A stretch of DNA of 64,000 bases from Allopontixanthobacter sediminis (GTDB lineage: Bacteria; Pseudomonadota; Alphaproteobacteria; Sphingomonadales; Sphingomonadaceae), in assembly GCF_009828115.1 (NCBI RefSeq), contig NZ_WTYL01000003.1:258501-322500 (forward strand), read 5' to 3'. The notes beneath the pieces were generated by a model. It was not told the DNA's origin and ran no database searches. It saw nothing but the letters and a program-made list of their open reading frames with translations. The position numbers and the translations under genes are program-made. The stretch's first letter is position 1. Each line of letters opens with the position of its first letter. Positions 1-64,000 of this stretch are shown here, piece by piece.

Positions 1-82
1 TCTCATGTTTAAATACTCCCAGTTGTTATTGCCGGCACTTAAGCAGAATTTTTCGGCATTTGGGAGATTTTCTGCGAACGAC

Positions 83-700
83 CTACAGAGCCGGGTTATT
101 GTAGCAATGCCAAGTGAAAATGGCGACCGCGCCGCGGTGTGGGCGCCAGGCTTCGGAAATGGCGCGGGCCTGTTTTTCGCTCGGTCGTTCGGGAAGGCCG
201 AGAATCTTGTGCAGCCCGGCCATGACCGCGAGGTCACCGGCGGGCCAGATATCGGGGCGACCTTCGGCGAACAGCAGATAAATTTCTGCGGACCAGCGGC
301 CGATGCCTTTGATCCTGACCAGTTCCGCGATTGCTTCCTCGTCATCCTCCGGTAGGTTGTCGAGCGGCAACTCGCCGCTGACCACCAATTCACACAGCGA
401 GCGGGCATAGCCCTGCTTTTGCCGCGACAGGCCGCAGGCGCGCAAGGTATCGAAATCCTTGTCCAGCAACACCTTCGGATCCATGTCTTCCCCCAGTTCC
501 GCTTCCAGCTTGCGCCACACTGAGGCAGCGGCTGCAACGCTGACCTGCTGGCCAACGATGGTGCGGAGCAAGGTCTGGTACCCGGTTGGCCGGATCCGCG
601 GTTCGGGATAATCCGCAGCGGCAAGGGCACGTCCGAACGCCGGTTCGATAGCCGCCACATGGTCGATTCCGTGACGGATCTGTTCTGCACTCAATCCCAC
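83..700 (-). CDS. DNA-3-methyladenine glycosylase II (HhH-GPD family)
   Basis: Base-excision repair glycosylase that removes alkylated purines; cytoplasmic, 205 residues. The middle of the protein carries the family signature [12 protein letters not shown], and the helix-hairpin-helix [18 protein letters not shown] is followed by the catalytic-Asp segment AGDLAVMAG. This layout matches the AlkA/MAG superfamily without the N-terminal AlkA extension. The start chosen is the GTG at 700, because GGAGG lies about 9 bases upstream; an open frame continues to 841 but would run into the divergent ferredoxin gene. It is divergent from that gene across a 146-bp gap that must hold both promoters. Family assignment is firm; whether it acts only on 3-methyladenine is not visible. 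Confidence 0.88.
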
Positions 701-846
701 GTTTTCAATCCTCCGTCGGTTCCGGATATCGGCCACATTTGCGTCCCACGCCCGGACAAAGTCAGTATTGCCAAAGCGGCGTCCAGTCCTTAGCTCCCGC
801 CCGGAAGCCGAAAACCAACGGACCAGAACAACAGGAACCACCCATC

Positions 847-1164
847 ATGCCGAAGCTGATCGTCGTCAATCGTGCTGGAGAAGAAACCGCCATCGAAGTC
901 GAAAACGGCCTGACCGTGATGGAGGCAATTCGCGACAACGGGTTCGACGAATTGCTCGCGCTTTGCGGTGGATGTTGTTCCTGCGCGACCTGTCACGTCC
1001 ATGTCGATCCCGAATTCGTCGGCAAGCTGCCGGCATTGTCGGAGGACGAGGACGACCTCCTTGAGAGTTCCGACTATCGCACGGAAAATTCACGCCTCTC
1101 GTGCCAGGTCCCGTTCACTGCCGACCTCGACGGTTTGAGGGTTACGATTGCGCCGGAAGATTGA
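847..1164 (+). CDS. 2Fe-2S ferredoxin, adrenodoxin type
   Basis: Small soluble electron carrier of 105 residues. Cluster ligands are visible as Cys40-x5-Cys46-x2-Cys49 and a distant Cys86 (in RLSCQVPF), the spacing of the vertebrate-adrenodoxin / bacterial FdxB-type family. The acidic stretch around residues 65-76 ([12 protein letters not shown]) resembles the partner-docking face of adrenodoxins. Two further cysteines, 43 and 44, sit inside the cluster loop. The start is the ATG at 847, with AGGA about 11 bases upstream. It could serve cytochrome P450s or Fe-S assembly. No iscS or hscA gene is adjacent, so the partner is unknown. The next gene downstream, after 61 bp, is cysteine synthase. 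Confidence 0.9.
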
Positions 1165-1225
1165 ATTCTCGGTGCCGAAGTGGAATTGCATTGAAGGCGG
1201 GGCAGGCGCGGCCTAACTCGTGGTG

Positions 1226-2236
1226 ATGACATTTTCCTCGGTAAAATCGGACTCCCTCGAACTGATCGGCAACACGCCGATCGTACTGCTGCAAGGGCCA
1301 AGCGAAGCTGCGGGCTGCGAGATTTGGGGCAAGTGCGAATTTGCCAATCCGGGTGCGTCGGTCAAGGACCGCGCGGCCCTTTATATCGTGCGCGACGCGG
1401 AAGCGCGCGGCGCGCTGCAGCCGGGCGGGACCATTGTCGAAGGCACCGCCGGAAATACCGGGATCGGCATTGCGTTGGTCGCCAACGCGCTGGGTTACCG
1501 CACGATCATCGTGATGCCCGAAACACAAAGCCGCGAAAAGATGGATACCTTGCGTGCGCTTGGCGCGGAACTGGTGCTGGTGCCTGCCGCTCCGTTTTCC
1601 AACCCCGGCCATTTCGTCCACACCTCGCGCCGGCTGGCAGAAGAAACCGAAGGCGCGGTCTGGGCGAACCAGTTCGACAACACCGCCAATCGCAAGGCGC
1701 ACATCGACGGTACGGCGGAGGAGATATGGGCACAGATGGACGGCCGGATCGACGGCTTTACCTGCGCTGCCGGAACCGGGGGCACCATTGCGGGCGTCGG
1801 CATGGGGCTGAAAAGCCATGACGAGAACGTCCTCATCGCGCTGACCGACCCACACGGCGCGGCGCTGTACAACTACTACGCCCACGGCGAGCTCAAGGCC
1901 GAGGGCAGTTCGGTGGCGGAGGGGATTGGGCAGGGCCGGATCACCGCCAATCTCGAAGGTGCACCGATCGACACCCAGTTCCGTATCTCGGACGAGGAAG
2001 GGATGCACTGGGTCGAACGCTTGCTGCAGGACGAAGGTCTGTGCCTTGGCCTTTCTTCCGGGATCAATGTCGCCGGGGCAATTGAACTTGGCCGCCAGCT
2101 GATTGCCGACGGGCGGGAGGATCCCCGCGTCGCAACCATCCTGTGCGATACTGGGTTCCGTTACCTGTCCAGCCTGTACAATGCGGATTGGCTGGAAAGC
2201 AAAGGACTGAAGCCCTTTCCGTGGCTGCGTGATTGA
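1226..2236 (+). CDS. cysK: Cysteine synthase A family PLP enzyme
   Basis: O-acetylserine (thiol)-lyase family enzyme, 336 residues, converting O-acetylserine and sulfide to cysteine with pyridoxal phosphate. The PLP lysine is Lys47 in NPGASVKDRAAL. The phosphate-binding loop appears as EGTAGNTGIG, one residue different from the usual TSGNTG. The SELIGNTP-type N-terminus is present as LELIGNTPIV. Three in-frame starts lie close together (GTG 1220, GTG 1223, ATG 1226). ATG 1226 is chosen because the protein then begins as its relatives do; no clear ribosome-binding site distinguishes them. Its function fits the sulfite-reduction operon at 31.5-35.4 kb. A cystathionine beta-synthase-like activity cannot be excluded from sequence. 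Confidence 0.88.
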   Translation: MTFSSVKSDSLELIGNTPIVLLQGPSEAAGCEIWGKCEFANPGASVKDRAALYIVRDAEARGALQPGGTIVEGTAGNTGIGIALVANALGYRTIIVMPETQSREKMDTLRALGAELVLVPAAPFSNPGHFVHTSRRLAEETEGAVWANQFDNTANRKAHIDGTAEEIWAQMDGRIDGFTCAAGTGGTIAGVGMGLKSHDENVLIALTDPHGAALYNYYAHGELKAEGSSVAEGIGQGRITANLEGAPIDTQFRISDEEGMHWVERLLQDEGLCLGLSSGINVAGAIELGRQLIADGREDPRVATILCDTGFRYLSSLYNADWLESKGLKPFPWLRD

Positions 2237-2268
2237 TTGTCTCGGCGTGCCCGGGTTATAACCCTGCC

Positions 2269-2634
2269 ATGGCGCTGATTTCGATATTCCCCAAGGCGGA
2301 ACCCAAACCGGACAATGCCTCGGACGTTTTCCCAATGCCGGGCGACAACGCCCGTGCAGAATCGGTCCAGAGATTGCAGATCGGCCTGGCCGGCCTCGGC
2401 ATGATGGTCCTGCTGATCGGTCTGGCGCAGGTGGTCTATGACCGCGCCCAGATGTCCGAGGCGGAAACGGTTCCCGCCGCTGCGGCGACAGTCGCACCAA
2501 AAGAAGCCGAGCCGGTCCAAAGCGATCCCCTGGCCGAAGCCGGGGTAGTACCCGACCTCCCGAGCGAACCGGTCAGCCAACCCACCCAGGAACCGGCGAT
2601 CATGCCGGAGCAGGGCAATGCCCAGCGACCCTGA
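2269..2634 (+). CDS. Hypothetical single-pass membrane protein
   Basis: Unrecognised protein of 121 residues. There is a short polar N-terminus, one hydrophobic segment at about residues 36-56 (GLAGLGMMVLLIGLAQVV), and then a Pro/Glu/Ala-rich, low-complexity tail to the end. The ATG at 2269 is used because an upstream TTG (2233) would overlap the cysK stop and lacks a ribosome-binding site. Its end overlaps the start of the next membrane protein by 17 bp, so the two are probably translated together. The composition suggests a small anchor with a periplasmic or cytoplasmic disordered tail; no function can be given. Confidence 0.7.
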   Translation: MALISIFPKAEPKPDNASDVFPMPGDNARAESVQRLQIGLAGLGMMVLLIGLAQVVYDRAQMSEAETVPAAAATVAPKEAEPVQSDPLAEAGVVPDLPSEPVSQPTQEPAIMPEQGNAQRP

Positions 2635-3424
2635 CAGCCCGCCTTCGGGCAAGACTGACGGCACGCGCCTGACTGTCCAGCGCCGCTTCGCCGCGGCTAT
2701 CGCCCTGACATTCCTTGTCGCAGGGCTGGGCGCACGGGCTTTATCTTCGCCGACCGAACGCCGCTCGCTCGCCTTGATGGGCACCCTGCCGATCTATTGG
2801 GGCGAGGCAGCCGGGGTCGAAGAACTGATCGCTGGTGATGCCCCGCCGCATTGGGCCCGCGGTGCGTTGGAAAAGGAATACGAACTCGTTCCGCTCGATA
2901 CCTTGGCCGGACTCCAGGGGCTTGCCTCTCCCGGAGCACCAGAGCGCATGATGCTTGCCCAGCCGCGCCCCTTGTCCGGCGCGGAGAATGTCGCGCTGGA
3001 TGGCTGGGTACGGGACGGCGGCCAGCTTTTGCTGTTTGCCGATCCTATGCTGACCGGCCACTCGCGATTTTCAGTCGGAGACCGCCGCAGGCCTCAGGAT
3101 GTTATCCTGCTTTCCCCGATCCTTTCGCGCTGGGGTTTGGAATTGCAGTTCGATGACCAGCAGGACGAGAGTGAACGGACGGTGCAGTTCGGTGACATAC
3201 CGTTGCCGACGCGCCTCGCAGGCAGCTTCCGGATTGCCGCAACCTCGCCCGGAGCACCTGCCGATTGCACCCTGGAAGCTGGCGGCTTGGTCGCGGATTG
3301 CGTCATTGGAGAAGGGCGCGCACTGATTGTCGCCGACGCCGCGGTTCTGGAGCAGGACGGTGACCAAGCCGTACGCGAATCCGCTTTAGAATCGCTGACC
3401 GGTCGCGCATTTCCCGACCGCTGA
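2618..3424 (+). CDS. Membrane-anchored GldG/DUF4350-like protein
   Basis: 268 residues. One N-terminal hydrophobic segment at about 22-42 is followed by an extracytoplasmic domain. The run LAQPRPLSGAENVALDGWV, then GGQLLLFADPML and RRPQDVILLSPIL, resembles the Rossmann-like domain of GldG/DUF4350 proteins, which are often substrate-side partners of ABC transporters. No ABC ATPase or permease gene is next to it here, so the assignment is only to a fold family. It overlaps the preceding small membrane protein by 17 bp and is the last gene before the dcw leader. It may act in the envelope; the specific role is unknown. Confidence 0.65.
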   Translation: MPSDPDSPPSGKTDGTRLTVQRRFAAAIALTFLVAGLGARALSSPTERRSLALMGTLPIYWGEAAGVEELIAGDAPPHWARGALEKEYELVPLDTLAGLQGLASPGAPERMMLAQPRPLSGAENVALDGWVRDGGQLLLFADPMLTGHSRFSVGDRRRPQDVILLSPILSRWGLELQFDDQQDESERTVQFGDIPLPTRLAGSFRIAATSPGAPADCTLEAGGLVADCVIGEGRALIVADAAVLEQDGDQAVRESALESLTGRAFPDR

Positions 3425-3789
3425 TTCCGGATCGGGGATAATACGGGAAACGAATCCTCCATCCTCCGAGTCTCTCTCGCACGCCACCTGAAATGTCGGA
3501 AAACTCACGGTATTTCGGGGCCGATCCAATGCCCTTAACCAGAAAAATTGTCGAAATTAAGATCATAAATTCAGATAGATACCGTGTTATCCCGTAAAAA
3601 ACCCTAATTTTCCCTTCCATCGACCTCGCGCCCGCGTTAATACCATTGCTCATCGGACAAATCGTCTCGTGCGCGCCGTGCAATTGCAGGGTGGCCACCC
3701 GTAATTGCGTGCGGGTGGGAGCGGAGAAGGCGTGTCTGCAAATGGGGTCCTCGGCGCGAAGAGGGCTCCCAGAGCGGGGAAATGGGGAA
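3425..3789 (+). promoter_or_regulatory. Leader/promoter region of the dcw cluster
   Basis: This 365-bp non-coding gap precedes mraZ. It contains three GANTC sites within 50 bp (3423-3427, where the first overlaps the previous stop region, 3452-3456 and 3468-3472). An AT-rich block at about 3530-3615 is unlike the surrounding GC-rich DNA and includes TTAACCA at 3535-3541. A GC-rich stretch leads to mraZ. The AT-rich block is the most likely promoter location, but no -35/-10 pair stands out. The canonical 10-bp-phased TGGG repeats bound by MraZ in E. coli are not seen. The mraZ frame is open back to 3646; that extension is taken to be leader. Confidence 0.5.
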
Positions 3790-4290
3790 GTGTCAGGCGC
3801 GGATTTCGGAGGGTATAATGGACAGGCTTATTCGCCAGTAGGCGATAAGGACCGGTTCGTGCTGCCTCCGCAATTCCGCAACGCCGTCAAGGAATCTTCC
3901 AACGGTCGGATGCTCTGCCTGGTCAAGCACCAGAAGCTCAAATGTCTCGTCGGCTTCGGGCAGTCCCGCCACGCGGAACTGGAAGCACAACTCGACCGCG
4001 AAGAAGAAGTCGCCATCCGAGTTGGCCGCGATTTCGACCGTGATACCCGTGCATCGCAATTGTTCGGCTATGTCACGATCCCGTTCGACGACAGCGGCCG
4101 CTTCGTGATGCCCGATCACATTCGCACGCTGGCGAACATCGAGGACGGTTTGTTCTTCAACGGTGCCGGCCGTTTCTTCACCATCTGGAACCCTGCGGAA
4201 CTCGCCCGGATGGACGATGAATGGATTGGCGCTAAAGCCGCCTGCGACAGCCTGATCGCCGAAGCGCAGACCAAGGGACGCGGCAAATGA
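3790..4290 (+). CDS. mraZ: Transcriptional regulator MraZ
   Basis: First gene of the division and cell wall cluster; a DNA-binding protein related to AbrB/SpoVT that in other bacteria represses its own dcw promoter. 166 residues with the expected two repeats: [12 protein letters not shown] near residues 19-30 and [14 protein letters not shown] at 99-112. The start is the GTG at 3790, giving [16 protein letters not shown], the usual alphaproteobacterial N-terminus, with GGGGA about 10 bases upstream. The stop overlaps the rsmH start by 4 bp. The MraZ target here is not evident, since the leader lacks the classical repeat array. Confidence 0.93.
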
Positions 4291-5237
4291 GCGGCGCTGG
4301 CCCCACTTCACCCCATGTCCCCGTGTTGATGCAGGAATGCGTTGCGGCCTTGGCCCCGGCGCCCGGTGACGTGATTGTCGATGCGACCTTCGGCGCGGGC
4401 GGATACAGCCGGATGCTGCTGGATGCGGGCGCGACGGTGCACGCGTTCGACCGCGATCCGGATGCAATTTCCGCTGGCAGCAAATGGCCCGAAACCCGGG
4501 AAGACCCGCCGCGGCTGGTACTGCACGAACGCCGTTTTTCCGAAATGGCCGAAGCGCTGGCCGAAGTTGGCGTCGAGCAGGTTGACGGTGTCGCGATGGA
4601 TATCGGCGTATCTTCCATGCAGCTCGACCAGGCGGAGCGGGGTTTTGCCTTTTCGCAGGATGGGCCGCTCGACATGCGCATGTCGCAGGACGGCATGAGT
4701 GCCGCCGATTTCCTCAACACCGCCAGCGACGAAGCAATTGCCAACGTCCTTTATCTCTATGGCGAAGAGCGCCAGTCCCGCCGCGTTGCCCGGGCCATCG
4801 TGGCAGCGCGCCCGCTGGCGACGACCGGTGAACTCGCCCGAGTGGTACGTAGCGCGCTCGGCTATCACCCCGGTGCGCCGAAGGATCCCGCTACGCGCAG
4901 TTTTCAGGCCATTCGCATCCATGTGAATGCGGAACTCGACGAATTGACCGGCGGTCTTTCCGCGGCCGAAAAGGTTTTGCGCGAAGGTGGCAGACTAGCT
5001 GTCGTCAGCTTTCACAGCCTGGAAGACCGTATCGTGAAACGTTACCTGCGCGATGCGTCCGCCACCGGCGGCGGTTCACGGCACATGCCCGAAGCAGAAC
5101 CGAAACCCGCGATCTTCACGGAAGTTTCGAAGGCAATTCGCCCGTCCGCACGGGAAGTTAATGATAATCCGCGCGCTCGTTCGGCAACATTGCGTCATGC
5201 CGTCCGCACAGCAGCGCCGGCGAGGGAGGCCGCATGA
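4287..5237 (+). CDS. rsmH: 16S rRNA m4C1402 methyltransferase RsmH (MraW)
   Basis: S-adenosylmethionine-dependent N4-methylation of C1402 in 16S rRNA. 316 residues, the normal length. The SAM site is [10 protein letters not shown] (residues 32-41). The family motifs [11 protein letters not shown] and [14 protein letters not shown] follow, with [13 protein letters not shown] toward the C-terminus. The start overlaps mraZ by 4 bp and the end overlaps ftsL by 4 bp. The C-terminus is basic ([15 protein letters not shown]), consistent with rRNA binding. This placement directly after mraZ is the standard dcw order. Confidence 0.96.
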
Positions 5238-5749
5238 TGCCCTATGGTAGCCGCCTTCGTCAGACCGGCTGGATCGTATTGCTCGCCCTGTGTGCAGCAG
5301 TGTTCCTGGTGCTGACCTTCCATGTCAATTCGGTAAAGAACAAGGTGCATCTGGCAGAGCGCACGATCATTGCGCTCGAGCTTGAGAAGCAAACGCTCGA
5401 AATCGAGTTCGAAGCGCGCGCAAACCAGCAGCAATTGGCCAATTGGAACAAGATCGATTTCGGTTACGATGCGCCGAAGGCCAACCAGTATCTCGACAGT
5501 CCGCGTCAACTCGCGGCACTGGGGCTTGCGCGCGGTCCGGGCGCACCGGAACCCATCCGTGTAGCGCGGGCCGAGACTGAAGACGAAACGACGCTGATCT
5601 CGATGGTTTCACCGCTGACCGGGACGTCGGACGATCAGGAGCAGAGCTCCAGATCGGACCGCAGCAACCGGTCTTCCGGCCAGTCACTCGCCGACCGATT
5701 ATCACGCAGTTCGGGTTTCAGCGGCCAAATCGCACAGGTGACCGAATGA
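5234..5749 (+). CDS. ftsL: Cell division protein FtsL-like
   Basis: Bitopic inner-membrane protein of the divisome core, 171 residues. A transmembrane helix spans about residues 11-29 ([18 protein letters not shown]). It is followed by a heptad-like coiled-coil region ([20 protein letters not shown]) up to about residue 65, as in FtsL. The C-terminal third is Ser/Asp/Arg-rich and looks disordered. That makes it longer than the roughly 120-residue enterobacterial FtsL; alphaproteobacterial homologues are often extended. The sequence is weakly conserved, so position between rsmH and ftsI is the main support. In other bacteria it would pair with FtsB and FtsQ to activate FtsWI. Confidence 0.82.
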
Positions 5750-7470
5750 CCACAATGCTAGCCAGCACCGCCGTATCGTCGGGCCGCGTCCGTTTCGTAA
5801 GCCTTCGCCAGCATTCACTCGATGTCGCGCGGCTCCGGGTACTATGGCTGGCCATGCTGTTTGCGCTGGTCGCAGCGGCGGCGATCGTCCGGATTGTCCA
5901 GGTCGGAATGGGCGGCAGCGGGCCGCGGATGACAACCCTGTCCGAAGCCTTGCTACCTGACCGCGGTGAAATCACCGACCGCAATGGCGCTCCGCTCGCC
6001 CGGGCATCATCGGGCTTTGCGCTGTGGTTCAACCCCAAGGCCTTGGGCGATCCGGCCAATCCGCTGGTCCGCTCGCCTGTGGATGTCGCGGCACGGCTGA
6101 AAGCGATCTTTCCGGATCTGAACCAGGCGGATGTCGCTGACAAGCTGGCATCGGGCAAGGCCGGGTACCTGCGGCGCCGAATTCTGGGCGAAGACGCGGA
6201 CCTCGTGCAGCGAATTGGCGAGCTGGCACTGGAAATGCCGCCCGAGAGCGACCGTATCTATCCGCAGGGCTCGATGGGGGCGCATGTTCTGGGCTATGTC
6301 GATTCCGCCGGTAACGGCAAGGTCGGAATGGAGCAGGTCCTAAACGACCATCTCAACAATCCCCTCACGCGGGGCGATCCGGTGGCACTGTCGATCGACT
6401 TGCGAGTTCAGGGCGCGCTGGAAGATGAACTCCGCCGCGGAATGTTGTCCACCAACGCGATGGGCGCGGCCGGCATCGTGCTCGATGTCGACACCGGCGA
6501 AGTTATGGCACTGGCATCGTTGCCGGAATTCGATCCGAACAAGATCGATGCCGCGGGCGTCAATCTGATGTTCAATCGGGTAACCAACCAGGTTTATGAA
6601 CTCGGCTCGACCTTCAAGCCGATTACTATTGCGTCGGCAATCGATGCGGGCGTGGTCCGCGATTTCGGCAAGCGCTATCAGGCAAACCAACCGATCAAGG
6701 TCGGGCGTTTCTCGATCAAGGACAGCCATCCACTTGGAGCATCGCTGAACGTCCCGGAAGCCTTGATCCATTCTTCCAATATCGTGACCGCAGAAATCGC
6801 CGACGAACTGGGCGCTAAGCGCTTACGCCAGACGATGATCGACCTCGGCATGAACGAGCGGCCCTATATCGAACTGCCGGCCAAGGGATTTCCGATCTGG
6901 CCGGGCGACAATTGGCCGCGCCTGCGCAACATGACCGTCAGCTACGGGCACGGTATCGCCGTGACCCCGCTCCATCTCGCCAGCGCTTACGCCGCGATGG
7001 TCAACGGAGGCATCTGGCGTCCCGCGACCTTGCGTAAACTCGAAGCGGGCGAAGCGCCCAAGGGCCGCCGCGTATTCAAGGCTTCGACCAGCTACCGGAT
7101 GCGCCAGCTTCTCCGGATGATCGCGGTCTACGGGACGGGCAAGAACGCCGACGCGCCCGGGTTCCGCGTCGGCGGCAAGACCGGCAGCGCGGAAAAGCCT
7201 GGCAAGGGCGGTTACCGCGAATCCTCGCTTGTCTCGACCTTTGCCGCCGCCTTCCCGATGGACAACCCGCGCTATGTGATCATCGCGATGCTCGACGAAC
7301 CCAAGGGCACGACCGCGAGCTCGTTCCAGCGCACTGCGGCATGGAATGCAGCGCCTGTTGTTGGCCGTCTGGTGCCGCGCATCGGCCCGGTGCTGGGTGT
7401 CCGCCCGGACGATCAAGCGGATGTCGATATCAGCGACCTGCGTCCCTTGATCCAGAGCGCGATCAAATGA
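5746..7470 (+). CDS. ftsI: Peptidoglycan D,D-transpeptidase FtsI (PBP3)
   Basis: Septal class B penicillin-binding protein, 574 residues, that cross-links new peptidoglycan at the division site. One N-terminal membrane helix lies at about 32-52. The dimerisation/pedestal domain contains RGEITDRNGAPLA. The transpeptidase domain has the three penicillin-binding motifs: Ser288-Thr-Phe-Lys291, Ser343-Ser-Asn345 and Lys478-Thr-Gly480. All catalytic residues are intact. The gene overlaps ftsL by 4 bp and is separated from murE by 10 bp. It works with FtsW, encoded later in the same cluster. Confidence 0.96.
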   Translation: MTTMLASTAVSSGRVRFVSLRQHSLDVARLRVLWLAMLFALVAAAAIVRIVQVGMGGSGPRMTTLSEALLPDRGEITDRNGAPLARASSGFALWFNPKALGDPANPLVRSPVDVAARLKAIFPDLNQADVADKLASGKAGYLRRRILGEDADLVQRIGELALEMPPESDRIYPQGSMGAHVLGYVDSAGNGKVGMEQVLNDHLNNPLTRGDPVALSIDLRVQGALEDELRRGMLSTNAMGAAGIVLDVDTGEVMALASLPEFDPNKIDAAGVNLMFNRVTNQVYELGSTFKPITIASAIDAGVVRDFGKRYQANQPIKVGRFSIKDSHPLGASLNVPEALIHSSNIVTAEIADELGAKRLRQTMIDLGMNERPYIELPAKGFPIWPGDNWPRLRNMTVSYGHGIAVTPLHLASAYAAMVNGGIWRPATLRKLEAGEAPKGRRVFKASTSYRMRQLLRMIAVYGTGKNADAPGFRVGGKTGSAEKPGKGGYRESSLVSTFAAAFPMDNPRYVIIAMLDEPKGTTASSFQRTAAWNAAPVVGRLVPRIGPVLGVRPDDQADVDISDLRPLIQSAIK

Positions 7471-7480
7471 GCATGGCCCG

Positions 7481-8974
7481 ATGAAGCTGGGCCAGCTTGC
7501 CAGCGGTGCGGGCCTCACCCTTTCCGAAGGTGCGGATCTTGACGTGACGGGCTTTGCAATCGACCACCGCAAAGTCGCGCCGGGCACGGTCTTCGGTGCA
7601 TTCCAAGGCGCAATCGTCAACGGCGAAGACTTCATTCCGGCAGCGATCGCTGCGGGCGCAGCGGCTATCGTGGCGCGGCCGGATGCAAGTGTGGACGGCG
7701 CGGTCCACATTGCTTCCGAAGTTCCTCGGCGGACATTTGCTGCGCTGGCCGCCCGGTATTTTCGCCCCGTTCCCGCCACGATCGTCGCGGTAACCGGTAC
7801 CAACGGCAAGACGTCCTGCGTCGAAATGACCCGCCAATTGTGGCGCGTGTCGGGCCACCGGGCGGCGTCGATCGGAACGCTCGGGGTGACGACGCCCGAC
7901 GAAAGCGTCTCGACCGGATTGACCACGCCCGACATCGTGACCTTTCTTGCGAACATGTCCGGACTTGCTCGTGAGGGCGTGACCCATGTCGCTTACGAGG
8001 CATCGAGCCACGGTCTGTCCCAGTTCCGCAATGAAGGGCTCAAGGTTGCTGCGGCGGCGTTCACCAACTTTAGCCGCGACCATCTCGATTATCATGCGAC
8101 AATGGAAGAGTATTTCGCCGCCAAGATGCGCCTGTTCGATGAAGTCGTTGCGGACGAAGCTACCGCGGTAATCTGGACCGGTGGGGGTGAGAAAAGCGAC
8201 CCATGGAGCGCAAAGGCGAGGGAACATGCCCGCAAGCGGGGCCTGCGGACATTCGCGGTGGGCGAACGGGAAGCCGGCGATGCCGATTCCATCCAGCTGC
8301 TATCCCGCACGCCGACTCAATTGGGGCAAAGCCTCGAAATCATCCATGCCGGAAAAGCACGTCGGGTGAACCTGCCGCTGATCGGTGCTTACCAGGCGCA
8401 GAATGCACTCGTTTCCGCTGCCCTCGTGCTCGCAACAGGCGGCGATCCCGGGGCAGTGTTCGACGGCCTGTCCAGGCTCCAGCCGGTGCGCGGGCGCCTG
8501 GAGCGTGCGGCAATCACGCACACCGGCGCGCCGGTCTATGTCGATTACGCCCATACCGCGGATGCGCTCGACGCCGCGATCGCGGCACTCCGGCAGCACG
8601 TCAAAGGCCGGCTGGTCACAGTTTTTGGTGCCGGAGGAGACCGCGATCAAGGTAAGCGGTCCGAAATGGGGTGGGTGGCCGCGGAGAAATCCGACGCGGT
8701 TATCGTGACCGATGACAACCCCCGCAGCGAAGATCCCGCGGCGATACGCGCGGAAATCCTGCGCGATGCTGCCGGTGCTGTGGAAATCGGCGATCGGCGG
8801 GAAGCAATTTTTGCCGCAATAGCCCAGGCGGGACCGGACGACATCGTTCTGATCGCGGGCAAGGGACATGAACAGGGCCAGGTTACCGGCTCGGGAGAAA
8901 CCATGCGGATATTGCCGTTCGACGACGTAACGATTGCCCGGGAAGCCGCCGCGGCCAAGGGGAAATTGTCATGA
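7481..8974 (+). CDS. murE: UDP-MurNAc-tripeptide synthetase MurE (meso-DAP adding)
   Basis: Cytoplasmic ligase that adds the third stem-peptide residue to UDP-MurNAc-L-Ala-D-Glu. 497 residues; ATP loop GTNGKT at 106-111. The substrate-selecting motif is DNPR at residues 412-415, which in characterised MurE enzymes marks meso-diaminopimelate rather than lysine. This agrees with the diaminopimelate decarboxylase gene at 55.6-56.9 kb and indicates DAP-type peptidoglycan. The start ATG at 7481 lies 10 bp after ftsI; the end overlaps murF by 4 bp. Confidence 0.96.
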   Translation: MKLGQLASGAGLTLSEGADLDVTGFAIDHRKVAPGTVFGAFQGAIVNGEDFIPAAIAAGAAAIVARPDASVDGAVHIASEVPRRTFAALAARYFRPVPATIVAVTGTNGKTSCVEMTRQLWRVSGHRAASIGTLGVTTPDESVSTGLTTPDIVTFLANMSGLAREGVTHVAYEASSHGLSQFRNEGLKVAAAAFTNFSRDHLDYHATMEEYFAAKMRLFDEVVADEATAVIWTGGGEKSDPWSAKAREHARKRGLRTFAVGEREAGDADSIQLLSRTPTQLGQSLEIIHAGKARRVNLPLIGAYQAQNALVSAALVLATGGDPGAVFDGLSRLQPVRGRLERAAITHTGAPVYVDYAHTADALDAAIAALRQHVKGRLVTVFGAGGDRDQGKRSEMGWVAAEKSDAVIVTDDNPRSEDPAAIRAEILRDAAGAVEIGDRREAIFAAIAQAGPDDIVLIAGKGHEQGQVTGSGETMRILPFDDVTIAREAAAAKGKLS

Positions 8975-10440
8975 TCGCGCCGCAAAGCCGGATGAGCGCC
9001 CTGCGCCATTGGCCGGTGACAACCCGCGACCGGTTGCCGATGGCGCTGTGGGATGCTCAGTCTCTCGTCGCTGCGATGGGCGGCACGGCAAGCGGCAGTT
9101 TTCAGGTTTCCGGCGTTGAAATCGATTCCCGCGACATTCGTAGCGGTGACCTGTTCTTCGCCCTGAGCGGGGAAAGTACGGACGGACACAAATTTCTCGA
9201 CAAGGCATTTGCGAACGGCGCCGCGGCAGCGGTGGTCGACCGGCCGATCGACTTTCCGCACATCCTCGTCGCCGATACGAACCGCGCACTCGAAGCACTC
9301 GGCCAGGCGGCGGCGGTACGCTGTTCCGCCGTGCGGATCGGGGTTACCGGATCGGTCGGGAAGACCGGGGTGAAGGAGGCAATATTCGCGGCGCTCGACC
9401 GGACCTGCCGCGGGCAGGCGCACCGCTCGGTTCGCAGTTACAACAACCATGTCGGCGTCCCGCTCAGCCTCAGCCGGATGCCGGCCCGCAGTGAATTCGG
9501 CGTGTTCGAGATGGGCATGAACCATGCAGGCGAGATCGCTCATTTGACGGGCCAAGTGCGCCCGAATATCGCGCTGATCACGACAATCGCACCGGCCCAT
9601 ATCGAAAACCTCGGCAGCCTGGAGGCCATCGTGGATGCCAAGGCGGAGGTATTCGCCGGAATCGAGCAGGGCGGCACCGCGGTAATCCCAGCCGACACTC
9701 CGTATTTCGAGCGACTGCGCGATCACGCAATTCGCGCCGGGGCCAAGGTCATTTCTTTCGGCACTGCCGCCCACGCCGATGTCCGGCTGCTCGATGCGAT
9801 CCCGTCCGCTAATGGCGGTTCGCTGGTCACTGCCGATCTCGGAACCACGCGGATGTGTTATTCCGTGGCCGAACCGGGCGAGCACTGGATCGCCAACTCG
9901 CTGGCGGTAATGGCCGCAGTCCGCGCGGCTGGCGGGGATCTGGGCGCGGCCGGCCTGGCGCTGGCGGAAATGGGCGGGCTGAAAGGCCGGGGGGCGCGTC
10001 ACCAGATCAAGGCACCGGGCGGCAAGGCGCTGCTCATCGACGAAAGTTACAACGCCAATCCCGCATCAATGCGGGCGACCCTGCGCGCGCTCGGACAAAC
10101 CCCTGCCACCCGGCGGGTCGCCGTGCTTGGATCGATGAAGGAACTGGGCGATTTCGCACCGAAATTCCATGAACAGCTGGCTGAACCCTTGGCCGGAGCC
10201 GATGTCGATTTCGCGATCCTCGTCGGCGAGGAAATGCGGGCGCTTGCGCTTCACTTGGGGAAAGGCGGCGGTCACGCGCTTGGCAAGGGGCTGTCCTTCG
10301 CGCATTGCGATGGTCCTGCCGAAGCGATTGCAGCGCTGGAAGAGTTCGGGATCACCGCCGGTGACGCCATTCTCGTCAAGGGTTCCAATTCAATTGGTCT
10401 CGGCAGGCTCGTAACCCGTTTCACTAACCGGGAAAGCTGA
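8971..10440 (+). CDS. murF: UDP-MurNAc-tripeptide-D-Ala-D-Ala ligase MurF
   Basis: Last cytoplasmic Mur ligase, adding D-Ala-D-Ala to the tripeptide. 489 residues; ATP loop GSVGKT at 127-132; family segments MGMNHAGEI and DESYNANPASM are present. The start at 8971 overlaps the murE stop by 4 bp and has GGGGAA 7 bases upstream. A downstream ATG at 9040 would give the N-terminus more typical of the family (MALWDAQSL), so about 23 extra residues are possible but uncertain. The stop codon abuts the mraY start codon with no gap. Its D-Ala-D-Ala substrate is made by the Ddl encoded in the same cluster. Confidence 0.95.
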   Translation: MIAPQSRMSALRHWPVTTRDRLPMALWDAQSLVAAMGGTASGSFQVSGVEIDSRDIRSGDLFFALSGESTDGHKFLDKAFANGAAAAVVDRPIDFPHILVADTNRALEALGQAAAVRCSAVRIGVTGSVGKTGVKEAIFAALDRTCRGQAHRSVRSYNNHVGVPLSLSRMPARSEFGVFEMGMNHAGEIAHLTGQVRPNIALITTIAPAHIENLGSLEAIVDAKAEVFAGIEQGGTAVIPADTPYFERLRDHAIRAGAKVISFGTAAHADVRLLDAIPSANGGSLVTADLGTTRMCYSVAEPGEHWIANSLAVMAAVRAAGGDLGAAGLALAEMGGLKGRGARHQIKAPGGKALLIDESYNANPASMRATLRALGQTPATRRVAVLGSMKELGDFAPKFHEQLAEPLAGADVDFAILVGEEMRALALHLGKGGGHALGKGLSFAHCDGPAEAIAALEEFGITAGDAILVKGSNSIGLGRLVTRFTNRES

Positions 10441-11511
10441 ATGCTCTACCTGATCGCCGAATGGATGGGGTTCGAAGGGATAGCAAACCTGGTCCGCTAT
10501 CAGACCTTCCGTGCCGGCGCGACGCTAATGACCGCGCTGGTCATTGGACTAATTATCGGACCACGGATGATTTCCATGCTTCGCGTCCGGCAGGGCAAGG
10601 GGCAGCCGATCCGTGCCGACGGGCCGCAGACGCACCAGATAAAGGTCGGTACGCCGACAATGGGCGGCCTGATGATCCTGATTGCGGTGCTGCTCGCCAT
10701 GTTGCTGTGGATGGATTTGACCAATCCGTTTGTCTGGGCCTGCATGGCGGTGACCGCCGGTTTCGGGATTGTCGGTTTCCTCGATGATTACGATAAGGTC
10801 ACCAAAAACAGCCACAAGGGCGTTTCTGGCCGGGTACGCTTGCTGATGGAATTCGGCGTGGCGGGTGTGGCCTCGTGGCTGATCGTCAGCCAGATCAACA
10901 CCGATCTGTATGTGCCGTTCTTCTCCGATCGGGTGATCCCGCTGGGGCCGTTCTATTATATCTTCGCCGCCACCGTGATGGTCGGGTTCGGCAATGCCGT
11001 GAACCTGACCGACGGGCTGGACGGGCTGGCAACGATGCCGGTGATCATCGCGTCGGGAACCTTCGCGATCATCGCCTATCTGGTGGGGCGAGCGGATTAT
11101 TCGGCCTATCTCGGCATTCCCCATGTGCCAGGGGCCGGGGAGATGGCGATTTTCTGTGCGGCGATCATGGGGGCGGGTCTTGCCTTCCTGTGGTTCAACG
11201 CGCCGCCAGCAGCGGTGTTCATGGGGGATACCGGCAGCCTGGCGCTGGGCGGTGCCCTCGGCGCCATTGCCGTCGCCACCCACCACGAGATCGTGCTGCT
11301 GATTGTCGGCGGGTTGTTCGTCGTCGAAGTGGCGTCAGTGATCATTCAGGTATTCTGGTTCAAACGCACCGGCAAACGCATCTTCCGCATGGCTCCGATC
11401 CATCACCATTTCGAACAATTGGGATGGAAGGAATCGACCGTGGTGATCCGGTTCTGGATCATATCGATCGTGCTTTCCTTGATGGGGCTGGCGACGCTGA
11501 AACTCAGATGA
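10441..11511 (+). CDS. mraY: Phospho-MurNAc-pentapeptide transferase MraY
   Basis: Polytopic inner-membrane enzyme that makes lipid I from UDP-MurNAc-pentapeptide and undecaprenyl phosphate. 356 residues with about ten hydrophobic segments. Catalytic landmarks are FLDDYDKV (the Asp-Asp pair), [13 protein letters not shown] (about residues 185-197), [11 protein letters not shown] and the cytoplasmic histidine loop MAPIHHHFE. It starts immediately after the murF stop and ends 7 bp before murD. All key residues are present. Confidence 0.97.
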
Positions 11512-11518
11512 CCGCTTC

Positions 11519-12856
11519 ATGATCACCTCCTCGGCCTTTTCCGGAAAAAATTACGCTGTTCTGGGGTTGGCCCGGTCGGGGCTGGCTGCCGCGGAAGCCC
11601 TGCTGGCGAGTGGCGCGAATGTAACCGCATGGGACCGGCAGGATGTTGCGCGGGACCGGTTGGCAGGGCGCGCCATACTGGCCGACCCGCTGGAGATCGA
11701 CCTCACCGGATTTGACGGACTGGTGGTCTCGCCCGGCGTCCCGATCAATTCCCATCCGATTACCGCCCGGGCTGCCCGTTTCGGGGTTCCGCTGATCGGC
11801 GATGTTGAATTGTTCGCGCTCGCCCGCAGCGAATTGCCGCCGCATAAGGTCGTCGGGATCACCGGAACCAACGGAAAATCGACGACTACCGCGTTGGTCC
11901 ATCATATCCTCGAAACTGCCGGGCTGCCGGCGCGGATGGCAGGCAACATCGGCCTGCCGATCATGGGCCGCGATCCGCTAGAGCCCAATGATGCGGGACC
12001 GGGCGTCTATGTGCTCGAATTATCGAGCTACCAGATCGACCTGACCCGATCGCTGGCGTGCGAGGCGGCGGCGCTGCTCAACATCACGCCCGATCATCTC
12101 GACCGGTATGAGAGCTTCGACCATTACGCGTTTTCCAAGAGCCGCCTGTTCGCGATGCAGGGCAGTGAACAGTTTGCCGTGTTCGGCGTGGACGATGCGC
12201 CGACTCGCGCGGTAATGGCAGCGGAACGGGCACGGCGGCCCCAAGGCTGCGCTATCGCGATCGACCCTGATGCGATCGCTTCGATGCAGGGCGACTGGCC
12301 TTCGTTGCAGGGTCCGCACAATCTCGAAAATGCTGCTGCTGCCGTCGCTATTGCAGCGCGATTGGGCGTGGGTGCGGACATCTGGCGCAAGGCGCTAACA
12401 AGCTTCACCGGCTTGCCGCACCGGATGGAGCGGGTGGGCGAATTCGGCGGTGTCTTGTTCATCAACGACAGCAAGGCCACGAACCAGGCCTCTACCGCCC
12501 CGGCTCTCGCCGCGTTTGCTCCCGATCCGGACCCGCGTATCCACTGGATTGTCGGCGGACTGGCAAAGGAAGATGGTCTCGGCGATTGCGCCCAGCACCT
12601 GGGTAATGTCGCTGCCGCCTACACAATTGGCGAGGCCGGACCGCGTTTCGCCGAGTTGCTGGAGCCCGCCGTTCGGGTCGAGCGGTGCGAACTCCTATGT
12701 GAAGCGGTCCAGCGAGCGATGGCGGCTGCGAAGCCCGGCGATGTCGTGCTGCTGTCACCGGCCTGCGCGAGTTTCGACCAGTTCCTGGATTACGAGAAGC
12801 GCGGCGAGCATTTCCGCAGCATGGTGCTTGCCCTGACCGGCGGCGGTGAGGCGTGA
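11519..12856 (+). CDS. murD: UDP-MurNAc-L-alanine-D-glutamate ligase MurD
   Basis: Adds D-glutamate to UDP-MurNAc-L-Ala. 445 residues. The N-terminal UDP-binding Rossmann domain opens with VLGLARSGLAAAEALLASG. The ATP loop GTNGKS is at 116-121, followed by the ligase motif AGNIGLPI. FINDSKATNQAST marks the substrate domain and LLSPACASFDQF the C-terminal domain. The start is the ATG at 11519, 7 bp after mraY; the end overlaps the GTG of ftsW by 4 bp. Confidence 0.96.
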   Translation: MITSSAFSGKNYAVLGLARSGLAAAEALLASGANVTAWDRQDVARDRLAGRAILADPLEIDLTGFDGLVVSPGVPINSHPITARAARFGVPLIGDVELFALARSELPPHKVVGITGTNGKSTTTALVHHILETAGLPARMAGNIGLPIMGRDPLEPNDAGPGVYVLELSSYQIDLTRSLACEAAALLNITPDHLDRYESFDHYAFSKSRLFAMQGSEQFAVFGVDDAPTRAVMAAERARRPQGCAIAIDPDAIASMQGDWPSLQGPHNLENAAAAVAIAARLGVGADIWRKALTSFTGLPHRMERVGEFGGVLFINDSKATNQASTAPALAAFAPDPDPRIHWIVGGLAKEDGLGDCAQHLGNVAAAYTIGEAGPRFAELLEPAVRVERCELLCEAVQRAMAAAKPGDVVLLSPACASFDQFLDYEKRGEHFRSMVLALTGGGEA

Positions 12857-14133
12857 ATTCATCCCGTCCCTATATTCCGCAAGCCGGGAAACGGACCGTC
12901 GAGCGGCCCCAATCGCCTGACCAGTTCCGCAAATCCAAGCGCGCGGAATTGCGGATCTGGTGGCGCGAGATCGACCGGGTCCTGCTCAGTCTGATCCTGG
13001 CGCTGATGGTTATCGGTACGGCTGCGGTCGCCGCGGCGTCGCCCGCCAGCGCGTCCCGGCTTTCGACGACCGATGTGACGCTGCCAGACCTATATTTCTT
13101 TAGCGCGCATATCCGCTGGCAACTCCTCGGACTGGTCACTCTCGTCGGGGTGTCGATGCTGGCGCGGGAAAATGCCCGGCGTTTGGGCGTGATGCTGGCC
13201 GGTGCGATGGTGCTGCTGCTGTTCCTCGTCCCGATTGTCGGCAACGAGGTCAACGGCGCGCGGCGCTGGATCAACCTGGGCATGAGTTTCCAGCCGTCCG
13301 AATTTCTCAAGCCCGGCTTCGCCATCGCCCTCGCCTGGATATGGTCGTGGCGGCTGCGCGACCCGGGCATGCCGGTAATGTGGATTGCCACCGGGTTCAT
13401 GGTGCTGGTTGCCGCGTTACTTATGCTGCAACCGAATTTCGGCGACACCATCCTGTTCTGCGGTGTCTGGTTCGTGCTGCTGGTGCTATCAGGTGTTTCG
13501 GTGCAGCGGATTGGCGCCGTGTTCGCAGGCGGCATGGCCTTGGTCGTCGCGACATACTTCCTGTACGATAACGCGCGCCACCGGATCGACGCCTTTTTTG
13601 GCGGCGGCACGGCTTTCGACCAGGTCGACCTCGGGCAGAGAACATTGCTGGCGGGCGGCTGGACCGGCACCGGGTTCTGGCTCGGCCTGCGGAAGATGAA
13701 GCTGCCCGAAGCGCATACCGACTACATCTTCTCCGTCATCGGCGAGGAATTCGGGCTGATCGCATGCGCGATCATCGTGATCCTGTATCTGGCGATCATG
13801 GTGCGTGTACTCGTCCGGCTGGTTAACGAGGAGGACCTGTTCACCGTAATGGCGGCGGCAGGCCTCGCCACCCAGATCGGCGGGCAGGCTTTCATCAATA
13901 TTCTGGTCAACCTGCAGCTTTTCCCCTCAAAAGGCATGACATTGCCGCTGGTCTCCTATGGCGGATCGTCCACGATCGCTGTATGCCTCGGGGCCGGCTT
14001 GCTATTGGCGATTACGCGCCGCAATCCGTTCCTTTCGCGGGAAACACCGGGTTTGCGGCAGCTTCTGTCGGAAGCCAAAGCAGATATTGCGGGGCGTTCG
14101 GCAGGCGGCTCCGGTCAAGGAGATCGCGCATGA
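12853..14133 (+). CDS. ftsW: Septal peptidoglycan polymerase FtsW (SEDS)
   Basis: SEDS-family lipid II glycosyltransferase partner of FtsI. 426 residues with ten predicted hydrophobic segments after a basic cytoplasmic N-terminus of about 45 residues. Family landmarks are GARRWINLG, FQPSEFLK, the signature HTDYIFSVIGEEFGL and LPLVSYGGSS. The GTG start at 12853 overlaps the murD stop (GTGA). The end overlaps the ATG of murG by 4 bp. Placement between murD and murG is the classical order. Confidence 0.96.
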   Translation: MNSSRPYIPQAGKRTVERPQSPDQFRKSKRAELRIWWREIDRVLLSLILALMVIGTAAVAAASPASASRLSTTDVTLPDLYFFSAHIRWQLLGLVTLVGVSMLARENARRLGVMLAGAMVLLLFLVPIVGNEVNGARRWINLGMSFQPSEFLKPGFAIALAWIWSWRLRDPGMPVMWIATGFMVLVAALLMLQPNFGDTILFCGVWFVLLVLSGVSVQRIGAVFAGGMALVVATYFLYDNARHRIDAFFGGGTAFDQVDLGQRTLLAGGWTGTGFWLGLRKMKLPEAHTDYIFSVIGEEFGLIACAIIVILYLAIMVRVLVRLVNEEDLFTVMAAAGLATQIGGQAFINILVNLQLFPSKGMTLPLVSYGGSSTIAVCLGAGLLLAITRRNPFLSRETPGLRQLLSEAKADIAGRSAGGSGQGDRA

Positions 14134-15326
14134 GCGATGCGAACCGCCATTACGTACTCGCCGCGGGCGGGACGGGCGGACATCTTATCCCGGCATTCGC
14201 TCTTGCGAGCGAGCTTGAGCGGCGCGGTCATCACGTGGCGTTAATCACCGACGCGCGCGGCGCGGAAATACCGGGCAAACCGGATTTCCTGCCAGCCCAC
14301 GTCCTGCCAGCGGGCCGGTTCGGCAAGAACCCGCTCAGCTGGTTCAAGGGCGTCCGCGCCGTGTTGGAGGGCCGCAGCATGGCGCTGCGCCTATTCGAAA
14401 CGTTCGAGCCCAGCGCCGTCATCGGCTTTGGCGGTTACCCGGCGCTGCCCGCCCTGCTGGCGGCGACATCGGCGAATATACCAAGCATCGTCCACGAACA
14501 GAACGCCGTGCTCGGCCGGGTGAACCGGTTGCTCGCGGGCCGGGTTCAGGCGATCGCCACCGCCTATCCCGATGTGAAGCGGCTGAAGCCAAAGCACGCT
14601 GGCAAGGTCCATCTGGTCGGCAATCCGGTGCGCGGCAGCGTTCTGGCGCTGCGTGACGAACCCTTTCCGGCTTTCAGTGAAGACGGTCTGCTGCGGGTGC
14701 TGGTGACCGGCGGAAGCCAAGGTGCGCGCATCCTGTCCGAAGTGGTTCCGGACGGGCTCGCCATGCTGCCACCTGCTTTGCGGTCGCGCTTGCAAGTCAC
14801 GCAGCAGTGCCGCCCGGAAGATATCGACGCCGTACGGGAGCGTTATCGCAGTCACGACATTCCCGCCGAACTCGGCACCTATTTCGAAAATATGGAAAGC
14901 CGGCTCGCCGATGCGCATCTGTTCATTGGCCGCGCCGGGGCATCGACCATTGCCGAATTGACCGCGGTGGGCCGTCCGGCAATCCTAATCCCGCTGCCGA
15001 TCGCGACGGACGATCACCAGAATTTCAACACCCGCGAAATGGTCAAGGCAGGCGGCGCGCGCGCGATCCGGCAGGGCGATTTTACTCCGGGCCAAGTGGC
15101 CAAGCAAATCCAGGCGATGGCGCAGCGGCCCGAAACCCTCGCCACCGCAGCCCATGCGGCGTGGAATTGCGGACGCCCCAAGGCCGCGTCAGACCTGGCC
15201 GATTTGGTGGAAAGTTTCGGCGGCAGCGAGTTGATGGATGTGATCCGGGTCGGCGGTAACAACGCCCGCGCCGCATCGCAGGGCGAACGTGTAGCGCAAG
15301 GCTCCGCGCGGGATGAAGCCGCGTGA
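14130..15326 (+). CDS. murG: Lipid II synthase MurG
   Basis: Peripheral membrane glycosyltransferase (GT28) that transfers GlcNAc from UDP-GlcNAc to lipid I. 398 residues. The N-terminal glycine loop is [19 protein letters not shown] and [12 protein letters not shown] follow. The C-terminal UDP-GlcNAc site has VTGGSQGAR and [11 protein letters not shown]. The ATG at 14130 overlaps the ftsW stop and has a strong AAGGAG upstream; the open frame extends to 13983 only inside ftsW. The C-terminal tail beyond about residue 360 ([15 protein letters not shown]) is longer than in E. coli MurG. Confidence 0.96.
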
Positions 15327-16768
15327 GGGGCGTCGGGATCGAGATCGGGACGATCCATTTCGTCGGCATCGGCGGTATCGGGATGTCCGGCATTGCCGAA
15401 GTGATGCACAATCTCGGCTACAAGGTGCAGGGCAGCGATATTGCCGAAGGACCGAGTGTCGAGCGCCTCCGTTCGCGCGGCATCGCGATATCGATCGGCC
15501 ATGCCGCGGAAAATCTGGGTGATGCCGCGGTGGTGGTCACTTCCACCGCAGTAAGGCGCACCAACCCCGAAGTCGCCGCCGCGCTGGAAGGCCGTATTCC
15601 CGTGGTCCGCCGCGCGGAAATGCTAGCCGAATTGATGCGGCTGAAAAGCACCGTCGCGGTTGCTGGGACGCATGGCAAGACCACCACCACGTCGATGATC
15701 GCGGCGTTGCTCGACGCGGGCGGGATCGATCCGACCGTGATCAACGGCGGGATCATCAATCAATACGGGTCCAACGCCCGCATGGGTGATAGCGACTGGA
15801 TGGTAGTCGAAGCGGACGAAAGCGACGGCAGCTTCCTCCGACTCGACGGAACCATCGCGGTGGTTACCAATATCGACCCCGAACATCTCGACCATTATGG
15901 CAGTTTCGAAACGGTGAAGGATGCCTTCGTCGAATTTATCGAGAACGTGCCGTTCTACGGTGTGGCAGTGTTGTGCATCGACCATCCCGAAGTGCAGACC
16001 GTGATAGCGAAGGTCCGCGACCGCCGCGTCTTGACCTATGGGTTCTCCGCGCAGGCCGATCTTCGCGGCGAGAATGTGCGGTCCGAAGAAGGCGGCAACA
16101 CTTTCGATGTGGTCTTGCGCGAACGCGACGGATCGACGCGCCGAATCGAGAATATCCACTTGCCGATGCCCGGCCGGCACAATGTCCAGAACGCGCTGGC
16201 GGCGGTGGCGGTCGCGCTCGAAATGGGCTGTCCGGCCGAAGTCATCTGTAACGGTTTTGCCGCGTTCGACGGGGTCAAGCGGCGCTTTACCAAGGTAGGC
16301 GAAGTGGCGCTTGAAAGGGGCAAGGCGGTCATCATTGACGACTATGCGCATCACCCGGTGGAAATTACCGCAGTACTGTCGGCGGCGCGGGAGACGACCA
16401 GTTCTTCCAAGGGCGCAGGGCGCGTGATCGCGGTTGCACAGCCGCACCGTTACACAAGGCTTCGCGATTTGCTGGGCGATTTCCAGACCGCGTTCAACGA
16501 CGCCGACGTGGTGTTCGTCGCGCCGGTTTACGCTGCTGGAGAAGATCCGATCGAAGGCGCGGATGCCGCAGCGCTGGTGTCAGGCCTTAAAGAACGCGGG
16601 CATCGCTCCGCCTCTACCATTTCGGGGCCGGAAGAACTTGCCGGCGAACTCGCCGGAATGCTCCAGCCGGGCGACATGGTGGTGTGCCTCGGTGCGGGCG
16701 ACATAACCCGGTGGGCCGCGGGGCTTGGCGAAGCGGTACAGGCGCGGATGATGGCGGCGGCGGAATGA
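15323..16768 (+). CDS. murC: UDP-MurNAc-L-alanine ligase MurC
   Basis: First Mur ligase, adding L-Ala to UDP-MurNAc. 481 residues. The N-terminal dinucleotide-like loop is [14 protein letters not shown], the ATP loop GTHGKTT lies at 115-121, then [12 protein letters not shown] and the substrate-binding [10 protein letters not shown]. The start is a GTG at 15323 that overlaps the murG stop (GTGA). The end overlaps the murB ATG by 4 bp. No domain is missing. Confidence 0.96.
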
Positions 16769-17742
16769 CCATGCCGCATCAACCGGACGACTGGAATATG
16801 CTCGACGATGGCTCCGCACCGAACTGCGAAGTCGAAGGCGCCGCGGCTTCTCCAGTGCCGATCCAGGGAATTCGCGGGCGACTGACCTCACAGGCGCCGC
16901 TGGCAAAGCTCGTATGGTTCAAGGCGGGCGGACCAGCGGACTGGCTGTTCGAACCCGCCGACGCGGCGGACTTGCGCGAATTTCTCGAACGGCTTGACGG
17001 GGAACTGCCAGTCATGGCGCTCGGCCTTGGTTCCAACCTGATTATCAGGGACGGCGGTATTCCAGGCGTAGTGATCCGTCTCGGCAAGGCTTTCGCCGGC
17101 GTAACCGACCTCGGTGATCATGTCCTCGAATGCGGCGGCGGGGCGAGCGGCATCCTGGTGTCGTCCTCGGCGCGCGATGCCGGTATTGCCGGGCTCGAGT
17201 TCCTCCGCGGTATTCCCGGCACGGTCGGCGGGTTCGTGCGTATGAACGGCGGCGCATACGGGCGCGAAGTCGCGGACGTACTGATCGATTGCGACGTGGT
17301 CATGCCGAACGGATCTTGCATCCGGTTGCCGGTGACCGATCTCGACTACCGCTACCGCCATTCGGCCTTGCCCGACGGCGCGGTGGTGGTGTCGGCCCGG
17401 TTCCAGGGCGAAGCCGGAGACCCGGCGGTGATCGGCGCGGAAATGGACCGGATCGCGCAGGCCCGCGAAGATTCGCAGCCGCTGCGCAGCAAGACCGGCG
17501 GTTCCACCTTCAAGAACCCCGAAGGTCGCAAGGCCTGGGCTCTCGTAGACGAGGCTGGCTGCAGGGGGCTTACGCTAGGTGGGGCCCAAGTGAGCGAGAA
17601 GCACACCAATTTCCTGATCAATACCGGCGATGCGACCAGCGCCGATATCGAAGGCTTGGGCGAACTGGTTCGAGACCGGGTCCGTGCGCATTCGGGCGTT
17701 GCGCTGGAATGGGAAATCAAGCGGGTGGGCCGGCCGACATGA
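16765..17742 (+). CDS. murB: UDP-N-acetylenolpyruvoylglucosamine reductase MurB
   Basis: FAD-dependent NADPH reductase that makes UDP-MurNAc. 325 residues. The FAD-binding segment [12 protein letters not shown] is followed by [21 protein letters not shown]. The catalytic serine is Ser247 in [10 protein letters not shown], so this is the type II-like short form lacking the E. coli tyrosine loop; [19 protein letters not shown] closes the active site. The ATG at 16765 overlaps murC (ATGA); a second ATG lies at 16771. The first about 40 residues are poorly conserved and acidic. The end overlaps ddl by 4 bp. Confidence 0.95.
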
Positions 17743-18737
17743 CTTTGCAGAAACTCCACATTGCAGTCCTGATGGGCGGCTGGGCCAACGAACGCTCCGT
17801 CTCGTTGATGTCCGGCAAGGGCGTTGCCGACGCGCTGGAATCGCGAGGCCACCGCGTCACCAGGATCGACATGGACAGGCGAGTTGCCGCGCGCATCGCG
17901 GAGGCTGCGCCCGACGTGGTGTTCAACGCGCTCCACGGCGTACCGGGTGAAGACGGGACGGTGCAGGGCATGCTCGACCTGATGGGCATTCCCTATACCC
18001 ATTCCGGCCTCGCAACCTCGGTCATCGCGATCGACAAGGAATTGACCAAGCTGGCGCTGGTGCCCCGCGGCATCCCGATGCCGGGCGGCCGGATTGTCGC
18101 GAGCGAAGAACTCTACCGGGCCGATCCGCTGGCGCGGCCATATGTGCTTAAGCCGGTGAACGAGGGTTCGTCGGTCGGCGTCGCCATCGTCACGGACGAA
18201 AGCAATTACGGCAACCCGATCCGCCAGGATTCTGCTGGACCATGGCAGGATTTCGAGCACTTGCTCGCCGAACCATTCATTAGGGGGCTGGAACTCACCA
18301 CCGCAGTGATCGACAGCGCGGACGGACCGCGGGCCCTGGGCGTTACCGAACTGAAACCGAAATCGGGCTTCTACGATTTCGACGCGAAATACACCGAGGG
18401 TATGACCGATCATATCTGCCCGGCCGACATTCCCGAGAACATCGCCCAATTGTGCTGCAAATATGCGGTCGAGGCGCACCGCGTTCTCGGGTGCCGCGGC
18501 ACTAGCCGGACCGATTTCCGGTGGGATGATGAACGCGGCGAGGCCGGGCTGTTCGTGCTCGAAACCAACACCCAACCCGGCATGACCCCGCTTAGCCTGG
18601 TGCCTGAACAGGCGCGCCATTGCGGAATGGATTACGCCGACTTGGTCGAAGCCATAGTGGCGGAGGCGCTGCGCACCTATGATGTGTTGAACCAGCGCGC
18701 AGCAGCTCGCGGCGGGGGCGGCGATGGCGACGATTAA
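17739..18737 (+). CDS. ddl: D-alanine-D-alanine ligase
   Basis: ATP-grasp enzyme making the D-Ala-D-Ala dipeptide used by MurF. 332 residues. The N-terminal serine/glycine loop reads VLMGGWANERSVSLMSG, then FNALHGVPGEDGTVQG, the ATP-grasp lysine region PYVLKPVNEGSSVGV, CRGTSRTDFR and the metal/phosphate motif LETNTQPGMTP. The ATG at 17739 overlaps murB (ATGA). The end overlaps ftsQ by 14 bp, the longest overlap inside the cluster. Confidence 0.96.
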   Translation: MTLQKLHIAVLMGGWANERSVSLMSGKGVADALESRGHRVTRIDMDRRVAARIAEAAPDVVFNALHGVPGEDGTVQGMLDLMGIPYTHSGLATSVIAIDKELTKLALVPRGIPMPGGRIVASEELYRADPLARPYVLKPVNEGSSVGVAIVTDESNYGNPIRQDSAGPWQDFEHLLAEPFIRGLELTTAVIDSADGPRALGVTELKPKSGFYDFDAKYTEGMTDHICPADIPENIAQLCCKYAVEAHRVLGCRGTSRTDFRWDDERGEAGLFVLETNTQPGMTPLSLVPEQARHCGMDYADLVEAIVAEALRTYDVLNQRAAARGGGGDGDD

Positions 18738-19629
18738 GCGCGGCGGCAAGGGCGTGCGCCGATCGGCCGCGTCAACCCAGCGGGCCAACAGCGCACGCCG
18801 GGCGAAGGCCAAGACCAGTTCATTCATGGACGCGGTAATATCGATCCTGCCGTTCACCGAGGAGCAGCTTCACCGCGTTTTCCTGGCGGTCATCCTTGGC
18901 GGCGCGGCGGCGCTGGCGTGGTTCATCGCCAGCCTGGCGGGAGTGCCGGCGATGGCGCAGCAGCAGATTGCCGGGCTCGCAGCCGATGCCGGCTTCGTGG
19001 TTCGCCGGGTCACTGTGACCGGTGTCGAGCGGATGAACGACGCCCGGGTCTATAACAGCGTGCTACGAAAGCAGGACCAGCCCATGCCGCTGGTTGACCT
19101 CCAGGAAGTCCGCAGCGATTTGCTCCAGCTCAGCTGGGTAAAGGATGCGCGCGTTGCGCGGCAACTGCCCGACACGCTCCTGATCGACATCGTCGAACGC
19201 AAACCCCACGCCGTACTGGCGAAGCCCGACCGGCTGGTGTTGATCGATGCGACGGGGGCCGAACTGGAGCCGGTATCGAAAGCAAATGCCAAGGGTATGC
19301 TGGTCGTTTCGGGGCCGGGCGCAAAGTTGCAGGTCGAAGAACTCGGAAAGCTGTTGGACGCCGCGCCCGCCCTGAAGCCACGCGTCACCGCCGCCGAATG
19401 GGTTGGTAACCGGCGCTGGGACCTGACCTTCGATACGCGCCAAGTGCTTGCGCTACCCGAGGGAGGCACCGAATCCGCCGCGGCGCTGATCTCCTTTGCC
19501 AAGCTTGACGGGGGTAGCCGGATGCTGGGCGGCAAGGTGGCGACGTTCGATATGCGCGCGCCCGGACGGATTTACATGCGCGTTCCGGGCCGGGCGCAGG
19601 AAGAACTCAAGATGAGTGGGGGCAGTTGA
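18724..19629 (+). CDS. ftsQ: Cell division protein FtsQ
   Basis: Bitopic divisome scaffold protein, 301 residues. A highly basic cytoplasmic N-terminus of about 45 residues precedes one transmembrane helix (about 55-75, FLAVILGGAAALAWFIASLAG). The periplasmic POTRA domain begins VVRRVTVTGVERM, and the FtsQ/DivIB domain follows, including LPDTLLIDIVERKPHA. The gene overlaps ddl by 14 bp, and its TGA shares a base with the ATG of ftsA. In other bacteria FtsQ recruits FtsL/FtsB, consistent with the FtsL-like gene at 5.2 kb. Confidence 0.94.
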   Translation: MATIKRGGKGVRRSAASTQRANSARRAKAKTSSFMDAVISILPFTEEQLHRVFLAVILGGAAALAWFIASLAGVPAMAQQQIAGLAADAGFVVRRVTVTGVERMNDARVYNSVLRKQDQPMPLVDLQEVRSDLLQLSWVKDARVARQLPDTLLIDIVERKPHAVLAKPDRLVLIDATGAELEPVSKANAKGMLVVSGPGAKLQVEELGKLLDAAPALKPRVTAAEWVGNRRWDLTFDTRQVLALPEGGTESAAALISFAKLDGGSRMLGGKVATFDMRAPGRIYMRVPGRAQEELKMSGGS

Positions 19630-20909
19630 TGGCGATGCCGCGGATCAGCCGGGTTTTCGGCGCAGTGAACGTGGGATCATTCCGAATTTCGGCGATGATC
19701 ATGGGGGTTTCGGAAACCGGGGAGATGGTAGTCCTGGGATCGGGGCACCGTGCCAGCCAGGGCATCAAGCGCGGGTATGTCACCGATATGGCCGCGGCAA
19801 CCTACGCCATCCGCGATGCAGTGGAGCGGGCCGAAAAGAACGCCGGTACCAGCATCTCCAGTGTCTGGATCGGATGCGCCGGTGCGGGCCTCAAGAGCCG
19901 CATCGCCGAAGTCGAAATCGAGATCGGAGGACGCCGGATCGAAGAAGAGGACATCGAACATCTGCTGATCGCGGCGCGCGACAACATCCAGCCCGATGGC
20001 CGCATGGTGCTCCACGCACAGCCTGCGCATTACACGCTCGACGGCGCCAACGATGTCGCCAACCCCAAGGGCCTCCATGCGGAACGACTGCGGGTCGACG
20101 TCCACGTCATGCTTGCCGACGGTGCACCGGTGCGTAACCTGATCGAGGCGGTGCAGAACGCGCATCTGGACGTCGAATCCGTGGTCGCCGCACCCATTGC
20201 GGCGGGCTATGCTTGTCTGACGCCGGAAGAACGCGAACTCGGCACCGCGCTGATCGAGATTGGCGGGGAAGTCACCAACGTCTCGGTCTATCGCAAGGGC
20301 ATGTTGCTAGGCCTCAGCGCGATTCCGCTGGGTTCGGCGGATATTACCGACGCGGTTGCTTCCGCCTTCGGTATCCGGCGCTTCCAGGCCGAGCGGCTCA
20401 AATGCGTTGCCGGTTCTGCCATTGCCAGCCCGACGGATCATCGCGAGATGATCCCGGTCAACGGCCCGGGCGAAGAAAGCTCCGGCCCGGTCGCACGCGG
20501 TGCGGACGAACAGAATCGTATCCCCCGCGCCGAACTGGTGTCCGTTGTCACGCAGCAATTGTCGCGGTTGACCGATGAAGTCGGCCGATCGCTCAAGGAG
20601 CTGGGTTTTTCCGGTGCAGCGGGCAATCAGGTGGTTCTGACCGGCGGCGGAGCAGAACTCGCCGGTTTCGCAGAGTTCGCCCAGAGCGCGCTGGGCCGCA
20701 CAGTCCGGATCGGCAAACCGCCGGCCCTGCGCGGATTGCCTGAAGCCCATGCGACGCCCGGTTTCGCGACGCTGGCCGGCCTGTGTATCTATGCAGCAAA
20801 CGATCCGGTGGATATCCGTTCCATCGGTCCGAAACACCAAGCGACGACACGATATTCCGGTATCAGGATTTTCAGCCGCGTTTTGCGGGCAGCAAAAGAG
20901 TATTTTTAA
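19629..20909 (+). CDS. ftsA: Cell division protein FtsA
   Basis: Actin-like ATPase that anchors FtsZ filaments to the membrane. 426 residues. The N-terminal phosphate-1 region is FGAVNVGSFRIS, which differs from the usual DxGT/S form; the second phosphate loop is LIEIGGEVTNVSVY. The adenosine motif is VVLTGGGAELAGF, and GIRRFQAERLK lies between. The protein ends in the amphipathic helix IRIFSRVLRAAKEYF, the expected membrane-targeting sequence. ATG 19629 is preferred over TTG 19626 and ATG 19635, with a GGGGGC ribosome-binding site 5-10 bases upstream. A 134-bp gap follows before ftsZ. Confidence 0.95.
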   Translation: MAMPRISRVFGAVNVGSFRISAMIMGVSETGEMVVLGSGHRASQGIKRGYVTDMAAATYAIRDAVERAEKNAGTSISSVWIGCAGAGLKSRIAEVEIEIGGRRIEEEDIEHLLIAARDNIQPDGRMVLHAQPAHYTLDGANDVANPKGLHAERLRVDVHVMLADGAPVRNLIEAVQNAHLDVESVVAAPIAAGYACLTPEERELGTALIEIGGEVTNVSVYRKGMLLGLSAIPLGSADITDAVASAFGIRRFQAERLKCVAGSAIASPTDHREMIPVNGPGEESSGPVARGADEQNRIPRAELVSVVTQQLSRLTDEVGRSLKELGFSGAAGNQVVLTGGGAELAGFAEFAQSALGRTVRIGKPPALRGLPEAHATPGFATLAGLCIYAANDPVDIRSIGPKHQATTRYSGIRIFSRVLRAAKEYF

Positions 20910-21043
20910 CGCGAGGCACAGGTGATACCCACCGAATTAACCACTGTGGATAAGCGGATGCGTGCTATGCAAGCACGCCTCGCTTTGTGCCAAGCTATTC
21001 CGCGAAGTTTCTACAAGCCTTACGCCTCCTGGAGGGAAGTTAA
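20910..21043 (+). promoter_or_regulatory. ftsA-ftsZ gap with perfect inverted repeat
   Basis: The only sizeable gap inside the 16-gene cluster. It holds a perfect 7-bp inverted repeat, GCGTGCT (20960-20966) and AGCACGC (20972-20978), around a 5-base loop. TTAACCAC lies at 20937-20944, 7 of 8 bases matching the CtrA half-site TTAACCAT. A strong ribosome-binding site, GGAGGGAA, sits just before the ftsZ ATG. The repeat is not followed by a T-run, so it is unlikely to be an intrinsic terminator. A separate ftsZ promoter, an operator or an mRNA hairpin are all possible. Confidence 0.5.
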
Positions 21044-22672
21044 ATGAGTATCAATATCGGTCCCGCGGCAACGGATGACATGCGTCCGCGCATTACCGTT
21101 ATCGGTGTCGGCGGCGCAGGCGGGAACGCTATCGCCAACATGATCCATTCCAACATCGAAGGTGTCGAATTCATCGTCACCAACACCGATGCGCAGGCGC
21201 TGTCCAACGCGGTCGCCGAAAAGCGGATTCAGCTTGGACCGGACATCACTGGCGGACTGGGCGCCGGCGCACGGCCGGAAGTCGGCAAAGCGGCAGCGGA
21301 AGAAACCGTTGCAGAAATCGAAGACGCGTTGGAAGGCGTCAATATGTGCTTCATCGCCGCAGGCATGGGCGGCGGCACCGGTACCGGCGCGGCTCCCGTG
21401 ATTGCGGAAGCGGCCCGGCGCAAAGGCGTGCTGACAGTCGGTGTTGTGACCAAGCCGTTCCTGTTCGAGGGCACCCGGCGGATGCGCGCCGCGGAAGCCG
21501 GGATTGTCGAACTGCAGAAGCATGTCGACACCCTGATCGTAATTCCCAACCAGAACCTGTTCCTGATCGCGAAAGCGGACACGACCTTCAAGGAAGCCTT
21601 CATCCTCGCCGATGAAGTCCTGCAGCAGGGCGTCCGCTCGATCACCGACTTGATGGTCATGCCGGGCCTGATCAACCTCGATTTCGCCGACGTCCGCTCG
21701 GTCATGAGCGAAATGGGCAAAGCGATGATGGGTACGGGCGAGGGCGAGGGAGAGAACCGCGCACTCGACGCAGCAGAACGCGCGATTGCCAACCCGCTGC
21801 TCGATGGCGTTTCCATGCAGGGCGCCAAGGGCGTGATCATCTCGATCATCGGCGGCGAAGACATGAAGCTGCTCGAAGTGGACGAAGCCGCGAACCATAT
21901 TCGCGAGCTGGTCGACGAAGATGCAAACATCATCTGGGGCTCGGCGTTCAATCCCGACCTCGACGGGAAAATCCGCGTTTCGGTTGTCGCCACCGGTATC
22001 GAAGCCAACCTAGACACCGCGCCGATGGACCGGTCTTCGCTGTCTCTCGGCAGTTCGCGGGCGCCCAAGCGTCCGGTGCTGGAACTGCCGGGTGAAGATG
22101 AATTTACCGACGAAGTGACGCCCGAAACGGCGGAAAGTTTCGCCAATCTGGGCTCCTTCGAAACGGACGAGGAAGGCGAGTTCGACGAGGATGGCGACGT
22201 TGACGGCATCGTCGATCCGCTGGCAGGCATCCGTAGCTACGAAGCCGACGATAACGGCCCCTTGTCAGATCCCGCCGACGACCGGAGCGCTTCGGATTTT
22301 GACGGACATCGCGGTTTCGGATCCTCCACCGCAGAAGAAGACAGCAAGGACGACGAACCCCTGGACCTTCTCGCCGAGTCCGAAGAGAACGATTCAAAGC
22401 GGTCCCAGGACGAACTGCTGCTTGGAGGCGGACAAACGAACAGTTCAGCCAAGCCGGACGGGACCGGTTCGGAAGACGATTCCGCGCGCCGCCGCGGGCT
22501 GGTAGCAGGCGGCACTTCCAGCGCGGGCAGCACTTTGTTCGAACGTATGGCCAACCTGTCGCGGGGGGCCTCGGCCAGCCGCGAAGAGGAAGAGGATGAA
22601 GGCGACGACGATTCTGGCGATAGCGCCTCACTCAGCATTCCCCGTTTTCTCGGGCGTCAGAACAACCAGTAA
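21044..22672 (+). CDS. ftsZ: Cell division protein FtsZ
   Basis: Tubulin-like GTPase that forms the division ring. 542 residues. The GTPase core occupies about residues 1-320: [20 protein letters not shown], the tubulin signature [10 protein letters not shown] (109-118) and the catalytic loop [11 protein letters not shown]. An unusually long linker of roughly 200 residues follows, rich in Asp, Glu and Ser. The protein ends with the conserved C-terminal peptide [13 protein letters not shown] (530-542), the binding site for FtsA and other partners. Long linkers are known in alphaproteobacteria. The next gene encodes a SPOR protein rather than lpxC. Confidence 0.98.
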
Positions 22673-22685
22673 TTGAGCCATTTAG

Positions 22686-22727
22686 CCAGTCGCCCCGCAG
22701 TGCGTTTTTCGCAGCGCGGGCGACTGG
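22686..22727 (+). terminator. Stem-loop after ftsZ, probable terminator
   Basis: Ten perfectly paired bases, CCAGTCGCCC at 22686-22695 with GGGCGACTGG at 22718-22727. An inner hairpin, TGCG-TTTTT-CGCA, lies at 22701-22713. It starts 13 bp after the ftsZ stop, where a terminator for the dcw cluster is expected. A clear T-run is missing after the right arm (TTGCC), so it may instead stabilise the 3' end or act with Rho. Confidence 0.5.
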
Positions 22728-22892
22728 TTGCCTGCCGATCACCGCGCCGCCGTGTCCGGCTGCCTCACTGCGGTTGCCGCAAGTCGTTACGGCGCTATTC
22801 AGCGATCATTGGCTAAAGGCCCGGCGTAGGCTGGAGGATAGCGGCGTGTGACGCGCCCGTTCCCGCCGATACCGGCTGAAAGGATATGTATC

Positions 22893-24575
22893 GTGTCCAA
22901 ATTCGAAGCGCGAAACCGCATTTCCGCAGCTGTCAGGTTCCTGTGCCTCGGCGGAGCGGCGGCATTTGCCCTTCCCTTGGCGGCGCAGAACGGTGAGGCA
23001 GCGCAGTCGCGCGCGGTCGTTCAGGCCCTTCCTCCCGCAGGGGTTGAGGATCTCAACATTGCACTGTCGCGACTGGCCCGCAATTCGCGTGACCTCAATG
23101 CGCTGATCGATGCAGGAAATGCCTCGCTGAAGTTGAACGATATCGATGCGGCGATCGGATTTTTCGGACGTGCGGATGAACTGTCGCCCGGAAATCCCTT
23201 GGTGAAGGTCGGACTAGCGGGGGCGTTCGTACGGTCCGAGCGTCCGATCGAGGCGCTACGGCTGTTCGACGAAGCGGAACGGGCGGGTGCCTCCACCGCC
23301 GCGCTCGCTGAAGAACGCGGGCTGGCATTCGACCTGGTGGGCGATCCGGTGTCGGCGCAGGCCCAGTATGCCCGGGCGATGTCCCTTAGCCCGAACGACG
23401 AACTGACCCGCCGCATGGCTCTGAGCCAGGCCATTTCCGGTAACCGTGTGGCATTTGAAAAAACCCTTTACCCCCTGCTCGAAAGGCGCGATCTCGCAGC
23501 CTACAGGACGCGGGCGTTTGCCTTGGCAATCCTCGGCGAAGAAGACGAAGCGGTCGCGATTGTGAAGGCGGTCATGCCGCCGGAGCTATCCGCTCGGATG
23601 ACCCCTTATCTAAACTATATGAACCGGCTGACAAAGGCTCAGCAGGCCGCCGCCGGTAACCTCGGGATCTTTCCCCGGGCAGCCCAGATTGGACGGGATG
23701 ACACGCGAATTGCCCAATATTCGGGGCCAGGTACAAGCTCCTCGCCGCCTGTCCGCAATGCAGACGCGGGGTTGACGCCGCAAGGCCCGCCGCTCGGGCC
23801 GGCGAACGCCGATAGTTCCAGCACCCGCCGCCGCCCCGATCGCGGCACCAGCGCCGTAGCCGTGCCAGCGCAGGTTCCGGGTTCCGGTCAGGCAACCGTC
23901 CAGACAGTCCAACTCGCGGCCGATAGCGCGATTGTAGGTCCGCAGCCTGCCAGCAGTGAATTGCCGCCGGTGACCGGGGGCGTCCGCCCCGGTTTCGATT
24001 TGGCGCGGGCGGGCTCGACTTCTGCAAATCCGCCTACGGTCCAGCTGGCGTCGGAGAATGTGGCGGTAGTTCAGCAAATTCCCGCAGCAAGTCCGCAAAC
24101 CGCGCCGGTACCCGTCACCCCTTCGCTGAGCGTCGCGGACGCTTTCGCCGGATTGACGTTGCAATCGGTGGTTCCCACCACCGCGGGGGCGGTAGATATC
24201 ACCGCGATCAAGCCGAAGCGCGAAATCGCAGTGAAGCCTGCGCCGAAACCGGAACCGAAACCGGCAGCGAAGCCTGAGCCGCAGAAGCATCCGAGCCGCA
24301 TCTGGGTGCAGGTTGCCACCGGCAGGGACCGCGACGCACTGGCGTTCGACTGGCGGCGGATAAGCCGGAAGGCTCCAACGGTGCTGGGCGACAAGGCCAA
24401 GCCGGCGGTCAAACCTTATCTGGCGGATTGGGGGCAGACAAACCGATTGCTCGCAGGCCCATATGCGTCCGAGAAGGCGGCCCAGTCTGCCGTCGCGGCG
24501 CTGAAGGCGGACGGGATCGACAGCTTCACCTTCACCAGTTCAACTGGCGAGGAAGTGGATGATCTGCCTCGCTAA
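22893..24575 (+). CDS. TPR and SPOR domain periplasmic protein
   Basis: 560 residues. The start chosen is the GTG at 22893, because it gives a signal peptide (SKFEARNR, then a hydrophobic stretch to ALPLAAQ) and has AAAGGA upstream; an in-frame GTG at 22848 would add 15 residues. TPR-like helical repeats cover about residues 45-215 (DIDAAIGFFGRADELSPGNP is typical). A long Pro/Ala/Thr/Val-rich linker runs to about 470. The C-terminal SPOR domain is HPSRIWVQVATGRDR to SFTFTSSTGEE. SPOR domains bind denuded glycan strands at septa, which fits the position right after ftsZ. It is probably a septal wall protein; the exact role is unknown. Confidence 0.82.
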   Translation: MSKFEARNRISAAVRFLCLGGAAAFALPLAAQNGEAAQSRAVVQALPPAGVEDLNIALSRLARNSRDLNALIDAGNASLKLNDIDAAIGFFGRADELSPGNPLVKVGLAGAFVRSERPIEALRLFDEAERAGASTAALAEERGLAFDLVGDPVSAQAQYARAMSLSPNDELTRRMALSQAISGNRVAFEKTLYPLLERRDLAAYRTRAFALAILGEEDEAVAIVKAVMPPELSARMTPYLNYMNRLTKAQQAAAGNLGIFPRAAQIGRDDTRIAQYSGPGTSSSPPVRNADAGLTPQGPPLGPANADSSSTRRRPDRGTSAVAVPAQVPGSGQATVQTVQLAADSAIVGPQPASSELPPVTGGVRPGFDLARAGSTSANPPTVQLASENVAVVQQIPAASPQTAPVPVTPSLSVADAFAGLTLQSVVPTTAGAVDITAIKPKREIAVKPAPKPEPKPAAKPEPQKHPSRIWVQVATGRDRDALAFDWRRISRKAPTVLGDKAKPAVKPYLADWGQTNRLLAGPYASEKAAQSAVAALKADGIDSFTFTSSTGEEVDDLPR

Positions 24576-24748
24576 AGTTGAAGTAATCCAGGGCCAAGCG
24601 GCGGATTTGCAAAGTCTTTTGCACAGGCTTTGAACAGGCAAGTTTATTTCTCCCCAACTGCCCGACGGATGTCCATTGCGGAATCAGGCCAAGGCAAGGC
24701 ATCTCCCCGATCGATGGCCAGCACCCTGGCCCGCAAATGGGACGCGTA

Positions 24749-25255
24749 ATGAGAGCCGGTCAGACCGAATTAGTAGCGAATGATGATGCGCCTCCGGTCG
24801 ATATGCTTGCCGCGCTGTTCGAAGCGCGCGGCTGGCCCTTCCAGGCGGTTTCGGACGATGAGATGTCGGGCGAAATCCAGGGCAGCTGGGCCAAATACCA
24901 GCTACGGTGCATTTGGCGGTCGGAAGATAACGTGCTGCAGCTCCTGTGCCTGCCCGATATTCGCGTCGCCGAAGACAAGCGCAGCCAGGCGTTCGAACTG
25001 GTAGCGATGGTCAACGAACAGATGTGGCTGGGGCATTTCGACGTCTGGTCCAATGGCGGGATGCTGCTGTACCGTAACGGCGCAATGCTGGGCGATGACG
25101 GGCTCCTTAGTCTCGACCAGGCGCAGGCGCTCGTCGAAACTGCGGTCGAGGAATGCGACCGGTTCTATCCTGCGTTCCAGTTCGTGCTGTGGGGCGATAA
25201 ATCCCCCAGGGACGCCCTGGAAAACGCGCTGGTGGACGCAGCGGGCGAGGCTTGA
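24749..25255 (+). CDS. YbjN domain-containing protein
   Basis: 168 residues, soluble, no signal peptide. The YbjN fold is recognisable from VDMLAALFEARGWPF, WAKYQLRCIWRSED, LLCLPDIRV, VNEQMWLGHFDVWS and the C-terminal helix AVEECDRFYPAFQFVLWG. YbjN proteins resemble type III secretion chaperones in fold; their function is not settled. The ATG at 24749 is used because GGGA lies 7 bases upstream; another in-frame ATG at 24737 is possible. The stop is 47 bp before proC, with which it probably forms an operon. The 173-bp gap upstream contains a 6-bp hairpin (24608-24623) and otherwise nothing I recognise. Confidence 0.8.
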   Translation: MRAGQTELVANDDAPPVDMLAALFEARGWPFQAVSDDEMSGEIQGSWAKYQLRCIWRSEDNVLQLLCLPDIRVAEDKRSQAFELVAMVNEQMWLGHFDVWSNGGMLLYRNGAMLGDDGLLSLDQAQALVETAVEECDRFYPAFQFVLWGDKSPRDALENALVDAAGEA

Positions 25256-25302
25256 TACCCCGCACGCGCCGGGACGGTTCCGGTGCGTTGGGAAGTAGAA
25301 TT

Positions 25303-26109
25303 ATGGCGTTGGACAAGATCCTGATCGTGGGCTTTGGGAAAATGGCGCAGGCCATGGTCGAAGGCTGGCTTGCCTCGGGGATATCACCTGACCGGTTCGC
25401 CATCTACCATCCGCGCCGGTCCGAAGCGCCTGCCGGAATAGCGCTTCACAACGAATGGCCGGACGAGCATTTCGATGCCGTTCTGCTGGCGGTGAAGCCG
25501 CAGATGCTGGGCGAGCTCGCGCCTCAACTTGAGCCTTTGATCGGTCCCGATACGGTGCTTGTTTCCGTACTTGCGGGCATCGATCTGGCCGGACTGCGGA
25601 GAGTATTCCCTCGTGCGGGCGGCATTGCGCGGTTCATGCCCAATCTTGCGGTTGCCTTGCGGAAATCACCCAATGCCTTGGCGGCCACGGGTCTGGACGA
25701 TGCGCAGCGGGAAGAACTTACCCGGCTTGCGGAAGCGGTCGGCAGCGCCGAGTGGCTTGACGATGAAAGTCAGTTCAATCTCGTGACCGCGCTGGCCGGT
25801 TCGGGGCCAGGCTTCGTTTTCCGGTTCATCGACGCGCTTGCCGGCGGTGCAGCGGACATGGGGCTGGACCGGGCGCAGGCCGACCGCCTCGCGACCGCGA
25901 TGGTGGAAGGAGCCAGCGCCTTGGCGGGGGCCTCGGAACATTCTGCGGCCGAGCTAGCGGCCCGTGTTGCGAGCAAGGGCGGGATGACCCAGAAGGGCCT
26001 TGATGTGCTCGATGACGGTGCAGCATTGCAAGAACTGCTTCGGGAATGCTTGCGCGCCGCGCGCGACCGAGGTGCCGAAATGGCGGAAATGGCCGGGGAC
26101 AAGGGTTAA
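25303..26109 (+). CDS. proC: Pyrroline-5-carboxylate reductase
   Basis: Final step of proline synthesis: NAD(P)H reduction of pyrroline-5-carboxylate. 268 residues. The N-terminal Rossmann loop is VGFGKMAQAMVEGW. AVKPQMLGEL and LAGIDLAGL follow, then FMPNLAVALRKS. The C-terminal ProC signature region reads GASALAGASEHSAAELAARVASKGGMTQKG in overlapping segments, with the substrate-binding SKGGMTQ. The ATG at 25303 has GGGAAG about 9 bases upstream. Together with proB at 29.5 kb it covers two of three proline steps; proA is not in the window. Confidence 0.94.
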   Translation: MALDKILIVGFGKMAQAMVEGWLASGISPDRFAIYHPRRSEAPAGIALHNEWPDEHFDAVLLAVKPQMLGELAPQLEPLIGPDTVLVSVLAGIDLAGLRRVFPRAGGIARFMPNLAVALRKSPNALAATGLDDAQREELTRLAEAVGSAEWLDDESQFNLVTALAGSGPGFVFRFIDALAGGAADMGLDRAQADRLATAMVEGASALAGASEHSAAELAARVASKGGMTQKGLDVLDDGAALQELLRECLRAARDRGAEMAEMAGDKG

Positions 26110-26203
26110 AATCCCGCTAACTTTTCGCACACACGGCAGGTGGACCGAATTTGTCCGGTTTTACTTGAAAAATACCCCGCTTACCCCGATATTGTTTCCA
26201 GAA

Positions 26204-26224
26204 CCGGTGCCGGTACGGCGCCGG
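26204..26224 (+). promoter_or_regulatory. Stem-loop just upstream of the BI-1 gene
   Basis: CCGGTGCC (26204-26211) pairs with GGCGCCGG (26217-26224), with one T-G wobble and a 5-base loop. The strong ribosome-binding site AAAAGGAG follows directly, so the hairpin would sit in the mRNA leader next to the translation start. An RNA element upstream of YbhL/BI-1 genes (the ybhL motif) has been described in alphaproteobacteria, mainly Rhizobiales. Whether this is related is not established from one sequence. Confidence 0.35.
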
Positions 26225-26243
26225 AAAAGGAGTAATGATCACA

Positions 26244-27017
26244 ATGGCAGATTGGAAAGATCCCCGCACCGCACGTACGGGTTTCGGAACGTCTCCAAAC
26301 CTGACGGGTGAAGTTGCCGGCCGCGAGATTTTTGACGCGGGCCTGCGCAAGCACATGCTGTCGATCTACAATTACATGGCGTCGGGCGTCCTGCTGACCG
26401 GTATCGTCGCGCTTTTGACGGCACAGTCCGGCTTGGCGCTGACTTTCGCAAGCGGTCCGATGATGTGGCTGGTAGCCCTGTCGCCGCTCGCAATCGTGTT
26501 CGCGATGAGCTTCGGCCAGAACAAATTCTCCACCGCAACTCTGCAGGCCATGTTCTGGGGCTTCGCGGTGCTGATGGGCTTGTCGCTGTCGACCATCTTC
26601 CTGGTCTACACCGGCGGTTCGATCGCAGCGACGTTCTTCGCTACGGCGGGCGCGTTTGCCGGCCTTAGCCTGTTCGGTTACACCACCAAGAAGGATTTGT
26701 CCGGTTGGGGCAGCTTCCTGATCATGGGCGTGATCGGCCTCATCATCGCCAGCGTCGTGAATATCTTCATGCAGTCCAGCGTGCTGGAACTTGCCGTGAG
26801 CTTCCTCGGTGTGCTGATTTTCGCGGGCCTCACCGCCTACGATACGCAGCGCCTCAAGCGCGAATATCTGGCCATCCAGAACGCCAAGGTAACCAACCCG
26901 GCAATGGCGCAGGCATTCCCCGTCGGCAAGATGGTGATTATGGGTGCACTCAGCCTGTACCTCGATTTCATCAACATGTTCCTGTTCCTGCTGCGGTTCA
27001 TGGGTTCACGCGAGTGA
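26244..27017 (+). CDS. Bax inhibitor-1/YccA (YbhL-like) membrane protein
   Basis: 257 residues with seven hydrophobic segments after an N-terminal cytoplasmic stretch of about 40 residues. BI-1 family landmarks are LRKHMLSIYNYMASGVLLTGIVAL, the segment FAGLTAYDTQRLKREY, which holds the conserved Asp of the calcium/pH-sensing site, and ALSLYLDFINMFLFLLRFMG at the C-terminus. In bacteria the family forms calcium-leak channels or protease-interacting membrane proteins. ATG 26244 is preferred to ATG 26235, because AAGGAG ends only 2 bases before the first. A good terminator follows at 27080. Confidence 0.9.
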   Translation: MADWKDPRTARTGFGTSPNLTGEVAGREIFDAGLRKHMLSIYNYMASGVLLTGIVALLTAQSGLALTFASGPMMWLVALSPLAIVFAMSFGQNKFSTATLQAMFWGFAVLMGLSLSTIFLVYTGGSIAATFFATAGAFAGLSLFGYTTKKDLSGWGSFLIMGVIGLIIASVVNIFMQSSVLELAVSFLGVLIFAGLTAYDTQRLKREYLAIQNAKVTNPAMAQAFPVGKMVIMGALSLYLDFINMFLFLLRFMGSRE

Positions 27018-27079
27018 TCTCCGACCGCTGGCCGCGTGCCGGCGGATTCAACTGACCGCATACAGGACTCGTCCTGACG

Positions 27080-27110
27080 ATGCCCGGAGTGCTCAATGCA
27101 TTCCGGGCAT
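27080..27110 (+). terminator. Intrinsic terminator after the BI-1 gene
   Basis: ATGCCCGGAGTGC (27080-27092) pairs with GCATTCCGGGCAT (27098-27110), 13 pairs including one G-T wobble, around a short loop. TTTCTTTG follows immediately. It lies 62 bp after the BI-1 stop and points along the plus strand. This is the clearest Rho-independent terminator in the window. Confidence 0.85.
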
Positions 27111-27207
27111 TTTCTTTGTCCGCGCATGGCGTTAGATAATGTCGCGCAACGATTAGCGGATTCAGCGCAGCGAAAGGCTTCGCCCGTTACCGTTCTGACA
27201 ACAAGGG

Positions 27208-27227
27208 GTCCGGCCGTGATGCCGGAC
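27208..27227 (+). promoter_or_regulatory. Inverted repeat in the leader of the polyproline lipoprotein
   Basis: GTCCGGC (27208-27214) and GCCGGAC (27221-27227) form a perfect 7-bp stem around CGTGAT. The ribosome-binding site AGGAG is 5-9 bases further on, and the ATG is at 27248. It may be an operator or an RNA hairpin affecting initiation. No T-run follows, so it is not a terminator. Confidence 0.35.
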
Positions 27228-27247
27228 GAACAGGAGAGCCGCGTTTA

Positions 27248-28279
27248 ATGTCCGAATCGAGCCAGCCACCAATTCGCATTATCTTAGTGGCTTGCGGACT
27301 GGCCGCTTTGGCAGCGTGCGCTACGCCTCCGCCGCCGCCCCCGCCGCCTCCGCCGCCGCCGCCTGTTCAGGTAGTAATTCCTGCGCGGCCGATTCCTCCC
27401 AGTGGGGCCGTTTCATTGATGGCAATCCCGGCTGTCGGCGCCGATGGTATTCGTCAGACGGTCAATTACAACATTACCCCCGAGCAGACTGTATGGAACT
27501 TGCGGTCTGCCCTGAATGTCGCGGCGCTGAATTGCCAAGACCCCCAGCATGCCACCATCCTTCCAGCGTATGCCTCGCTGCTCACTCGCAACAAACGCGA
27601 ATTGACCTCGGTAAACCGGGAAGTGACCAAGCAATTTCGCGATCGTTACGGATCGCAGGGCCAAAATGCGCAGGATGACTATATGACGCAGGTCTATAAT
27701 TATTTCGCGCTGCCCCCGGCGATCGATGAATTCTGCAATGTCGCGACACGGGTGGCCGACGAATCGCTGGCGGTTGCCCCGGCGGACCTCGAAACTTTCG
27801 CCGCTCGCGGGCTTCAGTCACTGGAAGCTGTGTTCGAGGACTTCTACCGTTCCTATGAGCAATACCGGGTCAATGTCGCCATGTGGGATGCGCGCTATGG
27901 TCCGCCGCAGGCTGTCAATCCGGCATCCTATACCGGCGCGGCATATTATACTCCGGCGGACCAGGGGTTCGGCCCCGAAGTACGCGGCGAACCGGTGTTC
28001 ATTTCGGAGCCGGTCGTTGAACGTCCGGATACCGCTCTGACCGCTTCACCCGGTGTTTCACCCGAAACGGCACTAATTGCCGCGCCCCCGACCGTCGAAA
28101 CCGGTTCGACGATTACCCCGTCGATATTTGCCGAACCTGCAACGAGCCCGTCCCCTTCCGCAGACATGCCGTCCGTCGACACCCCGGTTACCGAGGCGCC
28201 AGCAGACGGGGTTCCAGCATCGGAAACGGTTTTCGTGTCCAATCCGGTCGTCGCTCCGATACCCGAGGAGGGTGACTGA
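27248..28279 (+). CDS. Polyproline lipoprotein of unknown function
   Basis: 343 residues. An N-terminal signal peptide ends in the lipobox LAAC, so Cys24 should be lipidated. The mature protein begins Cys-Ala-Thr followed by 13 consecutive prolines, then PVQVVIPARPIPPSG. The central region (about 60-210) looks helical and folded, with SLMAIPAVGADGIRQTVNYN and NVAALNC. The last about 120 residues are Pro/Ser/Thr/Val-rich and low in complexity. The lipid anchor and proline spacer suggest a protein that reaches through the periplasm. Thirteen prolines should make translation dependent on elongation factor P. No function is recognised. Confidence 0.75.
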   Translation: MSESSQPPIRIILVACGLAALAACATPPPPPPPPPPPPPVQVVIPARPIPPSGAVSLMAIPAVGADGIRQTVNYNITPEQTVWNLRSALNVAALNCQDPQHATILPAYASLLTRNKRELTSVNREVTKQFRDRYGSQGQNAQDDYMTQVYNYFALPPAIDEFCNVATRVADESLAVAPADLETFAARGLQSLEAVFEDFYRSYEQYRVNVAMWDARYGPPQAVNPASYTGAAYYTPADQGFGPEVRGEPVFISEPVVERPDTALTASPGVSPETALIAAPPTVETGSTITPSIFAEPATSPSPSADMPSVDTPVTEAPADGVPASETVFVSNPVVAPIPEEGD

Positions 28280-28355
28280 GGATGCGTTGCGGTCCCCTGG
28301 GACAATAAGACCCGAGGCAATATCAGGACTCGTGCGATCGGGCGGGAACCTCTAA

Positions 28356-29420
<1,065 letters not shown>

Positions 29421-29476
29421 TGTTCCGGCTTTGAGCCGACTTCATTTCCTGTGGGCTTGGCGCTAACCCGCTGCGT

Positions 29477-30610
29477 ATGGCTATCGATCATCTTCGCGAC
29501 CTGTCCAACCCGGCCGCCGCCAACCGGGTGGTAATCAAGGTTGGATCGGCGCTGCTCGTCGGGCCGGACGGCCAGCCTCGGCAAGAATGGCTGGCCGGAC
29601 TTATATCCGAAATTGCCGACATGCGGGCCGCTGGTCAGCAAGTGGTGGTGGTCAGTTCCGGTGCGATTGCACTGGGCGCGGCACGAATGGGTCTTGCCAA
29701 GGGAGGGCGCGGCAGTCTCGCTGACGCGCAGGCGGCGGCTTCGGTAGGCCAGATCGCCCTGGCTGGTTTGTGGTCGCGGCTGCTTGAACACCATGGCCTC
29801 GGGGCGGCGCAGATGCTCGTCACGCTGGGCGATCTTGAAGACCGGCGGCGCTATCTCAACGCATCCTCCACTCTGGCGCGCCTGCTCGCGGCGGGAATCG
29901 TCCCCGTGGTGAACGAGAACGACAGTGTGGCAACCGAAGAAATCCGCTTCGGGGATAACGACCGGCTGGCTGCCCGCGTGGCGCAGGCCGCCAGCGCCGA
30001 CGCAGTGTTGCTGCTGTCCGATGTGGACGGTCTTTACGACCGTAATCCTTCCGATCCCGCTGCGGTATTGCTGGACCGAGTGGACGGCGTGACCGACGAA
30101 ATCCGGGCCATGGCCGACAGCGGATCGGCATCCGGGCTTGGTTCGGGCGGGATGATTTCGAAATTGCAGGCCGCCGAAATTGCCGAGCGTGCGGGCATCG
30201 CGCTCGCCATCGTCAACGGAACGCGGGACAAGCCGGTTCGCACCGCGCTGGGTTCGGGCCGCGGCACCCTTTTCGTTCCCCAGCGGTGCGACGGAGGCCG
30301 CAAAGCCTGGCTTGGCGGCCGTATCGACCTGCGCGGGACGCTGGTGGTGGATAGCGGTTGCGGCGATGCGCTGGCGAGGGGCTCCAGCCTGCTCGCCGCC
30401 GGAATAACCGCCGTGCAAGGCGAATTTGCCCGCGGTGATGTGGTCAGTGTCGCAGGTGCCGGAGGACGCATCCTTGCGCAGGGTCTGAGCGAATATTCCG
30501 CCGACGAATGCCGCGCGATCATGGGCATCCGGGAAAACGGGCAGGCGGAAAAGCTCGGTTATGCACCGCGCCCGGCGGTCATCCACCGCGACCATATGGT
30601 GCTGCTGTGA
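29477..30610 (+). CDS. proB: Glutamate 5-kinase
   Basis: First committed step of proline synthesis: ATP-dependent phosphorylation of glutamate. 377 residues. The amino-acid-kinase domain has VVIKVGSALLV, VVVVSSGAIALG, VPVVNENDSVATEE and LLSDVDGLYDRNP, then GSGGMISKLQAAEIA. The C-terminal PUA domain (about 280-370) is recognisable from RGTLVVDSGCGDALARG and FARGDVVSVAG. It overlaps the following SDR gene by 4 bp. The pathway continues with ProC at 25.3 kb; feedback inhibition by proline is usual for the family. Confidence 0.95.
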   Translation: MAIDHLRDLSNPAAANRVVIKVGSALLVGPDGQPRQEWLAGLISEIADMRAAGQQVVVVSSGAIALGAARMGLAKGGRGSLADAQAAASVGQIALAGLWSRLLEHHGLGAAQMLVTLGDLEDRRRYLNASSTLARLLAAGIVPVVNENDSVATEEIRFGDNDRLAARVAQAASADAVLLLSDVDGLYDRNPSDPAAVLLDRVDGVTDEIRAMADSGSASGLGSGGMISKLQAAEIAERAGIALAIVNGTRDKPVRTALGSGRGTLFVPQRCDGGRKAWLGGRIDLRGTLVVDSGCGDALARGSSLLAAGITAVQGEFARGDVVSVAGAGGRILAQGLSEYSADECRAIMGIRENGQAEKLGYAPRPAVIHRDHMVLL

Positions 30611-31518
30611 AAGCGATTGCCGTGACCGGCGGCACAGGCTTTGTCGGGCAGACGGTTCTGGATGTGCTGGACGAGCGCGGAATGGCGGTGCGCGCCCTCG
30701 CACGGTCAGTGCCCTCTGACCGAGACGCTATCGAATGGGTGGCGGGCAGTCTCGGCGATGCCGCGGCGCTGGGGCGGCTGGTTGAGGGCGTGGACGCTGT
30801 GCTGCACATTGCCGGCCTCACCAACACGCCCGATCCGGCAGACTTCACCGTTGCTAACGTCAGCGGCACTGCTTCGCTGCTTGATGCAGCAAAGCGGGCG
30901 GGCGTGAAGCGTTTCGTTTTCGTATCGTCACTGTCCGCGCGCGAACCGGCCCTGTCTGCCTACGGCGAGTCCAAGGCACAGGCGGAGCAACTGGTATCCG
31001 GCAGCGGGCTCGACTGGACCATCGTGCGGCCGCCCGCGGTTTATGGCCCGCGTGACCGGGACATGTTCGAACTGTTCAAGAGCGCGCGCCTTGGTTTCGT
31101 GCCCTTGCCGCCCAGCGGGGCAACCTCCATGATCCACGTGGACGACCTTGCCCGATTGCTGATGGCCCTGCTGCCTTCCTCGCCCCGGGTTCACCGCAAG
31201 CTGTTCGAGCCGGATGACGGCCGCACGGGTGGCTGGTCGTATGGTGAGATGGCCGCTGCGATTGGCGAAGCCGTGGGGCGCCGGGTGTTCGCCCCCAACA
31301 TGCCGGCCCCGCTGCTGCGCGGGGCGGCAGGTCTCGACCGGATCTTGCGGGGCAACAGAGCGAAACTGACCGCAGACCGGGTGGGCTATATGTGCCATCC
31401 CAATTGGGTGGCACGGTCGGACAGGGCCGTTCCGACGGATATCTGGACCCCCTCAGTCGAGACGCGGGAAGGGCTCAGATCGACCGCGGAATGGTACCGG
31501 CAGCAGGGTTGGCTTTGA
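30607..31518 (+). CDS. NAD(P)-dependent extended/atypical SDR protein
   Basis: 303 residues. The N-terminal dinucleotide loop is VTGGTGFVGQTVLD. LHIAGLTNT and the active-site pair YGESK (Tyr-x3-Lys) are present, followed by VRPPAVYGPRDRD, as in NAD-dependent epimerases and NDUFA9-like proteins. The start is the GTG at 30607 that overlaps the proB stop (GTGA). Substrate is unknown; the family covers sugar epimerases, reductases and complex I assembly proteins. The coupling with proB is probably positional only. It ends 17 bp from the convergent cysH. Confidence 0.8.
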   Translation: MKAIAVTGGTGFVGQTVLDVLDERGMAVRALARSVPSDRDAIEWVAGSLGDAAALGRLVEGVDAVLHIAGLTNTPDPADFTVANVSGTASLLDAAKRAGVKRFVFVSSLSAREPALSAYGESKAQAEQLVSGSGLDWTIVRPPAVYGPRDRDMFELFKSARLGFVPLPPSGATSMIHVDDLARLLMALLPSSPRVHRKLFEPDDGRTGGWSYGEMAAAIGEAVGRRVFAPNMPAPLLRGAAGLDRILRGNRAKLTADRVGYMCHPNWVARSDRAVPTDIWTPSVETREGLRSTAEWYRQQGWL

Positions 31519-31534
31519 CCGAGACCCAATTCGC

Positions 31535-32338
31535 CTAGAACGCCGGTTCGTAGCCCGGCGGCAGATCATCTTCATCGGATGGCGTGTGAATTCCGCATTC
31601 GGTTTTTTCCCAACCCTTCCAACGGCCGGAGCGCGGGTCTTCGCCCGGCGCCACCTTGCTGGTGCACGGTGCGCAGCCGATCGAGGGATAACCGGCCTCG
31701 ACCAACGGGTGGCGTGGCAGTTGGTGTTCCTCGATATAGGCCTGGATATCGTCGCCGCTCCAGTCGATCAGCGGGTTGATCTTGAGCCGGCCTTGCGCAT
31801 CCGCTGTATCCACTTCGAACCGCGGCAGATTGGCGCGGGTGGAGGACTGGAATGCCTTACGCCCGGTAATCGTGGCGTCGAAGCCCGATAGCGCGCTGGC
31901 AAGCGGCAGGACCTTGCGTATTTCGCAGCAACCGTCGGGATCGTAGGACCAGCGGAGTCCGGTCTCGTCCTTCGCGACCAATGTGGCGGGGTCAGGCGTT
32001 AGATTGCGCAGGCCCGTCAGACCAAGTCGTTCGACCAGCAGGTCGCGATAGGCGAGCGTTTCGGGGAAGTGCTTTCCGGTTTCCAGGAACAAGACCGGCA
32101 ACGACGGATCGATCTGTGAAATAAGATGTAGCAAAACAGCGCTTTCCGCACCACAGCTGGACACTGTCGCAAGTTCGCCGACCAGCCCGTCCTCGATCAC
32201 GCTGCGCATCATCTCTTGCGTATCCCGGCCGCGGAACATGCGGTTGAGGCGAATGGCATCGGCCTCGCTGAAGCGCGGGGAAACGTCGATGCGGTCGCGG
32301 ATGCGGGCCGTTACGCGGCTTGGGTCGGCTTCAGCCAT
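31535..32338 (-). CDS. cysH: Assimilatory phosphoadenylyl/adenylyl-sulfate reductase
   Basis: Reduces activated sulfate to sulfite. 267 residues. The PP-loop-like start is SSCGAESAVLLHL, then ETGKHFPET. Cys137-Cys138 and the CAPC pair at 222-225 form the four-cysteine set that binds a 4Fe-4S cluster, which marks the APS-reductase-like type rather than the E. coli PAPS form. The catalytic cysteine is Cys248 in the ECGIH motif. The start ATG 32338 overlaps the DUF934 gene by 8 bp. It is the last gene of the operon that runs from cobA. Confidence 0.94.
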   Translation of the reverse strand: MAEADPSRVTARIRDRIDVSPRFSEADAIRLNRMFRGRDTQEMMRSVIEDGLVGELATVSSCGAESAVLLHLISQIDPSLPVLFLETGKHFPETLAYRDLLVERLGLTGLRNLTPDPATLVAKDETGLRWSYDPDGCCEIRKVLPLASALSGFDATITGRKAFQSSTRANLPRFEVDTADAQGRLKINPLIDWSGDDIQAYIEEHQLPRHPLVEAGYPSIGCAPCTSKVAPGEDPRSGRWKGWEKTECGIHTPSDEDDLPPGYEPAF

Positions 32339-32768
32339 GGCGAAGGTTCCAGATCGGCACGCGTCCATCGGCGGTGGGCTGGTAAACATCCGGCCAGCGG
32401 GAAAGGGCGTTCTCGACATCGCCCCGATCGAGCAATTCGTCGGGCTGGAAGGCGTCGAAACCGCAGCGCTTCATATAGGCAATCTGGTCAACCAACACGT
32501 CGCCGACGGCGCGCAGTTCGCCCGTGTAACCCGCCTCGCGCAGGATCCGTGCGGCAGAATAGCCGCGTCCGTCGCCGAACGACGGGAAGTTCACTTCGAC
32601 CAGGCGTAGCCGGTCGAGGAACGGCAGCAACAGGCGCACGTCCTCGCCCGGTTCGATCCGGACCGCCAGGGCGTTGGTCTGTTCGGCGAAGGCTTCGACG
32701 GTCACCGCCGGATCGGAAACCGGTGCATCCGTGCGGAAGCGAAGTCCATTCTGGGCCGGATCAACCAT
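32331..32768 (-). CDS. DUF934 family protein
   Basis: 145 residues. The family is recognised from FNFPSFGDGRGYS-like text, here VEVNFPSFGDGRGYSAARIL, and from GDVLVDQIAYMKRCGFDAF. DUF934 genes are found with sulfite reductase and cysH in many proteobacteria and are thought to take part in sulfite reduction, for example as an electron-transfer or assembly partner; the biochemical role is not established. The start ATG 32768 lies inside the end of the sulfite reductase gene (8-bp overlap). The end overlaps cysH by 8 bp, so the three genes are tightly coupled. Confidence 0.88.
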   Translation of the reverse strand: MVDPAQNGLRFRTDAPVSDPAVTVEAFAEQTNALAVRIEPGEDVRLLLPFLDRLRLVEVNFPSFGDGRGYSAARILREAGYTGELRAVGDVLVDQIAYMKRCGFDAFQPDELLDRGDVENALSRWPDVYQPTADGRVPIWNLRHG

Positions 32769-34395
32769 ACAGCGCTTCCTTGAAGGGTTCCATGCCGATA
32801 CGGCGGTAAGTGTCCAGAAAACGCTCGCCATCCTGGCGCTGGGCCAGATAGACATCGACGGAGGTTTCGACGGCATCGACAATGCCGGCCTCGTCGAAAC
32901 CGCGGCCCGTAATCTTGCCCAGCGAAGTGTCCTCCGCCTCGCTTCCGCCGAGCGACAATTGGTAGTTTTCGACGCCCTTCTTGTCGACGCCGAGGATGCC
33001 GATATGGCCCGCATGGTGATGACCGCAAGCGTTGATGCAGCCAGAGATCTTCAGCTTCAGTTCGCCCAGGATTTCGCCCTTGCCGTTCGCGTGGAAACGC
33101 TGCGAGATCTGCTGCGCGATCGGGATCGAACGGGCGTTGGCGAGACTGCAGTAATCAAGGCCGGGGCAGGCGATGATATCGCCAACCTGGTCGAGATTGG
33201 GCGTCCCCAGACCGGCAGCGTCCAGTTTCTGCCACAGCGCGAAGAGGTCGGCTTTTCGAACGTGGGGCAACACGATGTTCTGGGTATGCGTGACCCGGCA
33301 TTCATCGAAGCTGTACTGCTCGGCGAGCTCGGCCATGAGCCGCATCTGGTCGGCTGTGGCATCGCCGGGAATGCCGCCAACCGGCTTCAGGCTGATGACC
33401 GCGCTGACATAGCCCGGCGTCTTGTGGGGATGCGTGTTCCGGTCGCTCCAAACCGCGAAATCCGGGTCTGTCCGGTCAAGTTCATCCGAAGCGTCGGCGT
33501 CGAACGCGGGTTCATCGAAATAGGTACGAATGCGCTCCAGTTCGGCAAAGGGCGGTTCGATACTCTGGGCTATGAGCAACGCGAATTCTTCCTCGACCTG
33601 GCGCGTGTATTCTTCCGCCCCCAGTTCATGCACCAGGATCTTGACCCGCGCCTTGTACTTGTTGTCGCGACGGCCGTATCGGTTGTAGACCCGCAGACAG
33701 GCCTCGGAGTAGGTGATCAGCTGGTCCAGCGGGACGAAGCCGTTGATCAGCGGGGCGATCATCGGGGTGCGGCCCATCCCGCCGCCGACATAGAACGCCG
33801 CGCCCAGTTCGCCGGCATCGTTGCGCACGATATTGATACCGATATCGTGCAGCCGCATGGCCGCGCGGTCGGTCTCGCTAGCAATTACCGCGATCTTGAA
33901 CTTGCGCGGCAAATAGCTGAATTCCGGGTGGAAGCTGGACCATTGGCGAAGCAGTTCGGCGTAAGGCCGGGGGTCGATGATTTCATCCGCCGCCGCGCCC
34001 GCAAAATGATCCGAACTGATGTTGCGGATGCAATTGCCGCTGGTCTGGATCGCGTGCATTTCCACCTTGGCGAGATCGGCCAGGATGTCGGGCGCATCCT
34101 CAAGCTTGATCCAGTTGTACTGGATATTCTGGCGGGTGGTGAAATGGCCGTATTTGCGGTCGAACTTGTCGGCAATGTTGCCCAGCGCACGCATCTGCGC
34201 CCCGCTGAGCGTGCCGTAGGGGATCGCGACGCGCAGCATGTAGGCGTGCAGTTGGAGATACAAGCCGTTCATGAGCCGGAGCGGCTTGAACTGGTCTTCG
34301 GTCAGCTTGCCTTCGAGCCGCCGCTGGCACTGGTCGCGAAATTCCGCCACCCGCGCGTCGACCATCGCCTGGTCGTAATGGTCGTATTGATACAT
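32761..34395 (-). CDS. cysI: Nitrite/sulfite reductase hemoprotein (CysI-like)
   Basis: Six-electron reduction of sulfite to sulfide. 544 residues with the two repeated ferredoxin-like halves of the family. The siroheme/4Fe-4S ligands are Cys410, Cys416, Cys453 and Cys457 (CPGLDYC and CINAC followed by GHHHAGHIG). Near the N-terminus KYGHFTTRQNIQ is a siroheme-contact region. Lack of an adjacent cysJ flavoprotein suggests a ferredoxin or another donor. Position between DUF2849 and DUF934 and with cysH argues for sulfite rather than nitrite. The ATG shares one base with the DUF2849 stop. Confidence 0.92.
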   Translation of the reverse strand: MYQYDHYDQAMVDARVAEFRDQCQRRLEGKLTEDQFKPLRLMNGLYLQLHAYMLRVAIPYGTLSGAQMRALGNIADKFDRKYGHFTTRQNIQYNWIKLEDAPDILADLAKVEMHAIQTSGNCIRNISSDHFAGAAADEIIDPRPYAELLRQWSSFHPEFSYLPRKFKIAVIASETDRAAMRLHDIGINIVRNDAGELGAAFYVGGGMGRTPMIAPLINGFVPLDQLITYSEACLRVYNRYGRRDNKYKARVKILVHELGAEEYTRQVEEEFALLIAQSIEPPFAELERIRTYFDEPAFDADASDELDRTDPDFAVWSDRNTHPHKTPGYVSAVISLKPVGGIPGDATADQMRLMAELAEQYSFDECRVTHTQNIVLPHVRKADLFALWQKLDAAGLGTPNLDQVGDIIACPGLDYCSLANARSIPIAQQISQRFHANGKGEILGELKLKISGCINACGHHHAGHIGILGVDKKGVENYQLSLGGSEAEDTSLGKITGRGFDEAGIVDAVETSVDVYLAQRQDGERFLDTYRRIGMEPFKEALYG

Positions 34396-34691
34396 CAGAT
34401 TACCTCACGGACCGCATCGGGGTCTTCGGGTTTGAGGGTAAGGTCAGGGCGAACCGTCGGGCCGAGGCCGCGAATACGGTCCTTGATATGGGCTGGACGG
34501 ACACCGCTGGCGGTCAGTTCCGCTTCGATTGCATAGGCCGCGTTGACACGGCGAGCCGCTTCTTCGCGGGCAAGAATGGCGTCAGCGTCGTCCCCGACAT
34601 CCGCCGCATCCGCGACATGGAGCGACCAGCCGGTGCCGTCCCACCAGGTTACCGCACCGGTCTTGAGGTCGTTTCCGGTCAGAATTTTCAT
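34395..34691 (-). CDS. DUF2849 domain-containing protein
   Basis: 98 residues, soluble. It begins MKILTGNDLKTGAVTWWDG, the hallmark of DUF2849, followed by a helical region rich in Ala/Asp. The family occurs almost always just before the sulfite reductase gene in alphaproteobacteria, as here. It overlaps cobA by 4 bp and its stop shares a base with the cysI start. A small accessory role in sulfite reduction is inferred from context only. Confidence 0.85.
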   Translation of the reverse strand: MKILTGNDLKTGAVTWWDGTGWSLHVADAADVGDDADAILAREEAARRVNAAYAIEAELTASGVRPAHIKDRIRGLGPTVRPDLTLKPEDPDAVREVI

Positions 34692-35446
34692 GCCGTAGCT
34701 TCCTGCGCGATGTGGGCCAGTTGGGTGTTGGTGCGGGCGGTTACTTCGCCGATGACGATGAGTGCCGGGCTGATCACCCTGGCTTCCGTCACCAGGTCGG
34801 GCAGCCCCGCCAGAACGCCGCGCAGCACCCGCATCTCAGGACGCGCGGCGTTTTCGATGATCGCCAGAGGCATATCCGGAGCAAGCCCGTCCGCCATCAG
34901 CTTCTCGGCGATTTGCGGTGCGGTTTTTACACCCATATAGATCACCAGCGTGCGGCCCTTACCGGCCAAGCCTGCCCAATCCTGTTCCGACAGCCCCTTG
35001 CACTGGCCTGCCACGAAGCTGACAATGCTCGCCGCGTCGCGGTGGGTAAGGGCGATCTGGGCTGCTGCTGCTGCGCCATTGGCGGCGCTGATCCCCGGCA
35101 CCACGACCACCGGAACACCGGCTGCGCGGCAATCCTCTGCCTCTTCGCCGCCGCGCCCGAAAATGAACGGATCGCCGCCTTTGAGGCGAACGACATCGTT
35201 ACCGGCGAGCGCTTCGCGGACGAGCAGGGCGTTAATCTGGTCTTGCGGAACGGTGTGTCTGGAACGCTGCTTGGCCACCGAAACCAGCACTGCGTCATCG
35301 CGCGCCATGGCGAGGATTGCGGGGTCGACCAATCCATCATGCACGATCAACCGCGCAGATTGCAGCAGCCTCGCCGCGCGTAGCGTCAGCAGGTCGGGAT
35401 CACCCGGCCCCGCGCCGACGAGATAGACAGTTCCAACTTTTTCCAT
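34688..35446 (-). CDS. cobA: Uroporphyrinogen-III C-methyltransferase
   Basis: SAM-dependent dimethylation of uroporphyrinogen III to precorrin-2, feeding siroheme for the sulfite reductase. 252 residues, complete. The glycine-rich start is LVGAGPGDPDLLTLRA. VRLKGGDPFIFGRGGEE and GISAANGAAAAAQIALTHR follow, with YMGVKTAPQI at the NAD/SAM side. It is the first gene of the minus-strand sulfite operon and overlaps DUF2849 by 4 bp. The oxidation and ferrochelation steps are supplied by the separate gene at 54.8 kb. Confidence 0.94.
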   Translation of the reverse strand: MEKVGTVYLVGAGPGDPDLLTLRAARLLQSARLIVHDGLVDPAILAMARDDAVLVSVAKQRSRHTVPQDQINALLVREALAGNDVVRLKGGDPFIFGRGGEEAEDCRAAGVPVVVVPGISAANGAAAAAQIALTHRDAASIVSFVAGQCKGLSEQDWAGLAGKGRTLVIYMGVKTAPQIAEKLMADGLAPDMPLAIIENAARPEMRVLRGVLAGLPDLVTEARVISPALIVIGEVTARTNTQLAHIAQEATA

Positions 35447-35542
35447 GCTGGGAAGATGGCTGCGGATCGCGCGAGCCGCCAGCGAGAATGGATTTCCGAC
35501 CGGCTAGAAAACGTATCAGGGGCGGCCGGACCTCATCTTGAT

Positions 35543-36637
35543 CTAAGCCTTCCGGTCTTCGAGCCGCTGTCCGATTGCGGCGATAAGCTGTTCGAATTGT
35601 TCGTTGTTGCGCAGGTTGATATCCCGCTGCGGGAAGGGGATTTCGATGCCCTGTTCCTGGAACAGGTCCCACAGCTTCTTGAGAACTTCCGACTTCACAT
35701 TGCCGATCCCGGCTTCCGGATCAGTAATCCAGCAATGGATGATGAAGTTCACCGAACTGTCGCCGTACAGGTCGAGCCACACTGTCGGAGGCGGACTTTT
35801 CAGTACCCGTTCGCAACTTGCAGCAGCCTCCAGCATCAGTTTTTCGGCCTGCTTGATGTCGCAATTATAGGACACCCCGACGGGGATCTGCATCCGCACC
35901 TGTTTGGAGGAGTAGGACCAGTTTTCCACCTGGTTGATCATCAGGTTTTCGTTCGGAATCAGATATTCCTTCTGATCGCGGGTCGTGATGGACACGGCAC
36001 GAATACCGATTTTGCGGATCTGCCCGAAGGTCGCGAGGCCGCCCTGATCGGCAACCGCGATGACATCGCCCGGTTTGATCGAACGGTCCATCAGCAGGAT
36101 GATTCCGGCGATCAGGTTGCCGAAGGTTTTCTGCAAGCCAAAACCGACAGCAAGGCCGAAGGCGCCAGAAAACACCGCGAGCGCCGTAAGGTCGATGCCG
36201 AGAAGGTCGATCCCCACCAATACGGCCATCACCCAGACGCCGACACTGATCAGCTTTTCCGCGAGCAAACGCTGGGTCACATCAAGCTTGGTTATCCGTT
36301 TCAGCGTACTGTGAAGCAGCTTGCTGAGAAAAAATGCCGCGGTGACGACGCCGACAATAACCAGGATCACCACGAAGGCGTCCCACACGGACACCCGCAT
36401 TTCGCCGACGCTGAGTGCCATGCTGTCGAGGGTGTTGGCCATATCGCCGACGAAATTGCTCCGGTCGGTTACCGCGTCCTTGATTTCTTCCGCCGCCGAG
36501 ATTGACTCTGTCGGAGTAGCGACCGGTACCGGGTCCACGGTGGGCGTCAAACTTGGCGTCGGGCTCGGCGTCAGCGCTGCGCCGGGCGCAGCTTCTGCGG
36601 GAAGTTCAGCGGACACCGTTTCAGCCGTTACAGTCAT
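35543..36637 (-). CDS. Small-conductance mechanosensitive channel (MscS family)
   Basis: Osmotic safety-valve channel of the inner membrane. 364 residues. A Pro/Thr-rich N-terminal tail of about 60 residues precedes the three MscS-type membrane segments. The pore-lining helix reads AVFSGAFGLAVGFGLQKTFGN, cut here to the conserved LAVGFGLQ, and GDVIAVADQGG begins the beta domain. The C-terminus has IEIPFPQRDINLR, a strong MscS hallmark. The start overlaps the upstream metC-like gene by 4 bp, making it the end of a short operon. The 96-bp gap before cobA contains nothing I recognise. Confidence 0.93.
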   Translation of the reverse strand: MTVTAETVSAELPAEAAPGAALTPSPTPSLTPTVDPVPVATPTESISAAEEIKDAVTDRSNFVGDMANTLDSMALSVGEMRVSVWDAFVVILVIVGVVTAAFFLSKLLHSTLKRITKLDVTQRLLAEKLISVGVWVMAVLVGIDLLGIDLTALAVFSGAFGLAVGFGLQKTFGNLIAGIILLMDRSIKPGDVIAVADQGGLATFGQIRKIGIRAVSITTRDQKEYLIPNENLMINQVENWSYSSKQVRMQIPVGVSYNCDIKQAEKLMLEAAASCERVLKSPPPTVWLDLYGDSSVNFIIHCWITDPEAGIGNVKSEVLKKLWDLFQEQGIEIPFPQRDINLRNNEQFEQLIAAIGQRLEDRKA

Positions 36638-37854
36638 TTCTGCTCCATCGCGGCAAAGCCCTGTTCAAGGTCGGCTATGAGATCGGCCGCGTCCTCCAGC
36701 CCGATGGACAAGCGAATTCCGTATTGGTCGCCGCTGTCCCAATGTTCGGGCGGCCAAGCGCTGCCGGTCCGAATGCTCGCAGGATCGATCGGAATCGCAA
36801 GGCTCTCGAACCCGCCCCAACTGTAGCCGATGCCGAACAGGTCAAGCGCATCGATCAGCCGGGCCCGAGCCGTGTCGCTGTGCCCCTTCAGGACAAAGCT
36901 GAACAGCCCGCAGCCGCCGGAAAAGTCGCGTCGCCATAAATCATATCCGGGCGCTCCGGGCAGGAATGGGCAGAGAACATGGGCGACCTCGCTTCGGCTC
37001 TCCAGCCAACGCACCACTTCCAACGCGGTGGCGGTCGAACGTTCCAGACGCAACCCCATGGTCCGCAGCCCGCGCAGAGCCAGCGCCGCGTCATCGGGGG
37101 AAACAACCTGGCCCAGCGACTGCGCCGTCTGGCGCAATTTACGATACAGCGGCCCTTTGGCCGCGGCGCTGCCCATCATCAGGTCGGAATGCCCGCCGAC
37201 ATGCTTGGTGAGGGACATGATCGCGATGTCGCAGCCATGCTCCAGCGCGGGGAAGCCGAGCGGAGTGGCCCAGGTGTTGTCGATCAGGCTGACCGCGCCT
37301 TTGCTGCGAGCGATGTCGGTCAAGGCCGGGACATCCTGCACTTCCATCGTCAAGCTGCCGGGACTTTCCAGCAGCACTGCCCGGGTCCGTTCACAGAAAT
37401 GGTCCGCAAAACCGGCGACATCCAGCGGATCGAAGAAGCGCGCCTCGACGCCAAGCTGCCCGAGCAGGCCGGTCGCCATCGCGCGGCTGGGTTCGTAGGC
37501 GTTGTCGGTTACCAGCAGGACATCACCCGGCCTCAGCACGGCCATCAGCGCCCCTGCAATCGCGGCCACGCCGCTGGGATAGAGCACGGTACCCGCAGCG
37601 CTCGGTTCGATCCCGGTGAGTGCATCGCACAGCGCCCACTGGGTGGGCGATCCGCGGCGACCATAGAAAAAGTCGCCGTCCTGATTACGCTTCGTCCGGT
37701 CCTTCAGCGAAGCGACATCCGGATAAAGGTGGGTGCTGCCGCGCCAAACTGGCGGATTGACCACGGCGCCGGTCCATTCGGGCTTTCGCCCGGCGGAGGC
37801 GAGCCTGGTCCCGTTACCATGGGCCGGTTTGCCCTCGAATTCCTTGCCGCTCAT
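36634..37854 (-). CDS. metC: Cystathionine beta-lyase-like PLP enzyme
   Basis: Cys/Met metabolism PLP enzyme, 406 residues, predicted to cleave cystathionine to homocysteine, pyruvate and ammonia. The PLP lysine lies in SLTKHVGGHSDLMMG. YPSGVAAIAGALMA and LIDNTWATPLGF are family segments; FYGRRGSPTQWAL is near the N-terminus. C-terminal SWGGFESLAIP is typical of MetC. The start ATG at 37854 overlaps the sseA gene by 4 bp. Gamma-lyase or gamma-synthase activity is possible, but the MetC-like features favour beta-lyase. Confidence 0.88.
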   Translation of the reverse strand: MSGKEFEGKPAHGNGTRLASAGRKPEWTGAVVNPPVWRGSTHLYPDVASLKDRTKRNQDGDFFYGRRGSPTQWALCDALTGIEPSAAGTVLYPSGVAAIAGALMAVLRPGDVLLVTDNAYEPSRAMATGLLGQLGVEARFFDPLDVAGFADHFCERTRAVLLESPGSLTMEVQDVPALTDIARSKGAVSLIDNTWATPLGFPALEHGCDIAIMSLTKHVGGHSDLMMGSAAAKGPLYRKLRQTAQSLGQVVSPDDAALALRGLRTMGLRLERSTATALEVVRWLESRSEVAHVLCPFLPGAPGYDLWRRDFSGGCGLFSFVLKGHSDTARARLIDALDLFGIGYSWGGFESLAIPIDPASIRTGSAWPPEHWDSGDQYGIRLSIGLEDAADLIADLEQGFAAMEQK

Positions 37855-38723
37855 GATCCGCTTGGTGCCCCGATTTCCTTTGGCGTAGCGGGGTCGGCGC
37901 CCCATTCGCTCCAGCTGCCGTCGTACAACGCGATATTCTCTTTCCCGAGCAATTTCAGCGCAAACAGCAGCACCGATGCCGTCATTCCGCTGCCGCAGGT
38001 GCCGGTCACCGGTGCAGACAGGTCGACACCGGCCTTCTCGAACGCAGCCCGCAAGCTGTCGCCACGTTTGAAGGTGCCGTCTTCGTTCAGGACATTGGGA
38101 AACGGGAGGTTGAGCGCGCCGGGGATATGGCCGCCCGGCAGATCGTGAACCTGATCGCCGATTTCTCCAGTGAAGCGCTGCGCGTCGCGGGCGTCGAGCA
38201 CCTGTTCCGATCGGTTGTCGATGTTGGCAAGCATATCCGCCTTGCTCCGCACCCACTCGCGGTCATCCGCCGTGGCCGTAAAGTCCGTCGCGGTGATGCT
38301 TGGCTGGCCGCTTTCGACCGGCCGTCCTTCCGCTTTCCATTTTGCAAGACCGCCATCGAGCACGGCGACGTTTTGAAGACCGAACATCCTGCAGATGAAC
38401 CACGCGCGGGCGCTGCTGCGCAATTTGCTGTCATCATACAGGACGATCCGGCTGTCCGACGTCACCCCGAGGTTGCGCATCCGCTGCTCGAACTGGTCAG
38501 CGCGGGGAAGGGCGGCGGGCACGGGCGAGACCTTGTCGATAAGATCCGGCAGGTCGAGGAAACGGGCACCCGAGATATGGCTGGCGGCGAATTCCGCTGC
38601 CGGATTGCGGCCAGCGTCGGGCAAATGGGCCGACGCGTCGAGAATGATCAATCTATCCTCGCCAAGCGTTTCGGCAAGTTGTTCCGTGCTTACGAGTATC
38701 CCGGTATTCGCTGGATGGTTCAT
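37851..38723 (-). CDS. sseA: 3-mercaptopyruvate sulfurtransferase
   Basis: Two-domain rhodanese transferring sulfur from 3-mercaptopyruvate to thiols or cyanide. 290 residues. The inactive N-terminal rhodanese domain (about 1-145) includes RIVLYDDSKLRSSARAWF. The active C-terminal domain has the catalytic loop GTCGSGMTAS; CGS(G/A)VT-type loops indicate mercaptopyruvate rather than thiosulfate as donor. It overlaps the metC-like gene by 4 bp; 54 bp upstream lies the proline-rich membrane protein on the same strand. Sulfur amino-acid functions are therefore grouped in this operon. Confidence 0.92.
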   Translation of the reverse strand: MNHPANTGILVSTEQLAETLGEDRLIILDASAHLPDAGRNPAAEFAASHISGARFLDLPDLIDKVSPVPAALPRADQFEQRMRNLGVTSDSRIVLYDDSKLRSSARAWFICRMFGLQNVAVLDGGLAKWKAEGRPVESGQPSITATDFTATADDREWVRSKADMLANIDNRSEQVLDARDAQRFTGEIGDQVHDLPGGHIPGALNLPFPNVLNEDGTFKRGDSLRAAFEKAGVDLSAPVTGTCGSGMTASVLLFALKLLGKENIALYDGSWSEWGADPATPKEIGAPSGS

Positions 38724-38777
38724 CGGCCCGGAGTAGCGGGCATAGCGCGGTCAGTCGAGGGGGCTGCTGCTGAGCAT

Positions 38778-40037
38778 CTAATCCAGCGCGCGGCTGCCGA
38801 TCTGGTTGTAGGTCTGGGGCATCTCGTCGAGACGGAAAGGCTGGACCTTTCCGCTGCCTGGCGGCTTCATCCCGATCACGAAGGTTTGGGTGACCGGATC
38901 AAGGCCGTCGCTGGTTACTCGCAGCCGCAGCAACGGCACATAGAGCATGGCGCGGCCCTGCGCGATTGTGCGTATCTGATTGACCGGCAGATTGAGACTT
39001 GCGGTCAGTTGGGCTTTCTCGCCGGCAGCAAGCGCAGGCATCGTATCCAGTGGCGCCAGTACGGTAGCCCCGTCGGCCAATTGCTCGCTTGCGGGGACTT
39101 TGCCGTGTGCCGTCACCAGATCGCCGGAAATCTGCAGATTTTCGAAAGCCAGCGCCGAATGGTTATGGATAGTGATCGCACAGGACAGCGTCGCGTTCAT
39201 CATGCTGCGGCTTAGTTTCCCGGGGACCACCTGAATCGAGAACGGGCGCGCCTTGGTGGCTGCCGCGGGCGCGGCGGCGGCAGGAACCTTCGACGGAACG
39301 GGAGAGGCGCCGGGCAAAGGTTGCGCTGCTGGCTGCGGCGCGCGTGGAGCACTCGGGGACGGCGCAGGCTCGGGCCGCCGGACGAGTGGCGGTTCGATCG
39401 GCGCAAACCCGACCAGGGCCGTCTGGCGACGAACTCGCCACAGATACGCGGCGCCCGCTGCTACCGCGAGGGCAGTCGCCAGCGCGAACCACAGCGACCA
39501 GTTAGCGGTTCCGCCTTGGTCCTCGGAGAGCCCCGGAGTTGCAGAAGTCGCGAGGTCTTCGCCCAGGCCCGGCAGCGGCGCTGCGGTCGGCAGGCTTCCC
39601 GTCACCGGCTCTGCTGGCGTCAGGTCGAGCGAGTCCGATGCGGATTGACCGGGCGCGGGCGTCTCGTCACCCGGCGTTAGCTGCCCCGGGGTTGCCCGCG
39701 CGGCCGGGGTGAACCGGCGGGTCTCCAGTGGCTGTGCGGGCGAGGGTTCCGCCAGGATTGTGGGCAACTGGCGCTGTGTCGCCGTAGGAGTCGGCGAAGG
39801 AGCAGGGGACGGGCGAGGCGTGCGAATCACTCGCGGTTCGATCGGGACCGGCCCCTCGATATCCACCGGACCCTGGACATCGGGGGTCGCGGTCGGGCTT
39901 GGCGCAGGCGGCAGGCGGAACCCGCCGGGCGGGGTTGCGGTTGCTGCGGGAGTCGCCGCGACAGCAGCGCCCGCCAGCGTCAGGCTGCCGTGCGCAATTG
40001 CAATCGCGAGCAGGGATGATGTCAGTCTAGGGCGCAT
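38778..40037 (-). CDS. Proline-rich membrane protein of unknown function
   Basis: 419 residues. The start is ATG 40037, giving a signal peptide ending near AGAAVAATPA. A long Pro/Thr/Ser/Ala-rich segment covers about 25-190. One transmembrane helix follows (WSLWFALATALAVAAGAAYLW, about 198-216), then a second Pro/Ala-rich linker. A C-terminal beta-rich domain of about 140 residues has PFSIQVVPGKLSRSMMNATL and HNHSALAFENLQISGD. With a cleaved signal peptide the first part would be periplasmic and the C-terminal domain cytoplasmic. I recognise no named family, though it resembles conserved sphingomonad proteins. Confidence 0.7.
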   Translation of the reverse strand: MRPRLTSSLLAIAIAHGSLTLAGAAVAATPAATATPPGGFRLPPAPSPTATPDVQGPVDIEGPVPIEPRVIRTPRPSPAPSPTPTATQRQLPTILAEPSPAQPLETRRFTPAARATPGQLTPGDETPAPGQSASDSLDLTPAEPVTGSLPTAAPLPGLGEDLATSATPGLSEDQGGTANWSLWFALATALAVAAGAAYLWRVRRQTALVGFAPIEPPLVRRPEPAPSPSAPRAPQPAAQPLPGASPVPSKVPAAAAPAAATKARPFSIQVVPGKLSRSMMNATLSCAITIHNHSALAFENLQISGDLVTAHGKVPASEQLADGATVLAPLDTMPALAAGEKAQLTASLNLPVNQIRTIAQGRAMLYVPLLRLRVTSDGLDPVTQTFVIGMKPPGSGKVQPFRLDEMPQTYNQIGSRALD

Positions 40038-40157
40038 GGTCAGGGTTTGGGTCCCGGGGGGAATCGGCACGTAGTCAGGCCGCGCTGAATAGGGATTGAA
40101 TTGGCAACATGCCACAGGTGACTTGTATCGCGTGCACGTTCGCGGCATCAGCGCGGC

Positions 40158-40616
40158 ATGAGTGACACACCTTCCCCTGCCTTCCTCGGTAAATCAACAC
40201 CGCTTCCTGCGTCGCCGGAAGAAGCCACCCTTGATTACGTGCCGAATCCACGCCTGAACTCAGTTTATATGGTGCGCTTTGCCGCGCCCGAGTTTACCTC
40301 GCTTTGCCCGGTTACCGGCCAACCTGACTTTGCCCACCTGGTGATCGATTATGCGCCGGACCGGACGATTGTCGAATCGAAGTCACTGAAACTGTTTCTC
40401 GGATCGTTTCGCAACCACGCCGGTTTCCACGAAGATGTGACCGTCGGGATCGGCGAGCGGTTGGTAAGCGAGATGAAGCCGCGCTGGCTGCGCATCGGCG
40501 GTTATTGGTACCCCCGCGGCGGCATTCCGATCGACGTATTCTGGCAGAGCGCCGCCCCGCCGGAAGGGCTATGGGTGCCGGATCAGGGCGTGCAGGGATA
40601 CCGGGGGCGGGGTTAG
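40158..40616 (+). CDS. queF: NADPH-dependent 7-cyano-7-deazaguanine reductase QueF
   Basis: Reduces preQ0 to preQ1 in queuosine biosynthesis. 152 residues, the short single-domain (YkvM-like) type. The catalytic cysteine is in [14 protein letters not shown]; the NADPH/fold motif is [21 protein letters not shown], given here as [12 protein letters not shown] and NHAGFHED. The C-terminal region has [20 protein letters not shown]. It is divergent from the proline-rich membrane gene and is followed by tRNA-Thr on the opposite strand. No other queuosine gene is in the window. Confidence 0.95.
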
Positions 40617-40632
40617 GTCTGGGCGGATTAGA

Positions 40633-40708
<76 letters not shown>

Positions 40709-40757
40709 CCTTGCGAACGCAATCCCGCAGGATGTGTCGCTGTTCGCGCCCCATGCG

Positions 40758-41645
40758 TCAAACTGCGCCGAAGGTCCAGCCCTCCGTGCGGGCAATTTCA
40801 TCGGTCAGTCCGCCCGGCCGCCATAATTCCGGCCTGTCCGATACTTTCCGCAGCCAGGCCGACGTCAGCAGCGCATCGCAGCGGTGATCGTCGAGCGGCT
40901 TTACCGAGTCGATTGGATGGCTTCCGAGCTTGGCGAGCGCGGCGTTCAGTTCGCCGGCCTCGCGCATCTTGCTGCGTCCGGCCCTCCGGCCCGCCGCAAT
41001 TGCTGCGATGGTGGTGTAGATTTCCACGATCGCGCTGCCGGATGTAGGCAGCGGCTCAACCGGCCAGACCGGCACGGTGCCGCGCAAATGGTGGAGCAAC
41101 CGCATTCCGGTTAGGCTAGACTTGCCGACCTGCGCCGCGCCGACAAGGTTGAAATTGCTGTAAGGCGTGCAGCCGAGAGCCGCTTGCCTGCCCTCCGTCA
41201 CTCGCAACCGCCCACGTCGGTGAAGCGCTCCCGGTTGCTGGAAGAGGTCGCCTTCTCGCCCCCCATGGCGCCGGAAATAGCGGCTGGCGACGGGGTGATC
41301 CACGAAGCTGGACGCGCCGAGATGGGCATCGTCTTCGCATATCCGGTCGACCATGGCCCAAAGTGCCCGCGCGGTTGGCGGGGAATCGCCCCATCCCGGG
41401 AAGAACGCGCTGCAATCGGCGAAAGGCAGGGCGATGCCGAGGTCCATCCCGACGAGGCTGTCGGGGGGAAGGTCCCAGCCGAGATAGTCCAGCACATCCG
41501 TTCGGGACCAGACATGATCGGGCCGGACCAGTTGCGGAGCCTCGCCGCCAGCGTCGCACAGGGCCACGGCAATTCCCTTGTGGCGCTCGCCGGCCGCGCC
41601 CGACCAGTCGATAGCAACGAAATGCCGGAAACGCTGCGGCGTCAT
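40758..41645 (-). CDS. DUF429-like protein (predicted RNase H-like fold)
   Basis: 295 residues, soluble. The N-terminus FVAIDWSGAAGERHKGIAVALC has the beta-hairpin and acidic residue expected of an RNase H-like fold. SLVGMDLGIALPFADCSAFF gives a second acidic strand, and DDHRCDALLTSAWL near the C-terminus supplies a further Asp. This pattern fits DUF429-type proteins, whose activity is not known. The start ATG 41645 overlaps the rarA stop by 4 bp, so it is probably cotranscribed with rarA. Confidence 0.65.
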   Translation of the reverse strand: MTPQRFRHFVAIDWSGAAGERHKGIAVALCDAGGEAPQLVRPDHVWSRTDVLDYLGWDLPPDSLVGMDLGIALPFADCSAFFPGWGDSPPTARALWAMVDRICEDDAHLGASSFVDHPVASRYFRRHGGREGDLFQQPGALHRRGRLRVTEGRQAALGCTPYSNFNLVGAAQVGKSSLTGMRLLHHLRGTVPVWPVEPLPTSGSAIVEIYTTIAAIAAGRRAGRSKMREAGELNAALAKLGSHPIDSVKPLDDHRCDALLTSAWLRKVSDRPELWRPGGLTDEIARTEGWTFGAV

Positions 41646-42964
41646 GCTTCCCGCGATTCGCGCCGCCTCCGCTCCCAATATTCGAGCCGTTCGCGGATCT
41701 TGCGTTCGAATCCGCGTTCGACCGGCTGGTAATAGTCTTGCGCGTCCATCTCCTCGGGCCAGTAATCGGCACCGGAGAACCCGTCGTCCGAATTGTGGTC
41801 ATAGGCATAGCCGGCACCGTAGCCGATATCCTTCATCAACTTCGTCGGGGCGTTGAGGATATGCGGGGGCGGGGCCAGCGAACCTGTTTCGCGCGCGCTT
41901 TTCCACGCGGATTTCTGCGCCGCATAGGCAGCATTCGATTTGGGAGCGGTCGCGCAATATAGGCAGGCCTGCACGATCGCGAGCTCACCTTCCGGACTGC
42001 CGAGAAATTCGTATGCGTCCTTGGCGGCGAGGCACTGGATCAGCGCCTGCGGATCGGCGAGGCCTATATCCTCGGATGCGAACCGGACCAACCGCCGCAG
42101 CACGTAAAGCGGTTCCTCCCCCGCGGTCAGCATCCGCGCCATGTAATAGAGCGCCGCCTGCGGGTCGGATCCGCGGAGGCTTTTGTGCAGGGCGGAAATG
42201 AGGTTGTAGTGCCCGTCACGGTCCTTGTCATAGACGGCCACGCGGCGCTGGAGGAACGTGCCCAGTGCGGACGGATCGAGCGGCTCGGAAATCCGCGCGG
42301 AATATAGCGTTTCGGCCTGGTTGAGCAGGAAACGGCCATCGCCATCGGCGGAGGCGACGAGTGCCTCGCGAGCGTCGTCTGTCAGCGGTAAGGGGCCTTC
42401 CAGTTCTTCAGCGCGATCGAGCAAGGTCACCAATGCGGGTTGGTCGAGCCTTCGCAGGATCAGTACCTGCGCCCGGCTGAGTAGCGCTGCGTTGAGCGCG
42501 AAGCTCGGATTTTCGGTCGTCGCCCCGACCAGCGTCACAGTTCCGCGTTCGACAAAGGGCAGAAACCCGTCCTGCTGCGCGCGGTTAAAACGGTGGATTT
42601 CGTCCACAAACAGCAACGTGCGCTGCCCTGCTTGCGCCGCCTTGTCGGCCGCGGCGAATTCCTTCTTGAGATCGGCGACGCCGGAAAACACCGCACTTAC
42701 TGCGGCAAACCGCATTCCCACCGCGTCGGCCAGCAGCCGGGCGATGGTGGTCTTGCCGGTCCCGGGCGGGCCCCACAGGATCATCGAGGACAATTTTCCA
42801 GCCGCGACCATTCGGCCGATGGCACCTTCGGCGCCGGTCAAATGCTCTTGCCCGACTACCTCGTCCAGCGCGCGGGGGCGCAGCCGGTCGGCGAGCGGGG
42901 CATCGGCGCGCAGTTGTTCGCGGGCTGCATCGGGCAGGGGATCGTCAGCAAATAGGTCGGCCAT
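41642..42964 (-). CDS. rarA: Replication-associated recombination protein RarA (MgsA)
   Basis: AAA+ clamp-loader-like ATPase acting at stalled replication forks. 440 residues. It begins MADLFADDPL and RLRPRALDEVVGQEHL. Walker A is GPPGTGKTTIAR, Walker B LLFVDEIHRFN, sensor 1 VGATTENPSF. The C-terminal MgsA domain has LHKSLRGSDPQAALYYMARML and APTKLMKDIGYGAGYAYDHN. ATG 42964 is used; a GTG at 43003 would add 13 residues and neither has an obvious ribosome-binding site. It is divergent from the PadR regulator. Confidence 0.95.
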   Translation of the reverse strand: MADLFADDPLPDAAREQLRADAPLADRLRPRALDEVVGQEHLTGAEGAIGRMVAAGKLSSMILWGPPGTGKTTIARLLADAVGMRFAAVSAVFSGVADLKKEFAAADKAAQAGQRTLLFVDEIHRFNRAQQDGFLPFVERGTVTLVGATTENPSFALNAALLSRAQVLILRRLDQPALVTLLDRAEELEGPLPLTDDAREALVASADGDGRFLLNQAETLYSARISEPLDPSALGTFLQRRVAVYDKDRDGHYNLISALHKSLRGSDPQAALYYMARMLTAGEEPLYVLRRLVRFASEDIGLADPQALIQCLAAKDAYEFLGSPEGELAIVQACLYCATAPKSNAAYAAQKSAWKSARETGSLAPPPHILNAPTKLMKDIGYGAGYAYDHNSDDGFSGADYWPEEMDAQDYYQPVERGFERKIRERLEYWERRRRESREA

Positions 42965-43022
42965 TGATAGGGAGATAGAGGGCGCGCGGGGAATTTGCAG
43001 CACCCACTTGCAAAACTTCTCT

Positions 43023-43036
43023 TAAGATATATCTTA
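43023..43036. promoter_or_regulatory. Perfect 14-bp palindrome, candidate PadR/NfeR operator
   Basis: TAAGATATATCTTA is perfectly self-complementary and AT-rich in GC-rich surroundings. It lies 33-46 bp before the regulator start, between the divergent rarA and PadR-type genes. PadR-family regulators commonly bind palindromes in their own promoter. Direct evidence of binding is lacking; the reading as an operator rests on symmetry, position and neighbour. Confidence 0.6.
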
Positions 43037-43068
43037 GACCTATCACGAGAATATCGAAAGGAATGATG

Positions 43069-43677
43069 ATGGGAATGCATGGACATAGGAAGGGGTGGCC
43101 CGGAGGTTTTCCGATGGCCGCCATGATGGCCGCGGGACGCGGGTGGGACGGCCGGTTCAGCTGGGACAACGGCAATTTCGGCGGCGGCCCGCGCGGCCGG
43201 TCCGGCAATCGCCGCCGGATGTTTGCCTCCGGAGAACTGCGCCTGCTGCTGCTCAGGATGATCGCCGACGAACCGCGCCACGGCTATGAACTGATCAAGG
43301 CCATCGGCGAACTGACCGGCGGCACTTACGAGCCGAGCCCGGGGGCGGTCTATCCGACCCTTTCGCTGCTCGCCGACGAAGGGGTGATCGCCGAAACCGC
43401 CGGAGTTGACGATACCGCTCGCAAGGCCTTCGAAGTAACCGAAGCGGGCCGCAGCGAACTGGCCGAACGATCGGACGAGGCCGAGGCGCTCATGGCCCGC
43501 CTGACCGCGATGTCGGGCAAGGAGGAGCGCGGACGCGCTCCCGAATTGTTTCGCGCGATGGGCAATCTCGCCGGTGTGCTCAAGCATCGTTACCGCGACG
43601 GCCGATTCGACAATCAGACCATCGAGGAAATCGTCGACATCATTGACGATGCCGCCAAGAGGATCGAGCGGCTCTAG
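43069..43677 (+). CDS. PadR family regulator, NfeR (YqjI)-like
   Basis: 202 residues. An unusual Gly/Met/Arg-rich N-terminal extension (about 1-50, with MGMHGHRKGW) precedes the PadR winged helix: FASGELRLLLLRMI, HGYELIKAIGELTGGTY, SPGAVYPTLSLLADEGVI. A C-terminal helical dimerisation region ends TIEEIVDIIDDAAKRIERL. Both the GELRL..HGYELIKAI core and the presence of an N-terminal extension resemble E. coli YqjI/NfeR, a metal-responsive repressor; but the extension here has two His and no Cys. Three ATGs occur in a row (43063, 43066, 43069); the third has the best spacing to AAAGGA. The palindrome upstream suggests autoregulation. Confidence 0.85.
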   Translation: MGMHGHRKGWPGGFPMAAMMAAGRGWDGRFSWDNGNFGGGPRGRSGNRRRMFASGELRLLLLRMIADEPRHGYELIKAIGELTGGTYEPSPGAVYPTLSLLADEGVIAETAGVDDTARKAFEVTEAGRSELAERSDEAEALMARLTAMSGKEERGRAPELFRAMGNLAGVLKHRYRDGRFDNQTIEEIVDIIDDAAKRIERL

Positions 43678-43756
43678 CGCCACCGCTCCGGTCCTTGCGT
43701 CAGTTTCCCTCCGTGCTATTTTCCGACCCAGGAAATTTGCATGGAGGGATAGGCAA

Positions 43757-44188
43757 ATGACTCTGACAAGAAAAGCGCCGTGGCACCTGTGGGTGGTGGG
43801 TGTCCTGGCAATCCTGTGGAACCTCGGCGGAGTAGTCGATTACACCATGACCCAGACACGGAACGCTGCGTATCTTGGTCAATTCACCGCCGAACAACTC
43901 GCCTACTTTACCAGCTGGCCAGCATGGTTCGAAGCGTTCTGGGCATTTGGCGTATGGGGAGCGTTCGCAGGGTCGATCCTGCTTCTGTTCCGCAGCCGGT
44001 TTGCGTTCTACGCCTTCGCGGTATCGCTGATCGGGATTATCGGAACGACGTTCTGGACGGTGACCAACCCGATGCCGGAAAGCCTCAACAGTGCGGGGAT
44101 GTGGGCCTTTACCACGGCGATCGTGCTAAGCGTTATCCTGCTGGCAATTTACTCGCGGCGGATGATTGCCGCGGGCGTCCTGCACTGA
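43757..44188 (+). CDS. Small four-helix membrane protein
   Basis: 143 residues with four hydrophobic segments (about 11-31, 55-79, 84-104 and 115-135). GVLAILWNLGGVVDYTMTQ and WFEAFWAFGVWGAFAGSILL are characteristic of a proteobacterial family of small membrane proteins sometimes annotated as sugar transporters; no function is established. The ATG at 43757 has GGAGG about 10 bases upstream. The last 56 bp overlap the 3' end of the convergent glycosyltransferase gene. It could be cotranscribed with the PadR gene, 79 bp upstream. Confidence 0.8.
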   Translation: MTLTRKAPWHLWVVGVLAILWNLGGVVDYTMTQTRNAAYLGQFTAEQLAYFTSWPAWFEAFWAFGVWGAFAGSILLLFRSRFAFYAFAVSLIGIIGTTFWTVTNPMPESLNSAGMWAFTTAIVLSVILLAIYSRRMIAAGVLH

Positions 44189-45341
44189 CTTCACAGATCG
44201 GGGAGCCGTCGATCAGACGAAGATAGGCGTCCGCCACCGTCTGGTTAATTGCGTCCCAGCTGAACTCTAGACTGCGGTTCTCCCCGGCGGCCCCGTGGGC
44301 GTTGCGTAGTGCGCCGTCGGTCAGGTACGGTGTTAACGCATCAGCAAAGGCACCAGGGTTTCCGGGCGGCACCAAGGTTCCGGAGACGCCGTCCTGCACC
44401 AGGCTCTTGCTGCCCGTGGCGGCCGAAGCAACCACCGGCAGGCCGCTGGCCATTGCTTCCAAAGTCACGTTGCCGAAAGTTTCGGTGATTGACGGGTTGA
44501 AGAAGATATCCGAACTTGCCAGTGCCCGCCCAAGATCGGGGCCGGTCTGGAAACCCGCGAATATCCCGCCGGGCAGTGCCTGCTCGAACCATTTGCGCGC
44601 CGGGCCGTCGCCGATCACCAGCACCTTGTGGGCAACATTCCGCTTGCGCAGTTCGACGATCGTTTCGGCAAAAGTGTCGAGGCCTTTTTCCATCACCAGC
44701 CGGCCGAGGAACGCGATAGCGACGTCGCTGTCCGCGATCCCGAAATTACGCCGCCATGCAACGTCGCGCTTCTCGGGGCCGAACAGCGTCCGGTCGACGC
44801 CTCGTGACCAGATCGAGATGTCGTCGTTCATCCCCTGCTGCCGCAAGACGTCGACCATGCTTTCCGAAGGTGTAACCAGCGCGTCGCAGCGGCGATATAA
44901 TCCGCGGATCCAGGTCTCCAGAACCGGCTCGAGAAAGCCCATGTTGTAATAGCGCGGATAGGTTTCGAAACGGGTGTGGACCGACGCCAGCACCGGGGTC
45001 CCCCTCGCCTTCGCCCAGCGCACCGCAGCCCGAGCGCTGAAATCGGGGGATGCGATATGGAGCAGGTTGGGGCCGAATTTTTCGAGGTCTGCGCGGTTTT
45101 CGGCGCTAATCCCGACCGGCATCCGGTATTCGCTGCGCCCTGGAATCGCGAAGGACGGAACGCTGACCAGGTCGCCCTTGGGTTCGAACGCCGGGTTCGC
45201 AGCCGTCGGAGAGTAGACCCGAACCGCAGCCCCTTGGCGCAGTAGATACTCGACCAGTCGATTGAGCGCCTTGTTGGCACCATCGAGCGTGATGTTGTAA
45301 TTGCCGCTGAACATGGCGATGCGAAGGTCGGACGTTTTCAT
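44133..45341 (-). CDS. Glycosyltransferase family 4-type protein
   Basis: 402 residues, GT-B fold. The N-terminal domain has [23 protein letters not shown]; the donor-binding domain has [35 protein letters not shown] and the EX7E-like motif [22 protein letters not shown]. Such enzymes use nucleotide or GDP sugars to build glycolipids or polysaccharides; the start resembles mannosyltransferases acting on lipids such as dimannosylated diacylglycerol enzymes, but the acceptor is not visible. The last about 20 residues ([14 protein letters not shown]) lie antisense to the membrane protein gene and may not be conserved. Confidence 0.87.
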
Positions 45342-45482
45342 TGCAGCCGAGCCTTACTGTCCAATCGCCCGCTTGGCGAGAGGGTGTCGGCGAGATTGGC
45401 TGCCGGAGAGAGCCGGTAATACCAGCCTCTCCACCGCAGCCGCAGCATCGCTGCTTGACTTGCCTGCCCGCACCATCCATTC

Positions 45483-45537
45483 GGCCTGCGGGCCACGCGG
45501 TCCCAACGCCGCGCGAGCTCTCTGCAAGGAGAGAATA
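45483..45537 (+). ncRNA. serC leader RNA (serC motif-like)
   Basis: Two or three small hairpins directly precede serC: GGCC-TGCG-GGCC (45483-45494), CGCGG/CCGCG (45496-45500 with 45509-45513) and CTCTCT-GCAA-GGAGAG (45518-45533). The last has a GNRA loop and its 3' arm includes the ribosome-binding site AAGGAG, so pairing would hide it. A serC RNA motif upstream of serC-serA, whose final stem covers the ribosome-binding site, has been described in alphaproteobacteria; gene context and structure here agree. The ligand is unknown. Confidence 0.6.
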
Positions 45538-45538
45538 C

Positions 45539-46663
<1,125 letters not shown>

Positions 46664-46673
46664 TCAGACCAGG

Positions 46674-46747
46674 GTTCCGGCGGTGGCCGGGACTTCCCCG
46701 AACAGACGCCCGCTTTTGCGGACAGCGATCCCGGCCGATGCCGGGAT
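46674..46747. repeat. Pair of REP-like palindromes between serC and serA
   Basis: Two GC-rich hairpins: GTTCCGGC/GCCGGGAC (46674-46693, one wobble) and ATCCCGGC/GCCGGGAT (46728-46747), followed by GACGAAGG. The second ends like the short extragenic palindromes common in proteobacteria; read in frame it gives the tell-tale IPADAGMT. A third element, CGCTTTTGCG, lies between them. The two arms may form a BIME-like unit. No other copy is seen in this window. Confidence 0.6.
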
Positions 46748-46764
46748 GACGAAGGAATAGACAG

Positions 46765-48348
46765 ATGACCAAACCCAAAGTGCTCATTTCCGACAAGATG
46801 GACCCCAACGCCGCGCGCATTTTCGAAGAACGCGGCTGCGATGTCGACGTAATCACCGGCCAGACACCCGAAGAATTGCTCAAGATCATCGGCCAGTATG
46901 ATGGACTCGCGATCCGGTCCTCCACCACGGTGACCAAGGAAATCCTCGACGCGGCGACCAACCTGAAGGTCATTGGCCGCGCCGGCATCGGGGTCGACAA
47001 TGTCGATATCCCTTATGCCTCGTCCAAGGGCGTGGTGGTGATGAACACCCCGTTCGGCAATTCGATCACGACCGCGGAACATGCCATTGCGATGATCTTC
47101 GCACTCGCGCGGCAAATTCCCGAAGCGGACGCCTCGACCCAGGCTGGCAAATGGGAAAAAAGCCGCTTCATGGGCGTGGAAGTTACCGGCAAGATCCTCG
47201 GGCTGATCGGCGCGGGCAATATCGGTTCGATCGTCGCCAGCCGCGCCCAAGGGGTCCGGATGAAGGTGATCGCCTATGATCCATTCCTGACCGAAGACCG
47301 CGCCATCGAACTGGGGATCGAGAAGGTCGATCTGGACGGATTGCTGGCGCGGGCGGACTTCATCAGCCTCCACACCCCGCTGACCGACCAGACCCGCAAC
47401 ATCCTCTCTGCAGAAAACCTCGCCAAGACCAAATCGGGCGTGCGCATCGTCAATTGCGCGCGCGGGGGGCTGATCGACGAAGCGGCGCTGAAGGAAGGCC
47501 TCGAAAGCGGCCATATCGCCGGTGCTGCGCTGGACGTGTTCGCCAAGGAACCGGCAAAGGAAAGCCCGCTGTTCGGGACACCCAACTTCATCTGCACCCC
47601 GCATCTGGGTGCCTCGACGGACGAAGCCCAGGTCAATGTCGCGCTGCAGGTGGCGGAGCAATTGTCCGATTACCTCGTCAACGGCGGGGTCACCAACGCC
47701 CTCAACATGCCGAGCCTGAGCGCCGAAGAAGCACCGAAGCTGCGCCCATATATGGAACTGGCGGAAAACCTCGGTTCGCTGGTCGGGCAGTTGGCGCATG
47801 GCAATCTGCCGAAGATCAGCATCGAAGTGGAGGGCGCGGCGGCACAGCTAAACCAGAAGCCGATCACGGCAGCGGTTCTGGCGGGTCTGATGCGGCGCTA
47901 TTCGGACACGGTGAACATGGTCAACGCGCCCTATCTGGCCCGCGAACGCGGCATGGAAGTGCGCGAGATCCGCAACGAGAAGGAAGGCATCTACCACACG
48001 CTGGTCCGCGTGACGGTTGCCACCACGCAGGGTGACCGGTCGGTAGCCGGCACGCTGTTCGGCAGCGCGGCACCCCGGCTGGTGGAAATCTTCGGTGTCG
48101 GGATCGAGGCCGACCTGAAGGGCAACATGCTGTATATCGTCAACGAAGATGCGCCCGGCTTCATCGGCCGGATCGGTTCGCTGCTGGGCGAGAACGGCAT
48201 CAACATCGGCACTTTCCACCTTGGCCGCCGCGATGCGGGCGGGGAAGCGGTGTTGCTGCTGTCGGTCGATCAGCCGATCCCGCAGGATGTCGTCGCCGCG
48301 GCCAGCGCTCTTGAAGGGGTGAAGACGGTAACCGCGCTGGTATTTTAG
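46765..48348 (+). CDS. serA: D-3-phosphoglycerate dehydrogenase
   Basis: First step of serine synthesis, NAD-dependent oxidation of 3-phosphoglycerate. 527 residues, long form. The catalytic and NAD domains cover about 1-310: GRAGIGVDNVDIPYAS, GAGNIGSIVASRAQG, NCARGGLIDEAAL and PHLGASTDEAQ. An intervening domain and an ACT domain (about 450-527, NEDAPGFIGRIGSLL) follow; in relatives the ACT domain binds serine for feedback. A REP-like pair precedes it; hisZ starts 25 bp after it. Confidence 0.96.
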   Translation: MTKPKVLISDKMDPNAARIFEERGCDVDVITGQTPEELLKIIGQYDGLAIRSSTTVTKEILDAATNLKVIGRAGIGVDNVDIPYASSKGVVVMNTPFGNSITTAEHAIAMIFALARQIPEADASTQAGKWEKSRFMGVEVTGKILGLIGAGNIGSIVASRAQGVRMKVIAYDPFLTEDRAIELGIEKVDLDGLLARADFISLHTPLTDQTRNILSAENLAKTKSGVRIVNCARGGLIDEAALKEGLESGHIAGAALDVFAKEPAKESPLFGTPNFICTPHLGASTDEAQVNVALQVAEQLSDYLVNGGVTNALNMPSLSAEEAPKLRPYMELAENLGSLVGQLAHGNLPKISIEVEGAAAQLNQKPITAAVLAGLMRRYSDTVNMVNAPYLARERGMEVREIRNEKEGIYHTLVRVTVATTQGDRSVAGTLFGSAAPRLVEIFGVGIEADLKGNMLYIVNEDAPGFIGRIGSLLGENGINIGTFHLGRRDAGGEAVLLLSVDQPIPQDVVAAASALEGVKTVTALVF

Positions 48349-48373
48349 GCGCAGGTTCAATAGGGGCCGCGAA

Positions 48374-49495
48374 ATGACCAACCCGGACGATCTCCTGCCC
48401 GAAGGCCTCGAAGACCGGCTGCCGCGTGAAGCGAAGGCAGTGAGTACGGCCATGCGCCAAATCCTCGATGTGATGGACGCGCATGGCTATGATCGGGTCA
48501 GCCCGCCGTTGGTGGAATTCGAGAAGTCGCTTGCGGGCCGGATGGCTGGCGGCAACGACGGCGCCACCGCGCGCCGGATGTTCCGTTTTGTCGATCCGGT
48601 CTCGCTGCGGATGCTCGCGGTCCGTTCCGATATCACTCCGCAGGTCGGCCGTATCGCGGCGACCGGAATGGCCGCGGCGGCCCGCCCGCTGCGTCTATGC
48701 TACGGCGGGGAAGTCGCGCTGATCCGCGCCGACCAGCTCGACCCGGCGCGGCAACGCTTGCAATTGGGTGCGGAACTGATCGGCAACGACACCGTCACCG
48801 CCGCTGCCGAAATGGTCGCGCTTGCGATCGAGGCGCTGGAAGGCGCGGGGGCAAAGGGAATTTCGGTTGATTTCACCTTGCCCGACCTTGTCGATATCCT
48901 CGCGTCCAAGGCCATGCCGCTGGCACCAGAACGTATCGCAGATGTCCGCCGTGAACTCGACACCAAGGATGCGGGCGGCCTTGCGCAGGTACCGGGCGGA
49001 GAGGCGTATATGCCCCTGCTTTACGCCACCGGCCCGTTCGAGCACGCAATTGCGCGGTTGCGGGATGTCGATGCGGGCGGCGCGCTGGCGAGCCGGATTG
49101 CCGGGCTCAGGCAGATAGCCGAGCGGGTGGCGGACCGTGCGCGGCTAACCCTCGACCCGACCGAGCGGCACGGATTTGAATATCAGAGCTGGTTCGGGTT
49201 CACGATATACGCTGACGGAGTACGCGGCGCTGTGGGCCGGGGCGGCACCTACGCCATTGGCGGCACTGGCGAGCCTGCGACAGGCTTTTCGCTGTACATC
49301 GACGCCCTGATCGATGCACTGCAAGCCTCACCCGCCGGCGACACGCTGTTCCTGCCGCTGGGGCACGACCGCGATATCGCGGCACGGCTGCGCGCGGTTG
49401 GATGGCGCACGATCGAGGCCCTATCGGATAGCGACGACGCGCAGGCGCTTGGCTGCACCCACCATCTCGTAGGGATTGATCCCGTCGCTTACTGA
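48374..49495 (+). CDS. hisZ: ATP phosphoribosyltransferase regulatory subunit HisZ
   Basis: Class II aminoacyl-tRNA synthetase-like paralogue that forms a complex with short HisG in the first step of histidine synthesis. 373 residues. It begins LPEGLEDRLPREAKA, and has GYDRVSPPLVEFEKSL, FRFVDPVSLRMLAVRSDITPQVGRIAA in separate motifs. HisS motif 3 is degenerate (GRGGTYAIGGTGEPATGF), as expected for HisZ. hisG is not in the window. It overlaps the convergent esterase gene by 7 bp. Confidence 0.92.
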   Translation: MTNPDDLLPEGLEDRLPREAKAVSTAMRQILDVMDAHGYDRVSPPLVEFEKSLAGRMAGGNDGATARRMFRFVDPVSLRMLAVRSDITPQVGRIAATGMAAAARPLRLCYGGEVALIRADQLDPARQRLQLGAELIGNDTVTAAAEMVALAIEALEGAGAKGISVDFTLPDLVDILASKAMPLAPERIADVRRELDTKDAGGLAQVPGGEAYMPLLYATGPFEHAIARLRDVDAGGALASRIAGLRQIAERVADRARLTLDPTERHGFEYQSWFGFTIYADGVRGAVGRGGTYAIGGTGEPATGFSLYIDALIDALQASPAGDTLFLPLGHDRDIAARLRAVGWRTIEALSDSDDAQALGCTHHLVGIDPVAY

Positions 49496-50529
49496 GCGAA
49501 ACGCTTCGCCAGAAATGCGTCGACCAGAGGGGATGCCGCATAGCCCGGCTCACCAAGTTTCTGGTTTATCTCCCGGTGGCCTTTCAGCCCGCGGCCTTGA
49601 ATGCCGGCGACTTTCGAATCCGTACCCGCGGCGATCAGCGCTGCATTAAGCGCCTTGCTCTGGCGCTCTGCATCATCCCGCTGCACATGCAGGATCAGAA
49701 ACGCCGGAGCGTTAGGCCCGCCTGCGTGCAAGGTGGGTGACAGCGCTTTCTGCCGCGCCGGATCGGTACCGAAGGCTTGCTGGTAGGTATCGCCCATCAG
49801 CCGAGCGTTCTCGTCCATCTGGTCGGGCACATCGTAGCCCGCGCCGTCGAGCGCAATTATGCCCGAAACATCGTCCATCGACAGGCCCGCGCCCGCGAAC
49901 CATTGCGGATCAGTGCCCACGAAGCTGACGAGGTGCGCCCCAGCGCTGTGTCCGACCAGCACGATCCGGTCCGGGTCGATCCCGAGACGGGCCGCGTTGC
50001 GGCGGAAATAGGCGGTAGCCGCAGCAATGTCCGCCGCCTGCTCCTCAACGGTTGCACCGGGCACCAGCCGGTAGTTTACCGATGCGACAGCGTAGCCCTG
50101 TTGCTGCCAGTGGTTCAGCTTGGCCGAACCGGTCATCATTGCTTTGTCGCCGCGTTTCCAGCCCCCGCCATGGACGAATAGCACCAGCGGTGCGTTGCCC
50201 GAGGATGCGGCCCAGAAATCGGCCTTCTGAAGTGGTTCGCTGCCGTAGGATAATTCCTGCCGGGCTGCATCGGGTCGCTCGGCAGAAGTTCGGTCCGACC
50301 TACGGTCGGTAGCGCCCGGAGCCTGGATTCGCTCCATCAGTTCGCTGCGGCAAGTGGCGCTTAGCTCGGACGCTTTTTCTCGCAGGCATTCGCGGATCGC
50401 CTCCCGGTCCCTACCGCACAATTTGACCACTTCCTGCCGGCATTCGCGCGGCGTCCGCTGCTGCGCCTGCGCACTGCTGATGACGACAAGACTTATGGCA
50501 GTAATTCCCGTAATCCAAAATCCACGCAT
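49489..50529 (-). CDS. Secreted alpha/beta hydrolase with cysteine-rich N-terminal domain
   Basis: 346 residues. A signal peptide runs to about residue 22 (AQA). A cysteine-rich region has Cys30, Cys38, Cys48 and Cys60 (spacing 7, 9, 11), resembling one GLG1-type cysteine-rich repeat. After a charged linker comes a carboxylesterase of the hormone-sensitive lipase/BD-FAE type: oxyanion loop HGGGW at 120-124 and nucleophile GHSAG at 193-197 (Ser195). The start ATG at 50529 is chosen because AGGGGAA precedes it. Probably a periplasmic or exported esterase; substrate unknown. Confidence 0.85.
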   Translation of the reverse strand: MRGFWITGITAISLVVISSAQAQQRTPRECRQEVVKLCGRDREAIRECLREKASELSATCRSELMERIQAPGATDRRSDRTSAERPDAARQELSYGSEPLQKADFWAASSGNAPLVLFVHGGGWKRGDKAMMTGSAKLNHWQQQGYAVASVNYRLVPGATVEEQAADIAAATAYFRRNAARLGIDPDRIVLVGHSAGAHLVSFVGTDPQWFAGAGLSMDDVSGIIALDGAGYDVPDQMDENARLMGDTYQQAFGTDPARQKALSPTLHAGGPNAPAFLILHVQRDDAERQSKALNAALIAAGTDSKVAGIQGRGLKGHREINQKLGEPGYAASPLVDAFLAKRFAQ

Positions 50530-50625
50530 CGAATTTCCCCTCATGGGCCAAACTACGTAGCAAGGGGCTGCCACATGTTGGCCGGGATAATCCAGTCACG
50601 GATTGTATTCGTTTGTCGCAGCACA

Positions 50626-50653
50626 AAAGGGCGGCCATTGCGGGCCGCCCTTT
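50626..50653 (-). terminator. Intrinsic terminator of the outer-membrane protein gene
   Basis: AAAGGGCGGCC (50626-50636) pairs with GGCCGCCCTTT (50643-50653), 11 perfect pairs. Read along the minus strand, the stem is followed by T-rich DNA (TTTTG overlaps the end of the stem). It lies 58-85 bp after the barrel gene stop and before the esterase. It is nearly symmetric and could act weakly in both directions. Confidence 0.75.
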
Positions 50654-50710
50654 CGTTATTCGTTTCATCGCCTGTGTGCCGGAGAACTTACCGCCGGCAC
50701 ACGTGTCTGA

Positions 50711-51559
50711 TCAGAAGTGAAAGCTCACCGTACCGCGAAGCGATTGCATCTCGAAATCGGTGTCGGACGGCCGCAGGTTTGTGCCGCCCGAGACGATCAG
50801 GAATGGGTTGGTCGGACCAGCCGAACCGGGGCCGACAGCAACGGAACTCTTGTCGTCGTCATACCGCGAATAGAGATATTCGAGGCCGATACCGATGTTC
50901 TGGGTCAGCATCAGTTCTGCGCCCGCACCAGCTTGCCAGCCCCAGACCATGTCATTGTCGTCGTTCAGCGTGAACGAGTTGGCACCGTTGGTGGTTTCGA
51001 ATTCGTGGTCTATCTTGGCATAGCTAGCGCCGCCAGTCAGGTAGAACAGACCGCGTCCATCACCGGGCGAGAAGCCGAGACGGCCACGCGCGGAGATGGC
51101 ATAATCGAGTTCACGAATTGTCGTGTAGCTGGCGGGGGTTGTGCTGAACCCGGTGGAGTAATCGACCGCGTTCGACCGGCTGCCTTCCAGCAACACGCCA
51201 ACGACCACTGGACCACCGCCCATGCGCGTGTCGGCGCCGATGCGGGCGGCGTATGCCCAATCATCTTCGTCCGAGGTACAGCCAGCTGCGGCTGTGCTGC
51301 CAATTGCGCGGCCATTACAGAACCCGGGGCTGAACGCGTTCGCACCCGTAGTCGTGTTAACGCTGTCGCCATAAACGCCGTTCTGATCGGTATCGAATAC
51401 CAGGGTATCGCCGCCGTCGTTCGACTGGATGTCGTAGCCGCCGGCTCCGCCAATGTAGATGCCGTCGAAATATACGGGGCTGGTGTCTTGCGCTGCTGCA
51501 GGCATCGCGCCCACGGCCAGTGCACTCACCGCGCCGGTGATTATAAGAACTTTTTTCAA
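50711..51559 (-). CDS. Outer-membrane beta-barrel protein (OmpA/Omp25-like)
   Basis: 282 residues. A signal peptide ends at AAA-QD (about residue 23); the mature protein starts with SPVYFDGIYIGGAGGYD. Alternating-residue strands fill the rest, with GVLLEGSRSNAVDY and MLTQNIGIGLEYLYSRYDD, and the C-terminus is SLRGTVSFHF with terminal Phe, the BAM-recognition signal. This is the Omp25/31-like or OmpW-like 8-strand class; a porin or an adhesin role cannot be told. The start codon is TTG (51559) preceded by AAGGA; a terminator follows. Confidence 0.85.
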   Translation of the reverse strand: MKKVLIITGAVSALAVGAMPAAAQDTSPVYFDGIYIGGAGGYDIQSNDGGDTLVFDTDQNGVYGDSVNTTTGANAFSPGFCNGRAIGSTAAAGCTSDEDDWAYAARIGADTRMGGGPVVVGVLLEGSRSNAVDYSTGFSTTPASYTTIRELDYAISARGRLGFSPGDGRGLFYLTGGASYAKIDHEFETTNGANSFTLNDDNDMVWGWQAGAGAELMLTQNIGIGLEYLYSRYDDDKSSVAVGPGSAGPTNPFLIVSGGTNLRPSDTDFEMQSLRGTVSFHF

Positions 51560-51895
51560 GGGAAATCCTTCATTTAGTGATGGGATACTCCGCGCAAACG
51601 TGCCGTGAGAGGCTTTTGTTCCCGCTTCCTTTTTCTAATTTACATTAAATTTTTCGGCATCTAGCCGCAGTTTGCGCTGGGGCGTGGCACCTGCGGGTCA
51701 GCGTGTCAGGTAGACCGCCTTCTTGCTCAAGAACCGGTAGGTGCAAGGTTCGCTGGCACAGTCATTTCCGCGCGCCTATGGGTCGTGAAACAGAAACTCG
51801 CGGAATGTCATTCGGAGATGCTTGCCGTGACAAGCCCAAAAGCCTAGGCCCGCGCCGTTTGCCGCACGCCCAATTTTCCAGAGAAAGTTTTTGCA
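51560..51895. promoter_or_regulatory. Divergent promoter region between the barrel gene and purA
   Basis: A 336-bp gap serving two divergent genes. The AT-rich stretch at about 51620-51660 is the probable promoter of the barrel gene; the purA side is GC-rich until a few A/T-rich bases just before the ATG. A minus-strand peptide-like stretch at 51698-51770 (CASEPCTYRFLS) has no start codon and a TAG just upstream, so it is not called a gene. I see no hairpin or known riboswitch; purA is often regulated by PurR or purine riboswitches elsewhere, but none is recognisable. Confidence 0.4.
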
Positions 51896-53185
51896 ATGGC
51901 CAATGTTACCGTGATCGGTGCCCAGTGGGGCGATGAAGGCAAGGGAAAGATCGTCGATTGGCTGGCCAGCCGCGCCGATGCGGTGGTCCGGTTCCAAGGC
52001 GGTCACAACGCTGGTCACACGCTGGTGGTCAGGGATCAGGTCTACAAGCTCAGCCTGCTGCCTTCAGGAATCGTAACCGGAACGTTGTCGATTATCGGCA
52101 ACGGCGTTGTCCTCGACCCGTGGGCGCTGCAGACCGAAGTCGCGAAACTGGAAAGTCAGGGCGTGACCATCACCCCCGACAATTTCGCGCTCGCGGACAA
52201 TTGCGCGCTGATCCTGCCTATGCACCGCGATCTGGACGGACTGCGCGAAACAGCTGCGGGTTCAGGCAAGATCGGTACCACCGGCCGCGGGATCGGTCCC
52301 GCCTATGAAGACAAGGTTGGCCGCCGGGCGATCCGTGTGTGCGACCTCGCGCATCTCGACAAGATGGACCCCCAGCTCGACCGGCTGTGCGCGCATCACG
52401 ACGCCTTGCTGGCCGGTTTCGACCAGCCTCCGGTCGACCGCGCCAAGCTACTCGAAGAATTACGCGAAATTGCGCCATTTGTGCTGCAATTCGCGCAGCC
52501 CGTGTGGAAACGCCTCAAGAAAGTCCGCAAGGCGGGTGCCCGTATCCTGTTCGAAGGCGCCCAAGGCGTGCTGCTGGACGTCGATCACGGCACTTATCCC
52601 TTTGTCACCAGTTCCAACACGGTCAGCGGTACGGCTGCCAGCGGATCGGGCCTCGGGCCCAATTCGACCGGCTTCGTCCTGGGGATCGTCAAGGCCTACA
52701 CCACCCGGGTCGGCAGCGGACCGTTTCCAACCGAACTCGGCGACGCGGACGGCCAGCGGCTTGGCGAGAGAGGCCATGAATTCGGCACCGTCACCGGCCG
52801 CCAGCGCCGCTGCGGCTGGTTCGATGCGGTACTAGTGCGGCAAAGCTGCGCCATTAGCGGCGTGACCGGGATCGCGCTGACCAAGGTCGATGTCCTCGAC
52901 GGGTTCGACACGGTGAAAATCTGCACCGGTTACCGGTTGCGCGGCAAGATCATGGACTATTTCCCCGCGCATTCGGCAGATCAGGCCGAAGTCGAACCGA
53001 TCTACGAGGAAATGGACGGCTGGAGCGAAACCACCGCCGGCGCGCGCAGTTGGGCCGATCTGCCCGCCAACGCCATCAAGTACATCCAGCGTATCCAGGA
53101 ACTTATCGAAACGCCTGTCGCTCTCGTTTCGACGAGCCCCGAACGTGAAGATACGATCCTCGTGCGGGACCCCTTCATCGATTGA
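51896..53185 (+). CDS. purA: Adenylosuccinate synthetase
   Basis: GTP-dependent condensation of IMP and aspartate, first step from IMP to AMP. 429 residues. The phosphate loop is [12 protein letters not shown] and [11 protein letters not shown] contains the catalytic His. [36 protein letters not shown] and [16 protein letters not shown] are conserved. All expected segments are intact. hisZ is nearby, as in other sphingomonads, but separated by the convergent esterase and barrel genes. Confidence 0.97.
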
Positions 53186-53216
53186 GATGCGCGCCAGAAC
53201 GGCGTATCTTTCCCGC

Positions 53217-53717
53217 ATGAGAGCAACCACGGCCCTACTCGTTCTTGGCTTGGCGGCGTGCGTTCCGGCGATGGTTTCGTGGGGCATGCCGGAAGATGCG
53301 CGCGCGACCTACATCCTGGTTGATAAGTCGGAACGTACGTTGACGCTGTATGACGGCGATGCCGTGATCAAAACCTACACCGACCTGCAATTCGGCGATG
53401 AACCGACCGGTCACAAACAATTCGAAGGCGACGAGCGGACACCTGAAGGCCGGTACTGGATCGATGCCCGCAATCCGAACAGCGCCTATCACTTGTCGCT
53501 CCGGGTTTCCTATCCGAACGCGGATGACCGGGCCTACGCTGAGGCGATGGGGCGATCGCCCGGCGGCGACATTTTCCTGCATGGCCAGCCAAACGGCTTC
53601 GCTGAGGGAAGGGTGCCGGGGGACTGGACCGACGGCTGCATCGCACTTTCCAACGCAGAGATCGAGGAATTGTGGAGCGCCGTCGGCGACGGCACCCCGA
53701 TCGAAATACGGCCTTGA
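53217..53717 (+). CDS. L,D-transpeptidase family lipoprotein (YkuD)
   Basis: 166 residues. The start at 53217 gives a lipoprotein signal with lipobox LAAC; an ATG at 53187, 1 bp after the purA stop, would add 10 residues and is also possible. The YkuD domain has ILVDKSERTLTLYDGD, then HGQPN with His122 and the catalytic Cys141 in the WTDGCIALSN loop. It could cross-link DAP-DAP peptides or attach proteins in the wall, consistent with DAP peptidoglycan. The C-terminus is short compared with E. coli YbiS. Confidence 0.88.
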   Translation: MRATTALLVLGLAACVPAMVSWGMPEDARATYILVDKSERTLTLYDGDAVIKTYTDLQFGDEPTGHKQFEGDERTPEGRYWIDARNPNSAYHLSLRVSYPNADDRAYAEAMGRSPGGDIFLHGQPNGFAEGRVPGDWTDGCIALSNAEIEELWSAVGDGTPIEIRP

Positions 53718-53769
53718 CCTGATCCCGTTATGTTCTACGTCTGTTCGGAAGCCAGAACGGAGTCGCGGC

Positions 53770-54843
53770 ATGGGGCAAGCGGATTTTTACTACGAAAGCG
53801 GCGATGCGGGCACGGCCACGCTTGCTGATACCGTACGTGATGCGGCCATGGATCCCGCCGGTGTTCCTCTCGCGGTCTCGATCTTCGCCGACCGCGCCCA
53901 TCTGCGCGAGACAATGCGGGACGATGTCGAGGCGGCGGGCTTCCGGCCGGGCACGATCGGGGATTTGGCCGACTTGCTCGGCAGCGAAGCACGTTCGCTC
54001 GGCGAGATTGTTCTGCTCGACTGTCCGACGGTGGACGGCGCGACCCTCGCCGCACTGACGCGGCTCGATATGCGCGCGGCGCGCCTGGGTGCGCAACTGG
54101 TGGTGTCGACCAGTCTGGATGCGCTGGACGAGGTATTCGGCTGTCTCGATCAGTCCGGTGCGCAGATCCTTGTCGATCCGACTAGGTCAGAACGCGTAAT
54201 TGCGCTCGGGAGCATATTAGCGAAGATGCCCGGCATGGGGGTTCGCGAATTATCACCCGATGATCGAACTACCCTGCTTCGGCTAACGGAGCAGGTCGGT
54301 CAGATCGCGGCGCGCTTGGAACGCCTGTCCGATTCGGGATTGACGCCGGGCAAGGGTTCCGATGGCGGCGCGTTCCGGTTCGAATCTCCCGATCCTGGTT
54401 TCAATGGTCTCGGCCCGGAGGATTCCTCGGACCGGCTGGTACGTTCGGCCCGGCCGCCGTTGCCCGATCCGCGGCTCGTACGGAGGATAATCCGCCAACG
54501 GCAATTGCGCGCCCGGTTCTTCGACGGCGAACTGTTTGCCGATCCAGCATGGGACATGCTGCTGGACCTGACCGCGGCGCGGGTCGAGCACACGCGTGTT
54601 TCGGTTACGTCGTTGTGCTTCGCCAGCGGGGTACCGCCCACCACCGCGCTGCGCTGGATTGCCCAGATGAAGGATGCCGGCTTGATGGAGCGTGTAGAGG
54701 ACGAGACCGACAAGCGCCGCGCGTTCATTACCCTGACAGACAAGGCTGCCGATGCGATGGCACGATTCTTTGCGGAGCTGGGCAAGGATGCCAAACGGGC
54801 GATCTTATGGGGATACCGTCCGGCTAGTCCAGGCGCAAGATAA
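53770..54843 (+). CDS. MarR-type winged-helix protein with N-terminal receiver-like domain
   Basis: 357 residues. The N-terminal about 150 residues have an alpha/beta pattern with PLAVSIFADRAHLRETM, IVLLDCPTVDGATLAALT and LVVSTSLDALDEVF, resembling a CheY-like or flavodoxin-type fold without phospho-Asp evidence. A Ser/Pro-rich linker is followed by a C-terminal winged helix: FFDGELFADPAWDMLLDL, TTALRWIAQMKDAGLMERV and KRRAFITLTDKAADAMARFF, as in MarR. The ATG at 53770 is chosen because it restores the open N-terminus. Target genes are not evident. It overlaps the convergent siroheme gene by 20 bp. Confidence 0.7.
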   Translation: MGQADFYYESGDAGTATLADTVRDAAMDPAGVPLAVSIFADRAHLRETMRDDVEAAGFRPGTIGDLADLLGSEARSLGEIVLLDCPTVDGATLAALTRLDMRAARLGAQLVVSTSLDALDEVFGCLDQSGAQILVDPTRSERVIALGSILAKMPGMGVRELSPDDRTTLLRLTEQVGQIAARLERLSDSGLTPGKGSDGGAFRFESPDPGFNGLGPEDSSDRLVRSARPPLPDPRLVRRIIRQRQLRARFFDGELFADPAWDMLLDLTAARVEHTRVSVTSLCFASGVPPTTALRWIAQMKDAGLMERVEDETDKRRAFITLTDKAADAMARFFAELGKDAKRAILWGYRPASPGAR

Positions 54844-55597
54844 CCGTCAGCCCTTCGCTTGGCTCCCCATCGAACGGCAACTCCCGCCGCAGGGCATCGG
54901 CCCGGGCGCGGTCGAGGATCGCAGCGGGCACTGCTGCGTCATGCAGGATCGTGTCGGCTGTCCCAAGCAGCCGGCACTGGCGCAGTGTCAGGTCCTCGGG
55001 ATCGCCGCTGACAAGGGCGATTTCTACCGACCCGGTAGTGCCAGGAATTTCCTTTTCGGCCAGCCAATCCTCGATCCGCGCTGCCGATGCCGGATCGAGC
55101 GGGTCGAGGATCCCGCTTTCACCCAGCGCTATGTCGAGGGCGCGCCGGCGATCGGGGCCTGCGGGGTAGCGCAGTCGTATGGCGTCGCGCATGTCTTCCA
55201 GCCGGGCCGCCAGCAGACCCAGGCCCGGAGGTAATATCCGTTCAAGACGCAGCCGCAATTGCTTGGCCAGCCCTGCCGACGCACCGGAAGTGCCGATCGC
55301 GACCAGGACCGGGTCCCGGTCGACAATACTGGGAGTGGTGAAATCGCACAGGTCGGGCCGGTCCGCGACATTGACCAGCAAGCCCTTGGCGCGCAACCGC
55401 ATCGCTGCGGCTTCCGCGGCCCTGCCGTCCTCCAGAGCAATAAACGCCAACCTCGCGTGATGCGCCTCTGGCTCGCCGCAAGGAATGCCGCCCGCACGTT
55501 TCACCAGCCGCGTCTTTGCCTCGCCCATGTCACCGGTTCCGATCACTACGACGCGGGTCCCGGCAATGCGGTGGAGCAGGGGCAGGGAGCGGATCAC
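54824..55597 (-). CDS. Siroheme synthase (precorrin-2 dehydrogenase/ferrochelatase) with methyltransferase remnant
   Basis: 257 residues. The NAD-binding start RVVVIGTGDMGEAKTR (GxGxxG at 20-25) and the central domain match the Met8/CysG-N class that oxidises precorrin-2 and inserts iron. Residues 189-236 (VEIALVSGDPEDLTLRQC, LLGTADTILHD, AAILDRARADA) align with residues 5-52 of CobA in this window, yet the glycine-rich SAM loop is lost and the domain then stops. This looks like a truncated fusion of the CysG type, whose methylation step is supplied by the separate CobA. The start is GTG 55597, 7 bp after lysA. Confidence 0.85.
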   Translation of the reverse strand: MIRSLPLLHRIAGTRVVVIGTGDMGEAKTRLVKRAGGIPCGEPEAHHARLAFIALEDGRAAEAAAMRLRAKGLLVNVADRPDLCDFTTPSIVDRDPVLVAIGTSGASAGLAKQLRLRLERILPPGLGLLAARLEDMRDAIRLRYPAGPDRRRALDIALGESGILDPLDPASAARIEDWLAEKEIPGTTGSVEIALVSGDPEDLTLRQCRLLGTADTILHDAAVPAAILDRARADALRRELPFDGEPSEGLTVILRLD

Positions 55598-55604
55598 GGA
55601 CGCA

Positions 55605-56867
55605 CTATTTCAGCCATGCCGGCACGCGCTCGGCGGCCATAATATCGGCGGGCGGCAAGCGGTCTGCCACCACCGCATAGCGGTCTCCGTCGACCAGCAC
55701 TTCGGCCACGAAACCACGACTGTTGTAACTGCTCGCCATCGTGGCGCCGTAAGCGCCGGCGGTCCGGAATACGGCCAGATCGCCCGTCTCCAGCGTGGCC
55801 ATCAGGCGGTTCATCGCGAAGGTGTCCCCGGTTTCGCAGATCGGCCCGACAACGTGGGACTCGCTGGTCGCTCCGGACGGCACCACCGCGTCGATATCGT
55901 GCCACGCCCCGTACATCGCGGGGCGCGCAAGGTCGTTCATCGCGGCATCCACCACCACGAACGGGCTAGCGTTGGAACTGCGTTTCACCCGGATCACCCG
56001 GGTCAGCAAAACGCCTGCATTGCCCGCAATTATGCGTCCCGGCTCGAACGACAGCGCGACATTCCAGCCCGCTGTCACGCGTGCCACCATCGCGCCGTAT
56101 TCGGCCGGGCTGGGCATCACATCATCCGCTTTGTAAGGAACGCCGAGCCCGCCGCCAAGATCGGCATGGGTTACATTCTGTCCCTGCGCGCGCAAGTCGG
56201 CGATCAGTGCACCGACTTTCCCGAACGCGGTTTCGAGGGGCACCAGACTGGAAAGCTGGCTGCCAATGTGCACGGCGATCCCGCGCATTTCGAGCCCCGG
56301 CAGGACTGCCAGCGCGGCATAAATTTCGCCCGCACGGTGGATCGGTACGCCGAATTTGTTTTCCGCCTTTCCGGTGGAGATTTTCTCATGTGTTCCCGCA
56401 TCGACGTCGGGATTCACCCGCAGGGCGCAGCGGGCGATCTTCCCCTGTGCCTCGGCTATGGCGGATAACTCGATGCCCTCTTCTTCGGATTCGACGTTGA
56501 ACTGGCCGATTTCGGTCTGGAGGCCATAGATCATCTCGTCACGCGTTTTTCCGACGCCCGAAAAGACGATGTCCGCCGGGGCCATGTCGGCCGCCAACGC
56601 CCGGGATAGCTCGCCGCCCGAAACCACGTCGGCACCGTAGCCTTCGCGCTGGAGCACCTTCAGCACCGCGAGGTTCGGGTTGGACTTCACCGCGAAAGCG
56701 ATGTGCGGGTTATCCAGCGCGGAAAGCGCGTCGCGAAATACGCGGGCATGGCGCACCAGCGTGGCCTGCGAATAGACATAGACCGGCGTGCCTACCTCTG
56801 CCGCGATCCAGGGCAGGGGGACACCTTCGGCATGCAGCACGCCTTCACGGAGTTCGAAATGGTTCAT
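55605..56867 (-). CDS. lysA: Diaminopimelate decarboxylase
   Basis: PLP-dependent decarboxylation of meso-DAP to lysine. 420 residues, fold-type III barrel. The PLP lysine is in HIAFAVKSNPNLAVL; GADVVSGGEL, GGGLGVPYKADD, EPGRIIAGNAG and the catalytic CETGDTFA are present. It starts 13 bp after lptM, so translation may be coupled to the argH-lptM genes. Lysine supply and DAP-type wall (MurE DNPR motif) fit together. Confidence 0.96.
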   Translation of the reverse strand: MNHFELREGVLHAEGVPLPWIAAEVGTPVYVYSQATLVRHARVFRDALSALDNPHIAFAVKSNPNLAVLKVLQREGYGADVVSGGELSRALAADMAPADIVFSGVGKTRDEMIYGLQTEIGQFNVESEEEGIELSAIAEAQGKIARCALRVNPDVDAGTHEKISTGKAENKFGVPIHRAGEIYAALAVLPGLEMRGIAVHIGSQLSSLVPLETAFGKVGALIADLRAQGQNVTHADLGGGLGVPYKADDVMPSPAEYGAMVARVTAGWNVALSFEPGRIIAGNAGVLLTRVIRVKRSSNASPFVVVDAAMNDLARPAMYGAWHDIDAVVPSGATSESHVVGPICETGDTFAMNRLMATLETGDLAVFRTAGAYGATMASSYNSRGFVAEVLVDGDRYAVVADRLPPADIMAAERVPAWLK

Positions 56868-56880
56868 TTAAAGTGCCGTG

Positions 56881-57120
56881 TTATTCGGGAGGAAGGTCGA
56901 AAGGGTCGTCTTCGCGTGATTCCGACCGGCGGCGCAGTTCGACGTTACGTTCCGGCTCGGCCTGCGTATCGAGTTCAAGCAGGTCGGCCGAGCTCGGCTG
57001 GACATCGGAACCGAGCGGCGCGGGCGGCAGCGTTTGGCCAGCCAACGGTTTGAGGTCGGCCTTCTGTCCGCAACCTGCGAGCAGGCATACGCTGACAATT
57101 GCGATAATTCGGCGGTTCAT
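56881..57120 (-). CDS. lptM: LPS translocon maturation lipoprotein LptM-like
   Basis: 79 residues. The signal peptide ends in lipobox LAGC, followed by the family motif GQKADLKPL at the mature N-terminus, as in YifL/LptM, which helps LptD disulfide maturation in E. coli. The rest is acidic and low in complexity. Its ATG overlaps the argH stop by 4 bp; lysA follows after 13 bp. The lysA-side genomic neighbourhood is also where it is found in other alpha- and gammaproteobacteria. Confidence 0.85.
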
Positions 57121-58544
57121 GCGTCACTTCCCGAAGCCAAGCCTAAAGTCCGGCGCGCCTGCGCCACTTGTTCCCTTACCCGCTCCGGTGCGGTTCCGCC
57201 ATAGGACGCCCGCGACGCTACCGACGCATCGACCGACAGGGCGGCGAACACCCGCTCATCAATCCGCGGATCGATGGCCCGAAGTTCCTCGAGCGACAAC
57301 GCATCAAGCGCCGCACCCTTCGATTCCGCCAGCTTTACCGCCGCGCCGGTAATGTGATGCGCTTCCCGGAAGGGCACGTCCGCCTCGCGCACCAGCCAGT
57401 CCGCCAAATCCGTGGCGGTGGCGTAGCCAAGCTCCGCCGCCTGCCGCATCCGTTCGGTCCGGAAGGTCGAGTCGGCCACCATTCCGGTCATCGCGGCGAT
57501 GGATAATGCGAGCAAACTAGCGGCTTCGAAGACCGGCGGCTTGTCGTCCTGCATGTCCTTTGAATAGGCCAGCGGCAGGCCCTTCATCGTGACCATCAGC
57601 GCGGTGGCGCAACCGATGATCCGCCCAGCGTGCCCTCGTACCAATTCGGCGGCGTCGGGGTTTTTCTTCTGCGGCATGATCGAACTGCCGGTGCTGAGCG
57701 CATCGGGCAACCGGACAAATCCAAACGGCTGGCTAGCCCAGATGATGAATTCTTCCGCCAGCCGCGACAGGTGGAGCGAGCATTGCGCTGCCGCCATCAG
57801 GTAATCGAGCGCGAAATCGCGGTCCGAAACCGCATCAAGGCTGTTGCCGGTCGGTCCATCGAAGCCGAGAGCCTTGGCAGTCGCGTCGCGGTCGATCGGA
57901 AAGCCGGTCCCGGCCAAGGCAGCCGACCCGAGCGGGCATTCGTTCAGCCGCGCCCGCGCGTCGGCGAAGCGGCTGCGGTCGCGCCGGATCATTTCGTAAT
58001 AGGCCAGCAAATGGTGGCCCAGGGTGACCGGCTGCGCCGTCTGCAGGTGGGTGAAGCCGGGCATGATACTGGCGGCATGTTCGCCCGCCCGGTTGACGAG
58101 GGCGCGCTGCAGCAACTCCAGCCCGGCGTCCACCTGCTCCATCGCTTCCCGAACCCACAGGCGGAAATCGGTTGCCACCTGGTCGTTGCGGCTGCGCGCG
58201 GTGTGAAGCCGCCCGGCGACCGGGCCGATCAATTCGGCGAGCCGGCTTTCGGTGGTCATGTGGATGTCTTCAAGGTCCCAATCTTCCGGCACCCCGTCCT
58301 GCTCGTATTCCGCGGCGATCCTGTCGAGCCCGCTGGTGATCGTCGCTGCGTCGGCTGCAGTGACGATACCCTGGTTGCCGAGCATGGCGACATGCGCTTT
58401 GCTTGCCGCTATGTCCTGACGCCACAACGCCTTGTCGAACGGGATCGAGGCATTTATTTCGCGCATGATCGCGCTGGGCCCCTCGGCAAAGCGTCCGCCC
58501 CACATCTGGTTGGAGCCTTTAGTGTCCTTAAGATTTTCGCTCAC
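57117..58544 (-). CDS. argH: Argininosuccinate lyase
   Basis: Final step of arginine synthesis, argininosuccinate to arginine and fumarate. 475 residues. The start [10 protein letters not shown] is preceded by a GTG at 58544 ([13 protein letters not shown]). [39 protein letters not shown] and the signature [19 protein letters not shown] are intact. The GTG start lies 23 bp inside the 5' end of the divergent TlpA-like gene. It heads the operon argH-lptM-lysA-siroheme synthase. Confidence 0.95.
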
Positions 58545-59097
58545 GCTGCTATTGGCCCTTCCGCTGGCCGCCTGCGATAGGGAACCCGCGCCGGACGCGC
58601 AAGAACAGGGCGAGTTGGAGGGAGCAAAGGTCGGCTTGGCCGCCACCATCGACACCAGCCACGCCGGCGAATTGATGCCGGCCATCCTGCTGGACGATCC
58701 TGCGGGCCGGCAGATCAACACCGGGGCGCTTCAGGGCGGGCCGGTCCTGCTCAACCTGTGGGCCACGTGGTGCGCACCTTGCGTGGTGGAAATGCCGATG
58801 CTGGACGAGCTTGCCGGCGAATACGCAGGTGCGCTGCGGGTCATGACCGTCAGCCAGGACATGCAGGGCGCGGAAAAAGTCGAGCAATTCTTTGCTGCCA
58901 ACACATTCGAAAACCTGCAGCCCTGGCTCGATCCGGAAAATGCCCTCGGCTTCGCGATTGAAGGCGGGGTCTTGCCGACGACGGTCCTGTACGATTCGGC
59001 CGGCCGCGAGGTGTGGCGAGTCATTGGCGAATATGACTGGTCGGGCGCAGAGGCGCGCGAGGCGATAAACGACGCGATCGGTGAGGATGGTGCTTGA
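58522..59097 (+). CDS. TlpA-family thioredoxin-like lipoprotein
   Basis: 191 residues. It starts with a GTG at 58522 that has GGAG about 7 bases upstream; the signal peptide ends in lipobox LAAC. The thioredoxin domain has [21 protein letters not shown], with the CxxC at Cys84-Cys87 and a cis-Pro segment [10 protein letters not shown]. Periplasmic-facing thiol reductase/oxidase activity is expected, e.g. in cytochrome c or outer-membrane protein maturation. The 5' end overlaps the argH start on the opposite strand by 23 bp. It is followed directly by tRNA-Val. Confidence 0.9.
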
Positions 59098-59101
59098 GGC
59101 A

Positions 59102-59177
59102 TGGTGGGCGCTGACGGGCTCGAACCGCCGACCCTCTCGGTGTAAACGAGATGCTCTACCAACTGAGCTAAGCGCCC
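59102..59177 (-). tRNA. tRNA-Val (anticodon UAC)
   Basis: Read on the minus strand, 76 nt with encoded CCA. The acceptor stem GGGCGCT pairs with AGCGCCC; the D-arm is TAGCTCAGTTGGTAGAGC; the anticodon arm CTCGTTTACACCGAG carries UAC; the T-arm has GGTTCGAGCCC. It begins 4 bp after the TlpA-like stop. No flanking repeat or integrase is seen. Confidence 0.96.
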
Positions 59178-59270
59178 AAACTTTGCGTTCGGAACAGCGC
59201 TAATAGCGGCGAAAGTTTCAAAATCAATTGCCAATGGTGAAATGATGCGCGGATCGTTAATGCGGCTGGC

Positions 59271-60251
59271 ATGACGGGCAGGCATATCAAGATTTTCGCA
59301 ACCGGCGGTACGATCGCCGGCAAAGCAGGTTCGGCGACTGGCCGGGAATACACTCCGGGTCAGATCGGGGTGGAGGAATTGCTCGCCGAGGTTGCGCGGC
59401 TGGATTTGCCGGCGCGCCTTTTCGGGACGCAGTTCGCCAGCATAGGGTCGGAGGATATCGGTCCCGCCTTATGGCACCAGCTCCACCGCGCCTGCGTGTC
59501 TGCATCGGCGGAGGACGACTGCCTTGGGATTATCATCACCCACGGGACGGACACTGCGGAGGAAACCGCGTTCCTGCTCGATCAGACCTTGCCGACTGCC
59601 AAGCCCGTGATCCTGGTTGGCGCAATGCGTCCCGCCGATGCGGTGGGCAGCGACGGAATGCGCAATTTTGCCAACGCCGTTCGGGTTGCTGCCGATGCTG
59701 AAGCGGCCGGACGCGGCGTGCTGCTGGTGATGAGCGACCACATCTTCGCCGCCCGCGATGTACGCAAGGCGCGAACTGAAGGCGTGGACGCGTTCCGCGG
59801 CTTTCCCCGCGGCCCGGTTGGCCATGTCACCCCGACGTCGCTCGAATGGTTCGGCGCGCCGTGGCGTACCGGCGAAGCGCTGCGGCTCGAATTCCATCAG
59901 AATATGCCCAAGGTTATCATTCTCTACGCCTATGCCGGGATGCCGGGCGAAGATGTCGCCGCCGCCGTGCGCAGCGGCGCGAAGGGGCTGGTACTTGCCG
60001 GTTTTGGACAGGGCAATGCGCCCGCAGAGGTTCGCAGTGCGCTGGCGCAGGCGGCCCGGACCGGTGTGCCGGTGGTGCGCGCCTCGCGAGTAGATCAGGG
60101 GCTGGTGGACCGCGAATTGGACGATGACGCGAACGGCTTCATCGCGGCCCGGGCTCTCGGTCCGCCGAAAGCGCGGGTTCTGCTGCAACTGCTGCTTGCG
60201 AACGGGATCAGCGACCCCGTTCGCATGCAGGCGGCGTTTGACCGGCGCTAA
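59271..60251 (+). CDS. Asparaginase
   Basis: L-asparaginase, 326 residues, no signal peptide, so probably cytoplasmic. The two catalytic threonines are Thr14 in TGGTIAGKAG and the one in ITHGTDTAEETAFLL; the lysine of the second site lies in RKARTEGVDAFRG-like text. VGAMRPADAVGSDGMRN is highly conserved. It resembles the bacterial type I/II asparaginase family; glutaminase side-activity cannot be judged. It converges with the reductase gene, overlapping it by 4 bp. Confidence 0.9.
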   Translation: MTGRHIKIFATGGTIAGKAGSATGREYTPGQIGVEELLAEVARLDLPARLFGTQFASIGSEDIGPALWHQLHRACVSASAEDDCLGIIITHGTDTAEETAFLLDQTLPTAKPVILVGAMRPADAVGSDGMRNFANAVRVAADAEAAGRGVLLVMSDHIFAARDVRKARTEGVDAFRGFPRGPVGHVTPTSLEWFGAPWRTGEALRLEFHQNMPKVIILYAYAGMPGEDVAAAVRSGAKGLVLAGFGQGNAPAEVRSALAQAARTGVPVVRASRVDQGLVDRELDDDANGFIAARALGPPKARVLLQLLLANGISDPVRMQAAFDRR

Positions 60252-61354
60252 GGCGTGACGAGATATTTCTCGCCGGTGCGCATGCCGCGGTAATCCAGCG
60301 CCGCTTCCTTCTCGAGCATCTGTTCGAGCGTGACCTTGCTCTTGTAGCTACTGGCGAAGGTAGTGGTCAGATTGTCCAGCACCCGCTTGCGCATCCGGAC
60401 CACGGTTTCCATTCCCGCCTTCTGCAGGAACGGCGTCAGCAGCCAGCCCGACAGGGTGAAACCGAAGCCGTAGGACGGCGTCAGGATGGTCGGGCCGAGG
60501 TCGAGTCGGCCGTAGATATACATCTTCTTCTGCTGGTCCGAGCCGTAGCGGCTGAATTCGCTCATCTTGCTGACGGCAACCTGTTCCATTGCCTTGAAAA
60601 TGGTGTCGACTGTCTTGCCGCCGCCGATCGGATCGAAGCCGAAATAGGCGTCGGTGGTGTCGATGGCGGTGCGCAGTTGGTGCATGTAATCATCGTCGGA
60701 CGAATTGACGATATGCTTCGCGCCGATACCCTTGAGGATATCCACCTGTTCCTGCTTGCGGACGATGTTGACCAGGTCGATCCCGTCTTCCTGACAGATC
60801 TTGTTGAGCATCTGGCCGAGGTTGGACGCGGCGGCGGAGTGGACGATGGCCGTGTGGCCTTCCATCCGGGCAGTTTCGACAAAGCCCAGAGCGGTCATCG
60901 GATTGACGAAAGCCGATGCCCCGTCTTCGGATGAAACGTCGCCCAGCGGCAGGCACATTGCCGCTTCGGCAATCGCATACTGGCTGAACGCGCTGCCGGG
61001 AACGCAAGCGACCCGCTGGCCGATCAGGGCCTGCGCAGCGGGATTTTCCCCTGCTTCTATTACCGTGCCCGCGCCTTCGTTGCCGACTGGCATCCGCTGG
61101 CCGTGGCGGCCCTTGGAACCGCTGAGAAACGGCTCGGGCATTTTGGCCACGATCTTGCCGGGCGAATATTCCGCATTTTCGAGGTCAGCGGCGCTGAACA
61201 GCAGCGCGAGGTCGGAAGGGTTGATCGGCGCGGCTTCCATCCGCACCAGAACCTGCGAACCCTTTGGCTGGAGAAAGGCGCTTTCCGCAACTTCCACGGT
61301 CAGCGTGCCGTCCGCTTCGAGGGTAGTGAAAATCTGTTTTCCGGTCGTGCTCAT
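60248..61354 (-). CDS. MDR family zinc-less alcohol dehydrogenase-like protein
   Basis: 368 residues, medium-chain dehydrogenase/reductase superfamily. N-terminal segment SQVLVRMEAAPINPSDLALLF and VGNEGAGTVIEAG are typical, and HTAIVHSAAASNLGQML is the NAD(P) loop area. The zinc-binding cysteines are not seen, as in quinone oxidoreductases. The substrate is unknown; the C-terminus has the uncommon ALDYRGMRTGEKYLV. The start ATG 61354 has GGAGA upstream and shares a base with the truA stop. Confidence 0.8.
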   Translation of the reverse strand: MSTTGKQIFTTLEADGTLTVEVAESAFLQPKGSQVLVRMEAAPINPSDLALLFSAADLENAEYSPGKIVAKMPEPFLSGSKGRHGQRMPVGNEGAGTVIEAGENPAAQALIGQRVACVPGSAFSQYAIAEAAMCLPLGDVSSEDGASAFVNPMTALGFVETARMEGHTAIVHSAAASNLGQMLNKICQEDGIDLVNIVRKQEQVDILKGIGAKHIVNSSDDDYMHQLRTAIDTTDAYFGFDPIGGGKTVDTIFKAMEQVAVSKMSEFSRYGSDQQKKMYIYGRLDLGPTILTPSYGFGFTLSGWLLTPFLQKAGMETVVRMRKRVLDNLTTTFASSYKSKVTLEQMLEKEAALDYRGMRTGEKYLVTP

Positions 61355-62139
61355 CAATTTCTCTCCTGATTTGCGTGTTGTTCTTCGGGGCCCTGTTCTT
61401 CGGGATAGGTGGCCTCAACGAAATAAAGTCCGTGCGGCGGTGCGTTTAGGCCGAGTTCGTGCCGGTCTGCGGCTGCGAGGGCGTGTGCAATCTGCGATTC
61501 AGACCATCGGCCCATGCCGACGAGTGCCAGGCACCCTACCATGGATCGCACCTGATGATGCAGGAAACTGCGCGCCGATGTATCGACAATTACCCATTCG
61601 CCCGCGCGGTGTACATCGAGCCGGTCGAGCGTCTTTATGGCGCTTTCGGACTGGCAATGCGCAGAACGGAAGGTGGTGAAATCATGATGCCCGACCAGGG
61701 TCTGCGCGGCGCGGTGCATTGCCTTATGATCGAGGTCCGGGCGGATGTGCCACGCCCGGTCGAGGTCGATGGTCAGCGGCGCGCGCCGGTTGCGAATACG
61801 GTACTGGTAGCTGCGCCGGACGCACGAAAAGCGTGCATGCCAATCGTCGGGTTTGGCCTCGCAGGCAATTACCGCGATCGGATCCGGTCGGACCTTGGCG
61901 TTGATTGCCTCCATCAGCCTGAACGGCGCAAAGTCCTTCGCAATATCGACGTGACACCGCATCGCGAGGGCGTGGACGCCGGAATCGGTCCTTCCGGCAG
62001 CATGGAGCGTTACCTCCTCGCCGGTGACCGAATTGATCGCCCGCTCGACCGACCGCTGGACGCTCGGCCCGTGTTTCTGCCGCTGCAGACCCTGGAAGGG
62101 GGTGCCGTGGAATTCGAGGGTAAGCGCGTAGCGGGTCAC
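61354..62139 (-). CDS. truA: tRNA pseudouridine(38-40) synthase TruA
   Basis: Modifies U38-U40 in the tRNA anticodon stem. 261 residues. The catalytic aspartate is Asp52 in [41 protein letters not shown] and [14 protein letters not shown] are conserved. The GTG start at 62139 overlaps the fmt stop by 4 bp. The C-terminus runs into the MDR gene. The three minus-strand genes form a probable operon. Confidence 0.95.
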
Positions 62140-63041
62140 GCCAGTTCGGTCCCCTCCGGCACCGACTTACCGCGAAGGAAATCGGCGGCGTCCATCACCG
62201 GCTTACCCGCCCGCTGGAGGCGCAGGGGACGCAGGGTGCCCGTCCCGCAGGCGATAGTCAGCGCACCGTCGACTGTAGTTCCGGGTGCGCCATGACTGTC
62301 AGACACTTCGGATTTCAGCACCTTGATCCGTTCGCCGTCCAGTTCGAACCATGCGCCGGGGAAGGGAGCAAAGGCGCGCACCTGGCGTTCGATTGCTTCG
62401 GCGGATAGCGAGAAGTCGATCTTCGCTTCCGCCTTGTCGACCTTGGGAGCGTAACTGGCTTCGGCGTCCTCCTGCGCAACAGGGTGCACCATGGCCAGGT
62501 CGATCAGCGTGCCGACCATCAATTGCGCACCGATTTCTGCCAGCTCCGCAGTCAGTTCGCCCGCCGTCTTGTCCTCCACCGGCGTGCGCGCTGTCGCCAG
62601 CATCGGACCGGTGTCGAGACCCGCTTCCATCTGCATGATGGTTATCCCGGTCACGGGGTCGCCCGCCAGGATCGAGCGCTGGATCGGAGCCGCGCCGCGC
62701 CAATGCGGCAGCAGCGACGCGTGGACGTTCAGGCAGCCATGTTTCGGAATGTCGAGGACCGCCTGCGGCAGGATCAAGCCATAAGCGGCCACCACCGCGA
62801 TATCCGGTTCCAGCGCGGCAAATTCTGCCTGGACCTTCGGTTCCCGTAGCGAAACCGGGCTTCGAACCTCGATCCCGCGAATCTCCGCCTCGACTTGCAC
62901 CGGTGAGGGCTGCAGCTTCTTGCCCCGGCCCGCCGGACGCGGCGGCTGGGTATAGGCGGCGACAAGTGTGTGGCCCGCTTCGTGCAGCGCGGCCAGCGTC
63001 GGCACGGCGAAGTCGGGCGTTCCCATGAAAATGATGCGCAT
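62136..63041 (-). CDS. fmt: Methionyl-tRNA formyltransferase
   Basis: Formylates initiator Met-tRNA using 10-formyl-tetrahydrofolate. 301 residues. It begins [19 protein letters not shown]. The catalytic region has [21 protein letters not shown] and [13 protein letters not shown]; the C-terminal OB-like domain starts near [11 protein letters not shown]. The deformylase gene, its functional partner, is on the other strand from 63.7 kb, separated by recR. The 53-bp gap to recR must hold divergent promoters. Confidence 0.96.
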
Positions 63042-63094
63042 GACTGGGTACGTCGGCCTTCCTATTGCGGGGCGCAACCCCTATCCTCGGGAAC

Positions 63095-63691
63095 ATGGCA
63101 TCGCAAGAGATCGAGACATTGGCTTCGGCGCTGGCACGGCTGCCCGGCCTCGGCCCGCGTTCCGCCCGGCGGGTGGTCCTGTGGCTGGTAAAACGGCGGG
63201 AAACCGCATTACTGCAATTGCTCGCCGCGTTGGAACAGGTGCGTGACCGGCTGGTGGAATGCCGGATTTGTGGCAATGTCGATACGCAGAATCCGTGCGG
63301 GATTTGCGCCGACCCGCGGCGCGACCAAACCTCGGTCTGCGTGGTGGAGGATGTCGCCGATCTGTGGGCGCTGGACCGGGCGAAGCTATATACCGGGCGC
63401 TACCATGTGCTGGGCGGCAAACTGTCGGCAATGGACGGAGTTCGGCCGGAAGACCTCAATATCGGTTCGCTGCTCGAACGGGTGGCATCGGGCGGGATCG
63501 ACGAAGTCGTGCTGGCCATGAACGCCACGCTGGAAGGGCAGACGACTGCGCATTATCTGGCCGAGCGACTTGAGGAATACCCGCTGCGGATCACCCAATT
63601 GGCGCACGGCTTGCCGGTCGGCGGCGAACTTGACTACCTTGACGAAGGAACGCTGGCACAGGCGCTTCGGGCCAGAAGGCCGGTAGGATAG
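63095..63691 (+). CDS. recR: Recombination protein RecR
   Basis: Recombination mediator of the RecFOR pathway. 198 residues. An N-terminal helix-hairpin-helix ([19 protein letters not shown]), a four-cysteine zinc finger ([16 protein letters not shown]) and a Toprim domain ([28 protein letters not shown] in overlapping motifs) are intact. [19 protein letters not shown] ends it. ATG 63095 is chosen over an ATG at 63065. It is divergent from fmt and followed by def after 46 bp. Confidence 0.95.
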
Positions 63692-63702
63692 CGTTCCAAC
63701 GC

Positions 63703-63736
63703 TTGCAGTGGGATACCACCCGCACTAAATAGTGCG
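63703..63736 (+). promoter_or_regulatory. Palindrome and possible leaderless promoter before def
   Basis: A perfect 16-bp palindrome (CGCACTA, AA, TAGTGCG) occupies 63721-63736 and ends one base before the def ATG. TTGCAG at 63703-63708 and TAAATA at 63726-63731, 17 bp apart, could be a weak -35/-10 pair that overlaps the palindrome, which would put the transcript start at or near the ATG. No ribosome-binding site is visible. Alternatively the palindrome is an operator or a chance repeat. Confidence 0.3.
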
Positions 63737-63737
63737 C

Positions 63738-64000
63738 ATGGCTATACGTGAGATTCTAGAAGTGCCGGACCCCCGGCTCAAAACCGTGTCGACTCCGGTC
63801 GAAAAGTTCGATGACGAGCTGAAAGTGCTGGTCGAGGACATGTTCGAAACGATGTACGACGCGCCCGGTATCGGTTTGGCAGCGATCCAGGTCGGCGTGC
63901 CCCTACGGGTGCTCGTGATCGATCTGCAGCCCGATGACCCCGACGCGGAACCGGAAGTGTGCACCGCGCACGGCGGTCATCACCACACGCACCAGCCAAC
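63738..64000 (+). CDS. def: Peptide deformylase (5' part, cut by the window end)
   Basis: First 87 residues of a peptide deformylase; removes the N-formyl group from new proteins. It begins [14 protein letters not shown] and contains motif I GIGLAAIQ (44-51) followed by [13 protein letters not shown]. Next comes an acidic DDPDAEPE stretch and a His-rich segment HGGHHHTH at 78-85 that is not typical in E. coli Def. Motifs II and III (EGCLS, HEXDH), which carry the metal ligands, lie beyond the window. Assignment is secure from the N-terminus; the gene is incomplete here. Confidence 0.9.

Follow-up and report, generated by a model that had tools for sequence, protein, structure and literature searches.

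Direct repeats with a 10-bp period at mraZ are the known form of the MraZ operator, and repression loops of the lac/gal type use phased distal operators. In the accessible text of two MraZ studies, the published boxes contain GTG (PMC7761207, PMC8475190), and the array of Burkholderia cenocepacia is placed downstream of the −10 element (PMC7761207). At the Caulobacter ctrA P1 promoter, GcrA protects the −35 to −10 region, and Caulobacter regions bound by GcrA are richer in GANTC than random DNA, according to the available portion of PMC3667746. The extended motif YGAKTCK is used for Brevundimonas and relatives in the available portion of PMC7987155. As far as the accessible excerpts go, mraZ mRNA is a putative target of the Caulobacter RNA CcnA, and CtrA sites precede mraZ in S. 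meliloti (PMC8959179, PMC4414408). Transcription start data have been published for Novosphingobium aromaticivorans (PMC7471390). In the literature open to our searches, we found no control of mraZ by GANTC or GANTC cluster at mraZ, no distal MraZ operator and no mraZ leader RNA.

We analysed the DNA upstream of mraZ in a 64-kb stretch (the window) and in related genomes. The comparison shows a conserved control region with a promoter, two box arrays, helical phasing and a covarying RNA; the identity of the bound proteins, a DNA loop and a role of methylation are inferred.

Matches to mraZ were found in 115 of the 119 genomes covered by the family search. The mraZ loci of five genus mates plus family members were oriented for the leader set. 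Of its 94 leaders, our own included, 90 came from these 115 genomes and four from further genus mates; the 25 matched genomes left out were mostly the lowest-scoring ones, and some were truncated. Set 1 consisted of the 49 leaders with a full-length match of at least 26 bits to the RNA model R1, leaving out L019 (partial) and weaker ones. For set 2, we used 55 of 65 named loci (10 share contigs with set 1), and all of these except L204 and L230 gave a match in place (53 loci). Three leaders without AT at the start were dropped, which left 50, and GANTC was counted in the 49 with enough upstream DNA. De-replication clustered 98 of 99 leaders into 77. The comparison with other families used the best 30 matches of a six-frame family search. 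Alignment A4 had been built to fit the model, with weak and antisense matches among its members, and was excluded as evidence.

The GANTC cluster upstream of mraZ

The genes at the locus are as follows.

2618 to 3424, plus strand: upstream ORF, 268 aa, weak PF09822 match below the cut-off; ends inside the GANTC cluster
3790 to 4290, plus strand: mraZ, 166 aa, GTG start proposed; PF02381 at 28.4 bits (cut-off 23)
4287 to 5237, plus strand: ORF, next dcw gene, which by position we take to be mraW/rsmH

Among the named relatives, our MraZ is 90% identical to that of Altererythrobacter LH_M46 and 71% identical to that of Allopontixanthobacter confluentis, which points to an Erythrobacteraceae-like bacterium close to the former. 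Our MraZ reads GDKDRF in the first conserved loop, where close relatives read GDKGRF. In one relative (L018, G109:C1:1255333-1255803), the mraZ match has one internal TGA.

Three GANTC sites upstream of mraZ had been noted in the original prediction, and direct reading located all of them (GATTC at 3423, GAATC at 3452, and GAGTC at 3468). With two additional GAATC at 3377 and 3389, the cluster comprises five GANTC in 96 bp. Distances below are from the predicted transcription start.

3377 to 3381: GANTC site 1 (GAATC), −273, inside the end of the upstream ORF
3389 to 3393: GANTC site 2 (GAATC), −261; the minus strand fits YGAKTCK
3423 to 3427: GANTC site 3 (GATTC), −227, overlapping the stop codon of the upstream ORF
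3452 to 3456: GANTC site 4 (GAATC), −198
3468 to 3472: GANTC site 5 (CGAGTCT, fits YGAKTCK), −182, among the commonest positions in relatives

The end of the upstream ORF (2618-3424) carries or overlaps three of the five sites. GANTC is avoided overall in the window, since 91 sites (1 per 703 bp) were observed versus 289 ± 14 in 40 dinucleotide shuffles. Under uniform placement of the 91 sites, at least five GANTC in 100 bp has P = 0.0016, and the cluster is the densest place in the window. The cluster goes beyond chance because it recurs in relatives. One triple-site GANTC spacing pattern, searched through all 3.16 Mb (6 contigs) of our genome, had 15 matches, some overlapping, versus 6 for the reversed control, and two of the 15 fall at the mraZ cluster.

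A dense intergenic GANTC run with four overlapping matches to the triple-site pattern was seen elsewhere in our genome, at C2:497187-497323 (L006-L008). Judged from the ORF sequences, its neighbors are presumably a proA-like gene on one side and, on the other, a gene whose C-terminus resembles M23 peptidases, and it is possibly a second methylation-linked wall-gene promoter.

The sites had been expected to be conserved in close relatives, and this was borne out. At −305 to −100 from the predicted start, 69 of the 77 de-replicated sphingomonad leaders have at least one GANTC, 44 at least two and 21 at least three; eight have none, and the site positions differ between species. Counting at −430 to −250 from mraZ codon 1 gave 83 sites in the 54 closer leaders (45 ± 6 in shuffles) and 55 in the 40 more distant leaders (28 ± 5). 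None of 200 shuffles reached either count, and seven control palindromes gave 9 to 36 per group. The flanking DNA at −610 to −430 holds 1.7 and 2.1 GANTC per kb in the closer and distant leaders, respectively. The second leader set showed the same picture, with at least one GANTC at −305 to −100 from the predicted start in 47 of 49.

The positions are also phased with the DNA helix relative to the promoter, weakly but significantly (R = 0.32 at 11.4 bp, n = 141, 0/4000). The p values of 12 control motifs ranged from 0.02 (CCGG) to 1.0, and CCGG alone fell below 0.05. Of two earlier tests on fewer leaders, one gave p = 0.006, which rose to 0.08 once genus mates were removed, and the other p = 0.02. 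We had at first judged the GANTC phasing not robust and reopened the question after more leaders were added. The middle base is G or C in 34 of 84 cluster sites of the closer group, versus 35 of 151 in flanking plus downstream DNA and 11 of 39 at −240 to 0.

The cluster could be a by-product of a general intergenic GANTC enrichment in alphaproteobacteria, favored by a long intergenic region and without any function at mraZ. General over-representation between genes is put at 1.5-fold or more (Gonzalez 2014, as cited in the accessible part of PMC7987155), and at least three sites within 50 bp somewhere in the window are not striking by themselves (P = 0.16). However, the enrichment at mraZ leaders is about 8-fold and peaked (in the second set, 10.3 per kb at −305 to −100 versus 1.3 per kb at −800 to −400), it exceeds shuffles and control palindromes, and the next 180 bp of the same leader (−250 to −70 from mraZ) are less enriched, at 4.0 and 4.3 per kb. 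Together with the phasing, these observations at the mraZ leaders speak against the by-product explanation, which we consider rather unlikely.

Beyond the sphingomonads, one of the 30 other-family mraZ loci (L132) has three GANTC within 100 bp upstream of mraZ, and a strong cluster is therefore a sphingomonad feature as far as tested. The density across these loci was 3.1 per kb at −700 to −240 from the matched domain versus 2.4 over whole loci. Judged by this comparison, the GANTC cluster at mraZ is not a general alphaproteobacterial feature. At L132, the three sites lie within 56 bp just upstream of mraZ in a GANTC-rich region (4.1 per kb). A further GANTC at 3892, inside mraZ, occurs at the same place in many relatives (+51 from an anchor motif; 30 of 34 loci used, with four lacking the anchor motif left out), and its recurrence may simply follow conserved codons.

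Promoter and leader RNA

The transcript would begin at the following elements.

3615 to 3620, plus strand: −35 element TTCCAT, in a gap-free conserved column block
3638 to 3643, plus strand: −10 element TAATAC, 17-bp spacer, no T at −7
3650 to 3652, plus strand: predicted transcription start, from the distance to the −10 element; the RNA model match begins here
3650 to 3741, plus strand: leader RNA, predicted three-way junction; helix P1 pairs 3654-3659 with 3733-3738, followed by P2 and P3; 72.7 bits to R1

When the 49 leaders were aligned on the RNA start, gap-free columns read TTccaT at −35 to −30 and TAnnAc at −12 to −7, the final c being below 60%. The 50 new leaders repeated these columns (T−35 92%, T−34 88%, T−12 90%, and A−11 94%). 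TTCCAT-17-TAATAC fits the alphaproteobacterial sigma70 pattern (−35 TT(G), spacer of 16-18 bp, −10 TANNAN), with C rather than G as the third −35 base. Most alphaproteobacterial promoters lack T at −7, according to the available part of PMC8407463. From these conserved columns, 3615-3643 is a sigma70-type promoter with exact spacing and a start predicted at about 3650. A promoter-like GTGTCA-18-TATAAT at 3790-3819 was rejected for lying inside mraZ, and no terminator-like site was found at 3300-3900.

The RNA emerged only through comparison. Folding 3600-3830 as a single sequence gave no advantage over shuffles (z −0.4). In the MAFFT alignment, which used 38 of 42 kept regions, covariation reached 0.416, versus 0.230 ± 0.014 in shuffled alignments (0/500) and 0.08-0.16 when the structure was slid. 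With the structure set by hand on this alignment, 84.8% of alignment cells can pair. Helix P1 is favored by construction because the region ends were chosen by P1 complementarity, and P2 and P3 are free of this selection. RNAalifold on the same alignment recovered only parts of P2 and P3.

The RNA model matched 112 of 298 family genomes at E ≤ 0.01, with one copy each, and none of the 30 other-family loci at E ≤ 1. In our genome, 3650-3741 is the only strong match; there are two weak ones, of 26.6 and 21.6 bits, neither accompanied by a mraZ match. Among loci found by the RNA alone in previously unused genomes, mraZ was directly downstream in 11 of 11 (the check covered 11 of 12 such genomes, all except L159, which is on a short contig). 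Rfam gave no match in the window at E ≤ 1, except for an unrelated sub-threshold one on the opposite strand at 3404-3473, and none in 17 relatives at E ≤ 0.1. Since a conserved promoter with exact spacing lies just upstream, the dcw transcript, the start of which is predicted, very probably begins with this RNA, which seems to represent a family not described before. We dropped a short upstream ORF beginning at a conserved GTG of the RNA, as its frame did not look kept by eye.

Box arrays and the region between them

Three further elements lie between the upstream ORF and the promoter.

3435 to 3448, plus strand: A1, distal operator-like pair GGGA-N6-GGGA, 10-bp period, first box at −215
3569 to 3581, plus strand: IHF-like core, two mismatches to WATCARNNNNTTR, at −81
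3590 to 3614, minus strand: A2, proximal MraZ-box-like array, CCC at 3591, 3602 and 3612 (minus-strand GGG), adjoining the −35 element upstream

In aligned leaders, TCCC boxes with a 10-bp period abut and partly overlap the −35 element (53 of the 54 closer leaders were surveyed; L010 was left out). The family has the form of a MraZ operator, with tandem units of about 10 bp directly upstream of mraZ that are rare elsewhere. The units read CGGGA/GGGA and do not carry a GTG core. A2 in the window has spacings of 11 and 10 and a degenerate fourth box, for which reason our genome gives no match to the strict four-box pattern. Across 99 genomes, this pattern had 32 matches in 25 genomes, with 6 for the reversed control. 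The eight strict arrays away from mraZ are near this control level. One strict array near mraZ (G021) has the A1 orientation. We infer MraZ binding and take the TCCC/GGGA array A2 as a putative MraZ operator. A reading of GTTATCCCG as a DnaA box was dropped in favor of the TCCC array.

It is rather improbable that the period-10 boxes and A1 belong to a regulator other than MraZ. The GGGA letters are indeed unlike the GTG-type boxes elsewhere, and the clade has a divergent MraZ, which scores 28 bits against PF02381; our own genome was unmatched in the six-frame family search. However, 24 of the 32 strict arrays, from 19 genomes, are no more than 270 bp away from a mraZ match, and TCCC-N6-TCCC precedes mraZ in 24 of 30 other-family loci versus 0 of 30 in a downstream control stretch. 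A direct repeat of 10-bp period at mraZ is itself the known operator form.

A1 has the opposite orientation to A2, lies 155 bp above it in the window and is surrounded by the five GANTC sites. The pair is present in 41 of 49 set 1 leaders and 43 of 50 set 2 leaders (missing in 8 and 7, respectively) and in none of the 30 other-family loci. Its distance to the promoter is mostly about −215, −204, −194, −183, −172 or −161. For the phasing analysis, 40 leaders with A1 at −300 to −100 were taken and genus mates were removed by hand, leaving 29, one per genus. In these, R was 0.77 at 10.8 bp, and 0 of 5000 jittered sets were as high. With the phase set beforehand, 43 new leaders, genus mates included, repeated the result (z = 6.4, 0/20000), as did the de-replicated set, in which 62 of 77 leaders had A1 (R = 0.73, 0/4000). 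A DNA loop would be expected to keep the A1-promoter distance at whole helical turns in different species. The best A1 period (10.8) is unlike the best GANTC period (11.4).

Between A1 and A2, 32 of 49 leaders have an IHF-like core, with at most two mismatches to the IHF core consensus WATCARNNNNTTR, at position −81 precisely, which ranked first among 380 offsets. With −81 preset, 35 of 50 new leaders had it, and elsewhere the mean was 0.3-0.4 leaders per position. A-rich columns at −96 to −90 provide the upstream A-tract that belongs to the form of such a site. The core is likely a DNA-bending site.

An AT-rich stretch at 3535-3563 contains a second sigma70-like candidate, TTAACC-17-TAAGAT, which is common in relatives and not fixed in position. 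This weaker promoter, or one nearer the GANTC sites, might be controlled by GcrA/CcrM, leaving the promoter at 3638 constitutive or under MraZ. In many leaders, sigma70-like matches do concentrate at 20-40 bp above A2. However, the letters and positions of these elements vary while the promoter at 3615-3643 is constant, and the IHF-like site with its A-tract also explains the conserved A/T columns there, so we regard such a division of labor as quite unlikely. We had demoted a promoter upstream of A2 once the gap-free block at 3615-3643 emerged.

A proposed composite control region and its relation to known systems

Our genome encodes a CcrM orthologue of 387 aa with PF01555 and PF18755 (RAMA domain), for which the best PDB match is CcrM 6pbd (510 bits), and a GcrA orthologue of 233 aa matching PDB 7ye1 (E 3e-30), 5yiu at the N-terminus and 5yix at the C-terminus, so that both the DNA-binding and the sigma-interacting parts are represented. 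A second short ORF of 155 aa (L105:1357-1824, contig C1 near 124314) carries a GcrA-family N-terminal domain at 28.6 bits, just above the Pfam cut-off.

The original prediction linked CcrM and GcrA to expression of the dcw cluster and placed a transcription start within about 150 bp of the GANTC sites. The first claim stands in part: both proteins are encoded, and the sites are conserved and weakly phased, but they lie away from the promoter. The second does not hold for the conserved promoter, since even the closest site is 182 bp upstream of its predicted start. Regulation of the dcw operon by CcrM/GcrA is putative.

Direct activation, in which GcrA on methylated GANTC would act with sigma70 at the mraZ promoter as at Caulobacter mipZ or ctrA P1, is hardly probable. 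It would agree with the encoded orthologues, with the conserved cluster and with the fit of the sites at 3389 and 3468 to YGAKTCK (motif from the accessible part of PMC7987155). However, ctrA P1 is protected at −35 to −10 (available portion of PMC3667746), and no GANTC was found at or next to the −35 and −10 elements of the conserved promoter, the nearest being at −182; direct GcrA activation by the usual geometry is therefore unlikely here. Over 139 GANTC sites and offsets from −60 to +90, no short spacing to a −10-like element was constant, and the top −10-like offsets were +67 to +88. The extended motif was not clearly enriched in the closer group (33 of 84 leader sites versus 46 of 151 in flanking plus downstream DNA and 7 of 39 at −240 to 0).

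We prefer a reading in which the upstream GANTC sites feed into a looped complex. It is quite possible, if just short of probable, that they form the upstream arm of a composite, mraZ-led dcw control region that combines a MraZ loop, an IHF bend and a methylation input. MraZ would bind A1 and A2 and repress its own operon via a DNA loop, and an IHF-like protein would bend the DNA between the arrays, helping the loop. After fork passage, the GANTC sites would be hemimethylated and then re-methylated by CcrM. Their m6A state, either by itself or via GcrA, would alter how far the upstream arm is occupied, and repression could thereby be relaxed during an interval tied to replication. The structured 5' end of the mRNA would then set its stability or mraZ translation. 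The full scheme, a sphingomonad division and wall operon run by a replication-gated, IHF-bent MraZ loop that is switched by hemimethylation and re-methylation, with post-transcriptional control of mraZ by the leader RNA, is a tentative proposal and on the whole doubtful.

The conserved control region could tie division-gene expression to DNA replication, and it bears on how alphaproteobacteria other than Caulobacter couple the two. The locus supplies parts that can be mutated, namely five methylation sites, two phased arrays, an IHF-like site, a promoter and an RNA. The helical phasing across species amounts to a looping prediction that is open to laboratory test.

Like the Caulobacter GcrA/CcrM promoters (mipZ, podJ, and ctrA P1), this locus comes with CcrM and GcrA orthologues, and multiple GANTC sites precede a division gene. 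Unlike at those promoters, where GANTC lies at −35/−10, the five sites are at −182 to −273 and are accompanied by two box arrays and an IHF-like site. The leader resembles the cis-regulatory leaders in Rfam in being a covarying multi-helix 5' UTR structure with one copy per genome, located before mraZ wherever checked, although it matches no Rfam family.

As with the MraZ boxes of E. coli, Burkholderia cenocepacia and Mollicutes, direct repeats of about 10 bp lie before mraZ near the promoter, and strict arrays in relatives are mostly at mraZ. The differences are that the units here are minus-strand GGGA instead of GTG-containing, that the array is at the −35 element and not downstream of the −10 element as in B. 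cenocepacia, and that a second, distal pair exists which is inverted and phased. Compared with lac/gal-type loops, the phasing here appears across species and not in a construct, and the regulator is a presumed one; the likeness lies in two operators, helical phasing and a possible bending protein between them.
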